From: Argopecten irradians
Lineage: Eukaryota; Mollusca; Bivalvia; Pectinida; Pectinidae
Reading direction: 5' to 3'
NCBI RefSeq assembly: GCF_041381155.1
Contig: NC_091134.1
Coordinates: forward strand, 65,456,969-65,520,968
DNA length: 64,000 nt
The position numbers were made by a program, and so were the translations under genes. Positions 1 through 64,000 of this stretch are shown here, piece after piece; position 1 is the stretch's first letter, and each line of letters starts with the position of its first letter. The notes beneath the pieces are model-generated. The model was given only the letters and a program-made list of their open reading frames with translations, searched no databases and had not been told where the DNA came from.

Positions 1-1507
1 CAAAGCAAGGAGAAACCTGAAATGATGTCGGTCTATTTAGGGACTAACTTCATAGTAACCGTAGTACGACAAAGCAAGGAGGAAACCTGAAATGATGTCG
101 GTCTATATAAGGAGTAACTTCATAGTAACCGTAGTACGACAAAGCAAGGAAAAACCTGAAATGATGTCGGTCTATTTAGGGACTAACTTCATAGTAACCG
201 TAGTACGACAAAGCAAGGAGGAACCTGAAATGATGTCGGTCTATTTAGGGACTAACTTCATAGTAACCGTAGTACGACAAAGCAAGGACGAACCTGAAAT
301 GATGTCGGTCTATTTAGGGACTAACTTCATAGTAACCGTAGTACGACAAAGCAAGGACGAACCTGAAATGATGTCGGTCTATTTAGGGACTAACTTCATA
401 GTAACCGTAGTACGACAAAGCAAGGAGGAACCTGAAATGATGTCGGTCTATTTAGGGACTAACTTCATAGTAACCGTAGTACGACAAAGCAAGGAGGAAC
501 CTGAAATGATGTCGGTCTATTTAGGGACTAACTTCATAGTAACCGTAGTACGACAAAGACAGGAGGAACTTGAAATGATGTCGGTCTATTTAGGGAGTAA
601 CTTCATAGTAACCGTAGTACGACAAAGCAAGGAAAAACCTGAAATTATGTCGGTCTATTTAGGGACTAACTTCATAGTAACCGTAGTACGACAAAGCAAG
701 GAGAACCTGAAATGATGTCGGTCTATTTAGGGGACTAACTTCATAGTAACCGTAGTACGACAAAGCAAGGACGAACCTGAAATGATGTCGGTCTATTTAG
801 GGACTAACTTCATAGTAACCGTAGTACGACAAAGCAAGGAGGAACCTGAAATGATGTCGGTCTATTTAGGGACTAACTTCATAGTAACCGTAGTACGACA
901 AAGCAAGGACGAACCTGAAATGATGTCGGTCTATTTAGGGACTAACTTCATAGTAACCGTAGTACGACAAAGCAAGGAGGAACCTGAAATGATGTCGGTC
1001 TATTTAGGGACTAACTTCATAGTAACCGTAGTACGACAAAGCAAGGAGAACCTGAAATGATGCGGTCTATTTAGGGACTAACTTCATAGTAACCGTAGTA
1101 CGACAAAGCAAGGACGAACCTGAAATGATGTCGGTCTATTTAGGGACTAACTTCATAGTAACCGTAGTACGACAAAGCAAGGACGAACCTGAAATGATGT
1201 CGGTCTATTTAGGGGCTAACTTCATAGTAACCGTAGTACGACAAAGCAAGGAGGAACTTGAAATGATGTCGGTCTATTTAGGGACTAACTTCAAAGTAAC
1301 CGTAGTACGACACAAAGCAAGGAGAACCTGAAATGATGTCGGTCTATTTAGGGACTAACTTCATAGTAACCGTAGTACGACAAAGCAAGGAGGAACCTGA
1401 AATGATGTCGGTCTATTTAGGGGCTAACTTCATAGTAACCGTAGTACGACAAAGCAAGGAGGAACTTGAAATGATGTCGGTCTATTTAGGGACTAACTTC
1501 ATAGTAC
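1..1507. repeat. 69-bp satellite array
   Basis: About 22 head-to-tail copies of a 69-bp unit (core GATGTCGGTCTATTTAGGGA) run from the left edge to about 1507, where the last copy breaks off. Copies differ by a few substitutions and rare 1-2 base indels. Because 69 is 3 x 23, one plus-strand frame stays open for up to 207 residues as a 23-residue repeat (MMSVYLGTNFIVTVV...). No signal peptide, domain or coding context supports a protein. The array lies left of the last visible SLC22 exon and is probably inside that gene's next intron or downstream of it. Confidence 0.93.
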
Positions 1508-2316
1508 CGTTAGAATACTTCTTCATTGGTTGTAGATATATTGGTATAATACTAAGAACACCAACACTCAACAGTTTGTTTAAACTATTTTGCCGAAATT
1601 AATTAAAATTTGTATGATTTAAGAGTAAAATGTTTTATTTAATTTACTAGTCATTATAAAAAAACAAAACCCAAAATCTTGAGAAAAAAATTTGCTTTAA
1701 ACGATATAAATTATAAAGTGTACGTGGAATTATTAGAGAAATTCTTTGGAAACAGAATCATTCGGCCCTTAGGAAAGGATTATGTATGGTTTGGGCCCAA
1801 ATCCGTCAAATTTACAAACCTGTTATTTTATTATTTACTTTACAATTTCAAATATCGAATACATCATTGCAGATGTAGTTGACATGGTAACCGTCCAAAT
1901 TATGCATCAATTGAGAATTCGATCAGGCGTATTTTTCTTCTAGAAATCGTAGACCGTATCCTTGAACAAACTTTATATTTCTCCTAAAGATGCATCTTAA
2001 GTGTCTGCATGTTCACAGTAAAAATGCAGTATGCAAGACCACGCTCTATTGTTTATTGCAGCAAGACATGTGAGAATATGTCAATATTGACAGCCTAATT
2101 TATGCATATTTTGGATGATTGCCAGGGAACCAGGGAAAATTGAACTCTAATGATAGAAAGCTATCATCATAGATGCATCATCGATACACTAAATATTTCA
2201 AATACAACTGCATTATATAAAATAAAAAGTTATAAATATACAATAAATCTCAGTGATATTTTCGTTTAGCAACCGCCGTTAAGACTGATTCACAATGTTT
2301 AGTAAGGGGTACTTAC
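1508..2316. other. No gene seen
   Basis: AT-rich sequence between the 69-bp satellite and SLC22-like exon 6. I searched the minus strand for the remaining SLC22 membrane segments and saw none. The 67-residue plus-strand ORF near 1679 resembles nothing I know. Confidence 0.6.
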
Positions 2317-2529
2317 CAGAGAATTAAAACCACAGTAAATCGAAACAAAAGTCTGAAGGATTTAAACACAGGTGTGATCTCATGTTTGCTTTGATGATGC
2401 TGAAGATTAACTTTCCTTATGTCGATTTCTATGGTTTTCCCGTTCACCCGTGCTGCACGCTGTGCAATTCTCATTGCCTCTTTGCCATTTCCTTTGGAGA
2501 GAAACCACCTTGCTGATTCCGGCATGAGA
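2317..2529 (-). CDS. SLC22-like exon 6
   Basis: Acceptor TTTCAG. Encodes LMPESARWFLSKGNGKEAMR, the PESPRWL-type motif of the central cytoplasmic loop, and then enters TM7 (FTVVLILW). Donor GTAAGT, phase 2, so at least one further exon is required. Confidence 0.87.
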
Positions 2530-5500
2530 CTGAAAATCATTTATTTTTTCATAAATACTTTTTATACAATCTTATTCAGTTAATGTAACCTTACATACAT
2601 GTACTTGTATCTACAACAGCCTGGATTTCGAGGACATTTAATGTCGAAAAGTAAAGTGATGAATATTTCACAAGGTATAACCTTGATATATTGATTTTTT
2701 TCATACATACTTTCTGTTATGTGACTTTCATACTTACAACCAATAAAGGAACAATAACACTCCTGGACTCGACACTGCTATTTGGAGTTGTCGCCAGTCT
2801 CGCAGGAAGTAGGCGGCGCCACTGAGAATCACTTCCCCTAGACACCATGCTAATTCCACTGCCACTGCAGCGTGCGACCTGTGGTCGCTGTCGACACTTT
2901 CAAATACTACAAAAAACATGGGTATAAAATTTCCGAAAATTGAAATCAAGAAATAACCAAATATTGCCAACAATAAGAATGATAATACAGGAATAACGAC
3001 AAATGAAAACAAAATATTGCTAATGAAAAACAATGAAAACAAAAACATCATAAAGAGCAAAATCAATAAAAACAGCTAGAAAAATCGACCACTAATTCAA
3101 AACGGAAACATATACAAATAAAAAAAATCAAGAAAAATGTATGGTTTGTGCAAAGATTAAACGGAAATCATATTACTCATTTATTTAAGTTTAATGACAT
3201 AATGTTTATCATGAGTTTGATTTACATACTCTGAACATATTGATACTGGTTATGTACAGTCTAAAGCGTGAATGCATATTTTACAGCAAAATGAACATAC
3301 GTATATTTCAAAAACATCATTCAGCACCTTTTTGAACAAGGTTGTTATGATTTACCAATTATCATAGCTGAACCTATGCAGCTGATAGTGGCTGCTCCCG
3401 AGATGAACCGAAGGGTAACGAACATGATATAGTTTACAGACCAGGCATTTGCTAGAGATGATCCGAAAAGTAATATGGCGCCAATATACATCACGATCTT
3501 TCTTCCCCATCTGGAATAAACCACAAAATACTTAAATGCCAAATTCATCAAAAATAATTGATTTGTATTCTTCCTCGTAGTCAAAACAAAGTATTTTATA
3601 TATCCAGGTTATACTAGTATCATTCCTAAGTACACGATGAGTTGGTTTGAGATCAAACATTTTTAAACACTAATAGTATCGTGTTAAACATGACGTTAAT
3701 AGAACACACATACAGTTATTTGTATGGTACCTTCCCAAAGTGAGAGTGAAGTTGATCATACTTTACAGGAGCGCAAACGTCCTCTACGTGATGTACGACT
3801 GTCGCCGTAAGTCTAGGACAAGTGTTAATTTTATCACAGTTTAACCTACGAATTCGAACAATGGCGTAATTGAATAAGCATGTTCTTATTGCTTTAATGT
3901 AACTTCTAACTAAAAACGATAGCAAAACATACGTTATATTACAATTTTAGTATAAACCTATTTATGTTTGGTATAACAAGTCTTTTACGATAATAAAATC
4001 TGATTTCCTTACGTGTCTCCGACGGAACCAAGCATGAAAGAGCCAAACAGATTACCACCCAAAAACACCATACTGGCATGCTGTGTTAGGACGGCATCGT
4101 CACAGACTAGGTTAAACTACAGACAGATACAAATATTCGTCACGAACTAGGCTACATTAAAGAAAGGAATATGATAAATAGTATAGATTTATTTCTGTTG
4201 ATTTTTATAAATTGATAAATGGAATGCACGACCTTATTAGGTACTAGACATAGTTACAGTGTGACCTTCAACCTTCTAGACAATTAAGATAATGATATGT
4301 TAGGATGGCCTTACATCCGATATAGGAGATCTGGTGAGCTCCCTGGTGTCATATGTCCATGAACTGCAGACGTCTGTCTGTGTGTTGTTTGTACCGTTAA
4401 TGAACACATCAACTGAGCACTGTGACGTATTCAGCGTTACATAGGACTTAATGTCACCAAAGTGGTTCTGTTCTATGTAGCTAGTAACATTGTTCTTGAG
4501 CGCGTCTTTTTCGAGTTGTATCTGGCACCTGTTAATTAAAAGATATTGAATGTAATTAACTACATTGAATAAAACTGAATTATGTTTTCACAATGACATC
4601 AAATAAATTTAGGCTTACTGAAATAATTGTTTCTACAAGAATGCCTGACCAGTAGCCGTTTTTAGACACGTATGACTTACCAGTAGTCATATCTTACCGG
4701 TAGCAGCAGTACAAAGCACAACGCTCGAGGACTTCAAAGCACACATCCCCTACACAGTCCATGAAGCTTTCACATCCATATAATTACAACAAATATGTTT
4801 ATTGTTTTTTTCACATCCACTATAACTGAAGAAACACAATGTGTTAATTGTTTTTTAGTAAAACCAAAGCCACATAATCGTCGACTACGATTGAGTGGTC
4901 TAACCACAATAAGATATCTAGACACGATATGACTTACCAGTAGTCATATCTAGACACGATATGACTTACCAGTAGTCATATTTAGACACGATATGACTTA
5001 CCAGTAGTCATATTTAGACACGATATGACTTACCAGTAGTCATATTGAGACACGATATGACTTATCAGTAGTCATATTGAGACACAATATGACTTATCAG
5101 TAGTCATATTGAGACACAATATGACTTACCAGTAGTCATATTGAGACACAATATGACTTACCAGTGACCATGTCTAGACACGATTTGACTTGCCAGAGAC
5201 CATTTTACATGTTTAGAAACGATATATCTTACCTGTGGTCATGTCTAGACACATTATGACTTACCAGTGACCATATCTAGACACGATATGACTTACCAGT
5301 GACCATGTCTAGACACGACATGACTTACCAGTGACCATGTCTAAACACGAAATGACTTACCAGTGACCATGTTTAGAAACGATATGACTTACCAGTAACC
5401 ATGTTTAGTCACAATATGACTTATCAGTGACCATGTTTTGACACAATATGACTTACCAGTGATCATTTTTTGACACGATATGACTTACCAGTGACCATGT

Positions 5501-6109
5501 TTAGACACGATATGACTTACCAGTGACCATGTTTAGACACAATATGACTTACCAGTGATCATGTTTAGACACAATATAACTTACCAGCGATCATTTTTTG
5601 ACACGATATGACTTACCAGTGACCATGTTTAGACACGATATGACCTACCAGTGACCATGTTTAGACACGTTATGACTTACCAGTGATCATTTTTTGAACG
5701 ATGTGACTTACCAGTGACCATGTTTAGACACGTTATGACTCACCAGTGATCTTTTTGACACGATATGATTACAGTGATCATGTTAGACACGATATGACTT
5801 ACAGTGATCATTTTGACACGTATGACTTACCGGTGACCATGTTTAGACACGATATGACGATATGACCTACCAGTGACCATGTTTAGACACGTTATGACTT
5901 ACCAGTGATCATTTTTAGACATGATATGATTTACCTGTGGCCACGTCTAGACGCAATATGACTTACCAGTGGTCATGATTAGATAGAATGAAAACTGGTA
6001 GCAATGCCTGTATCGATATCAAAATCTGCGGGAACATCACCAACATGACAAGTACTATTTGATATCTGCCGAACCCTCCAATTTCCTTAACAATGTCGTC
6101 AAACTGCAT
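2317..6109 (-). CDS. SLC22-family organic ion transporter (5' two thirds, six exons)
   Basis: Six minus-strand exons join in frame at every junction (143, 214, 104, 155, 169 and 213 nt; about 332 residues). The predicted protein begins MQFDDIVKEIGGFGRYQ, the usual SLC22 start, followed by TM1. Next comes a large cysteine-bearing extracellular loop with several N-glycosylation sequons (NVT, NTS, NGT, NNT). It ends with CSSWTYDTRE, and the next exon opens FNLVCDD, both hallmarks of organic cation/anion transporters. TM2 follows, then the MFS loop GSVGDTWGRK (Thr where the family usually has Arg), TM3-TM6, and the cytoplasmic PESARWFLSKG motif. Family members are about 540-600 residues, so roughly the last 40% (TM7-TM12) is missing and presumably lies beyond the left edge. 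A plasma-membrane facilitator of organic ions is inferred from family; the substrate is unknown. Confidence 0.9.
2738..2906 (-). CDS. SLC22-like exon 5
   Basis: Acceptor TTTGTAG after a T-rich tract. Encodes VFESVDSDHRSHAAVAVE and TM5-TM6 with RDWRQLQIAVSSPG, a typical SLC22 stretch. Donor GTAAGT, phase 2. Confidence 0.87.
3356..3510 (-). CDS. SLC22-like exon 4
   Basis: Acceptor TTCCAG. Completes GDTWGRKIVMY, then TM3 and TM4 (LRFISGAATISCIG). Donor GTAAAT, phase 1. Confidence 0.85.
4013..4116 (-). CDS. SLC22-like exon 3
   Basis: Acceptor CTGTAG, encodes FNLVCDDAVLTQHASM and TM2 up to GSVGD, donor GTAAGG in phase 2. FNLVCD is the family-wide motif following the big loop. Confidence 0.88.
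4315..4528 (-). CDS. SLC22-like exon 2 (extracellular loop)
   Basis: Acceptor AACAG, phase 2 in and phase 0 out (TCGGAT|GTAAGG). It encodes CQIQLEKDALKNNVTSYIEQ through CSSWTYDTRELTRSPISD, the glycosylated loop between TM1 and TM2. Confidence 0.88.
4915..5960. repeat. 32-bp minisatellite made of SLC22 exon-1 splice-donor copies
   Basis: About 33 tandem units of 31-32 bp. On the minus strand each contains CACTG|GTAAGTCATAT followed by GTGTCTAAACATG, i.e. the last bases of exon 1, its donor and the first intron bases. The real exon-1 junction at 5967/5966 is the first unit in transcription order. An outlying unit sits near 4661-4690. Spacing is disturbed between about 5690 and 5860. Confidence 0.9.
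5967..6109 (-). CDS. SLC22-like exon 1
   Basis: Coding exon 1 holds the start codon at 6109-6107 and encodes 47 residues, MQFDDIVKEIGGFGRYQ then TM1. It ends in phase 2 (TG|GTAAGT) within the Trp of NHDHW. The donor is the first of a long series of donor-like repeat units. The start is chosen because the N-terminus matches the family; an untranslated exon may lie upstream. Confidence 0.88.
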
Positions 6110-6647
6110 CCTGAAACTTTTGATGGAAGACGAAATTCTAACATGAGAAAGATATCAATATTTTATTTTATCACAGGTTAAGATATGGAATGTTCTGCTG
6201 TGAGGTAGATGTTAGTGAAGGGATTAAATGGAGATGCCATTGTTGCTAAGTAAACAAACATTGGTAGTAAGTATTCTAATCACACTAATGTAAACTTAGT
6301 ACTAGAGAAAACTACTATAGTAATACAAAGTCTCTTCCAAAAGGACCGTACAATAATAATTTTTGTTTAAGTGATATTGGGGCCGTCTGATACAGGATAA
6401 GAAGTATCTCGTAACGAAGCAACTTGTGTAAACTAACCACAGGAAGAAACAACCAGATAGGAGTTAATAATGTAAGTGATACGCGTAATAAACAATCCTG
6501 ATGAGAGAGGGGACAACGTCACCCATTGGAGGTTATTACAGAATTTTGAAATAGCAAAACTGAATTCAAGGTAAAAAAAAAAAGACGTTAAAAGTTAGGC
6601 ATACATACAGACAACATCGATATGAAATGTTAAGCATGATATATAGA
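6110..6647. other. Sequence upstream of SLC22-like exon 1
   Basis: No further exon recognised. A TTTCAG directly before the start codon could be the acceptor of a 5' UTR exon, but this is weak. No clear TATA element was identified. Confidence 0.45.
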
Positions 6648-6814
6648 GGTTCCTCAACAAGTGACTGATGTTTATTATGTTTATCAAACTCGAGTTAGTT
6701 AATTTTCAAATTTTGAAAAGACAAGAGCTTTAGCGAGTGTCTTTTAAAATTTTGAAAATTAACTAACGAGAGTTTAGATAAATATGATAAACAACAGTCA
6801 CACGTTGGGGAACT
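6648..6814. repeat. Near-perfect inverted repeat (hairpin)
   Basis: Two arms of about 70-75 bp meet near 6732. The left arm (TTAGTTAATTTTCAAA and flanks) matches the reverse complement of the right arm with few mismatches. The short loop and absence of coding content suggest a small foldback or MITE relic. Confidence 0.75.
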
Positions 6815-8574
6815 TATTTATCATAACTCTAAATTTATACCGTGGTGACTAGTTTCTCGTCTTTTCAGGGAAACTTACCCCGATACAATTTGCAGTGACA
6901 TCTTTCCGCCATAAAATATAGTGCCCAAATAGAGAGCCATTATTCGATTGTTTAATACTTTGAATAAGCAACTACACTGTACCTGTTAAACAGTAAATAC
7001 GATTTGTAATTAAATCGATTTTTCAGATGCGATATTGTAATAACACTCATTGTTAGATTTCTTTTGATGAATTGTGGTCCAAAATGTGCAGGTTTTGGAA
7101 GTCAATGTTAGTATTTTACAAGACAAAACAACACTTATTATGTGTCTTAAGTGGACTAAGATATCGAAAAGTCATTTTTTTTCTTCAGTAATCAATTGTT
7201 CCTCTTTGATTGGTCAGTATGAGAATTACGGCGCATATAACTTTAATATCTACATGAATTAAACATTAATATGACTTCAACAATTCATATATTTACATTA
7301 CCACTGCACAGTACCTATTTGTTGCTACTAAACCCATTGTGTATTTTCCAGTATTTACATTGGCAGTTAGGCTCTTGCGTACTGTTACCACATTCAGAGT
7401 TCAATAGGTCAAGAAATGACTGGGTTTTACCAATCTCTCCCAGAGTTCATATCGGTCCCCACATGCAATCTGTCAATAGTGATTGTTTTTGAAACGGCGG
7501 ACGTCGTATGCAAATCATGACTATTTACTTACAAGTAAATCTTATGTATCCGCAAAATAATGCAGTATTTTTTAGCTTGATATTGAATGATCAAATTGTA
7601 ATGGGACTGAAGGCAGCCAGATATTTCAGTAAACATATTTTTTATTCATATATTCACACTCTACACTCTATCCAATCCCAAAACACCCATTAGGAAGATT
7701 TTTATATATATATATTATTTTAATCAGTAATACATATAAATAACAATACATTTCCCATTCGCATATCTAGGGCTTTCATTCGATTTCCATATTTGTTATA
7801 TTTTAGTTGAAATTTACCTCACTCTTCTCTCTTACCTAATAACAGATGTATTAAGAATTTGCGCTTGCATACATGTACTTCAATCAGTCGTCGCATCCAC
7901 TCAAAAATATATACAATGAAGTTAATTTGAATTAATTTCCACAACAGTTTATAAATATATCAAGGGAGATAACTCTTACATAAAATAGTCAGAACGGAGA
8001 CTGCCATTCATTCCGTTTCATTCTAATATTCCGGGAAAAAACCAACACATTTACTCATATGGAACACCATATTCACCTAACTTGCACCACTCTCTGCATC
8101 TTTTATACAGATATATATTTAACATTCATACATAATAACAATACTTATTGTTACAGTAATACTGCATAGTAATTGGATTGTTTGTGTAATTAAATAATAA
8201 TAATGATGATAAATATAGAATCACACATAAAATCATTATTTGAAGGATATTTTATAATAATAATGATAATAATACAGGAGGACACATAAAATCATTCTTT
8301 GAAGGACATTTTGGGAAATATATATTCCAAATGAAAAAGTCATAATGAGGTAAAAAGACATAATGAGTATAGAAAGGGAAAACCTTTCAAAATTAGAAAT
8401 TATAGGCCTATTTTGAAAAGAAAAAAATGTGCAAAACTCACAGTATGATATATTGAATAAGAATTTGGTGCATTGGCAAATATATGAAGAAAAAGAAGGC
8501 TGATCTGGAAAAAAAATCAGTGGTCCGCAGTTGTTTCGGGTTCGAATATTATCTTTCAGTGTCTTACTTCCGAT
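6815..8574. other. No gene seen
   Basis: AT-rich intergenic sequence. The short plus-strand ORFs at 7074-7693 have no recognisable domain, signal peptide or conserved motif, and I do not regard them as genes. Confidence 0.6.
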
Positions 8575-8579
8575 ATATC

Positions 8580-9036
8580 GTACGGCATGTGGACCGAGAC
8601 CACAATTAACTCTGCTATATGTTTCATTGTAACGTTAAAATTCATAATAAATTCCCAAAATTTTGTTGACAGGTTTCCATCTAACTTGGTCAAGGTCAAT
8701 ATCCGAGGAACAAATTCTGAAAGTTTCAACCTAGCATGACCGGCATTTTCTCAAGATATCTTTCATCAGGTGTGACCATGTGCCAATTATATACATCCGG
8801 GTCATGGGTTGGGGTCAAAACAGGACTTTTTACACAGGATCATGGAGCAATAAAAACATAAGAAAATTCAGTATTTTACACTATAACAGTTAATTTGACA
8901 TATACACTACACATCTAAATTAAATTTGTTGGCAAATACCAAGTTCACATGGGCATGCTGCATGTTTTCATAAAATACATACATTTCTGAAGGGACTTCA
9001 TTCGTATGTAATTGTGGTCTCAGTCCATGTGTGTCA
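8580..9036. mobile_element. Candidate MITE with about 28-bp terminal inverted repeats
   Basis: The sequence at 8584-8608 (CATGTGGACCGAGACCACAA) is nearly the reverse complement of 9007-9033. The arms are separated by about 400 bp of non-coding DNA. This fits a small non-autonomous DNA transposon; no target-site duplication could be fixed. Confidence 0.5.
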
Positions 9037-9040
9037 ACAA

Positions 9041-9639
9041 TGTTGTTCACGTTTGATTTGTGGTGTTAAGCAATATTAAAGGTAGGTACACTTTGAAAGG
9101 AGCAGTTTGTCTAATTTTAATTTTATAAAAAATGGTATTAATGTGTTATAAATGGTAATTTATTTTCCGACATAATATTATAATGCAGTCTGCACCGCGT
9201 GTTTTCATGGTGAATTTCCATATGTTCCCTATCTTTTAAATTTTCACTTTTTAAAATTTACGTATATATGTATTATTTAGTTTACATAAATATAATATTT
9301 CTTGTACATTTGGGTTATTGATTTATGTTTTAGTAAATCTCTAGGTTCAGATGTCATTATCGATGTTTACCACGTGTTCTAGCAAGTGTTAATATAGCGG
9401 AATATTAATCTGTCCGTGATTATGACGTCACTGTAAACAAATTTTTTTATGTAAGTAGGTCACATATGTATGTATTGTTTAGGCTATTTGTTTTGTTGTA
9501 GTGTGAATGATGTTTTGTTTTTAATTTCAGTTACTAAAGAGGTGTTTGACCTGTTATAGTGGAGCCTAGAAGTTATGAAGAGATCATGGTTTGGAGAAAA
9601 ATGTTTTCAGTGTGAACAGAGACGTGTTTCTGGTGTGGA
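9041..9639. other. No gene seen
   Basis: AT-rich sequence with no coding, RNA or repeat signal that I can support. Confidence 0.55.
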
Positions 9640-11370
9640 TTGGATTTATTCTGGCAGAGAATGAAGAAAAGTTTTATCTACTGGAGCCAATGTCTTATTT
9701 CTGTGTTTATTGATTTCCGCTAGCATCAACAAATATTGTTTTAATATTGAGAAGATGTTTACCTGTTTGGTTCTTGCATCACTTAAGAAATAGCATTTAT
9801 ATATTGAAAATCCTATGATGGATAGTATCAGATTAATATCAACATATTTTGTGTATTGTATTTTATAGCCAATTACTATATTTTTCAAAGTGAACATGTT
9901 TTTTTATATCCTATTTTTGCAAAGATTTCATTAATAACTCTTTGGAAATTTGCCAAATAAGGACGTTTTATGAAAAAGTGATCATAATCTTCAATCTCAT
10001 TATTACATACATTACAATAGGGTTCCAGCTTTATTTTCCATTGAAAAAGTAATTGTTTTGTTGTCAATATTTTATTCAATAACTTGTATCTAAATTCTTT
10101 TAGTTTTTTTGTCTTTTAATTTTTGAAAGATAAATATGCAGGCATTTTTAAGATGATTTTGTGTAATGTCAAGGCAATTTATCCAGTACAGATATGCTGT
10201 TGGTTTTTCTGATAGAATTTGTATGAAATGTCTGTATATATTAATATTTTTGCTTTTTGTGATGTCCAAGTTAGAATGTTTTGGTACAGAGAGTGCAATT
10301 TTCTTGTCTTTTTTATATGTATGTTTTCTAATCTTATACTGTTGTCTTTGATTTTCTGTATCCAATTTGTGGGTATTGATTTCTTTATTTGGCTGATCTC
10401 GCTCATCCAGTTGGTTTTATTTTTCAATTTTTCAAGTAATATTTGTTCGCTTATATTTCCATGGTTATCCAAAATGTCTTTTATAGTTATGATATCATCT
10501 TTTATCCATTTTCTAAAACATAAACATTTTCCTTTGAATTTTATATACTTATTTCCCCAAATTATTTGGGATAGAATATCTTTGTAGTCTTTTGGTGAAC
10601 TATTGTTTTCTTTAATTAGAATGAATGATGATAATATTTCATAATAGAAGGGTGATATCACATCTTTCGATTTTTTTTTTAATTTTTAAGGTTATCTAAG
10701 TTCATTTTACATACAAGCAAATCTTCCCCATATTTGTCAAATTGCAATTTAGGGGTCAATTTCCATAGAGCGTTATTATTTGTCATGTATTTTTTAATCC
10801 AACTAATTCTGATAGTGTTTATATGTGATTTTATGTCAATTAGATTTAATCCACCTTCAATATAGCTTCTTATCATTGTTTTTCTTTTGATCTTTTCTCT
10901 CTTTCCTTCCCAAACATATTCATAGATTAACTTTTCAATTATTGTAATAATATGTGCGGGAATATAAATAACTGAATAAAGATAAGTTAGTTGTGGTAGT
11001 AGTAGTGATTTTACAATTTGTATTCTCCCGATGAATGTTAAATTTCTTATTTTCCATATATTTATTGTCTTTTTAACTTTTTCTATTTTTTCTTGCCAGT
11101 TTTTTCCCATCATGTCTTCTATATTTAATCCAAAATATACCCCAAGGGCTTTAATTGAAGTCTCGGACCAGTCAATGTCCTCAAAATTATTTTCAATCAT
11201 ACACTGTAGTTTGGTTTCCTAATCTGAGGCCTTTTGATATTTCCCTGTTAAAGATCAAACCAGAATATGTTCCAAATGTTTCAATAATATTTAGTGCTTT
11301 TTGAATATCTTGTTTGGACTTTAAAAATAAAGTGGTGTCATCTGCTAATTGTGAAATCTTATAAGGTCTT
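9640..11370 (-). mobile_element. 5'-truncated L1-like LINE (RT C-terminal half)
   Basis: The minus strand encodes the end of a reverse-transcriptase ORF. An ISQLADDTTLFLKS block (the LINE ADD catalytic box, near 11346-11338) comes first. It is followed by ALGVYFGLNIEDMMGKNW, a W..R.LT..GRI region, YEYVWEGKREKIKRK and GGLNLIDIKSH, the thumb and connection region typical of L1-type elements. Further on are the Cys-rich YCNVCNNEIEDYDHF segment (10030-9950) and a C-terminal IYKC block near 9790. The reading frame changes between about 11200, 10670, 10080 and 9890, so the copy is dead. The 5' truncation at about 11370 is typical of target-primed insertion. Confidence 0.85.
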
Positions 11371-11867
11371 TCCTGTGTTCTGTGTTTCCTGTGTTAGGAA
11401 GAAATTTTATTTCCGTAACAGACATTCCATTTTTGGTCAGCTACTCATATTGGAAAGTGGTCTAAATCACTTGAACTTTTGCAAATAAAGAGCGATAGCA
11501 CTGAGCTTTTGCCGAATGAAGATCACGTTTGTCAGATCATAAGAGCATTTAAACCACCTGATTACATAATGAGCTTACTTCAAAGCATCATATCCATGGT
11601 GATAACCCATGATTCCGCTCCCCATATGTAGAAAAAAAAATGGCAGCCGCAGACTGAAGCTGTCCGTGTGTGGGATTGGATTTTTAAGATTTAGTTGTTT
11701 TTTCTTATATTTTATGTACGGGTTACCTTAGTAGTGCTTCGCACTTCGTGCCCTTATTATATCAGAACTGACAGTCGTTTACAGGAAAATGATACAAATG
11801 GAAACTTACAATATGTACTAAAGAATGTAGTATGTGTCCGAAATATTTTTTCAGGAATCTTGAAATT

Positions 11868-11902
11868 TTGCTGGGAATTGTGGGGACCGCAATGGACCCT
11901 GG
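11868..11902. repeat. Dispersed repeat fragment shared with 41808-41844
   Basis: A block of about 33 bp beginning GTGGGGACCGCAATG and ending CCTGGGAGAGATT occurs here and again near 41814-41844 with a single difference, in the same orientation. It marks an interspersed repeat family of unknown type. Confidence 0.7.
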
Positions 11903-12891
11903 GAGAGATTGGGGTTTTACATCAGTATGATAATTCACTGAAGAATATAACATATTCTGAAAATTAATCAATATGGAATTATTCTTATGAAAATATTTAA
12001 AATGGATTGAAATGTTGTACTTATTGTTGTATATCCCCGTTTTATCGATGGGACTATTTCATCTACTGTTATTGTTAGACTGGATTGCCTGCCGTAGTTT
12101 TTCTACTCTCCACTAGGCTTTGCTCCGAAAATACAACGACAGGTCAGGGCTATCGATCTTGGGAATTTGATTGGCTAATATTTATATCGTTCAGGGGATA
12201 TTCCATTTCAAAATGGCGTCTGCATATTTCCGCGGAAAAAATACCAACATCTATTTTTTGGAATTGCCGACCTCTAATTCGCTATACAATGGTAAATTGT
12301 AAACAATATCAATAATTTATTGATAGAAAAGAACTATACATACCATTTGTTGTATTGGGTGTTGAAACGTGAAATTGTCTTTTGAAGCAGACGCTCGGGG
12401 GTTTTCCGGTACACTCATCATGAGTAGATGTCTAGTCGTTGATTTTAAATTGTAACGTTCTTAGACTATTTCAAGTACCTTTTCAATTCTGAATGCTTCC
12501 TAAGCAATATCGAAATTTCATTTCCACCTCGTTGCCATTATAAACAGAATGGAGTCTCCGATCTAAATGAACCCAACGATTTGTTGATTGAATTGACCAA
12601 TCAGAATAATTTTGGTCAGGATCTTGACCAAAATGGCGGCCTTACCTTTTTTAGTATTTATGAGCGCAGCCTAGCGGAGAGAATTGGTACTTAGGCAGGT
12701 AGTCCAGTCTAAGTCTATTGTTATTGTATAGTCGGTTGTCCGTGGCAAGAACTCAACTTTTTCTCGCCAAATCATTGGCTGTTCCATGAAACTATACCTT
12801 TTATTTTTATACTTTATTTTTCACCCTTATTCTTTTTTAACGAGAATGACTTTATCCATGTAAATATAAGCATTGCTCTCATGTTTTTGAA

Positions 12892-12975
12892 ATGCATTGG
12901 TGTGTAACATACAATGAGTGTTCTAGTATATCTATCTGACGCGCTAGAACACCCAATGTATGTCACACAACAATG
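12892..12975. repeat. Inverted repeat, arms about 33 bp
   Basis: The left arm (GTGTTCTAG and upstream) and right arm (CTAGAACAC and downstream) are reverse complements around a spacer of about 18 bp. It could form a hairpin or be a MITE relic. Confidence 0.6.
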
Positions 12976-15044
12976 TATGTCAAAAATATGACAACCAATG
13001 CTAAAGTGATTGTGTTGAAACAGTAATATACTGTGATATCAGCTAAACTGAATAATGACACTCATTTTAAGCATAAAACATTTTATTTGTCAAGATGATA
13101 TAAGAAAAAACGTATACGACATTGTAGACTCTCATTCCATATTTATGCATATAATACACCATACAAACATAGCTAAACTCATACATACCGTACAAACAAA
13201 GCTAAACTCATACATTTATACCGCATCACGCCACATCCTGAGTTTATGTATGCACTATATACCTTTCCTGATCATTTCGTTGGTGTATTTTTGCATGATG
13301 CCAAAAACCGATATACCATGAATAATCTGATCAAAATTTAACAACTAATATTGATGGTGACAGATATATGGCATATAACTGGATTTAAAAAAAATTACTT
13401 TTTCATCATTTCTCTATCATTCACACGCTAATTATTTTTACATTGATTTTCAATATTGTAAATCGTATAATCGGTTTCAACACGTTAAGCCTAAAGTTAA
13501 CAAAATAACAGCAATCCGCGCACAAAGCGATTACAAACAGTTTGAGTTCCATCTGTCACATGTGTTATAGTAAGAACTTATCATTTGAAAGATCTGGGGT
13601 TGTTTTCTAACTATTATGATAAAATAATTCCGTTATCATCAAATTGTTGTTGCCTTTGTCCAGATGACATTGTGATTTCGACTTCCTGATTAAGCATGTG
13701 AGAGCAAAAAGTTAGGCGGAGCACATCTCAAAAGCCATATACTTTGTCTGGAATACTGCTGTAGTTGAGAGGTATCTGTATGTGTACAATGATTATATGT
13801 AATACTATAATTTAAAAATTAATATTGAAAAGTATATACAGTATATATGCATACAGTTGTGTCTCCTCCTGTGTGAGGATATTTAATGTGATGTAATGAG
13901 AACACATGATCAGTGTCGGAACTTGTGTATCAACTCCAGCCACATCAACCACGATTGACCTAGAGTAATGAGGAAGTCCGACTGACAGGCTGGTCATCCC
14001 ACATGTACATTATGTTTTATATAATAAATAGAGAACGCACGGGTTTATTACAAACACGCACATTGTATTGACTGCAAAATATTATAAATATAACATTATG
14101 AAAACACATCTTTTAAATGCCTAAAATCAACAACACTGATGTCATTTGTAATATATTTTAGACGTAGATTTAAGCATATTAGAAACTGATTATATCATTC
14201 TAAAACTAACATTCCTAACAGGTAAAATTTAAAGACACAAAATAATGATTTACTCTTTCCTCACGCTCCACACGTTCTCATTATTGTTTAATCTTAACAT
14301 CTCTTGACAACCATAACTATATATTCTTTTATTTTTCCCAAACATTAACGCTAAACCCCATGCTCTAAACTGAGCCGCTATGACATTCTATAGGGCAGCA
14401 GAAAAATTGACAACATCAATAATGGATTAATTGACATGAGTGACTGTACAAATATCAAACCAGTGTCAGTTGGTACCAAAAGTTGGGGTAAGCTATAAAA
14501 ACAGAAATTTGTCTGAAACGTAATTTAATATTTGCTAGCAATTGCACGATTTGTACCATTTCAATAATGGCCTCATCGCTTTCAAATTCTTACCACCACG
14601 AAATTAATATGATAGAGCCCATTTTGAATAATTATCAAGTATTAAATGGTGTCGTTCTAGATATTCCTTATAAATCAGGATAAATATGCATTTTTGGTAA
14701 TTGAATATTTAAAAAAAAACGATGTTCGTGTAAAACAAACAATTAGAAACCGTCCGCTACCTCACCCTAAGAGTTAAAAGTTGCGGTTCATAAATGTTCA
14801 CCCGAGAGTTGATCTTACGTTGAACCTAAACATTCTACATCTTATTTTGACGTGTCATGTCAATTAATTATAAGCAGACAAACTTTCCTTTGTGTAAGAA
14901 GCTATGTTAATGAATTGAATTTTAGTAATTAAAGTGTGTTACATTTAGGTTTAACTCTGTTGAATATTCGTTTGCATATCCAACAGAGAGTCTCATTCTC
15001 ATCTAGTTGCACAGAAGACCGGCGATTCAATAAAAAATTACGGA

Positions 15045-15955
15045 GGAATTGCCATCCACAAATGTAAACAAGATTTATATAAGAGGGATGCTTTGTCATC
15101 CACAAATGTAAACAAGATGTATATAAGAGGGATGCTTTGTCATCCACAAATGTAAACAAGATGTATATAAGAGGGATGCTTTGTCATCCACAAATGTAAA
15201 CAAGATGTATATAAGAGGGATGCTTTGTCATCCACAAATGTAAACAAGATGTATATAAGAGGGATGCTTTGTCATCCACAAATGTAAACAAGATGTATAT
15301 AAGAGGGATGCTTTGTCATCCACAAATGTAAACAAGATGTATATAAGAGGGATGCTTTGTCATCCACAAATGTAAACAAGATGTATATAAGAGGGATGCT
15401 TTGTCATCCATAAATGTAAACAAGATGTATATAAGAGGGATGCTTTGTCATCCACAAATGTAAAAGAAGTTGTATCCAAAATGTAACAAGATATAAGAGG
15501 GATGCTTTGTCATCCACAAATGTAAACAAGATGTATATAAGGAGAGTGGATGCTTTGTCATCCACAAATGTAAACAAGATGTTAAAGAGGGATGCTTTGT
15601 CATCAAAATGTAAACAAATGTTTGTCATCCACAAATGTAAACAAGATGTATATAAGAGGGATGCTTTGTCATCCACAAATGTAAACAAGATGTATATAAG
15701 AGGGATGCTTTGTCATCCACAAATGTAAACAAGATGTATATAAGAGGGATGCTTTGTCATCCACAAATGTAAACAAGATGTATATAAGAGGGATGCTTTG
15801 TCATCCACAAATGTAAACAAGATGTATATAAGAGGGATGATTTGTCATCCACAAATGTAAACAAGATGTATATAAGAGGGATGATTTGTCAGCCATAAAA
15901 GTAAACAAGATGTATATAAGAGGGATGCTTTGTCAGCCATAAAAGTAAATAAGAT
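15045..15955. repeat. 44-bp minisatellite
   Basis: About 20 copies with core TTTGTCATCCACAAATGTAA. Copies are almost identical except at 15460-15640, where several are shortened or scrambled, and at the right end, where CATCC becomes CAGCC. The 44-bp period rotates frames, so the short ORFs here are by-products. Confidence 0.93.
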
Positions 15956-16280
15956 ACATTTGTATATATATATTACAAAATATTAACAAAATATAAGAGG
16001 GAATCCTTTAAGCAAGTCACTATACCGTCCAGCATTTAGTAACAAGCTTTATCAGGAAATGGGATGAATTTTCAATACATGTGTTTAAAAAAAATACAAA
16101 ATACTGAGTCGCGTTGGGTGAAACACTTTATATTTCTTCTAATTGCTCCTAGTATGTGTTCACAGCTGAAGAAGCATTGACAAGTTTTGATTGTACCTAA
16201 AACTTATTAGGAGCGATACAAAAGGCCGAATTAAATCAGTAGTTAAATCATGAAAGCAAAACCAAAATATCTAGAGGCGT
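15956..16280. other. Spacer between minisatellites
   Basis: Unique AT-rich sequence between the 44-bp and 35/37-bp arrays. Nothing recognised. Confidence 0.6.
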
Positions 16281-19030
16281 TATTATATAACTTCACTACC
16301 TATGAACAGACAGAAGTGTCATTTCACACTAGCTATGAACAGACAGTAATAAATTTACTTCAAACTAGCGATGAACGGACAGACGTAAATGTTACTTCAC
16401 TAGCTATGAACAGACAAAAGTAAATGTTACTTCACACTAGCTATGAACAGACAGAAATAAATTTACTTCAAACTAGCGATGAACAGACAGACGTAAATGT
16501 TACTTCACACTAGCCATGAACAGACAGAAGTAAATGTTACTTCACTAGCTATGAACAGGCAGAAGTAAATTTTACTTCACACTAGCTATGAACAGACAGA
16601 CGTAACTGTTACTTCACTAGCTTTAAACAGGCAGAAGTAAATGTTACTTCACACAAGCTATGAACAGACAGAAGTTAATGTTACATCAGTAGCTATGAAC
16701 AGACAGACGTAAATGTTACTTCACACTAGCAATGAACAGACAGACGTAAATGTTACTTTACTAGCTATGAACAGACAGACGTAAATGTTACATCACTAGC
16801 TATGGACAGACAGAAGTAAATGTTACTTCACACTAGCTATGAACAGACAGAAGTAAATGTTACATCACTAGCTATGAACAGACAGACGTAAATGTTACTT
16901 TACACTAGCTATGAACAGACAGAAGTAAATGTTACATCACTAGCTATGAACAGACAGACGTAAATGTTACTTCACACTAGCTATGAACAGACAGACGTAA
17001 ATGTTACTTCACTAGCTTAAACAGCAAATAAATGTTACTTCACACTAGCTATGAACAGACAGAAGTAAATGTTACTTCACTAGCTATGAACAGACAGACG
17101 TAAATGTTACTTACACTAAGACTATGAACAGACAGAAGTAAATGTTACATCACTAGCTATGAACAGACAGACGTAAATGTTACTTCACACTAGCTATGAA
17201 CAGACAGACGTAAATGTTACTTCACTAGCTATGAACAGACAGACGTAAATGTTACTTCACTAGCTATGAACAGACAGACGTAAATGTTACTTCACACTAG
17301 CTATGAACAGACAGACGTAAATGTTACTTCACTAGCTATGAACAGACAGACGTAAATGTTACTTCACACTAGCTATGAACAGACAGACGTAAATGTTACT
17401 TCACACTAGCTATGAACAGACAGACGTAAATGTTACTTCACACTAGCTATGAACAGACAGACGTAAATGTTACTTCACACTAGCTATGAACAGACAGACG
17501 TAAATGTTACTTCACACTAGCTATGAACAGACAGACGTAAATGTTACTTCACACTAGCTATGAACAGACAGACGTAAATGTTACTTCACTAGCTATGAAC
17601 AGACAGACGTAAATGTTACTTCACACTAGCTATGAACAGACAGACGTAAATGTTACTTCACACTAGCTATGAACAGACAGACGTAAATGTTACTTCACTA
17701 GCTATGAACAGACAGACGTAAATGTTACTTCACACTAGCTATGAACAGACAGACGTAAATGTTACTTCACTAGCTATGAACAGACAGACGTAAATGTTAC
17801 TTCACACTAGCTATGAACAGACAGACGTAAATGTTACTTCACTAGCTATGAACAGACAGACGTAAATGTTACTTCACACTAGCTATGAACAGACAGACGT
17901 AAATGTTACTTCACACTAGCTATGAACAGACAGACGTAAATGTTACTTCACTAGCTATGAACAGACAGACGTAAATGTTACTTCACACTAGCTATGAACA
18001 GACAGACGTAAATGTTACTTCACTAGCTATGAACAGACAGACGTAAATGTTACTTCACTAGCTATGAACAGACAGACGTAAATGTTACTTCACACTAGCT
18101 ATGAACAGACAGAAGTAAATGTTACATCACTAGCTATGAACAGACAGACGTAAATGTTACTTCACACTAGCTATGAACAGACAGACGTAAATGTTACTTC
18201 ACTAGCTATGAACAGACAGACGTAAATGTTACTTCACACTAGCTATGAACAGACAGACGTAAATGTTACTTCACACTAGCTATGAACAGACAGACGTAAA
18301 TGTTACTTCACTAGCTATGAACAGACAGACGTAAATGTTACTTCACACTAGCTATGAACAGACAGACGTAAATGTTACTTCACTAGCTATGAACAGACAG
18401 ACTAAATGTTACTTCACTAGCTATGAACAGACAGACGTAAATGTTACTTCACACTAGCTATGAACAGACAGACGTAAATGTTACTTCACTAGCTATGAAC
18501 AGACAGACGTAAATGTTACTTCACACTAGCTATGAACAGACAGACGTAAATGTTACTTCACACTAGCTATGAACAGACAGACGTAAATGTTACTTCACAC
18601 TAGCTATGAACAGACAGACGTAAATGTTACTTCACACTAGCTATGAACAGACAGACGTAAATGTTACTTCACACTAGCTATGAACAGACAGACGTAAATG
18701 TTACTTCACTAGCTATGAACAGACAGACGTAAATGTTACTTCACACTAGCTATGAACAGACAGACGTAACTGTTACTTCACTAGCTATGAACAGTCAAAA
18801 GTAAATGTTACTTCACGCTAGCTATGAACAGACAGACGTAAATGTTAACTACAACACTAGCTATGAACAGGCAGAAGTAATGTTACTTTACACTAGCTAT
18901 GAACAGACAGACGTAACTGTTATGAACAGTCAAAAGTAAATGTTACTTCACTCTAGCTATGAACAGACAGACGTAACTGTTACTTCATTAGCTATGAACA
19001 GGCAGAAGTAAATGTTACTTCACACTAGCT
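16281..19030. repeat. 35/37-bp minisatellite with mixed unit lengths
   Basis: About 75 copies with core CTAGCTATGAACAGACAGAC. Units occur in two length classes, TTCACACTAGC (37 bp) and TTCACTAGC (35 bp), frequently alternating. The left end (16281-17150) and the last 250 bp are more divergent than the homogeneous middle, as expected for an array homogenised from the centre. Confidence 0.93.
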
Positions 19031-19113
19031 ATCTGCGCGGAAAAAAATCTTCGATGTATGATGAAAATAAAGGTTTTTGAGCAGTGTGTTCCTTTCGATA
19101 GAAATGGTTTTTT

Positions 19114-19149
<36 letters not shown>

Positions 19150-19375
19150 TTTCTTTGATCGTTTCCGGTTTTTGCCAAACAGTAGTTTCATCGTTTGAAA
19201 CTCTTGCTTGTTGTGGATCATTTCCTTAATTCTCTCAAAGATTTTAGAAAGTTCATCAAGTCGATACCGCCGATAAAAAGGATTGGGATTGAGAACATGA
19301 TAAAAGCTAATACAGACGCCATTGCTTCTGAAGTCGTCCGGCGATCCGTCGCGCATATTTTCTTCCTAAGAGACA
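19031..19375. other. Spacer with poly-T tract
   Basis: Contains a run of about 30 T near 19119-19148. A 113-residue minus-strand ORF (19356-19015) crosses the tract and is lysine-rich because of it. Its first 70 residues do not match a family I know. No gene is called. Confidence 0.5.
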
Positions 19376-20870
19376 CTGCAATAGATCAAATTAAGATAAT
19401 GAAGTATAACATTGGTTACACAATAGATCAAAGAAAGATAATGAAGTATAACATTGGGATACACAACAGATCAAATTAAGATAATGAAGTATAACATTGG
19501 GTTACACAATAGATCAAATTAAGATAATGAAGTATAACATTGGGTAACATAAATAGATCAAATTAAGATAATGAAGTTATATAACGTTGGGATACACAAC
19601 ATATCAAATTAAGATAATGAAGTATAACATTTGGATACACAACAGATCAAATTAAGATAATGAAGTATAACATTGGGTTACACAATAGATCAAATTAAGA
19701 TAATGAAGTATAACGTTGGGATACACAACATATCAAATTAAGATAATGAAGTATAACATTTGGATACACAACAGATCAAATTAAGATAATGAAGTATAAC
19801 ATTGGGTTACACAATAGATCAAATTAAGATAATGAAGTATAACATTGGGTTACACAATAGATCAAATTAAGATAATGAAGTATAACATTGGGTTACACAA
19901 TAGATCAAATTAAGATAATGAAGTATAACATTGGGTTACACAACAGATCAAATTAAGATAATGAAGTATAACATTGGGTTACACAACAGATCAAATTAAG
20001 ATAATGAAGTATAACATTGGGTTACACAATAGATCAAATTAAGATAATGAAGTATAACATTGGGTTACACAACAGATCAAATTAAGATAATGAAGTATAA
20101 CATTGGGTTACACAACAGATCAAATTAAGATCAAATTAAGATAATGAAGTATAACATTGGGTTACACAATAGATCAAATTAAGATAATGAAGTATAACAT
20201 TGGGATACACAACAGATCAAATTAAGATAATGAAGTATAACATTGGGTTACACAACAGATCAAATTAAGATAATGAAGTATAACATTGGGATACACAACA
20301 GATCAAATTAAGATAATGAAGTATAACATTGGGATACACAATAGATCAAATTAAGATAATGAAGTATAACATTTGGGTTACACAATAGATCAAATTAAGA
20401 TAATGAAGTATAACATTGGGTTACACAACAGATCAAATTAAGATAATGAAGTATAAACATTGGGTTAACACAACAGATCAAATTAAGATAATGAAGTATA
20501 ACATTGGGTTACACAACAGATCAAATTAAGATAATGAAGTATAACATTGGGTTACACAACAGATCAAATTAAGATAATGAAGTATAACATTGGGTTACAC
20601 AACAGATCAAATTAAGATAATGAAGTATAACATTGGGTTACACAACAGATCAAATTAAGATAATGAAGTATAACATTGGGTTACACAATAGATCAAATTA
20701 AGATAATGAAGTATAACATTGGGATACACAACATATCAAATTAAGATAATGAAGTATAACAGTGGGATACACAATAGATCAAATTAAGATAATGAAGTAT
20801 AACATTGGGTTACACAATAGATCAAATTAAGATAATGAAGTATAACATTTGGGATATCAAATTACGAAAA
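19376..20870. repeat. 43-bp minisatellite (regular part)
   Basis: About 35 copies with core AAATTAAGATAATGAAGTAT. Copies differ mainly at GGGTTACAC versus GGGATACAC and AATAGATC versus AACAGATC. Confidence 0.92.
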
Positions 20871-22130
20871 TGAAGATTTAACATTTGGATACACAACAGA
20901 TCAAATTAAGATAATGAAAGTATAACATTTGGGTTACACAATAGATCAAATTAAGATAATGAAGTATAACTATTGGGATATCACAATATATCAAATTAAG
21001 ATTAATGAAGTATTACGTTGGGATACCATCACAACAAAGCAAATTATAGATAATGAAGTATAACATATGAGATACCCAACCAAATAAAATTAAGATAATG
21101 GAAGTATAACAATTGATACACAACAATCAAATAAGATAATGAAGTAAACATTTTGATACACAACATATTCCAATTAGATAACAGTATATATGGGATTACA
21201 CAATAGACAAATTAAGATAATGAAGTATACATATACACTTCAAATTGAAGATAATGAAGTATGTATTGGGATACACACATGCCACAAATTAAGATAATGA
21301 GAGTATCAACATACACAAAGATCAAATTAAGTTAATAAGACCTCACACATATCTGATCAAATAATGAATATACACATATTTGTTCAAATTGATAAAAATA
21401 ACAAAAAAACTATTAAGATAATGAAGTATAACAAGGGTTAACAATACATATCAAATTAAGATAATGAAGTTATACACACAGATCAAATTACAGTTAAGAT
21501 AATGAGAAGAAATAGATATGATTGATAATGAAGTATAACATCGTACACAATCAATTAAAATTAAGATAATGTTGAAACATTGGGATACACAACAGATCAA
21601 ATAAATGAAGTTAAGCCCTTGCATGAAACAAATCATGGGCATACACATCAAATCAAATTAAGTGAACGTATAACATATTACACAACAGATCGATAATTAT
21701 TTCTTGATATTGAGTATTAGTAAGATTGTTACACAATAGATAATTAGATAATGAAGTATAACCGTTAAATATGAATATACACATGTTTACGTACTAACAT
21801 GATGGATTACAGATAATTATACATGTAGTTAGCACAACATCAGATAATGTTCATACATTGGTTTAATAATAGATCAACATCATTCCATATCATCTCATTA
21901 TACAATCATCAACTTAACTATTAAAACATTGGGTTTCAGATCACTCTTTAAGATAATGAAGTATAAATGTTTGATACACAACATTAATGGACGATAACAG
22001 TTGGGTAAGGATCAATCTAAGTATTTCATTGTATACTACAAAAGATGTCAAATTACAGATAATGAAGTATAACATTGACACAAAGGATGTAAGATAATGA
22101 AGTATAACATTTACACAACATAATCAATGG
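20871..22130. repeat. 43-bp minisatellite, badly degenerate part
   Basis: The same 43-bp words (GATAATGAAGTATAAC) persist but spacing and sequence fall apart, with many small insertions and deletions. The change from near-perfect to strongly scrambled copies is abrupt at about 20870. Confidence 0.8.
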
Positions 22131-23000
22131 ATATAGGATCAGTACCATCATAAATGTTACTATATAGAATGGAGTATGAACAGACATAATAAATGTATAG
22201 AATGATATATTAATGGATGATCAGATCAACCATCACAATCAGGATAATGTAGCCATATAATTGATACATCACAGTAGGATAAGTACCATCAAATGGATGT
22301 AGGATCAGTATCATCAATGTATCAGTACCATCAAATGGATGTAGGATTACCATCAGCTATACATGAAGAATGGATGTATAAATGGATCATGTAGCATACA
22401 CATCATGAAATGGATGTAAGGATCAGATGTCATCTTCATCATATGGATATGAACAGTACCATCATAATGGATGTAGGATCAGTACCATCATATCAGATAA
22501 GATGTAGATCAGTACCAATGTAGATCACAATGAAGATAATGTAATGTTCATCATCAATGTAGATACAATACAACAAATGTTACATCAGTAGCTATCAAAT
22601 GGACAGGGATCAGTAACATCATCATAATACAGACAAATGTAAGATCCTAGCCTATCGAATAATGGACAGTGTATCAATGTTACTTCACATAGATGTAGAA
22701 GTCACATGGTGTACATCACTATAATATGAACAGTACGTAAATCATATGGAATAGACAGAGTACATCATAATGGATAAATGTTTCATCATAATGGTATGTA
22801 GGATCAGTACAACGTAAATGTGACTTACATCATACAGGATGATGTAGACAGTAAATGTAGGATCATAACTATAACAGACAGAGTAAATCACTTCACATCA
22901 TAGCTATGAACAGACAGACGTCAAATTTTACTTTCGTAGCTATTAATAACAGACGTTGCATTATTTCTACATTTTTTTTTTTAAATGTGGTTCACACACT
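22131..23000. repeat. Mosaic of three neighbouring repeat families
   Basis: Words of the 26-bp family (GGATGTAGGATCAGTACC), the 35/37-bp family (GAACAGACAG, GTAAATGTTACTTCAC) and the 43-bp family (GATAATG) are interleaved at sub-unit scale. This is unlike ordinary array decay and may be a consensus artefact. No gene seen. Confidence 0.75.
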
Positions 23001-23511
23001 GTCCTAATACACAAGACCTTTCAAAGTAACAAAACTTATTGAAAAGCAGTTTTTACATCACAACACTATACGAGATTGTAAACTATTCCGTCTGTCCTGA
23101 ACCGATATGACGGTCGACCTGTGTCCTAAAATTGATTGAACGGGTCAGATAAATGATGTGTCCTAAAAATTGATTGTAAACAGGTCGTACCTGTGTCCTA
23201 AAATCACTAAAATTGATTGACGGTCGTAAATGTGTCCTAAAATTGATATGACAGTCGACCTAAATGTTACTAAAATTGATGAACAGGTCGAAATGTTGTC
23301 CTACTATGAATTGACGGTCAAATATTAGGACTTCCACTAGTCGATGAACGTTACCTATGAAGGAGTACGTTAATGTTACTTCACATCTAGATGTATGAAC
23401 AGACAGGATGTATGTAATGTCACATCATATGTATTTATAGGATTCATACAGACGTAAATGGTACATAACTATACATATATATACAGACAGATAGGAGACA
23501 GTAGTACATAC
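23001..23511. repeat. Scrambled copy of the TSP1-exon downstream intron
   Basis: Contains degenerate 28-bp units (ATTGACGGTCGACCTGTGTC) as found at 25561-25630, 27790-27890 and 28950-29220, then ACTATGAAGGA and a corrupted intron start. It is the third copy of the duplicated intron segment following a TSP1 exon, interrupted by words from nearby minisatellites. Confidence 0.65.
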
Positions 23512-23714
23512 CTGACAGACAGTTTCAGGACATTTTCCTGTCAGAACAGAAGTACAATGTTCTTCACAAGCTAAGACAGACGTAAATGTAGGATGTAGGA
23601 TCGCTGGAGCCGGATTATTACACAGACGATCTGGTATCCTGGAACCGGTCACACAGGTTAATGAACAACTTGACCAAGTATTAGGATCAGTTCCATGATT
23701 ATGATTGCCGTCAA
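23512..23714 (-). pseudogene. Damaged TSP1 exon copy (exon 10)
   Basis: Recognisable by [30 protein letters not shown] and an intact donor CAG|GTATGT. It is 203 nt instead of 171, so the phase rule of its sisters is broken. The extra bases include GATCCTACATCC (a 26-bp-repeat word) and TTTACGTCTGTCT (a 35/37-bp-repeat word). The exon body still reads open, but two TSP1 cysteine spacings and the second half are altered. It is either a pseudo-exon or an assembly error. Confidence 0.75.
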
Positions 23715-26700
23715 CTGAAACAATACAATCATAATGAGTAGAATATATGAATATCTTAGTCTTATTACATATCTATAATGACAGAATATATGTAAATATT
23801 AGATCAGAACACAGACGTAAATACAGTACCACATATGATGAACGCTATCTGTACAGTTATGTACGGTACATGCCATCATAATTGGATGTAGGATCAACAA
23901 TCACATATCTCATAATGGATGTAGGATCAGTACCATCATAATGGATGTAGGATCAGTATCATCATAATGGATGTAGGATCAGTATCATCATAATGGATGT
24001 AGGATCAGTGTCATCATAATGGATGTAGGATCAGTATCATCATAATGGATGTAGGATTCAGTACCATCATAATGGATGTAGGATCAGTACCATCATAATG
24101 GATGTAGGATCAGTACCATCTTAATGGATGTAGGATCAGTACCATCATAATGGATGTAGGATCAGTACCATCATAATGGATGTAGGATCAGGTTCCAGTA
24201 CCATCATAATGGATGTAGGATCAGTACCATCTTAATGGATGTAGGATCAGTACCATCATAATGGATGTAGGATCAGTACCATCATAATGGATGTAGGATC
24301 AGTACCATCATAATGGATGTAGGATCAGTACCATCATAATGGATGTAGGATCAGTACCATCACAATGGATGTAGGATCAGTACCATCATAATGGATGTAG
24401 GATCAGTACCATCTTAATGGATGTAGGATCAGTACCATCATAATGGATGTAGGATCAGTGTCATCATAATGGATGTAGGATCAGTGTCATCATAATGGAT
24501 GTAGGATCAGTGTCATCATAATGGATGTAGGATCAGTACCATCATAATGGATGTAGGATCAGTACCATCATAATGGATGTAGGATCAGTGTCATCATAAT
24601 GGATGTAGGATCAGTGTCATCATAATGGATGTAGGATCAGTACCATCATAATGGATGTAGGATCAGTACCATCATAATGGATGTAGGATCAGTACCATCA
24701 TAATGGATGTAGGATCAGTACCATCATAATGGATGTAGGATCAGTACCATCATAATGGATGTAGGATCAGTACCATCATAATGGATGTAGGATCAGTGTC
24801 ATCATAATGGATGTAGGATCATAGTCCATCATAATGGATGTAGGATGTAGGATCAGTAGGATCATCATAATGGATGTAGGATCAGTACCATCATAATGGA
24901 TGTAGGATCAGTCATCATAATGGATGTAGGATCAGTACCATCACAATGGATGTAGGATCAGTACCATCTTAATGGATGTAGGATCAGTAGCATCATAATG
25001 GATGTAGGATCAGTGTCATCATAATGGATGTAGGATCAGTACCATCATAATGGATGTAGGATCAGTACCATCATAATGGATGTAGGATCAGTACCATCTT
25101 AATGGATGTAGGATCAGTACCATCATAATGGATGTAGGATCAGTGTCATCATATTGGATGTAGGATCAGTACCATCATAATGGATGTAGGATCAGTACCA
25201 TCATAATGGATGTAGGATCAGTACCATCATAATGGATGTAGGATCAGTACCATCATATGGTCATAATGGATGTAGGATCAGTACCATCATAATGGATGTA
25301 GGATCAGTACCATCATAATGGATGTAGGATCAGTGTCATCATAATGGATGTAGGATCAGTACCATCATAATGGATGTAGGATCAGTGTCATCATAATGGA
25401 TGTAGGATCAGTACCATCATAATGGATGTAGGATCAGTACCATCTTAATGGATGTAGGATCAGTGTCATCATAATGGATGTAGGATCAGTACCATCTTAA
25501 ATAATGGATGTAGGATCAGTACCATCATAATGGATGTAGGATCAGTACCATCATTATGTCGGATGTACGGTCGATCCTAAAAATTGATTGACGGTACGAC
25601 CTGTGTCCTAAAATTGATTACGGGTCGACCTCTGTCCCCGAACCTGTCACAATATTCCTTTCCGTCGATAACTATGAAGGAGATGAATATTGCAGGTGTT
25701 TTATTGGGGTCGTTACATAACTAGACATATATAATACGATAGGAGACAGTACATACCTGGACACGGAGTTTCAGCACATTTTTCTGTATCAGAAGCTTGC
25801 CCTTCACACTGAAGGCCTTCGTTCGCTGGAGCCGGATTATTACACAGACGAGATCTGGTCTTGGAACCGGTCCCACAGGTTAATGAACAACTTGACCAAG
25901 TATTCCATTCTCCCCATTTGCCGTCAACTGAAACAATATATCTAGAAATATGAATATCTTAGTCTTATGTATATCTGGACATGATATTATATAGGTAAAT
26001 ACATTCCTAGACATGAACGTCTGGAGTTGTGTACGGTACATGCCATCATACAGATCAACAATCACAAGACTAATGAAACCTCCACATATATCTGATATCT
26101 ACGTTAGAATATTTAGTGTCACATTGAAAAATAAAATGAATTACTTTTCTAGAGAGATAAGAAAAATTATGTAACGCGTTAACATCTCGTTTTTTACACG
26201 TTAGTTATCTCCTTCAAACATCAAGAAAAGAGATATTGATAAAATCACAGTCATTCTAATGCTTGAAGAGCTTGGGGCACTGTCATAATTCAAGCCCTTG
26301 CATGAAAAAATCATGAGTTGTCTCTTTTACTATATTCTTAACGCGATAATTATTCTCGATATTAACGCGTTAGTAAGCTGTTTTAACGAGTTAGTTATCT
26401 CGTTTTAACCCGTTAAATATCAATATACACATATACGTACTAACATGCATGGATTACAGTCAATTCTGTCTTAGCGACCACATTGACATAAAGTTCATAT
26501 GTTTAATAAGAGCATTTCCACAGGGTCTCATATAATCAAACTTAACTATTAAAGCCGTTTTTCTGTGATGGTCTTTGTAGACATGTTTGTACATCTTAGA
26601 CGAAACTAGTTTTGTAAGAGGTTTGATCAATCTAGGCCTATTTGCTTGTACAACTACAAAAGATGTCTATTACAAATGCACATTGACATAAAGCTAATAT

Positions 26701-29700
26701 GTAATATTTTAATCACAATGGATATAGGATCAGTACCATCATAATGGATATAAGATCTGTGTCCATAATGATAGATGTAAGATCAGTGCCATCACAATCA
26801 ATGTAGGATAAATACCATCAATGTAGGATAAATACCATCAAAATAAATGTAGGGTCAGTACCATCATAATGGATGTAAGTACAATCATTAATGGATGTAG
26901 GATACAGTACCATCATAATGGATGTAGATCAGTAACCATCATAATGGATGATAGGTCTGTACCATCATTATGGATAAGGATCAGTACCAATCATAATGGA
27001 TGTCGGATCAGTATGCATCATAATGAATCGGAATAAGTACCATAAATGAATGTAAGATCAGTACCCATCACAAAGATGTAGGATCAGTACCATCCATCAA
27101 TGGAATCATACATCATTAATGGATGTAGGATCAGTACCATCATAATGGATGTAAGATCATCATAATGGATGTAGGATAATAATACGGATGTAAGTCGGAT
27201 CAGTACCATCAAACGGATGATGTCTCCCTTCACTGTCATCACAATAGAAGTTAGGATTCAGTGGTCATTTTAATGAATGTAAGATCAGTACCATCACAAT
27301 GGATGTAGGATCAGTTCATCATAATGGATGTAAGATCAGACCAGTACAATGGATTAATGAATGTTACATCATAATGGATGTAGGATCAGTACAATCATAA
27401 CGGATGAAGGATCACACTGCCAACACAATAGATGTATAGGCAGTATCATTATAATGAATGTAAGGATCAGTATCATCATAATGGATGTAGAGATCAGCTT
27501 CATCATAAATGGGGAATGTAAGGATCAGTATCATCACAATGGATTAAGGATCAGTACCATCACAATGGATTAAGGATCAGTACCATCACAATGGATGTAG
27601 GCTATCATTTGCCATCACACATGTGATAAATGATAAGTGTCATCACAAAAGATGACAACAAATGTTTCGTCCAATACAAAGACAAATGATAACAAGAAAA
27701 AACACACAGACACGCCTACTCGAAAACCGTAGACTTAGAAGACATCACAATTTGTACCAGTTTTTCTACTTAAATCGACAGTTCTGATGTTAGCGAGATT
27801 GTAAACTATTCCGTCTGCCCTGAACCGATTGACGGACGATCTACGAACAAGTGTCCTGAAAAATTGACTTTTACTGGGTCGACCTCTGTCCCCGAACCTG
27901 TCACAATATTCCTCTCCGTCAATAACTATGAAGGACATGAATATTGCAGATGTTTTTATTCAGGGGGTCGTTACACAACTAGACATATAATGATACAATA
28001 GGAGACAGTACATACCTGGACACGGAGTTTCAGCACATTTTTCTGTATCAGAAGCTTGCCCTTCACACTGAAGGCCTTCGTTCGCTGGAGCCGGATTATT
28101 ACACAGACGAGATCTGGTCCTGGAACCGGTCCCACAGGTTAATGAACAATTTGACCAAGTATTCCATTCTCCCCATTTGCCGTCAACTGAAACAATATAT
28201 CTAGAAATATGAATATCTTAGTCTTATTTATATCTGGACATGATATTATATAGGTAAATACATTCCTAGACATGGAGATAGCTACAGATATCAATATACA
28301 GATATCAATATACACATAGGCATGGATAAAGCCTGGAATTGTCTACGCTCCATACCATCAAAAAGATCAACAATCACAAGATTAATAAAACCCAATGGTG
28401 GAACAATAGAAACATTTGCAGAAAGAGCTGACGTTATGAATGAGATCTTTGTGAGTCCCTTTGTTGAAGATCAAAACAAAAAGATCTACTTCAATTCCCA
28501 AATCTAAATTTTATAAAGCCATTGACACATTGAAATTACAAAAAAGACCTGGTTGAATCATCCGAAAGTAATCAAGAAAACCAAAGACTTTAGATCAACC
28601 CCTAACTGAAGAAAAAAACACCGACACGCCTAGTCGAAAACCGTGTCTAAGGAGACACCACATTGTAGCAGTTCTACTTAGATTAACAGTTTAGATGTTT
28701 CCCGTTCTTATCTTTCACTGACAAATTCCATGTTCGATAGTATGACAGATGAACTTACATGAGGGTTGTCTTCTGCTGTTTGAAACTATTCTTCTCGCAG
28801 ATTTTCTTCAATTCACCTGCTTGCATTATTTCTACGTAAATATTTGTAGCTCACACACTCTCTCTTAAAATACACCAAACCAAGACCTGTTTATTTTGCT
28901 TATTGACTTTTAAAGTATCAAATGTTATCCTATTGAAAATCGATTCTCTCCCCAAACCGATTGCCGGTCGGCATGTGTCCCCAAACCGACTGACAGTCAA
29001 CATTTGTCCCTAAAACCGATTGATTGGCGGTCGGCCTGTGTCGCCAAAAACCGATTGGCTATTGACCTGTGTTCCACCAAAATAATTTTTACGGGTCAAC
29101 CTGCGTCCCCAAAACCGATTGACGGTTGATATGTGTCCCCAAATCGATTTGACGGTCAGACAGACTGTGGTCCCCCAACCGTTTGATGGTCGACATGTGT
29201 CCCCAAACTGATCAAATCACAACAACATCCCTTTTTTTCTCCGTCGATTTGTTCAAAGAATAAAGCACTTACTATTTATGTAATGAAGAGGTTATAAAAC
29301 ATTGATGTCCATCCCTAATATTAACGAAAACTATCAAAAAACTATGAATCACGAACACATTTGTGGAGGCATTCCACGTAGTTTGTCAAATTGTTTCAGA
29401 ATGGCTTCTCTAAGTAGTTCTTTCTTTATGTATATTTCTTTAAATTAATTTAGTGTGAATGTGTGTGTAAGAAATGAATATTGCAGATGTTTTATTGGTG
29501 GTCGTTAGATAACTAGACATATATAATACAATACAGATTGGTACATACCTGGACACGGAGATTGAGTACTGAGATTGGTACATACCTGGACACGGAGATT
29601 GAGTACTGAGATCCGTACATACCTGGACACGGAGATTGAGTACTGAGATCCGTACATACCTGGACACGGAGATTGAGTACAGAGATCGGTACATACCTGG

Positions 29701-32700
29701 ACACGGAGATTGAGTACTGAGATCCGTACATACCTGGACACGGAGATTGAGTACTGAGATCGGTACATACCTGGACACGGAAAATGAGTATAGAGATCGG
29801 TACATACCTGGACACGGAGATTGAGTACTGAGATCCGTACATACCTGGACACGGAGATTGAGTACTGAGATCGGTACATACCTGGACACGGAGATTGAGT
29901 ACTGAGATACGTACATACCTGGACACGGAGATTGAGTACTGAGATCCGTACATACCTGGACACGGAGATTGAGTACTGAGATCCGTACATACCTGGACAC
30001 GGAGATTGAGTACTGAGATGTACATACCTGGACACGGAGATTGAGTACTGAGATCGTACATACCTGGACACGGAGATTGAGTACAACTAGAGATACGTAC
30101 ATACCTGGACACGGAGATTGAGTCAGAGATCGTACATCCTGGACACGGAGATTGAGTACTGAGATCGTACATACCTGGACACGGAGATTGAGTACTGAGA
30201 TCGTACATACCTGGACACGGAGATTGAGTACTGAGATCCGTACATACCTGGACACGGAGATTGAGTACTGAGATTGGTACATACCTGGACACGGAGATTG
30301 AGTACGAGATTACTATTAGAGATGAGTACTAGATTGGTACATACCTGGACACGGAGATTGAGTACTGAGATTGGTACATACCTGGACACGGAGATTGAGT
30401 ACTGAGATACGTACATACCTGGACACGGAGATTGAGTACTGAGATGTACATACCTGGACACGGAGATTGAGTACTGAGATCGTACATACCTGGACACGGA
30501 GATTGAGTACTGAGATCGTACATAACTGGACACGGAGATTGAGTACTGAGATACGTACATACCTGGACACGGAGATTGAGTACTGAGATTGGTACATACC
30601 TGGACACGGAGATTGAGTACTGAGATTGGTACATACCTGGACACGGAGATTGAGTACTGAGATTGGTACATACCTGGACACGGAGATTGAAGTACTGAGA
30701 TTGGTACATACCTGGACACGGAGATTGACGTACTGAGATTGGATATACATACCTGGACACGGAGATTGAGTACTGAGATTACGTACATACCTGGACACGG
30801 AGATTGAGTACTGAGATTGGTACATACCTGGACACGGAGATTGAGTACTGAGATTAGTACATACCTGGACACGGAGATTGAGTACTGAGATACGTACATA
30901 CCTGGACACGGAGATTGAGTACTGAGATCCGTACATACCTGGACACGGAGATTGAGTACTGAGATTGGTACATACCTGGACACGGAGATTGAGTACTGAG
31001 ATTGGTACATACCTGGACACGGAGATTGAGTACTGAGATTGGTACATACCTGGACACGGAGATTGAGTACTGAGATTGGTACATACCTGGACACGGAGAT
31101 TGAGTACTGAGATTGGTACATACCTGGACACGGAGATTGAGTACTGAGATCCGTACATACCTGGACACGGAGATTGAGTACTGAGATTGGTACATACCTG
31201 GACACGGAGATTGAGTACTGAGATACGTACATACCTGGACACGGAGATTGAGTACTGAGATACGTACATACCTGGACACGGAGATTGAGTACTGAGATCG
31301 GTACATACCTGGACACGGAGATTGAGTACTGAGATACGTACATACCTGGACACGGAGATTGAGTACTGAGATCCGTACATACCTGGACACGGAGATTGAG
31401 TACTGAGATCCGTACATACCTGGACACGGAGATTGAGGACTGAGATTGGTACATGCCTACTGAGACTGAGATACGTACATACCTGGACACGGAGATTGAG
31501 TACTGAGATTGGTACATACCTGGACACGGAGATTGAGTACTGAGATTGGTACATACCTGGACACGGAGATTGAGTACTGAGATTGGTACATACCTGGACA
31601 CGGAGATTGAGGACTGAGAGATCGGTACATACCTGGACACGGAGATTGAGTACTGAGATCCGTACATACCTGGACACGGAGATTGAGTACTGAGATTGGT
31701 ACATACCTGGACACGGAGATTGAGTACTGAGATCGGTACATACCTGGACACGGAGATTGAGTACTGAGATACGTACATACCTGGACACGGAGATTGAGTA
31801 CTGAGATTGGTACATACCTGGACACGGAGATTGAGTACTGAGATTGGTACATACCTGGACACGGAGATTGAGTACTGAGATACGTACATACCTGGACACG
31901 GAGATTGAGTACTGAGATTGGTACATACCTGGACACGGAGATTGAGTACTGAGATTGGTACATACCTGGACACGGAGATTGAGTACTGAGATTGGTACAT
32001 ACCTGGACACGGAGATTGAGTACTGAGATCGGTACATACCTGGACACGGAGATTGAGTACTGAGATACGTACATACCTGGACACGGAGATTGAGTACTGA
32101 GATTGGTACATACCTGGACACGGAGATTGAGGACTGAGATACGTACATACCTGGACACGGAGATTGAGTACTGAGATTGGTACATACCTGGACACGGAGA
32201 TTGAGTACTGAGATTGGTACATACCTGGACACGGAGATTGAATACTGAGATACGTACATACCTGGACACGGAGATTGAGTACTGAGATTGGTACATACCT
32301 GGACACGGAGATTGAGGACTGAGATTGGTACATACCTGGACACGGAGATTGAGTACTGAGATACGTACATACCTGGACACGGAGATTGAGTACTGAGATT
32401 GGTACATACCTGGACACGGAGATTAGATGAAGGTACATACTGAGATTGAGGGATGTACATACCTGGACACGGAGATTGAGTACTGAGATTGGTACATACC
32501 TGGACACGGAGATTGAGTACTGAGATTGGTACATACCTGGACACGGAGATTGAGGACTGAGATACGTACATACCTGGACACGGAGATTGAGTACTGAGAT
32601 ACGTACATACCTGGACACGGAGATTGAGTACTGAGATTGGTACATACCTGGACACGGAGATTGAGGACTGAGATTGGTACATACCTGGACACGGAGATTG

Positions 32701-35700
32701 AGTACTGAGATACGTACATACCTGGACACGGAGATTGAGTACTGAGATTGGTACATACCTGGACACGGAGATTGAGTACTGAGATTGGTACATACCTGGA
32801 CACGGAGATTGAGTACTGAGATTGGTACATACCTGGACACGGAGATTGAGTACTGAGATCGGTACATACCTGGACACGGAGATTGAGTACTGAGATCGGT
32901 ACATACCTGGACACGGAGATTGAGTACTGAGATTGGTACATACCTGGACACGGAGATTGAGTACTGAGATCGGTACATACCTGGACACGGAGATTGAGTA
33001 CTGAGATACGTACATACCTGGACACGGAGATTGAGGACTGAGATTGGTACATACCTGGACACGGAGATTGAGTACAGAGATCGGTACATACCTGGACACG
33101 GAGATTGAGTACTGAGATCCGTACATACCTGGACACGGAGATTGAGTACTGAGATCGGTACATACCTGGACACGGAGATTGAGTACTGAGATCCGTACAT
33201 ACCTGGACACGGAGATTGAGTACTGAGATCGGTACATACCTGGACACGGAGATTGAGTACAGAGATCGGTACATACCTGGACACGGAGATTGAGTACTGA
33301 GATCCGTACATACCTGGACACGGAGATTGAGTACTGAGATCGGTACATACCTGGACACGGAGATTGAGTACTGAGATCCGTACATACCTGGACACGGAGA
33401 TTGAGTACTGAGATCCGTACATACCTGGACACGGAGATTGAGTACTGAGATCCGTACATAACTGGACACGGAGATTGAGTACTGAGATCCGTACATACCT
33501 GGACACGGAGATTGAGTACTGAGATCGGTACATACCTGGACACGGAGATTGAGTACTGAGATCCGTACATACCTGGCCACGGAGATTGAGTACTGAGATC
33601 CGTACACACCTGGACACGGAGATTGAGTACAGAGATATGTTAATACCTGGACACGGAGTTTCAGCACATTGCCCTGTATCAGAAGCTTTCCCTTCACACT
33701 GAAGGCCATTGTGCGCAGGAGCGGGATTATTACACTGACGAGATCTCGACCTGGAGCTGGTCCCACAGGTTAATGAACAACTTGTCCAAGTATTCCATGC
33801 TCCCCATTTGCCGTTAACTGAAAGGAAAGGTAAATTACCCGAGTGAGGAAAAATAAATATGTCTCCTTTCAACTCTACTTTCAATTCAAAACTCCAACGT
33901 CTTCAATATAGAATTGATCATATAATCCTTAGAACAAAGTCTTTTTTTCAAATCGGTAAATCTAACAATTATTTATGTTTCTTCTGTAAAACACAATTTC
34001 AAACAATAACACATATCTTATGAAATTGTGATTAGAAAAAAATATCCAACTTAAATGAAAATTCGGGAATTAATATTAGAACAAAGAATATTGACCTTAG
34101 ATTTGATAAACCAGAATAAATTTTTGGTAAACACATCAAAAGGTCACCAAAAGTTTCACATACACAATGTAATTCTATTGACAACAAAACATTACTTATA
34201 TCAAAACAAATGTCTCGAAATTGCTCTTAACCTCACCAGTTTAAGAAACCATTTTATTTGAACTAGGAGCTCTGAAAAGCCGTGTTTCGACCACAGAGTA
34301 CACATATGAATTTCAATTAATTACTCAAATAAACGAATGGTTACAGTTCCTTCTCTTAATTTCTGCTAGAATCATTATACAGTAAATCCTTTTTATTTTT
34401 TGTATAGCTAACAGACATACATGTGTGTTTCTGCTTTTGTCCTTTTGTTAGCTGTTTTTTTCCTTGTGTCTATTTTTGTTGTTTAGACTATTGTCTGTTC
34501 GTCTTACATATTATAGGTGTATGTACTATGCTTGAATTGTCTTTCTTTTTTTATCTCCACACAATTATACCTACACATCACTTATGTGTTATACATAATT
34601 CTTATCCACATGATTTGAATCACCATACAGCTATAAAACAGTTCTTTCTATCAAGTTTCATCTTTCTAAGAGTCAATCATTTTAACTAAGCTTATACAAC
34701 AGTCAACAATCATTGCATGGTAAAAGAATGCTGCGAATGTGTCGGTCGGGTATGATTGCATTTCATCGCAGAGGAACCTGCATCGCCGTATGGAACATAG
34801 GAAAAGGACGTGTGGAAAGAAATCGCCTTTTATATTTTGAGGGAGTTTGCTAAAACAGAGGCCTGGGGTATTTTTTTTTATCTTGAGGTGTTAGAATGAA
34901 CGTATGCCGTCCAATGTGCTCGATATTTTGATCGGAAAAAGGAAGTATGAAACTGTATCTGGAAATAATATTTAGTAAATATTTTCTGGTGTAAATTCTA
35001 GCGTTCTCGTTTTTAATTCTACCATGTCGACTTATCCGCTTGTCCTACATTACATAAACATATACCTGGGCAATAGATAAGGTGACAATGTGTCGACAAT
35101 TCGCTGTCCATTGTCTTTGGACAATACACTCCACTGTTTTCACCAAACGTGCTGGAACACTTGCGGGTCCTTGATTTTGTTCCTTCACCACAAGTCCTTG
35201 AACACTGTCCCCAACTGCTCCATTCTTCCCAGGAACTTTTAACTTATAAAGTGGCTTCATTATTCAGTCAGGTCGAAAAATTCAACTAGCAATATTTTAT
35301 AAGAGTTATTGGTCTTAGGAAAAGTTGGAGGAAACAGCAAACAACCTCTAACCAAATTATCGGTTTTATACTCACATGTGTAGCTATTAGGAGAATTACA
35401 ATCTGCACACTTCTTATATAACACAGGAATGTTATAAATTGACAAGTACAATCTCCCACCCAAATGTTACATGAATGTAGTATTATATTTATTTGTTCAT
35501 TCAGCCTGTATGTCCTTTTATTTATTTTAGCCCTGCGTAACTCAGATGACCTTAACTTGAATATAAATGCAGGCAAATTTTATTCTATTGTAAAAACAAG
35601 TAAAATCCTGGAAATTAATGGCTAATTAATACCTTACTGACATTACAATTTTTTTGTGTATGACCTCATAGACCCAAAAGATATAATGATTAATTCTTAA

Positions 35701-38700
35701 ATGCTAAAACTAATGCGTATACCTAGGCACTAATCAAGCAACGCGAGATTAAACGTGAACCTACTGTGACGTCACTATTTTACAAATTCTTTATAACGTA
35801 TTGTTAGACTACGACGTCAAAAGGGAAATGACACAAGATGTTTTTCTGCAGAGGACAGTTAGATAGTTCTACTTTTAATGTTTTTGAAGTGTGAAGAAAT
35901 ACACCAATGCGACATTCCATAGGTAGCGACTTTCGCGTAATTATATGAAATTGTGAGGTGAAAAGAAAGATGAAGTTGCGCTAGATATCTTGAAATATTT
36001 CTATTGAGAAAGGGAAAACATTATATTGCGATGTACTGAACCCTAGAATATTCTTTTCCTTCCTTTTGCAAAGTTATTTTTGAACGTTCAAATTGTGAAC
36101 GTTGGTTTTACACACCAATTTATTCGTTGTAAGATACATATTTGAATACAACTATGTTGTGTTATATATTGTTTATATTATTATTAAACTGTCGACGACC
36201 TGAAGCTATGAGATATTACCACAGGTTCCTCGTGTCACTATAATGTTGTCAATAGACATGTCCCCATCGTAGCTTGTACCTACAATGCCTTCAAACACAA
36301 TCTGAAAATACAATAAAGCGAGAATTACACATTACTTATAAAAATACAACGAACATTTCAGCTATCGATGACATTCTACCCCGGTTTACTATTTGTACTT
36401 TTTATTATCTTTGTGGAAAATATTACAAACGGCTTTTTGAAAAAGATAAAAAAAACAAGGTTCATTCTTATATTTCATTTCATGAAGCGACTTGTTTAAA
36501 ATTAATGATGTTGCTTTCAGAACCGTTTCTACCTGGAAAAAAACTTCAATAACGAACACGTCTGTTCGAAGAAGACTTACCGACATAACAGTGTAGCTCT
36601 CACGAATGCAACTGGTTAATGGATACTAATAAAGATGTAGCTCTCAATATCTGATGATATAGATCTGGCGAGTCAATCGCCCTTGTTTCTTGCGCGGAAG
36701 AAAATATCACTCGTGTACTAAGAGTGATATTTTCCTCTGCGTAAGAAACAAGGACGATCCGACTTGCCAGATCATTAGATATGGGTGATTTTTGTTTTTA
36801 TCACATACCTTAATCTTTCTTTAGCTCTTAATTTCTTAAAATGAAAAAAATCGCTATCTCATCGCTTTGTGTCTATTTTCGTTTTCAAGTCATCTGGTCC
36901 CGTTTCTCGGAATCAGCTGATCACTGTCACCGGTTATTTGGAATTGACTACTTTGGTTATCAACAACTGTTACATTAATCAATATCCATTCCAACCCGTA
37001 TTTTCAAATTTACAAAATTTGAGATAACAATTCTGAAATTGGAGGAAATAATGTATTAACAAAGTCGTTTTGGGTTCAAATTCTCCCAATTAAATTCTCA
37101 ATATTGTCCGTTTCGTCATTTTATAACAATTTCAATCAAAGTTAAAAAAAAACAACCTTGAAGTAGTAATTAGTAGAGACCGTTCTCTTGATGGTATGAT
37201 ATGATACTAAAATTAAAATCAGACATCTTTAGCACCGAAAAAAATCTCCCAACTACAGACACGACGTAACAGTGAGTGCAGAATTCATTCACACTCACTT
37301 CACAGAGACATATCATACAGAGTTGCCGTCATCTCAGTCTTTTGTTGAAAGGATTCTTCGCCATTTCTGTGGTGGCAATGTCAGAGGATGTATTTTACGA
37401 CGATATTTGAAAAGAAATGTTAATTGTGCCGCCAGTAATATTGACTCCAGAAAACATCCCGATAGCAAGATTTTGACAGTCTCCAGATGACCGGGAGAAC
37501 GTAGAATTTTGATTAGGTTCGTTTTGTTTGGATATTCTGCTTCGCGACGAGACAGAGTTGATGATGTACACGTTGAGTTTGATGACAAAGATATTTTTGG
37601 GACATTTAGTAAAAGTTCACATATTTCACGCGGCTGATCCATAGATGCAACTGCATAATTGTTCACACAGTTTACATTTTTATGGCCACTCGACTCCATG
37701 TTCGTCATCGGTGCAACGCCAGAATGCAAACGTTTTGTGAGTTTTTCGGAGAGACTGGTTGGTCTTTTTTCCAACAAGACCAGCATTATTAGCCATTGTT
37801 TTCATCATCACCGAAAGTTTATTTTCCCGACTGGATGATTTTTTAACCACTTTTTACCGTTCTCGTTGTGATTTACAGCAAGATAGAAAGGGGACTCGGC
37901 TGTGTTCATTTCAAAAGGTATGTGTTTTGCGTCAAGTTTAAAGAATTTAATTGGAGACCTGGATAAATTATATAGATTGCAAAAAGTTTTGGATTAAACT
38001 GTCTTTGGTGAGTAGAATTTCCTCAACCAGTTTCCGTCTATCTTTCATTGAATTTTGTCATGTGTTTTTTCAATTCAAGATCTCCCCATTTTAATTGCCT
38101 GTTTTCGTCGCACCCCCTGAACCCCATTCGCGTTGTAATACGAAACGGTAATAAGTAGAGACTTTCGGTTGTCCAACGTTAGCTATCCACTTTCCCACAA
38201 CGTGTTTTTCTCATTTTCACTGGCCGATTCGGCCCTATCTGGTTTGTTGCGCCTAACCCCCGTTGTTTAAGTTATTTTGTCGTGGTCTGCAGGTTCGTGC
38301 TGAAAAACAGCTGAAATGGCGGTCAATGCCACGATGGAAGCTTGTCAAAGTTTCGGGTTCATAATGTGATCCGTCATCCTTCTTGGCAAATAAAAGAAAC
38401 TCTCCTTTATAAGTGCCAATTTCAAATGGTAAAATATTGCTCAATGGCCTAATCTCAGTGTGGGGTGGTTGTGTCGTCCAGTCAACAAATTTCCTTAAAC
38501 AACCTTCGGTTTGCCCTACAGTGTTGTGGTTTCTCTTACTCATTATATAATCCCTTGAATCTAATATTCCAGACGTGAATGTTCTCTCGGAAGGTACTCC
38601 AGTTTGCTGCATTGGGATTGTTGTTTCAGGGACAGGCATTGGTTGGGTACGGACGGGAGGGACGAACGGGGAACAGGAATACACTGGAAAACAGGCACGG

Positions 38701-41700
38701 TTACCTCAATAAAGGTTTCATTAGTTTGTACAGGCTAATTTGAATGGTGACTCATGTAATTTTCTTCATTACTTATAAGCCCATGCATGTCGTCTTCTTC
38801 ATCAAACATAATATCATGTAGAATTTCAAAATCGATATCCTAAAGTTCAATTCTGGAAAGAACTGTCAAATCAGAGAGAGCAGACGACGGAACAGAGGCA
38901 TTTTTTTCTTTTTAATAAATTGCACATATCTAAAAATATCCCAGTAATATAATTATTTTGTTTGCATGTATTTTATGTTATAAGGTTCATCCATGGTTTA
39001 TTTCATCCAATTAACTGTCTTTTTTTCCTTCGAAGTAGGTGGAAAAGGGAATTACCCTTAAAAGAAGTTCCGGTCAGTAGGGTGATAAAATACCTTGTAT
39101 CACTATTGTATCATAGCACAGGATAAAACATTTGATATGACCACATTAACCTGAATAACAAATTCGGACCACAACACTTAATGTAAGTCACTTACCTTAC
39201 TGAATGGCGCCAATAGCGGAATGTTTATCCCCACACCATGCCAGGCCATGCCTTGATTTCCAGACCTCGACCATTTGGAATAAATGATACTCTCATGTTT
39301 GACATAGACAGTCAAAGTCCCCATAGAAGTCCCATACATGTGGTAGGTGAAGGTGAGACATAGTGGTTCAGTCACTTAAATAGAAAGGTTAATGGTGTTT
39401 ACATATCTACCATAGTCACTTGGATTCTCAAATGTTTTCGCCCTGATGCTAGTGATGAATAAAACTCAAGGCATACACTGTAATAAACGTCTGTCGATAT
39501 AACTGCTTTATGTTTGATAAAAGTACTATTGGTAAGACGTGATAAAGACGAAGGATAAAGTGATCGACTTCCAGCGTAAACTGTTGATTATAATAAAACA
39601 GCTCCATTTTAATGTAATCTTTCATCCAACAGTATCAACGTTATAAAAATGTACATGTGTGCGCAAATCGCAGGATAGCTGCTATTTCTTTTCCTAAAAC
39701 TAGCTTTAATTTCAAATCAGTCCTGTACGTTTTCCGATTGCTACACAAATCGGTTATAAAGTGACTATAGTCAGTACAGTTATCGCCCGAAGTGGGTCTG
39801 TCGATCAGTCTTACATGGTATATCTTGTGATGAAAGAACCGCTACGTCACCGGCGATTTGAGGGTTAGAGGCCTCTATGTATGCGTACGATGTACCTTCA
39901 ACAGCCGAACTGGGCCCTGTATTTTGGGATAAAGTGCTTCCAGTCTACAAGAGAGGTTCGATGAAAGTACAACATTTGTTTTACATGTTTATTCCATCGA
40001 TAAATATGGCATTTCTAAATTTTTAATAATACCGTAGAGAGTAAAATACTGGTGTAATGTATTAAGATTTGAATCATTATGCCCAGTTAGCAAAGATAGT
40101 ACCGATAAAGTAATGAAATACGGGAGAGTAACTGAACAGGAAAAATATATGAATTGCTGCAATCCTGACGTTACATATACATTTTGATTGCCGAATTATG
40201 TAGACTATTTGCTGCTGAGCAAACCACTTTTTTGTGTTCTAAGATACTTCATTAACTATCCACCATAGTATTCAGAGCTGTAGACGCCAGTTTTCTGTGT
40301 CAATCGACTACCCGATTTTGTAATTTGTTGATCATCTAAAAATGTATTTACACATTTAAAAACTTACTAACCAGCAGTCGTAATTTTTTTAATTCTGATA
40401 CATATACATGTACTGGGTGTTAACTCAATGGGTCCTATATAAATTTACTGTTGAATGTATCTATTACTATACTTTCCTGTATTTCTAATATTTGACATTT
40501 AATTCATTTAATGATGTTATTTACAAATTGATTCTGTATCATGGGGGTACAGAGACATTTCCATCATGCTTGAACTTCATTGTAAATTTTATCTCAAACC
40601 TAGTTTTGTGCGTTATGCAATCATCATTTTGTTTAATATTTGCGGTCATGTGTGTATATCATCACTATTTTTTTACGAGAGAAGACGGATTATAAGTTTA
40701 CAACTTGTGTCTAATCCCATTTGTATATAACGTGCAAATAAAATATGTTTAAATCAAATCAGAGCTGTATCTTTACACTATTTTATTCTGCATAACTAAT
40801 GTTACATTTGTACATTTGTAATACCATGGTTATGTCATTATGCCACTTTTATTCAATCAAAACATTCTGATTTAAGATCTAATTATTAAAAGTTATAAAA
40901 TGTATCATGCAGTCATCGAGATGTCAAGCACACTATTAATAGTACCTGCGGATATGTCCAATTGAAATTGTCGGATGTTTCTTGAGCTAGGAAGCATTCA
41001 TCGCCGACTTCAAATGTACATGTATATAGAGTAGTATCCAAGCCTGTTACATAGAAACACAAAGTTATCAGACATATTTCTATAACATGTCTTCTCCTCA
41101 GTCCTTATCGCTGATATATCCTACGACGGATTCAACGAAATTCTCAATTGAAAAAGAGCGCAAAACACCAAACTAAATAGTAAACATAAACATAGCGATG
41201 ATCTATACGGGACTCCTGGCGAATATATGATCTTAAATAAATGAGTGTTCACTTACAGTACATATATGAGTCTAAGAAAAAAGTCTGAGAAATTTTATCG
41301 TGCATTGGCGAGTTTCGTAAAATATCATTATGAAATAAACACTTTAAGATAAAACAAAATTCAAAACACTTTATATTAAGAAAAACCCAGCGAAGGCCGC
41401 CATTTTGTCTGCCGTTCTCGCAATCCTGACGTCACGCTATTTTTACTGACCTCATTTTATTGTTTTGTCATGGAGTCACAATGAAATTCCCATCAATGTG
41501 AAAATAGAACCAGGCCCTAGCATCATGAAGCAGTATTATAGTGGATATGTTTAGAAATTTGGTCAGGCTGTGCACTTTTTATTAAAGCATGAAACTTGGT
41601 ACATATCAAGAATACAACCAAAGGAAACTTTTAGCCATTTAAAAAAATAGCCTATGACGTCATAGAGGTCATTTTCCAATATGGCCGCCACATATATTTT

Positions 41701-44700
41701 ACTTATCACATATCTTAGCACCAAGTTTTAAATATAATTAATTTGATTTTATATCAAGAACACGGCCGCCACACATATAACACTTCAATCTCTCACAGGG
41801 TTCATTGAAATTGTGGGGACCGCAATGCACCCTGGGAGAGATTGATATAACTTATTACATTACATTTAAGATTTTGATATACAAGTAATTAATTTGACTT
41901 GACATCAAGAATACAACCAAAGGAAAATTTTAATAGAAGATATAGTGATTTTTTTTTATAAATTTGCGGTCATCTTGGAATATGTATTTAATAATGCCAT
42001 AAGTCAACTTATGGGGATTAAAAGCATTATTTTATGACCTATTTCACATTGCTGAAACAAGTCGCTAAAAATAAGTCAAACATGAAAATAATCATGTATA
42101 GGAGATATAGTGATTTTTCTTATAAATTGGCGGCCATCTTGGAAAATGGCCGCCATTTCCACATGCTTTCATAAAAATATGTACATTTTTTTTCACGATC
42201 TATGGTGGCACTAACGGGCCACCAGACTCTTTTCTGTATATACAAACGCAACTTTTTAAACAAAACCTCCAAATAATCTTTTTTATTATTTAACACGATA
42301 AAATACGAATATAAGGCAAAGCTGGAATGTTTCAATTTTCTTTCGATCTTGTTTCTGTCAAAGGCGGAAAACGTCTTAATATGTCGTGTATAAAAAATGC
42401 GCAGGAGCATCACGTTTTATGACGTCATAGCTAACGTTGCCGTGCGCTTGACAACACACAAAGTATATCATTTTGACAAGTATATTTATTTGTGTTGTTA
42501 TATTCAACAGGACATAGAAGTCAGAATATAGGTGTTTGATATTTCTATGGTGTCTGGTATGATGCCATTTGTGCAATAGTTTAATTGTTGGTGGCGGACG
42601 TCTTTTTATTAATACTGTCAGAAAAAAATATAACAAAGAAATAGCTTTGTAACGCGTATTATAAAACTAATTTGGTGACTTAGGGATGTTATTGTTTCAT
42701 GTATGTTAATTATTTACCTAACAGGATAATGTAGGTAGTCTGCCACAGGCGTATTACCTATTCTATTGACAACATTACTTAGCGTCGTGTTACAATGATA
42801 AACGCTAAACTTCTATCAACGCCATTTAGGCCATCATCATGGTGAGTTTCATGTTGTGATAATAATGATTTATATTATTAACGTTGTTTATCATTTATTG
42901 ATTAGCCATTAGGTTTGTGTACCTAGCCCTTGTTATGTTCCCTTTAATTTTTAACGACGCTGTGAATCGTACTGCCACACTGTCTCTGGATGCAATACAT
43001 ACATCATATCATTTATCAATGCAATTGATACGTGTAGATAACTTATACTGATAGTGCTATCAGCCTGACCATATAAATCATAACGTATCAACAACATATC
43101 TCCCGGTTAAAGCTATTAGTTATGTGGTTTTTATTTTTCCGATACAATCACCAAAATTGATTTTAGTTCCATTACATCTCAAATATAATGCGTGAATTTC
43201 TCTCTCAAAGTAGCCGTGGTATACTCTTTGTTTTATTCTGAAAAAAACATCGAGTTCCATAAACGTTTACGAAACTGTATCTATGCAGTCGGCTCCATGA
43301 TTGTCCTACAGCTCATGTAACATGTATTATTATACCTATAATAACGATAAACCTACATTGATGTCCTGGATGTTGCCATTTTAGCGAAAAAAGAAAAGAT
43401 AATGCTGATGATTCCGATAAAATGATTACAGACATTTCCGAGCGCATGGATACAATTTTATTTATAATGAGTAGAGGTACATTTTAATTTGACATAGGGA
43501 ATAGAGATATAAACATATATTTACATATGCCCCTATATAGTCAATGGGAGGGGAGTTGCGTTCAAATTAGCGTAATCGCAATGACGTATGATTACAAACG
43601 CAGTGCAGGCTCGGACTACTTCTAGTTCACGCTTCGATAAGAATTTGCGTCATAAGTTGACGGATTTTAAAATAACAATAAAGAGTTTCTATTAGATCCA
43701 ATTTAATTTATGTATTTGACATCAAAACAAAAGCTGTGTTCAAGCATTGTAACGGTAATAAATAACAAAATGAATCGCTCTAAAACCGGGGAGCACATGT
43801 ACTACTGAAGTGACTATGGAATTCCCCGAACATTCCTGAGGAAAGCCCTCTGGGGTAGCCCCGACCAGCGAATCATGTTGTTATTTATTACCGTTTTGAT
43901 GTCAAATACATATCTAATTGGATCTAATAAAACTCTTTATTGTTATATTGAAATCCGTCAACTTATGACGCAAAATCTTATCGAAGCATGAACTAGAAGT
44001 AGTCCGAACCTGTACTGCGTTTGTATTCATACGTCATTGCGATTACGTTAATTTGAACGCAACTCCCCTCCCATTGACTATATAGGGGCATATGTAAATA
44101 AATTTACATAATGAACTCATTTTGGTAGTCTCTACATTACATTTGTGTAAGTTAGAACAGGAAATTTGTTTATAAAGACAATATATTCCACACGATGGAA
44201 CGGCGATTTTGATGGTGATCGGTTGACGTTACCATGTCAGTATGGTGACGTCATAATGGTCATGTTCTAGCTGTCATTTATAGCTACATAAACTCCATTT
44301 TGGCTTGGTTGGTTAATATGATAATTTGACAAACACAGGTAAGCATTGTAATAGTGAGCAGAGCTTTAAATCTAAAAATGTTCATTGTGTGCAGAGGTAC
44401 ATAATGTTCATTGTGTGCAGAGGTACATATCTTAATTTTACATTGTTAGTGTGTATGTAAATATCTTTATTTTACGTTGTGTGTGAGTAGATGTACATAT
44501 CTTAATTTTACGTTGTAAGTAGATGTACATATCTTAATTTTACGTTGTGAGTAGATGTACATATCTTTATTTTATTGTAAGTAATGTACATATCTTAATT
44601 TTACATTGTAGTAGATGTACATATCTTAATTTTATATTGTAAGTAGATGTACATATCTTAATTTTACATTGTAAGTAGATGTACATATCTTAATTTTACA

Positions 44701-47700
44701 TTGTAAGTATATGTACATATCTTAATTATACGTTGTCAGTATATGTACATATCTTAATTTTACGTTGTCAGTATATGTACATATCTTAATTTTACGTTGT
44801 CAGTATATGTACATATCTTAATTTTACGTTGTAAGTATATGTACATATCTGTATTTTACATTTAGAGTAGAGCTACATATCACTAGCCAGCATTTATCCC
44901 ATATATACATTGTTTATATATGGAGACTGTAATGTTATTATAATGGTGTGGTTGTCAGCTTTACAACATTCACAAGACGTTATTGACAACTTTTTATAAC
45001 TGCAGAAATAGCATCTTCAGGAACGCTTTGGGTCACGTAACAGTTGATTGGACGACTACTATTATTCACTTTATTTCCTATATAAAAACTGTTTTACATT
45101 TTATCAATATTTCGGAAAACGGTGAAAAAACCCATTAAGTACAATTTTCGTATCACCGGCCATTTTCTTATTTCATCAGAATTAATGTATTTTTCATAGA
45201 TAATGCCAACATAATAAAGTAACATAAATCGTCTGTGAATTACCATGGAAATGTTGTGTGAGGTGCGCGAATAATTAATGATGTCTTCGGCAACCGGAAC
45301 GTATGTTTGATGTATAGTTTTCTTCGTCCATCGGAATGAATATAGGACAAGGAGATAGTTTAACAGACCTTAAATTAATCATCAGCCATGGATAAATGTA
45401 TGTGGATTATGATTAGTTTGACTTTCTTTTATTTCTGTATTTCGTTAGTATAGCGGGAATAATTTGTCTGGTCCTACACGTACATCTAGGGTAGCATGTG
45501 CGGTGCGCTAACGCTTTGCGCAGTGAATGCGAGTTCTACATGTAGCCGTCGTCCCATACTATTTTTGGATCCTGAAGTGGAAATGTGTATTTCAAACCGT
45601 TTACAACAAAACATTTTTGCGCCGAGCCCCACAAATTTACAAAAAAAAATATTTGTGAGGATCAACACAAATAATGAAAAAGTGAAGTCGAAGGGAAACC
45701 AGTTGGCCTCTTCATCAAAATCCAAAATAGCCGAGGGTATTGACTTAATCAATTATCAAACATTGGTAAAGTTGGCAGACACGTCTAGTGCCGGTTGGAA
45801 GGGAGTGAAGAAGAGGACAGAGCCAGAACATGGACACATAAAAAAATGAAAGCTAACAAAGCTAAACCCGGACGTCGAAGGAGCAAATACACGCCGTATG
45901 ACGACACGCGGAGCATGTCTATTCCTATCATTGGACAGGATAACTACAAGGGCCTGTCGAAGAGGCCACAGAGACCAAGGATCACGGGATGTGGTTTGCC
46001 TGTGGCAAGCCGGGCCATTGGCGGATGGAGTGTCCAGCTATCCACAAGACATCGTCATCGGCGGGTGTCAGTAAGATATGTATTTTTTGCCATTCTGTGC
46101 ATGCTTGTTGTGAGATGTATGCTCTAATGAACCGGTGTCTAGCACACAAGGCGAGGCGAGTATCAACCAACGGAGACGATTTGTCCGCCCGTTGGCAGAC
46201 TGAAATGTAAGTTCAATCATTGGACAGAACAAGGTACTTGAAATGCAGTTCTGACTATTATTAGCGAAGGTGATATAATTCCCTTTCGAGACCTCCCACC
46301 AGTTTGTAATTTAAATAATAATAAATCGGCAAAAGAAAAATCCCGAGTTTGTCCAATCAGAAATACAAAAGCTGTTACGTTTGAAATGTATATCTGAAGT
46401 CACATCGGCCCCTGATGTAGTCAACCCACTCAGTGTAGCGTACAGCAAGGCTGATAAACCACCCCTAGTTTTGAATTGTAGACACATCATTATGTTTTGC
46501 ATCAATTCAAATTCAAATACGAACAAGTAAAAGTAGCTCGAGACATGTTTGAGGTTGGTGATTACTGTAAATCAAATTTCTTTCGCGGCTGTTAAATTTT
46601 GCGATTTCCATTTCAAAACAAGTTCGAATTGAATTTTGAATGATAATTTCTATAGATGATTAAGATATTAATTCGCGGAGATAAACTTTCGCGAATTCAC
46701 TTGGATCGCGAAATTTGCGAAAATAAACCGCACGCGATTGATAGTTGGTTTACAGTACCTGTATACATTTGACCTAAAATCAGCATATCACCATATAGAC
46801 ATTTCCCTGAGCACCGTGCATATGTAGGCTTCGAATATGAATGTGTTATCGTGGGTAGGATTATTTCAATGCAGACTGTGATTGGCTGTCAGGCCAGACT
46901 GAGTACACGTGAGTTGCACAATTGTTTACCGTCCAGAGCGAGCTGATATGCGTGTGTAATGTTGACAAAGGCAGCTCTAGATGAGAAGGTGGGGGTATTA
47001 AAAATATGTCAGCTGAATGACATGGGTTCCAGACTGAAGGAAACCCGTACATGCACCGCTGTAGTGTGCACCGATGCTTCTGGTGATGGTTTTGGAGGTT
47101 TTGTTTCCTCCTGTATTCATATCCCTTTCGAGCATTGGGATCTTCTTGGCAACATTACCCTGCAGGACAACAGCTGCATGTCCTCATGTGAAGGTAGCTC
47201 TCTGACAGGCGATTGTATATCTAACTGTCTACAGTAGATTTTGTCGCTGGTAAAGATTCAGGTCAGTCGTCCAATAGGAATTAGTATTAGTGAACAGTGA
47301 TTCATTGGATCAGACTACAAACGTGGTATGAATAAAAACGAAATGTCACTCAATTTAACATGGAGGGAGCTCGAGGCTGCAAAAGGGGTTTTCTACAGCA
47401 CAGTTGAACAGATAAAAGGTAAATACGTAAAGTTACTGCTAGACAACAAAAACGTTTGTTCTAATTTTACGTTTCAATTCTAGATGGTGGTGTGTGGGTA
47501 CAGAGGCAATTGACGCTTTTTCTGTTTCCTGCGGCATGGACAACAATTGGCTAGTCCCGCCTCCTAGGTTGGTTTGTAAGATTATCGAAAAAATGAGGAA
47601 CCAAAACGCGTATGGCACTCTGGTAGTTCCTGAATGGAAGTCAGTGCCATTTTGGCCCATTATTTGTAAACAGAGTGGTGTTCACGAGTATGTGAGAGAT

Positions 47701-49535
47701 CATCGTTTACTATCTAACGGTAACGTTACGATGAGAGGTAGATGTAACAATGTAGGTGTTGGTGGTCATCCGTATTGGCATTCGCCACGATCGCGCTAAG
47801 GATAGATCTTGGATAGTGTGAAGCTGTTTGCTTATTTACTGGCGTTGATATTTTTGAATCCGACAAGCTTATGACTTCGTCAGGTGGTCCAGATTGCTGT
47901 CCGAGGTTCTGGAGTGAAGGATGGGTCTTCTCGGGAAATTCTTTCAGTGTGTGTGGCCGATCGTATTTTGTTGTGCAAAAGTGACAACACCAACTGTAAA
48001 TATTATGACACTTTCAACTTTTATGTCTTCACGTGGATTTTCCGCTCTACCTATCAGTCCATTACATGTCGCGCTGTACATGAACAATTTGTTGAATAAA
48101 GGATCGACTTATTCTGTTTTGAGTACAGCCATGTATGTCATCAAATGAGCTCACAATGTCAGTGGACATACCGATCGTACTACGAACACTTTCGTCATCT
48201 CTCTGGTGGAGGCATTAAAGCGCGTCGCCAAAAAACCGATGTTTAAGAAGGCTCCGGTCACAAGTGACATTTTAATTTCATCGTGTTCTATGTTTTCTCA
48301 GACAGAGGACTTGTTAATAGTTGGAGATTTGATAGTGACACTTATTTGTTTTTCTTGATTTCTGCGTTTTAACGAACTCTATGGTCTATGTTGCTCAGAT
48401 GTTAAGTTGTTCGAAGACTATTTCTATCTTGTTATAAAGGACAGCAAGACAGATCAGTACCTTCAAGGCAATAAGGTTTACATTAGTAAAGGCAGTACAT
48501 TAGTCTGTCCCTATAACATGTTAGTTATTCAAAGGTGGCGGAGATCGATCTTAAGTCAGACGATTATTTGTTTAAAATGTTCTATAGGTCTGGGTCCACC
48601 TGTAAGCTAAATCACAAAAATAAACCCTTTAGTTATACAGGAGTGAGGGAAGCTATTATCAAGAGATTAAAATTGGTTTCGAACGGGAAAGATTTTGGTT
48701 TACACTCCCTCCGGGCGGGAGGTCCTACTGTAGCAGCTGATAATAATGTTAATGAACGTTGTTTCAAACGACACGGTCGCTGGAGGAGCGAATCGAGCAA
48801 AGATGGTTATGTAGCAGATTCTTTAACCAAAATTTTAGAAATAACTCAGGACTTTTGTTTGTAACAACAAGTCATATTATTTAATTTCTACACATTCACT
48901 TTCTTTGTAATTCTATTTACACGGCAGGCTAGACGGCAAATTGATATTTCCGTGTTTGTATTTATGTTTGATACACATTTTAGTGTAGAGAAGACTAAAA
49001 TATTCCCGCGTATCGTTAGTACAGCGGGAAAAATTTGTGTGGTGCGACACGTATAGCTAGGGTAGCACGTGCGGTGCGCTAACGCGTTGCGCAGTGAATG
49101 CGAGTTAGGTCATTTCTAGCCGTCGTCCCCATATATACAGAGCGTTCAAACTATTTTTGTTTGTTTGTTTGACTTATTATTATAGTTTGTAACAGTCAGT
49201 GTCGATATTGTACTACGTTACACACAGCTGTCAGGTTTGTGTACATCTTTATAGAAGAAGAATATGCATCAGAACGAAAGCACCAACAGAGGAATATATG
49301 TAAAACACTTTATATAAATACATGTACCATCTGTGTGTGTTGAAAACAATTATAAAGATATTATATTAATGAAGCCACGCCACTGACTGACTCAATAAAA
49401 TGTATGATAGGATAAATGTAATAAATAAAATGATTTTACGTAAATAAACAAACCTTTCATGCAGATGAGAAGAACAACAATTGCTCCTTTGATGACTTTG
49501 GGTAATAGCTGACGGTTCAACTTATACGCTTCCAT
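23512..49535 (-). CDS. Secreted MAM + thrombospondin type-1 repeat protein
   Basis: A multi-exon minus-strand gene. Exon 1 encodes a hydrophobic signal peptide; exons 2-5 together encode one complete MAM domain (about residues 36-190, cysteines 36, 44, 109 and 190); exons 6-9 each encode one whole TSP1 repeat of 57-59 residues; exon 10 is a damaged TSP1 copy. Every junction from exon 1 to 9 keeps frame, and all clean TSP1 exons are phase 1-1, so they can be duplicated or skipped without frameshift. MAM domains mediate adhesion or oligomerisation and TSP1 repeats bind matrix and glycans, so an extracellular matrix or adhesion role is inferred. The C-terminus was not found; further exons may lie left of 23512, hidden in repeats. 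The large intron 1 (41044-49453) houses a fossil retroelement. Confidence 0.88.
23880..25560. repeat. 26-bp minisatellite in intron 9
   Basis: About 64 copies with core GGATGTAGGATCAGTACC. A common variant reads CAGTGTCATC. Occasional units have short insertions (e.g. near 24190 and 24830). Confidence 0.92.
25757..25927 (-). CDS. MAM-TSP1 exon 9 (TSP1)
   Basis: Acceptor TTTCAG, donor CCAG|GTATGT, 171 nt, phase 1-1. Encodes [20 protein letters not shown] to CAETPCPG. It differs from exon 8 at only a few positions, indicating a recent tandem duplication. Confidence 0.92.
25928..26699. other. Intron 8, unique part
   Basis: Intron between TSP1 exons 8 and 9. Contains a decayed copy (about 26010-26090) of the LINE fragment seen at 28318-28507. 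Otherwise AT-rich with no feature recognised. Confidence 0.6.
26700..27620. repeat. 26-bp minisatellite, degenerate copy in intron 8
   Basis: The same family as 23880-25560 but with many indels and substitutions. It occupies the equivalent place in the preceding roughly 2.2-kb duplication unit. Confidence 0.8.
28016..28186 (-). CDS. MAM-TSP1 exon 8 (TSP1)
   Basis: Acceptor TTTCAG, donor CCAG|GTATGT, 171 nt, phase 1-1. Encodes [20 protein letters not shown] to CAETPCPG. Nearly identical to exon 9, with flanking intron also duplicated. Confidence 0.92.
28318..28507 (+). mobile_element. LINE fragment (pre-RT region)
   Basis: A 61-residue plus-strand frame, [19 protein letters not shown] then [17 protein letters not shown]. 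It resembles the stretch between endonuclease and reverse transcriptase in non-LTR elements (W..L....I..L....G.....A..MN..F.S.F). Related but more decayed copies lie at about 26010-26090 and 23830-23915, so it inserted before the exon duplications. Confidence 0.55.
28610..29545. repeat. Duplicated intron segment with 28-bp repeats
   Basis: Matches 27660-28015 downstream of exon 8 (ACACGCCTAGTCGAAAACC, 28-bp units ATTGACGGTCGACCTGTGTC at 28950-29220, then CTAGACATATA before the donor). This shows that 29545 is where the ordinary intron of exon 7 resumes after the 37-bp array. No gene seen. Confidence 0.78.
29546..33640. repeat. 37-bp minisatellite made of TSP1 exon-end and splice-donor copies
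   Basis: About 110 tandem units. On the minus strand each contains CTCCGTGTCCAG|GTATGTAC, identical to the last 12 exon bases and first 8 intron bases of TSP1 exons 8 and 9, plus 17 other bases. It starts at exon 7's donor and ends where the homologous intron sequence resumes. Unit variants (GATCC, GATCG, GATTG, GATAC before the donor) are zoned: GATCC/GATCG prevail at both ends, GATTG/GATAC in the middle. Most units lack stops in all three minus frames, which produces very long ORFs. Confidence 0.95.
33647..33817 (-). CDS. MAM-TSP1 exon 7 (TSP1)
   Basis: Acceptor TTTCAG, 171 nt, phase 1-1. Encodes [20 protein letters not shown] to CAETPCPG, a full TSP1 repeat. Its own donor is CCAG|GTATTA, lacking the favourable G at +5. 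The exon runs straight into the 37-bp array, so reading through the donor gives a long open frame with no immediate stop. Confidence 0.92.
33873..34380 (+). mobile_element. LINE 3'-end fragment
   Basis: The plus strand encodes [20 protein letters not shown] followed by [17 protein letters not shown], the Cys-rich C-terminal region of L1-like reverse transcriptase proteins. Then [20 protein letters not shown] follows, again typical of that C-terminus. There are internal stops and frame changes. It lies in intron 6 of the MAM-TSP1 gene, antisense to it. Confidence 0.65.
34381..35065. other. Intron 6, remainder
   Basis: T-rich stretch at 34390-34560 gives a Cys/Phe-rich chance ORF. No further exon or element recognised. 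Confidence 0.55.
35066..35242 (-). CDS. MAM-TSP1 exon 6 (first TSP1 repeat)
   Basis: Encodes [20 protein letters not shown] through [11 protein letters not shown] with the W..W..W, CSRTCG and six-cysteine TSP1 pattern. Phase 1-1 if the acceptor is TTATAAG at 35243; the nearer AAAAG would be out of frame. The polypyrimidine tract is poor. Donor CCAG|GTATAT. This repeat is the most divergent of the set. Confidence 0.83.
35243..36219. other. Intron 5
   Basis: No feature recognised. Overlapping short minus-strand ORFs at 35260-35576 have no domain. Confidence 0.55.
36220..36301 (-). CDS. MAM-TSP1 exon 5 (MAM C-terminus)
   Basis: Acceptor TTTCAG, phase 0 in, phase 1 out (TGTG|GTAATA). Encodes [19 protein letters not shown] and TRGTC, the MAM closing FE...G....GD.S.D.I....G.C with cysteine 4. 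Confidence 0.9.
36648..36784. repeat. Inverted repeat (hairpin), arms about 65 bp
   Basis: The left arm with CCTTGTTTCTTGCGCGGAAG and the right arm with CGTAAGAAACAAGG are reverse complements with few mismatches around a tiny loop near 36716. Probably a foldback or MITE relic in intron 4. Confidence 0.72.
37330..38690 (-). mobile_element. Crypton-type tyrosine recombinase transposon, decayed
   Basis: The minus strand encodes a DUF3504/Crypton-like recombinase. It shows an N-terminal [12 protein letters not shown]... with [20 protein letters not shown] (38500-38310), then [12 protein letters not shown] and FNER (38095-38040), [11 protein letters not shown] (37900-37865) and WLKNHPVGK (37848-37822). 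These are followed by the catalytic C-terminal part [14 protein letters not shown] (Gln where the family usually has His), [13 protein letters not shown] with the presumed catalytic Tyr near 37663, and downstream residues. At least three stops or frame changes separate these blocks, so it is inactive. It lies in intron 4 of the MAM-TSP1 gene in the same orientation. Confidence 0.8.
39196..39374 (-). CDS. MAM-TSP1 exon 4 (MAM)
   Basis: Acceptor TTTAAG, phase 1 in, phase 0 out (AAG|GTAAGT). Encodes [19 protein letters not shown], the strongly conserved CL.F.YHMYG...G.L.V motif with the third MAM cysteine, then [12 protein letters not shown]. Confidence 0.9.
39375..39814. other. Intron 3
   Basis: AT-rich intron with no other feature recognised. 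Confidence 0.6.
39815..39944 (-). CDS. MAM-TSP1 exon 3 (MAM)
   Basis: Acceptor CTTGTAG, phase 0 in, phase 1 out (CCAT|GTAAGA). Encodes [19 protein letters not shown] and [10 protein letters not shown], the MAM TGP....G.Y.Y.EAS block. Confidence 0.88.
39945..40945. other. Intron 2
   Basis: AT-rich intron. The 67-residue plus-strand ORF at 40492 has no recognisable domain. Confidence 0.6.
40946..41043 (-). CDS. MAM-TSP1 exon 2 (MAM N-terminus)
   Basis: Acceptor TGTAACAG, phase 1 in, phase 0 out (CAG|GTACTA). Encodes [15 protein letters not shown] and NFNWTYPQ, matching the MAM opening C.FE....C...Q....F.W with cysteines 1 and 2. Confidence 0.87.
41640..42180. repeat. Interspersed repeat rich in GACGTCAT and GGCCGCCAT motifs
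   Basis: Contains the unit fragment shared with 11868-11902 (at 41814-41844). Two copies of AGATATAGTGATTTTT are each followed by TAAATTGGCGGCCATCTTGG or similar (about 41938-41990 and 42104-42145). Family unknown; related motifs recur at 63380 and 63740. Confidence 0.6.
42181..43519. other. Intron 1, no gene seen
   Basis: AT-rich. Short minus-strand ORFs at 42120-42636 show no known domain. Confidence 0.55.
43520..44099. mobile_element. Foldback element with about 220-250 bp inverted repeats
   Basis: The left arm (43521-43770) and right arm (43877-44099) are reverse complements over nearly their full length around a loop of about 105 bp. Termini read TTACATATGCCCCTATATAG and its complement. 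The left arm has a roughly 25-bp insertion relative to the right. No coding capacity; a non-autonomous TIR transposon in intron 1. Confidence 0.82.
44390..44870. repeat. 32-bp minisatellite
   Basis: About 14 copies with core GTACATATCTTAATTTTACA. Each plus-strand unit includes TTGTAAGTA or a variant (TTGTCAGTA). Confidence 0.85.
45445..45560 (+). repeat. Left terminal direct repeat of the DIRS/Ngaro-like fossil
   Basis: Shares TAGGGTAGCA, GTGCGGTGCGCTAACGC and GCGCAGTGAATGCGAGTT with 49011-49133 in the same orientation; moderately diverged. Confidence 0.8.
46563..46757. mobile_element. MITE nested in the DIRS/Ngaro-like fossil
   Basis: About 195 bp bounded by TACTGTAAATCAA and its near-complement TTGGTTTACAGTA, with TTCGCG-rich interior. 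A non-autonomous DNA transposon that inserted after the retroelement. Confidence 0.7.
49011..49133 (+). repeat. Right terminal direct repeat of the DIRS/Ngaro-like fossil
   Basis: Direct-repeat partner of 45445-45560, also carrying TAGCCGTCGTCCC at its end. Confidence 0.8.
49454..49535 (-). CDS. MAM-TSP1 exon 1 (signal peptide)
   Basis: Start codon at 49535-49533. Encodes [16 protein letters not shown] then the hydrophobic [11 protein letters not shown], ending in phase 1 at AAAG|GTTTGT. It joins exactly to exon 2 (G|GC). The start is preferred because a hydrophobic leader followed by the MAM domain makes a coherent secreted protein. The donor is weak-looking, so this exon is less certain than the domain exons. 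Confidence 0.72.
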
Positions 49536-50334
49536 CGTGCAATTGCTGTCGCATGGCAGGCTCGCTGGACGTTTATGAGACCACCGTGCCGTTTACATAA
49601 CTATAAACCAAATAAAGAGAAAAATGTTATAATACGATATGTTAATTATTGATATGTACCAATACACTGTCGTTATATGGATACATCATTATCGTCATTC
49701 AACACAAATCAAACAATTTGTATGGGATTGGTGAGATGTAACCCAATCGATTATGATATAGACAACACAGCAGAAGTCTGGAACTATTAGATCAGAATGT
49801 ACAAATAAAGCCTGTTGATAAAATATTAATACAGTTATGATAAACATATATTAGATAGAGACGTGCTTCAGTGAGGTAGCACTATAGAAGTTTCATTTTT
49901 GCAAAGAAATACAACACAATCTACCGCAGATATACAGACATGTCACACACGCAACACATTGTAGGCAGTCCATGTGAATGTTCGTCCTATTTTAATCAAA
50001 CCACTTATTCTTTGTATGTTGACCATTAACGATGACATTATATCGTTTTTGACATGTTTAATGAGCAGTTTTCTGAAGCATTTCATACTGATACAAATAT
50101 ACTATAAGCTAAACTTGTAGCATTTGTGTACGTGTACATATTTGCATATACAATGTATATATATAATTGTTTCTCTTTGAAAAGGATTTTTCAACGCCAT
50201 TCATTTACCTTTTGTATTTTCTTTGTTGAAACTGTGAAGAAGATTACATTAAAATATCGACAAAGGCCAATTTTTAACAAAAGAATGAGGGATGAAAACA
50301 TTTTTACACATATTGCGGGACAGACCGGGATATA
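49536..50334. other. Upstream of MAM-TSP1 exon 1
   Basis: Presumed promoter side of the MAM-TSP1 gene. No TATA element or CpG-rich core that I can support. Confidence 0.45.
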
Positions 50335-51212
50335 CAGGGATAGACCGGGATAGGCAAAGCTAGGCCGCGATAGACCGGGATAGACTGGGATAGACAGAGA
50401 TAGGTCGCGATAGACCGGGATTGACCGGGATAGACCGGGATAGACAGAGAAAGGCCTCGATAAACCGGGATAGACCGGGATTGACAAAGATAGACCGCGA
50501 TAGACCGGGATTGACCGGGATAGACCGAGATAGACCGGGATAGACAAAGATAAACCGCGATAGACCGTGATAGACCGGGATAGTCAGAGATAGGCCGCGA
50601 TACACCGGGATTGACCGCGATAGACAGAGAAAGGCCGCGATAGACCGGGATTGACCGGGATAGACAGTGATAGACCGGGATAGACCGGGATAGACAGAGA
50701 TAGGCCTCGATAAACTGGGATAGACCGGGATAGACAGAGATAGGCCGCGATAGACAGAGATAGACCTTGATAGACCGGGATAGACAGAGATAGGTCACGA
50801 TAGACCGGGATCGACAGAGATAGGCCGCGATAGACCGGAATAGACCGGGATAAACAGAGATAGGCCGCGATAGACCGTGATAGACCGGGATAGACAGAGA
50901 TAGGCCGAGATAGACTGTGATAGACAGAGATAGGCCGCGATAAACCGGGATAGACAGAGATAGAATGCTATAGACCGGGATAGACAGAGATATGCGGCGA
51001 TAGACAGAGATAGGCCGTGATAGACAGAGACAGGTCGCGATAGACAGAGGTAGGCCAGGATAGACCGTGATAGACAGAGATAGACCGTGATAGACAGAGA
51101 CAGGTCGCGATAGACAGAGGTAGGCCAGGATAGACCGTGATAGACAGAGATAGACCGTGATAGACAGAGATAGGCCGTGATAGACCGGGATAGGCCGCGG
51201 TAGACCGCGACC
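50335..51212. repeat. Minisatellite built on a 10-bp unit
   Basis: About 87 units of GATAGACCGG and its variants GATAGGCCGC and GATAGACAGA, loosely arranged in blocks of three to five. Since 30 is divisible by 3 and the unit lacks stops in several minus frames, it creates overlapping Leu/Ser/Pro/Tyr-rich ORFs that I do not regard as genes. Confidence 0.93.
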
Positions 51213-52329
51213 ATTACTTATAACTCCTAAATATCGGTCGTCCTATGTGTACAAGATCGTTGGGATCTTACAGTGCTTCTTTAACCTCTTTAGTTTTCGT
51301 ATATCTCACTTGACACTGTGTTGGTGTTGAGTTGAGCGTCTGCTCCTATGAAGGCTTTTGTTTCATTCTACTATCACAGTCACATATCAGGCTGTACTCA
51401 GTCGTTGATGCTATCCCGACGGCCATTTTTTTCATTGTGCGTCAAGAAGAATGATTATATATATATATAATAGCGGCCATTATCCATGACAGTATTCTTC
51501 AGTGAAATTGCACTATAGGTTTTGTTTTTGTTTTTTTTTTCCTTTACATTAAGTCGATATTGTTTTTACTGATTTGGTTGTATATGTTGCCTGTTTTAGT
51601 TGGAACATAAAACATTAAGATAGATTAGTGTTACATTTTAAATGGTCACGTCAGGCTTTACACTGTAGTGAGTACATACAAATCACGAGGTGAATATATC
51701 GTCTGCACACAATTATCTTAGTTTTATTGTAGTTAATGAATGAGACATACCATGTGATCATTCATGAAACGATTTATAATGATGTTTTATAAATTGTATT
51801 TAACCCTAATAATTAATTGCATTATTATTACATATTGTACATTGACAATCATGTACAATAACGCGATTCGTTACTTGTAAGTGTCCCCAAACTATTTCGT
51901 TTTAAACTTTAATTACTACTATTATGCATCTTAACTAATTCTTACTAAAAATACATTTCTTATTACATATGTGTAAAGCTATATAATAAGTTCAATATTA
52001 TTTGTAAAAATCTATTAATCCCCTGACTGTTTTTATTTTAAATCTTTTATTAATAACAGTAAGTGTTGTAGCGATTACCAGCTATGAATATGTATTTATG
52101 CCATGAACTTCATTGTACTTCCTGGTTACTAAATTCAGTAGCCTGTCAACACGTCATTGTGAGATCACAAAAGGAAGTTATACACGATCTGGCTTAACCA
52201 TAGAAAGCGCCTAGTAATAAGCGAGTAGAAGGAAGTTTATGAAATCATTCGACATTACAAATCAAAATCTGTGTTAGAATGTGGCTCCAAATCAGAAAGG
52301 ATTGATGTAATGGATTGCTATGTATTTAG
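51213..52329. other. No gene seen
   Basis: AT-rich spacer between two minisatellites. Nothing recognised. Confidence 0.6.
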
Positions 52330-55300
52330 AAATGAAATAGTTACGTTTAATACCGGAATCTCTTCAAGCTGGCCTCTGATTGTGATTGTGTGAGATAGAA
52401 ATGGTAACGTTTACTACCGGGATTTCTCCAAGCTGGCCTCTGATTGTGATTGTATGAGAGAGAAATGGTAACGATTACTTCCGGGATCTCTCCAAGCTGG
52501 CCTCTGATTGTGACTGTGTGAGAAAGAAATAGTAACGTTTATTACCGGGATTTCTCCAAGCTGGCCTCTGATTGTGATTGTGTGAGAGAGAAATGGTAAC
52601 GTTTACTTCCGGGATCTCTCCAAGCTGGCCTCTGATTGTGATTGTGTGAGAGAGAAATGGTAACGTTTACTTCCGGGATCTCTCCAAGCTGGCCTCTGAT
52701 TGTGATTGTGTGAGAGAGAAATGGTAACGTTTACTACCGGGATCTCTCCAAGCTGGCCTCTGATTGTGATTGTGTGAGATAGATGGTAACGTTTACTACC
52801 GTGATCTCTCCAAGCTGGCCTCTGATTGTGATTGTGTAAGAGAGAAAGAAATGGTAACGTTTACTACCGGGATCTCTCCAAGCTGGCCTCTGATTGTGAT
52901 TGTGTGAGAGAGAAATAGTAACGTTTACTACCGGGATCTCTCCAAGCTGGCCTCTGATTGTGATTGTGTGAGAGAGAGAAATGGTAACGTTTACTACCGG
53001 GATCTCTCCAAGCTGGCCTCTGATTGTGATTGTGTGAGAGAGAAATGTAACGTTTACTACCGGGATCTCTCCAAGCTGGCCTCTGATTGTGATTGTGTGA
53101 GAGAGAAATGGTAACGTTTACTACCGGGATCTCTCCAAGCTGGCCTCTGATTGTGATTGTGTGAGAGAGAAATAGTAACGTTTACTACCGGGATCTCTCC
53201 AAGCTGGCCTCTGATTGTGATTGTGTGAGAGAGAAATAGTAACGTTTACTACCGGGATCTCTCCAAGCTGGCCTCTGATTGTGATTGTGTGAGAAGAAAA
53301 GTAACGTTTACTACCGGGATCTCTCCAAGCTGGCCTCTGATTGTGATTGTGTGAGAAGAAATAGTAACGTTTACTACCGGATCTCTCCAAGCTGGCCTCT
53401 GATTGTGATTGTGTGAGAGAGAAATGTAACGTTTACTACCGGGATCTCTCCAAGCTGGCCTCTGATTGTGATTGTGTGAGATAGAAATAGTAACGTTTAC
53501 TACCGGGATCTCTCCAAGCTGGCCTCTGATTGTGATTGTGTGAGAGAGAAATAGTAACGTTTTACTACCGGGATCTCTCCAAGCTGGCCTCTGATTGTGA
53601 TTGTGTGAGAGAGAAATAGTAACGTTTACTACCGGGATCTCTCCAAGCTGGCCTCTGATTGTGATTGTGTGAGAGAGAAATAGTAACGTTTACTACCGGG
53701 ATCTCTCCAAGCTGGCCTCTGATTGTGATTGTGTGAGAGAGAAATAGTAACGTTTACTACCGGGATCTCTCCAAGCTGGCCTCTGATTGTGATTGTGTGA
53801 GAGAGAAATGGTAACGTTTTACTACCGGGATCTCTCCAAGCTGGCCTCTGATTGTGATTGTGTGAGAGAGAAATAGTAACGTTTACTACCGGGATCTCTC
53901 CAAGCTGGCCTCTGATTGTGATTGTGTGAGAGAGAAAAGTAACGTTTTACTACCGGGATCTCTCCAAGCTGGCCTCTGATTGTGATTGTGTGAGAGAGAA
54001 ATAGTAACGTTTACTACCGGGATCTCTCCAAGCTGGCCTCTGATTGTGATTGTGTGAGAGAGAAATAGTAACGTTTACTACCGGGATCTCTCCAAGCTGG
54101 CCTCTGATTGTGATTGTGTGAGAGAGAAATGTAACGTTTACTACCGGGATCTCTCCAAGCTGGCCTCTGATTGTGATTGTGTGAGAGAGAAATGGTAACG
54201 TTTACTACCGATCTCTCCAAGCTGGCCTCTGATTGTGATTGTGTGAGAGAGAAATGGTAACGTTTACTACCGGGATCTCTCCAAGCTGGCCTCTGATTGT
54301 GATTGTGTGAGAGAGAAATGGTAACGTTTACTACCGGGATCTCTCCAAGCTGGCCTCTGATTGTGATTGTGTAGAGAGAAATGGTAACGTTTACTACCGG
54401 AGAGATCTCTCCAAGCTGGCCTCTGAATTGTGTAGAAGAAATGGTAACGTTTACTACCGGGATCTCTCCAAGCTGGCCTCTGATTGTGATTGTGTGAGAG
54501 AGAAATAGTAACGTTTACTACCGGATCTCTCCAAGCTGGCCTCTGATTGTGATTGTGTGAGAGAGAAATAGTAACGTTTACTACCGGGATCTCTCCAAGC
54601 TGGCCTCTGATTGTGATTGTGTGAGAGAGAAATAGTAACGTTTACTTCCGGGATCTCTCCAAGCTGGCCTCTGATTGTGATTGTGTGAGAGAGAAATGGT
54701 AACGTTTACTACCGGGATCTCTCCAAGCTGGCCTCTGATTGTGATTGTGTGAGAGAGAAATGGTAACGTTTACTTCCGGGATCTCTCCAAGCTGGCCTCT
54801 GATTGTGATTGTGTGAGAGAGAAATAGTAACGTTTACTTCCGGGATCTCTCCAAGCTGGCCTCTGATTGTGATTGTGTAAGAGAGAAATGGTAACGTTTA
54901 CTACCGGGATCTCTCCAAACTGGCCTCTGATTGTGATTGTGTGAGAGAGAAATGGTAACGTTTACTACCGGGATCTCTCCAAGCTGGCCTCTGATTGTGA
55001 TTGTGTGAGATAGAAATGTAACGTTTACTTCCGGGATCTCTCCAAGCTGGCCTCTGATTGTGATTGTGTGAGAGAGAAATGGTAACGTTTACTACCGGGA
55101 TCTCTCCAAGCTGGCCTCTGATTGTGATTGTGTGAGAGAGAAATGGTAACGTTTATTACCGGGATCTCTCCAAGCTGGCCTCTGATTGTGATTGTGTGAG
55201 AGAGAAATGGTAACGTTTACTACCGGGATCTCTCCAAGCTGGCCTCTGATTGTGATAGTGTGAGAGAGAAATGGTAACGTTTACTTCCGGGATCTCTCCA

Positions 55301-55350
55301 AGCTGGCCTCTGATTGTGATTGTGTGAGAGAGAAATAGCTACGTTTACTA
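52330..55350. repeat. 64-bp minisatellite
   Basis: About 47 copies with core GATCTCTCCAAGCTGGCCTC. Copies vary mainly at GAGAGAGAAATGG versus ...AAATAG and CTACCGGG versus CTTCCGGG. It separates the MAM-TSP1 promoter side from the IL-17-like gene. Short minus-strand ORFs within it are by-products. Confidence 0.94.
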
Positions 55351-56519
55351 CCATTGAAATAAAATCACCTGGAAACAGGTTAACAGGTTGTTTGCTAGCT
55401 TTTGAATGTGGGTAACGCACCATACATGAAACCATTGTAATAAACGGGCAGCTGTAACAGACTAAAACTTGTTATTGGAATAAAATTATTTTAATTAATT
55501 TGTAGCCTTCCAACGGTTTTACCATTCAGCTGGTAAACCATCTTCATGCAACTTGTTTTGTTCTTTTATAATTAACATTTTCATCCAACAACTTAACCAT
55601 GTTTTACCAAATTACGTGCACATGTTTTCACGTTTCATGGATTCACATATAAGAAAGATTTACTTTATGTCATTTTATATGAAATGATGTATATTTATAT
55701 AGTATGCTAGTATATACTAGTCTTGACAAAACGTTAAATGCTGTTATCATATATCGCAACCATCAACAGAACAAACTAATATTTAAAATCTAAAATTGTC
55801 AAGATCTGTCTGGTTAAAAGTTTTTATGATTTTTTTTCCTAAAAAGAAATAATATATCTTTGTCAGTCTTATCATAAAAATAGATAAACAACGTCGCTAC
55901 AATGTAATAATAATCAACAAAGAGATTTATTTAACACGAACAGTATATAAATCCAAATGAGTAGAACAGATCGAGGTATTCTAGCAAAGTATGGTTACCG
56001 ACATACAAGGTATTGATTAGTGTTAATTTTGGCACGAGACACATTATCTGGATGTTTGATAATTAAATTATAATCCTTATTTTGATAAATGTAACAGGTT
56101 GCTAGTTGGTATGATAAAAACAACAATGTCAACAATGTATCGGTCATAATGAGAATGCAATTAAAACGTATAAACTAATATATTAGTACGCGTTCCTGCT
56201 CTTCAATGCAATTAAAACGTATAAACTAATATATTAGTAACGCGTTCCTGCTCTTCATCATGTACTTAAACACAATGTGTACTTAACATGTTTTTGGCGT
56301 GACCTGAAATGCAGGTTTGGTCATATGCATTGTACCTGTATTTTGTAGGACAGTCCGCATTATTGATAAAAAATTGTATTTACTTTGACATGATTTGTGG
56401 ATAGAAATTGCAAGAGTTCACGTAAACTTGGTTGCCTATCCACACATTTTCAAAAGTTTATGAAAATGAGTTTGTCACTAATGTGCTGTTTGGCATTCGG
56501 AGTTCCTTTGTTGAAATGG
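55351..56519. other. Downstream of the IL-17-like gene, no other gene seen
   Basis: AT-rich. No canonical AATAAA found close after the IL-17-like stop. Contains a short tandem duplication listed separately. Confidence 0.55.
56154..56257. repeat. Tandem duplication of about 52 bp
   Basis: Two adjacent copies of AATGCAATTAAAACGTATAA through GCGTTCCTGCTCTTCA, differing by one base insertion. Confidence 0.9.
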
Positions 56520-56660
56520 TTAGGTGTTTGTTTTCAGTCCGGGCGCTGCTCCTTCGGACACATGTAAGGGACTTGATGGGGCGGGACCGAGGCAGGTACA
56601 TCCGGCGGACAATGGTTCAGATACTGTATTGTACTGGTAAATGCCATCAACACAACTTAC
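56520..56660 (-). CDS. IL-17-like exon 2
   Basis: Acceptor TTTTATAG after a TTCTTCTATTTT tract, phase 0. Encodes VSCVDGIYQYNTVSEPLSAG, CTCLGP and a 21-residue tail ending TNT-stop. It supplies the last three cysteines of the knot. Confidence 0.9.
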   Translation of the reverse strand, partial: VSCVDGIYQYNTVSEPLSAGCTCLGPAPSSPLHVSEGAAPGLKTNT

Positions 56661-57624
56661 CTATAAAATAGAAGAAAAACAATATGTATATATATTTTAA
56701 AGTTGAATTAATTTTGTAGTTCTAACGTTTTCCATTGTTTTAAATTTCAATACTGAGCTCCTTTTCATCCACCAATTTTAAACATTAGCTTTATAAACGA
56801 TTATTTGGTGATCTGAAGTGGGTGTCTTTTTTGCTTTTCAAAACTTGGATGATCTTTTCCACATTATATTAAATTCTTTTTTATTCTATAGATTTTATTC
56901 TAATAAAGCATCCCAAACATTTATTTAAGATGCATAATTATATCGTTATTAGATCATGAAAGTCATGAAAGACATAAAAACGTTGACTTAGCTTTACCCT
57001 ATCTCGACATTCAATTTTCTGGACGCATGCCTATCTAGTACCAACATACCTCCTCAGTGTGGTGACACACTATACTTGTCATTTACGTTTGATGATAACT
57101 TCATTTTTTTTACTTTTATTCCTCGAGTTTTCGGCCTGCGATATGTAAACTTTTGAGTTATATCTTATGAATATAATATTATAAGTACTTACCCTTCTTA
57201 GAACACTGACAAAGAAGAATATGTTTTTACATTTATAATTGGCCATGCTGTTTGGCTCTGACTGGCAGTCAGTACAATGGGTGGTAGTACAACGGTTTTC
57301 ATACAGCACCACCGGTCTCCTGTTATGGTCTACGTTTCTGTAAGATTGCCAGGGACACGCACTTCTATCACTATCACCTATAAATTGACCTGACGATGTG
57401 GTGATGTTCATTATTTCTCTTTGAACGTTAATAAAGATGCAAGGGACTCCCTTTATATAACCCCGGTTGTAAGACTGTAGCATAGCCATGGTATCATTCT
57501 GTAAGGCTGTGATGGGGAATTCAAGGGCTGGTATCACATCAGGCTCTCGACAGTGTAGGTGTCCTTTGACTCCGATCAATATGGCAAATAACATCATACA
57601 TAATGTGAAGCGATCCATGATCAT
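56520..57624 (-). CDS. IL-17-like secreted cytokine (two exons)
   Basis: Two minus-strand exons (432 and 141 nt) separated by a 532-bp GT-AG intron encode 190 residues. Residues 1-21 are a signal peptide (MIMDRFTLCMMLFAILIGVK). The IL-17 signature is clear: ACPW at 89-92, NVDHNRRP at 97-104, then cysteines 112, 117, 120 and 132, VLRR at 141-144, CVDGIYQY at 147-154 and GCTC at 164-167. These are the cystine-knot residues of the family. Bivalve genomes carry expanded IL-17 sets acting in innate immunity; that role is inferred here. The first half (22-85) is poorly conserved, as usual for the family. The gene looks intact. Confidence 0.92.
57193..57624 (-). CDS. IL-17-like exon 1
   Basis: Start at 57624 chosen because the hydrophobic leader begins there and a TATA element lies 57-64 bp upstream; the frame stays open further upstream without conserved sequence. 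Ends VLRR at AAGAAGG|GTAAGT, phase 0. Confidence 0.9.
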
Positions 57625-57680
57625 ACCTTCTTTAAGAAAAAGGGAAAAATTGTCTCGGTGTATATGCAAAACTTTATTTC

Positions 57681-57688
57681 TTTTTATA
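57681..57688 (-). promoter_or_regulatory. TATA box of the IL-17-like gene
   Basis: TATAAAAA on the minus strand, 57 bp before the start codon at 57624, giving an expected short 5' leader of about 25-30 nt. Position and sequence fit an inducible TATA promoter. Confidence 0.55.
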
Positions 57689-57729
57689 CTTAAATATCCC
57701 GGAATACACTGTTTCCAATAATAGCACAT

Positions 57730-60526
57730 CAGTCATTATCTCGACTTCATATAAACAGAAATGCGCTTCTTAGACTATTCTTACTTATCTAAAAGGGGAT
57801 TTACCCAAAACGACAGCGTTAGTAATTTAAGAGAATTAATTGTGAACTGTCCACGTAAGTTAATCTTTTCAATACAGTTACGATAAGAGGAAGTTAAACA
57901 GCCTTAACAAGGTAGTAGGGAACGCCCCGCTATAAATGGTCACGGCCGACTGACAAGGAAGTACCCAGATAGCTGGCCACCAGGCGTATAGTAAATCCTA
58001 TAGACAAAGGCCTAACGGTGATGTACCTAGATTTCCCCATGTCAACAAGAAGCTGTAGGAACTATCAAAGGCCTAAATGTGATCTACCTCATAAATACAT
58101 ATCTAACACTCTAAATCGTACACATATGGTATATTTTATCTTTTAATTTTATGTTGACATCCAATACATTCTTTTACTATCATTATTGTTTAATAGTTTA
58201 TATAGTCATATTTTTATTTATCGGGAACCAATCATTCAAAGTAACTTTAAAGTTAGACAAAGTTGAGAAATGATGTCAAGCTTTCAAGATTTTATTTTTG
58301 TGGAAAAATCAAAACATAGCTGAGGTAATGGAAAATATCAACTTCCTTGTAAGCTATCCCGGATAAGGTACAATAAGTCCTCACATTGTGAACTAGAATG
58401 ATGCAAATATCATCACTGTTATGTTCATAACATTATGATTTATCTCGCTAGTTTATTGTTTTTTGTATAGAACGTTTAATATACGTATGATACTAGTACA
58501 CGAACTCGTGTATTTATGGCCATAGGCTTGATTGGTGAAAATATAGGGGTTAGATTGAACACGTCGTGATCATCAGAATTATTTATTTTTTATATTGTTT
58601 AAATCAGAGTTTATTTCTATCCCCGTTAGTTAGCATTTCACCAGAACCAATTGAAATATAATGATGTATATTTGATATTACAACTTTGTAATTTTCCATA
58701 GCTTAGTTTAGTTGTTTGAATTCAATAGGATAACATTACCATCGTGACAATATTGGTGTAAAACAATTTTATTTCAATATGTTTGATAGATTTGACATAC
58801 TATATAAGACAGCAACTTATAAGCAGATGTATGATACGCAATAGCTGTCTCGTGTGGTTCAATGAGAATTGGTGTTTTCATTATATTATATAGTATCAAT
58901 ATATGATATTATTTTTATCAATATTCGATTTCATCTTTTATTCTGTTTTACCAAAATGTATTATTCTACAATATTCAAATACTATAACAAGTATCGAGAG
59001 TGTTAAAGAATACTAGTTATTCCTTTGATTACCGCATTTTTTTATTTTCATAATTTCATATAAATGTAAAATGTGTTATCAGAATAGGTAATCGTTACTC
59101 CTGTCACATACTGACATGTATGTTGATGATATTGTTAATGAACAACTTTACAATAGTATATATTTTGGAAATGAAGAATACGCCTGTAAAGTAAGCCAAC
59201 AGTAAGCGACGTCTTTGTCGTAGTACCAGGTATCTGAATAGTCTTCAGTACCATCCATTTACTTTTACCTGTATTCACAAAAAATCAACTTGGGCTGCTA
59301 TCAAATCTATATTATATCTATCTACACATTGTATGTATAGTAAAACGGATTATATGAATAGTTTATTTTCTATTTCCGGATAGTTGTATTTCACATATTT
59401 AGCCTATACTGTTACATTTCTCAATTTGTCGATATTTTAGGGCTATATCTAATTCTATTTTTATGATAAATGCCGAATTCTCAAGGAACTATTGGCAATG
59501 CTTGGGTTCGTGAAACGGAAATTGATTTTTTTATTGAATAGGATCAGGAATGTCATCATAAATTCAGTGAGAAATGCTGTTTCCCTTTCTGATACAAAGT
59601 CACCTTTGGTGTGATATTTAGTGTAATTGTGACGTAAATGTTGCTGTGATATTTAGTGTAATTGTGACGTAAATGTTGCTGTCAATACAGCAGAAATTGT
59701 TTCTTTGCCAGATTATGTCGTCGGAATCTTGTCCTTTTTATAAGAGCCTTCGTCTTCATGCCTTTTGGTTTTGTTGTCAACCAAATTTTCTTTATTACAT
59801 AATATTTTCTGGGTCTATAATGAAGACGTTGTTTATGAAGCAGAGAATACATAGTCTTCCGGAGTTTGATTTGTTCATATTGCTTTTTTCTTGAATAATA
59901 TAGATTTCTTGAAAGATCTTGAAATGTTTTGGGGGTTTTGGGAGGTGAATATTTTTATTTTTCATTTGGTTTTGGTCTTTCGTTTTGTTTAGTGGGTTTC
60001 TCTGTGTATATCAGCTATTTTCCCACATCTGTGCACCGCTTCGTAATTTAATATCTTGATACAGAGTGACGCTTTTCTGGGATCTCATGTACACATTTTA
60101 GAATGCAGCTGTTGATATCAATTCCACGACGATGTGACTTAAGATTTATAATTATTATGTAATAGTTTGTTATACTATTACATATGTTCCAGGTGTACTA
60201 TAACCTGAATAATCATTTTTCGTTAGATGTGCCGTGAAAGAAGTACACTGAAACGTCATCATATTATTCGGATATATTCACCTAGAAAGGCACGATCTAC
60301 CACATCAACCAAAATATTTTGCATCTGTGTTTGTTAATTTGTTTGTTAGAATATAACTATTGTTTTTTTCTCTACCTGCATATCAAAATCATGTGACATA
60401 TTACAAAATATTAGCCAATGTTTATTTAGCATTGAAGCATAACATGCTGATTTAACAGGTCAAAAATCAAATTGCAGCTTTATAGTAAAAGAGAAAATAT
60501 CGAAATATTGTCATTATCTAAAGTAC
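57730..60526. other. Intergenic, no gene seen
   Basis: AT-rich sequence upstream of the IL-17-like gene and downstream of the ATP-grasp gene. No exon recognised. The plus-strand 73-residue ORF at 59673 has no domain. Confidence 0.6.
59611..59682. repeat. Two-copy 35-bp tandem repeat
   Basis: Adjacent identical copies of GTGATATTTAGTGTAATTGT plus GACGTAAATGTTGCT. Confidence 0.9.
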
Positions 60527-60532
60527 TTTATT
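60527..60532 (-). terminator. Possible polyadenylation signal of the ATP-grasp gene
   Basis: AATAAA on the minus strand, about 540 nt after the stop codon at 61072. It is the first canonical hexamer I see downstream; usage is unproven. Confidence 0.35.
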
Positions 60533-61071
60533 GTAGACCATGTAAACAGAATCCATTTAACGGTAAACACAAAGAGATAAATATTGTGAGTGTAATCATT
60601 TTCGTCTGCATTGACTACAGCTTCTACTAAAGTCCAGACTTATATCAGTGTCACAAGTTATCCCTTTGACATCCGACACCCCCGTCACAGAAACAAACCA
60701 TTTGGAAATATTGGGAGATATGTTGCCAGTCACAGTTTCATTTATACACACGACAAAACGAGGGTCATTGAATGTTAGGACATGAATGAAAACAACTTGA
60801 GTTGAATCTATGCATATTTCTTGATTATCATTCCGAACTAAATGTAGAAAGTCAGTAATCGTCATATTTAAAACACTTCACAAGAAAATCAAGCGCGGGA
60901 AAATCAAAGTTACTGAAGAACACGTGATAGATGAACCTTTTTGAAATAGTACTGCAAGAAACCTTCACCTCAAGTACGGAAAGCATGTCTCTATTAGCAT
61001 TTATATGGACAGATATATACAACCAAGTCCCCTATCTATTGTAACTATTAGGCTTCAGATAACTAACAACC

Positions 61072-62298
61072 TTATGCCCAGACACTTGTGAATTGTTCTA
61101 CATCATACCCCGTCTCAGTAAACCCAAGGTCACGGTAAAGGTCTAGTAGTTTCTGTCTCGCATGTTTTATACTCGTATTGCTCAGCGCTACAAGATGGCA
61201 GAAGCCTATCGGGAACGTTTTGTCGTCACCATGCATGTCTACCGTATCGTGTCGCATTTGCAGAAGAATAGACTTTGATTCAGCCAAGTTCTTCAACTTT
61301 GCATTGACCTCTTTCTTCAAAAACTGTTTTCCGTGCAAATGACTGTAAAGATGAGTTCCAACAGCGAAGCATCTGATCGATATATCTGGGAAAGATGGTT
61401 TAATTCCACAAGCAATGGCTGCTGCGATCTCCCACAGAATAACGCCATGTGTAGTCTTGTACACGATACTTCGTCGATATCCACCTATTCTGCCGTTGAT
61501 TTCGACGAGTTTTGGACCTGATTTCGTCATCTTCCACTCCGTATTGAAAACTCCGTGGAGTAAACCGACTTTACAGCAAGATTGGTGAGCGGCGGTGTGA
61601 AGCTGCTGTTGGAAATCCATACATAAGTTGGTAGGGTGACAAGTGACAGTATCCACCAATCTGTTTGACATGTAGAGACCGATATCAGCTATAAAGGCGG
61701 CGAGGAACTCTCCATCATAGATGACCACGTCAACATTGTAGGAAAGACCTTCTAGAAACTCCATCAGAACCATCGACTTCCCAAAATTCCCTCCGAAATA
61801 GGATGATTCGAACCGTTTCTGTAGTTTGTTGTATTGCAGAAGACAATCATCTTGCGACATGACTTTTGTAACACCCCACGACCCTGCGTCATTTTCTGGT
61901 TTTAAAACAGCAGGGTATTTTATTTTCTTTGCCTCTGTAATGTCCTTCTCGTTTCGGATACGATAGGAAATTGGAGCATACTTTTCCGTGTCAAATAAAC
62001 TTTTGTTTCCGTTGGATCTGAGAGTGTCATAAGTGTTCTGCTTACTCCTCACTGTCATTGCCGCCTCGGGAAGGACCCCTCGGAGTCCCACTTTTTGACA
62101 TAGGACAGCTGTTATTGGTGTATCCTCTTCAGTAAACGTAAAACACCCATCGATATCTAGAACTTGCTTTCCGAGGAGTCGAATGATATTATCAACGTGA
62201 GCATCGATATCTGACTGGTCGTTGTAGTAATCATACCGAATTACGGTGTCAACTTTGCTCTCTTGGTCACTTAAAGCTTTATGTGTCACCAAAACGAC
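61072..62298 (-). CDS. Carnosine-synthase-like ATP-grasp protein, terminal exon
   Basis: One 1227-nt exon (408 residues plus stop) opens after acceptor TTTGTAG in phase 0 with VVLVTHKAL. The exon holds a complete ATP-grasp fold: the nucleotide-binding YPAVLKPENDAGSWGV (Lys near residue 133), VLMEFLEGLSYNVDVV, DGEFLAAFIADIG, and the metal-binding LVEINGRIGG (Glu, Asn, Arg near 266-270). The sequence most resembles carnosine synthase (CARNS1), which ligates beta-alanine to histidine using ATP; other dipeptide or amino-acid ligases of the superfamily remain possible. The N-terminal exon(s) with the start codon are not visible and probably lie right of 64000. The reading frame is undamaged. Confidence 0.82.
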   Translation of the reverse strand, partial: VVLVTHKALSDQESKVDTVIRYDYYNDQSDIDAHVDNIIRLLGKQVLDIDGCFTFTEEDTPITAVLCQKVGLRGVLPEAAMTVRSKQNTYDTLRSNGNKSLFDTEKYAPISYRIRNEKDITEAKKIKYPAVLKPENDAGSWGVTKVMSQDDCLLQYNKLQKRFESSYFGGNFGKSMVLMEFLEGLSYNVDVVIYDGEFLAAFIADIGLYMSNRLVDTVTCHPTNLCMDFQQQLHTAAHQSCCKVGLLHGVFNTEWKMTKSGPKLVEINGRIGGYRRSIVYKTTHGVILWEIAAAIACGIKPSFPDISIRCFAVGTHLYSHLHGKQFLKKEVNAKLKNLAESKSILLQMRHDTVDMHGDDKTFPIGFCHLVALSNTSIKHARQKLLDLYRDLGFTETGYDVEQFTSVWA

Positions 62299-63341
62299 CT
62301 ACAAAGTGAAAATTAAGAAATCAAGTACAAATGAAAACAGACGGTACATACCAATGGGACGCTTAGAACCTTAAGACTAATTGGCAGGATTGCAAATAGT
62401 ATTCTTTGAAGTATCTAAAATATTATCATGTCTACTTAAAAACACCATCAGCTATAATTTATTTGATATGCTTGTTTACGAAAAATAAAGATAGAAATCA
62501 CGAGTCCTTTGACTTTTGTCCTTTTGGTCTTGTACATATGGTATAGCAAAGACAGGATTAAGCAGAAAAAGGTCGGATTTTTGGATTATGCGTTATGTCC
62601 CCATCGTATTCTATTGTTTTAGATATCAGGGAAAAATTAAATTATATACTGGGGATACATCAACATCAATATAATTAAAGAGACCCAAAGAGAGTGGAAA
62701 TTCTTTTAGTCAAACAAACTTGAAGCAATACGTATAACAACTAGTCAATGAAAAAACTGGTTAAATGGTTTTATTTTAAGAAATGGTATCATAGTCTTTG
62801 GCGAGAGAAGAAAATTACATCGAAATACATATCTATTACTTTTTTTTATTGTATTTTATTAGCATCTGGGACGTTCACAATTATCTCTATACTACATGTG
62901 TAGCTTGTTTGATATTCAAGTCTCAAAACCTCAACTAAACAGCAATATTTTTTTCCATCTGTGATGTTAGAATGGAACCGTCCGCCGTGTCCGTTTCGCT
63001 CTACATCATGCATACGCCAATTCAAAAACAAATGCTGACATGCTTAGCTTGAAATATAATTTCCCACAATGTTCTGATGTATTTTAATATTCTAGTAACA
63101 TACAAATCAATATCAAACCATGTTAGCTAACCAATTTCGCTGATAATCCAAACTCTTGATTGATTTAACATTTATCGATGTAATAGTTCTGTATGCTTAA
63201 CAATTTTCCAATAAAAAAATGGAAAAAAAACATGTAAGCTTAATAGGCCATGGGCTAGGAGGGTCCCACATGCACCCCCCCCCCCCAAACCTCCGAACCA
63301 ATATTTTTCTGAACCCTTATGACCCACTGATCACAAATCCA
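62299..63341. other. Upstream intron of the ATP-grasp gene, no feature recognised
   Basis: AT-rich. A run of about 13 C lies near 63276-63288. A 61-residue minus-strand ORF at 62846-63031 has no known domain. Confidence 0.55.
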
Positions 63342-64000
63342 AATGTTAACATTGCATAAGTTGGGATGAACTTCCGGTTATGACGTCATCAAGATGGCCG
63401 CCATTTCGAATTTCACTAAAAATTGAAAAATAGTCATAACATTAACATTTTTCAACCGAAGTAGACAAATGAGGTATCAAAATGACCACAATAGAACAAC
63501 AAATACATATCAGGACCAACAAATCCAATATATGTAGTGATTTCTACGCAGGAAAGGAAAAAATCGGATTTAAAGCTCAAAAATGGTGATTTTTCAGCAA
63601 ATTTTTCATATTTTGTTTGACGCAGCAAAAATGTTTCCCAACTGCAATCTATTATTTCTAATAAGTTTTTTGACCACTTGTAAATAAGTTTAAGTAACAA
63701 AAACAACCAAAACCAATGTTAACATCGTATAAGTTCCGGTTATGACGTCATCAAGATGGCCATCATCTCGAATTTCACTGAAAAATGAAAATAGTCATAA
63801 CATTGACATTTTTCAACTGAAGTAGACAAATGAGGTATCAAAATGACCACAATAGAACAACAAATACATGTCATGACCAAATAATCCCATATATATGAAG
63901 TGATTTGAACGCAGGAAATGAAAAAAATAATATTTTAAGCTCAAAAATGGTAATTTTTCAGCATTTTTTCATATTTGACTTGACGCAACAAAATCGTTTC
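63342..64000. repeat. Two tandem copies of a roughly 370-bp repeat
   Basis: Copy 1 (63342-63711) and copy 2 (63712 to the edge) share AATGTTAACAT, GGTTATGACGTCATCAAGAT, ATGGCC and AATGACCACAATAGAACAAC in the same order with roughly 85-90% identity by eye. The array may continue past the window. Confidence 0.88.

Follow-up and report, generated by a model that had tools for sequence, protein, structure and literature searches.

What becomes of a 5' splice site when the site itself is copied in tandem? The question is raised by the 64,000-nt stretch of Argopecten irradians DNA analysed here (the window), in which an exon for a TSP1 domain is directly followed by a long minisatellite whose unit contains the donor of that exon. 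Two issues have to be distinguished: how the array arose, and which of its many donors the spliceosome would use.

An exon-intron border amplified into a minisatellite

Exon 7 of the TSP1 gene with its edges (33643-33823) is 90% identical to its sister exons 8 and 9 (Table 1). Behind it TRF reports a repeat at 29535-33658 with period 37, 110.7 copies and 88% matches; an alternative 111-bp reading of the same array has a higher score and 92% matches. When the minus strand was parsed fuzzily around a 20-mer as anchor, with up to 5 mismatches tolerated, 109 units emerged, of which the over-long units 33, 59, 89 and 93 contain further degenerate pieces. The 20-mer is exact in 102 of the 109 units, and the bases that the unit had been proposed to share with the exon-intron borders of exons 8 and 9 do match both, at 20/20 nt. 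The GT is kept in 107 units and CAG/GTATGT in 105; the deviant donors are GTATTA in unit 1, GTGTGT in unit 2, and units 6 and 84, in which GT has become TT. The first-pass annotation had spoken of about 110 tandem donors: the long donor series stands, but the exact count is 109 units, 107 of them with GT. As judged from the sequence, the transcript would indeed offer about 110 near-identical donors (107 GT donor-like sites, 105 with CAG/GTATGT).

In the whole 845,758,899-bp assembly the 20-mer occurs 104 times (a complete count), always on the minus strand. The array accounts for 102 of these occurrences, and the others, among the places listed, are the donors of exon 9 (25749-25768) and exon 8 (28008-28027). 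By this count, and by a DNA search limited to candidates, array-type matches are confined to the TSP1 locus.

Table 1. Features of the TSP1 gene and the neighbouring SLC22-type gene, in window positions.
Feature	Positions	Strand	Description
TSP1 exon 7	33647..33817	-	171 nt, phase 1-1, acceptor TTTCAG/TTAACGG; Pfam TSP_1 2.6e-10
37-bp minisatellite	29535..33658	-	109 units (107 with a GT donor); 12 nt from the exon end and 25 nt from the intron start in each
Unit 1	33622..33658	-	exon 7 end and own donor CAG/GTATTA (derived, +5 G lost)
Stop-free stretch in exon 7 frame	30126..33658	-	covers units 1-92 and runs into unit 93
Last unit and resumed intron	29471..29569	-	identities to sister borders in text
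TSP1 exon 8	28016..28186	-	171 nt, phase 1-1; donor 20-mer in text
TSP1 exon 9	25757..25927	-	171 nt; donor 20-mer in text
SLC22-like exon 1 (coding part)	5967..6109	-	donor CTG/GTAAGT
Donor-born array, SLC22-like gene	4919..5983	-	32-bp unit, about 13 nt exon + 19 nt intron; 27 GT donor-like sites
69-bp array, window part	1..1510	-	runs to about -2090 outside the window; unit spans SLC22-like exon 6 acceptor

The edges of the array are informative about its origin. Its start had been placed at the exon 7 donor, 33647; it does lie at the exon 7 border, but the true start is 33658, 12 nt within the exon. At the other end, intron sequence homologous to that behind exons 8 and 9 resumes, as had been noted, with 84% and 87% identity to the surroundings of the exon 8 and exon 9 donors. 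Since both flanks match the sister borders, the array must have originated at the 5' splice site itself: the sequence shows that 37 nt spanning the donor of a TSP1 exon were copied in tandem until there were 109 units. The earlier proposal that the expansion took place within the splice site is supported by these flanks and by a unit made of exon end plus intron start. The array has the DNA features of a splice-donor minisatellite of the ABCA7/IFI6 kind: its repeated unit includes a real exon's donor, it begins at that exon's border, and donor-like sites survive in most units.

The original donor is weaker than most of its copies

Pairing with the U1 5' end was used as a crude score of donor strength. 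The native donor at 33647 scored -7.2 kcal/mol and is the third-weakest of 109, whereas 104 of the 109 units, and the donors of exons 8 and 9, scored -9.7 kcal/mol. The native donor is without the +5 G that is retained at both sister donors, and it is among the few degraded donors, atypical for the array. The window has 4394 minus-strand GTs, and 115 of them are at least as strong as -9.7 kcal/mol; the array holds 105 of these, exons 8 and 9 contribute 2, and 8 lie elsewhere. The degradation of the native donor was absent from the first-pass annotation, as were the precedents IFI6 and ABCA7 and the recurrence of such arrays at other borders.

The reading that we prefer, with a probability of about 0.58, is that of a border-born array that is mostly spliced out, with its first few units serving as mixed donors and with no adaptive role required. 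Most of the array would form the 5' portion of a 5.46-kb intron and be spliced out with it. Since the +5 G is gone from the original donor but still present in the copies that follow, the spliceosome probably draws on a mixture of donors in the first few units, and not on 33647 alone. About every third donor (units 1, 4, 7, 10 and so on) would be in frame and would lengthen the segment ahead of the following TSP1 domain by multiples of about 37 residues, and most other donors would lead to a stop in exon 8 and to degradation of the transcript. A longer array may change the donor mixture or, as in ABCA7, cause skipping of a neighbouring TSP1 exon, which would be frame-neutral since the 171-nt exons are symmetric. 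The array would then be a tolerated by-product of mutation.

Could the array instead be an inert intron, in which splicing always starts at 33647 and the other 106 GT copies act as decoys that leave with the intron? We consider this somewhat unlikely, but it has arguments on its side. Exon definition would favour the short exon. In the human ABCA7 gene, according to an excerpt of the report, retention of one unit is rare (2 +/- 1%, brain tissue; PMC5954066), which speaks for an inert intron and against mixed donors, although the first GT there is the canonical donor. What argues against an inert intron is the weakness of the native donor described above, with the loss of a +5 G that both sister exons have kept.

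Reading frame, constraint and the remaining alternatives

The frame of exon 7 stays open through 92 whole units, with its first stop at 30125 in unit 93. In the other two frames the first array stops lie at 30318 and 32425, not counting a stop at 33642, with which one frame begins. In a frame table that includes the two units without GT, 34 of the 109 donors are in frame, and 29 of these join exon 7 to exons 8 and 9 without any interrupting stop; 64 donors lead to a stop in exon 8 and 16 to a stop inside the array. It is plausible that copy number could alter protein length or splicing, since about every third donor is in frame, open fusions are predicted for 29 of 109, and array length has an effect in ABCA7.

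That array length and in-frame donors are maintained by selection, so as to vary the spacing of TSP1 domains, is a stronger proposition and a very improbable one. The open exon frame would suit it, as would a unit that is stop-free in every frame; however, 13% of shuffled 37-mers of the same make-up are equally stop-free in all frames, stops are present in all three frames somewhere within the array, and the unit length of 37 is not a multiple of 3. Selection on the reading frame is unsupported. Variant units recur at every third position (lag 3 match 0.406, against a null 99% of 0.321), but the match also exceeds its null at lag 8 (0.376) and, by a narrow margin, at lag 1 (0.324). Substitutions were compared in the 93 of 109 units that are exactly 37 nt long, between the 20-nt core and a linker from which the four shared variant sites (21, 22, 28 and 31) were left out: 6 of 1860 core cells differ and 3 of 1209 linker cells. 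Extra constraint on the donor core is not seen in these substitutions, which counts against length tuning, and we have also counted it against our preferred reading. The 16 units of other length, including the last, cut unit, were dropped from this comparison; the 20-mer is exact in 13 of the 15 internal ones, a figure that is uninformative, and length changes are not comparable between core and linker, because the parse was anchored on that core. No special RNA structure was found over 301 nt (z = 0.04).

There is at best a slight chance of a recursive-splicing ratchet, in which each CCAG/GTATGT would act as both acceptor and donor and the array would be removed stepwise with an unchanged product. 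Nearly every unit does have AG/GT, and 11 of the 16 positions from -5 to -20 are pyrimidines, compared with 10 for the acceptors of exons 8 and 9 and 13 for the acceptor of exon 7. On the other hand, the unit has no branch-like yTnAy word, its longest pyrimidine run is 5 (also 5 for exons 8 and 9, and 11 for exon 7), and a spacing of 37 nt is too short for splicing between neighbouring units. We give hardly any weight to an assembly artefact, be it a wrong copy number or a spurious array: tandem arrays are often mis-sized in assemblies, but the window is without any N, variation among the copies is ordered, the array sits between its proper flanks, and arrays of similar size occur elsewhere in the sampled sequence. 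An unrelated intronic minisatellite with a merely donor-like unit can practically be dismissed, for although tandem arrays of period at least 12 occupy 56,850 of 263,969 sampled bases, this unit has 12 exact exon-end nucleotides in register and matches two sister borders in full.

Other border-born arrays in the same genome

The SLC22-type gene adjoining the TSP1 gene has two donor-born arrays and one acceptor-born array, the exon 6 acceptor having been read from the sequence and checked by joining exons. At least three borders of this neighbour were thus amplified too, in a genome rich in tandem arrays. The edges of six other donor-word arrays were examined; four were readable, and two of these four abut an exon-like border. 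The exon beside the array at C1:39.31 Mb has no Pfam or PDB match and is therefore defined solely by its open reading frame, acceptor and donor.

Are donor words found in arrays beyond what their own abundance predicts? As a control, the same word was read backwards. For CAGGTAAGT, the first 6.47 Mb listed contained 4 arrays, whereas the reversed word, with its whole list, had 14 in 845.8 Mb (10-fold excess, P 0.001). For CAGGTGAGT there were 9 arrays in the 71.1 Mb listed, against 2 in at least 243 Mb among the reversed matches listed (4.6-fold, P 0.03), and for CAGGTATGT 5 arrays in the 42.35 Mb listed, against 9 in 198 Mb among the reversed matches listed (1.0-fold, P 0.58). AAGGTAAGT, with 845 triples against 180, was left out of the array count. 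Because the words give differing results, the arrays were tallied manually among the matches listed (only the CAGGTAAGT control list being whole) and the reversed words are not matched for genes, these figures do not prove a hot spot. We tentatively regard it as possible that minisatellites in this genome arise preferentially at exon-intron borders, and that arrays originating at 5' splice sites, and in some cases at 3' splice sites, form a common class, perhaps in hundreds of genes. If so, there would be tandem splice-site families in which a change of copy number readjusts splicing.

Should border-born arrays recur genome-wide, they would provide a mutational route to variation in splicing and protein length between individuals, and a handle on what determines the places at which minisatellites arise. 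Such exons are also likely to defeat gene predictors and short-read mappers. A natural series of 109 donor copies after one exon is, moreover, a ready experiment on how the spliceosome chooses among equal sites.

Comparison with known systems

The TSP1 array belongs to a known, rarely reported kind, with close precedents in human IFI6 and ABCA7; what makes it interesting is that such arrays recur within one genome. A licence-limited literature search, covering titles and the starts of abstracts, found nothing on a donor-minisatellite arrangement in molluscs or bivalves. The IFI6 (6-16/G1P3) minisatellite, reportedly studied by Turri, Cuin and Porter in 1995, has a 12-bp unit. As far as the excerpted source goes, it supplies several splice donors, and two downstream units are used (PMC4526556). 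Both are minisatellites with multiple donors; the IFI6 unit is short, and the TSP1 array has 109 units of 37 bp.

Two further systems are known to us from excerpts. Internal tandem repeats at human exon-intron boundaries can expand, which alters splicing and can create introns (PMC2812944); these repeats lie in segmental duplications and average about 30 bp in 4 copies, while the arrays described here extend over hundreds to thousands of bases. Tandem copies of a splice-signal segment are likewise involved when introns are gained through duplication of AGGT segments (PMC4974935), but there a new intron arises inside an exon, and here an existing border was amplified. The intronic repeats of earthworm metallothionein genes (PMC12783039), as well as PMC4039745 and PMC6692358, all as excerpted, were set aside as comparisons.

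The ABCA7 intron 18 VNTR has a 25-bp unit in about 12 to 427 copies; in the excerpt it lies directly behind an exon and includes its donor, the GT of which opens the unit, retention of one unit shifts the frame, and longer arrays accompany skipping of the next exon (PMC5954066). It thus shares with the TSP1 array the position directly behind an exon and the inclusion of the donor in the unit. The two differ in that the ABCA7 array, so far as it is described there, starts at the GT and has a canonical first donor, whereas the TSP1 unit includes 12 exon nucleotides and its first donor is degraded. In the TSP1 array all unit frames are open, and the effects on splicing that were measured for ABCA7 are here inferred.

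The TSP1 array and its origin

Exons 7, 8 and 9 of the TSP1 gene (we keep the exon numbering of the first-pass annotation) each encode one TSP1-like domain, and exon 7 is 90% identical to exons 8 and 9. The first-pass annotation had described about 110 tandem donors at the exon 7 border. The 37-bp array is indeed present, and by our own parse it comprises 109 units (12 nt of exon end followed by 25 nt of intron start), 107 of them with GT. CAG|GTATGT is found in 105 of the 109 units, and the exact 20-mer CTCCGTGTCCAG|GTATGTAC, the border word of exons 8 and 9 with the bar at the splice point, in 102. In the 845,758,899-bp assembly this 20-mer occurs 104 times, always on the minus strand: 102 of these lie in the array; the first two places listed correspond to the exon 9 and exon 8 donors. 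Positions 21-22 of the unit, directly after GTATGTAC, are hypervariable (CA, GG, GT, CG, deletions), and the remainder is nearly fixed. We regard this anatomy as near certain.

Coordinates of the TSP1 exons and of the border arrays (negative positions lie in the low-coordinate flank outside the window)
Feature	Position	Strand	Description
TSP1 exon 7	33647-33817	minus	171 nt, phase 1 at both ends; Pfam TSP_1 2.6e-10
TSP1 exon 8	28016-28186	minus	171 nt, phase 1 at both ends; TSP1-like by similarity to exon 7
TSP1 exon 9	25757-25927	minus	171 nt, phase 1 at both ends; TSP1-like by similarity to exon 7
37-bp minisatellite	29535-33658	minus	starts 12 nt before the end of exon 7
Array (b)	4919-5983	minus	32-bp unit from donor of SLC22-like exon 1; GT donor-like sites in 27/31 matches
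Array (c)	-4467 to -3543 (L013)	minus	53-bp unit, donor of SLC22-like exon 7
Array (d)	about -2090 to 1510 (window part 1-1510)	minus	69-bp unit across acceptor of SLC22-like exon 6

The last unit and the resumed intron are 84% and 87% identical to the stretches around the exon 8 and exon 9 donors, respectively. When exon 7 plus the first unit was searched against the DNA of the whole assembly, array-type matches among the best candidates came from the TSP1 locus only. Given the homologous exon and flanks and these locus-only matches, the array sits exactly at the former 5' splice site. The earlier proposal that it expanded within the splice site is borne out, since both flanks match the sister exon borders. 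GTATGTAC is read at both sister borders and in nearly all units, and unit 1, which holds the native exon 7 donor, reads GTATTAAC; the lack of a +5 G in this donor is therefore derived. Units at an array's edge escape homogenisation, and the loss may be due to this.

Homologous 26-bp minisatellites, perhaps older than the exon duplication, lie in the introns that follow exons 8 and 9 (26712-27601 and 23910-25558, about 78-80% identical). A TSP1 exon that has decayed and is interrupted by inserted sequence is located downstream of exon 9 (23515-23715, minus strand). The window also contains an ATP-grasp ORF of 408 aa (61075-62298, minus strand; ATP-grasp_4, 1.7e-12), and a similar ORF is located outside it, at 84238-85566.

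Predicted donor use

Donor strength was assessed as U1 5'-end pairing energy, a crude score. The native exon 7 donor reaches -7.2 kcal/mol, while 104 of the 109 units and the donors of exons 8 and 9 reach -9.7; the remaining units score -10.2 (one), -9.1 (unit 2) and -3.0 kcal/mol (two without GT). Only 115 of the 4394 minus-strand GTs within the window attain -9.7 kcal/mol: 105 in the array, two at exons 8 and 9, and eight elsewhere. As judged from sequence, the first few donors would be used as a mixture, with a probability of about 0.58. The main rival is an inert intron in which splicing uses the native donor, the one scoring -7.2, exclusively; we consider this less likely.

The frame consequences were tabulated for all 109 unit ends, the two without GT included, each being joined to exon 8 in turn. 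The join is in frame for 34 (units 1, 4, 7, 10 and so on), 29 of which are stop-free through exons 8 and 9 and five have a stop in the array; the 75 out-of-frame joins meet a stop in exon 8 (64) or in the array (11). The normal PCP|VDGKWG junction was restored in all four in-frame joins inspected (units 1, 4, 7 and 10). Stop to stop, the exon-7 frame is open from 33902 to 30123 (1259 codons), spanning units 1-92 and entering unit 93. Since 13% of shuffled units are stop-free in every frame, and the array has stops in all three frames, the open frame alone is not evidence of selection.

Among the 93 units of exactly 37 nt (16 of other length were excluded), no constraint on the donor core was detected: 6/1860 cells differ, versus 3/1209 in the linker, a count that leaves out four shared variant sites. 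The exact core is kept in 13 of 15 internal units of other length, which is uninformative on constraint, because the parse locates units by their core and the argument is circular. Recurrence of variant types exceeds the null at lag 3 (0.406 against a 99% value of 0.321), but likewise at lag 8 (0.376) and by a small margin at lag 1, so that the 111-bp period is real yet not uniquely tied to codons. A 301-nt piece has the same RNA folding energy as its shuffled versions (z 0.04). CCAG|GT in the unit is a potential recursive splice site, with pyrimidines at 11/16 positions, similar to the acceptors of exons 8 and 9 (10/16), but no yTnAy word was found in the unit.

Border-born arrays in a neighbouring gene and elsewhere

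The window, together with 50 kb of flank on its low-coordinate side, holds an SLC22-type gene. Conceptual exons 5-8 of this gene, joined at AG/GT borders, remain in frame and match TIGR00898 (1.3e-61; 208.9 bits for a half-protein, the whole-protein cut-off of the model being higher, 550.75) and OCT1 (1.3e-36), the latter alignment crossing the junctions concerned. All three of its tandem arrays of at least four copies (TRF) are on exon borders. Array (b) has an in-frame stop directly at its first donor. The unit of array (c) consists of about 42 nt of exon and 11 nt of intron, with GT in 15/16 units. Array (d) presents tandem splice acceptors: 46 units were found, with CAG at the site in 39, and the first base of exon 6 is at -2062. 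ACGGT stands at the unit ends on both the intron and the exon side, a pattern that would be compatible with microhomology having mediated the first duplication.

In the TSP1 gene, one of four such arrays is on a border. Over both genes this gives 4/7 against 0.43 expected (P 0.0003), or 3/6 without the reported TSP1 array (P 0.003), in a small, post hoc test covering arrays of at least four copies, for which gene lengths and numbers of borders (14 and 8) were set by hand, with SLC22-type exons 2-4 only roughly placed. A 43-bp array (19379-21340, minus strand) runs right up to a putative acceptor (TATTGCAG) that precedes an ORF.

The genome is array-rich: in this region and ten 10-kb pieces at round-number positions, 33 arrays (period at least 12, at least four copies) occupy 56,850 of 263,969 bases. 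Among the matches listed, at least nine further arrays were picked solely for three tandem copies of CAGGTAAGT or CAGGTATGT. Upstream pieces were obtained for six of nine. Two arrays adjoin exon-like borders, one an Ig-domain exon (L054; I-set 6e-8) and one an ORF with acceptor and donor, for which no family match was found (L053). No exon was seen in the upstream pieces of two others (L049, L051), and two pieces are entirely inside the array (L050, L052). Adjusted for word abundance, donor-word arrays exceeded reversed-word arrays among the matches listed for two of three words and not for the third, which hints at a hot spot without demonstrating one. In the assembly CAGGTAAGT, CAGGTGAGT and CAGGTATGT are each 2.5 to 3.6 times as frequent as their own reversed words, an excess that presumably represents real donors.

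Comparison with known systems

The recurrence of border-born arrays is more interesting than the single TSP1 locus; in the available parts of the literature searched, no description was found of several donor- and acceptor-born arrays in neighbouring genes of one genome. Human duplicated genes have repeats at exon-intron boundaries (PMC2812944, a study reportedly by De Grassi and Ciccarelli), and in human IFI6 a minisatellite provides multiple donors, of which two downstream units are used (PMC4526556). Human ABCA7 has a 25-bp VNTR that begins with the two donor bases of exon 18 and ranges from about 12 to 427 units; transcripts that retain a single unit are rare and shift the frame, and the longer the VNTR, the more often the next exon is skipped (PMC5954066). 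The TSP1 array thus belongs to a known kind; it is long, carries exon sequence in its unit, and has a unit open in all frames and a degraded first donor.
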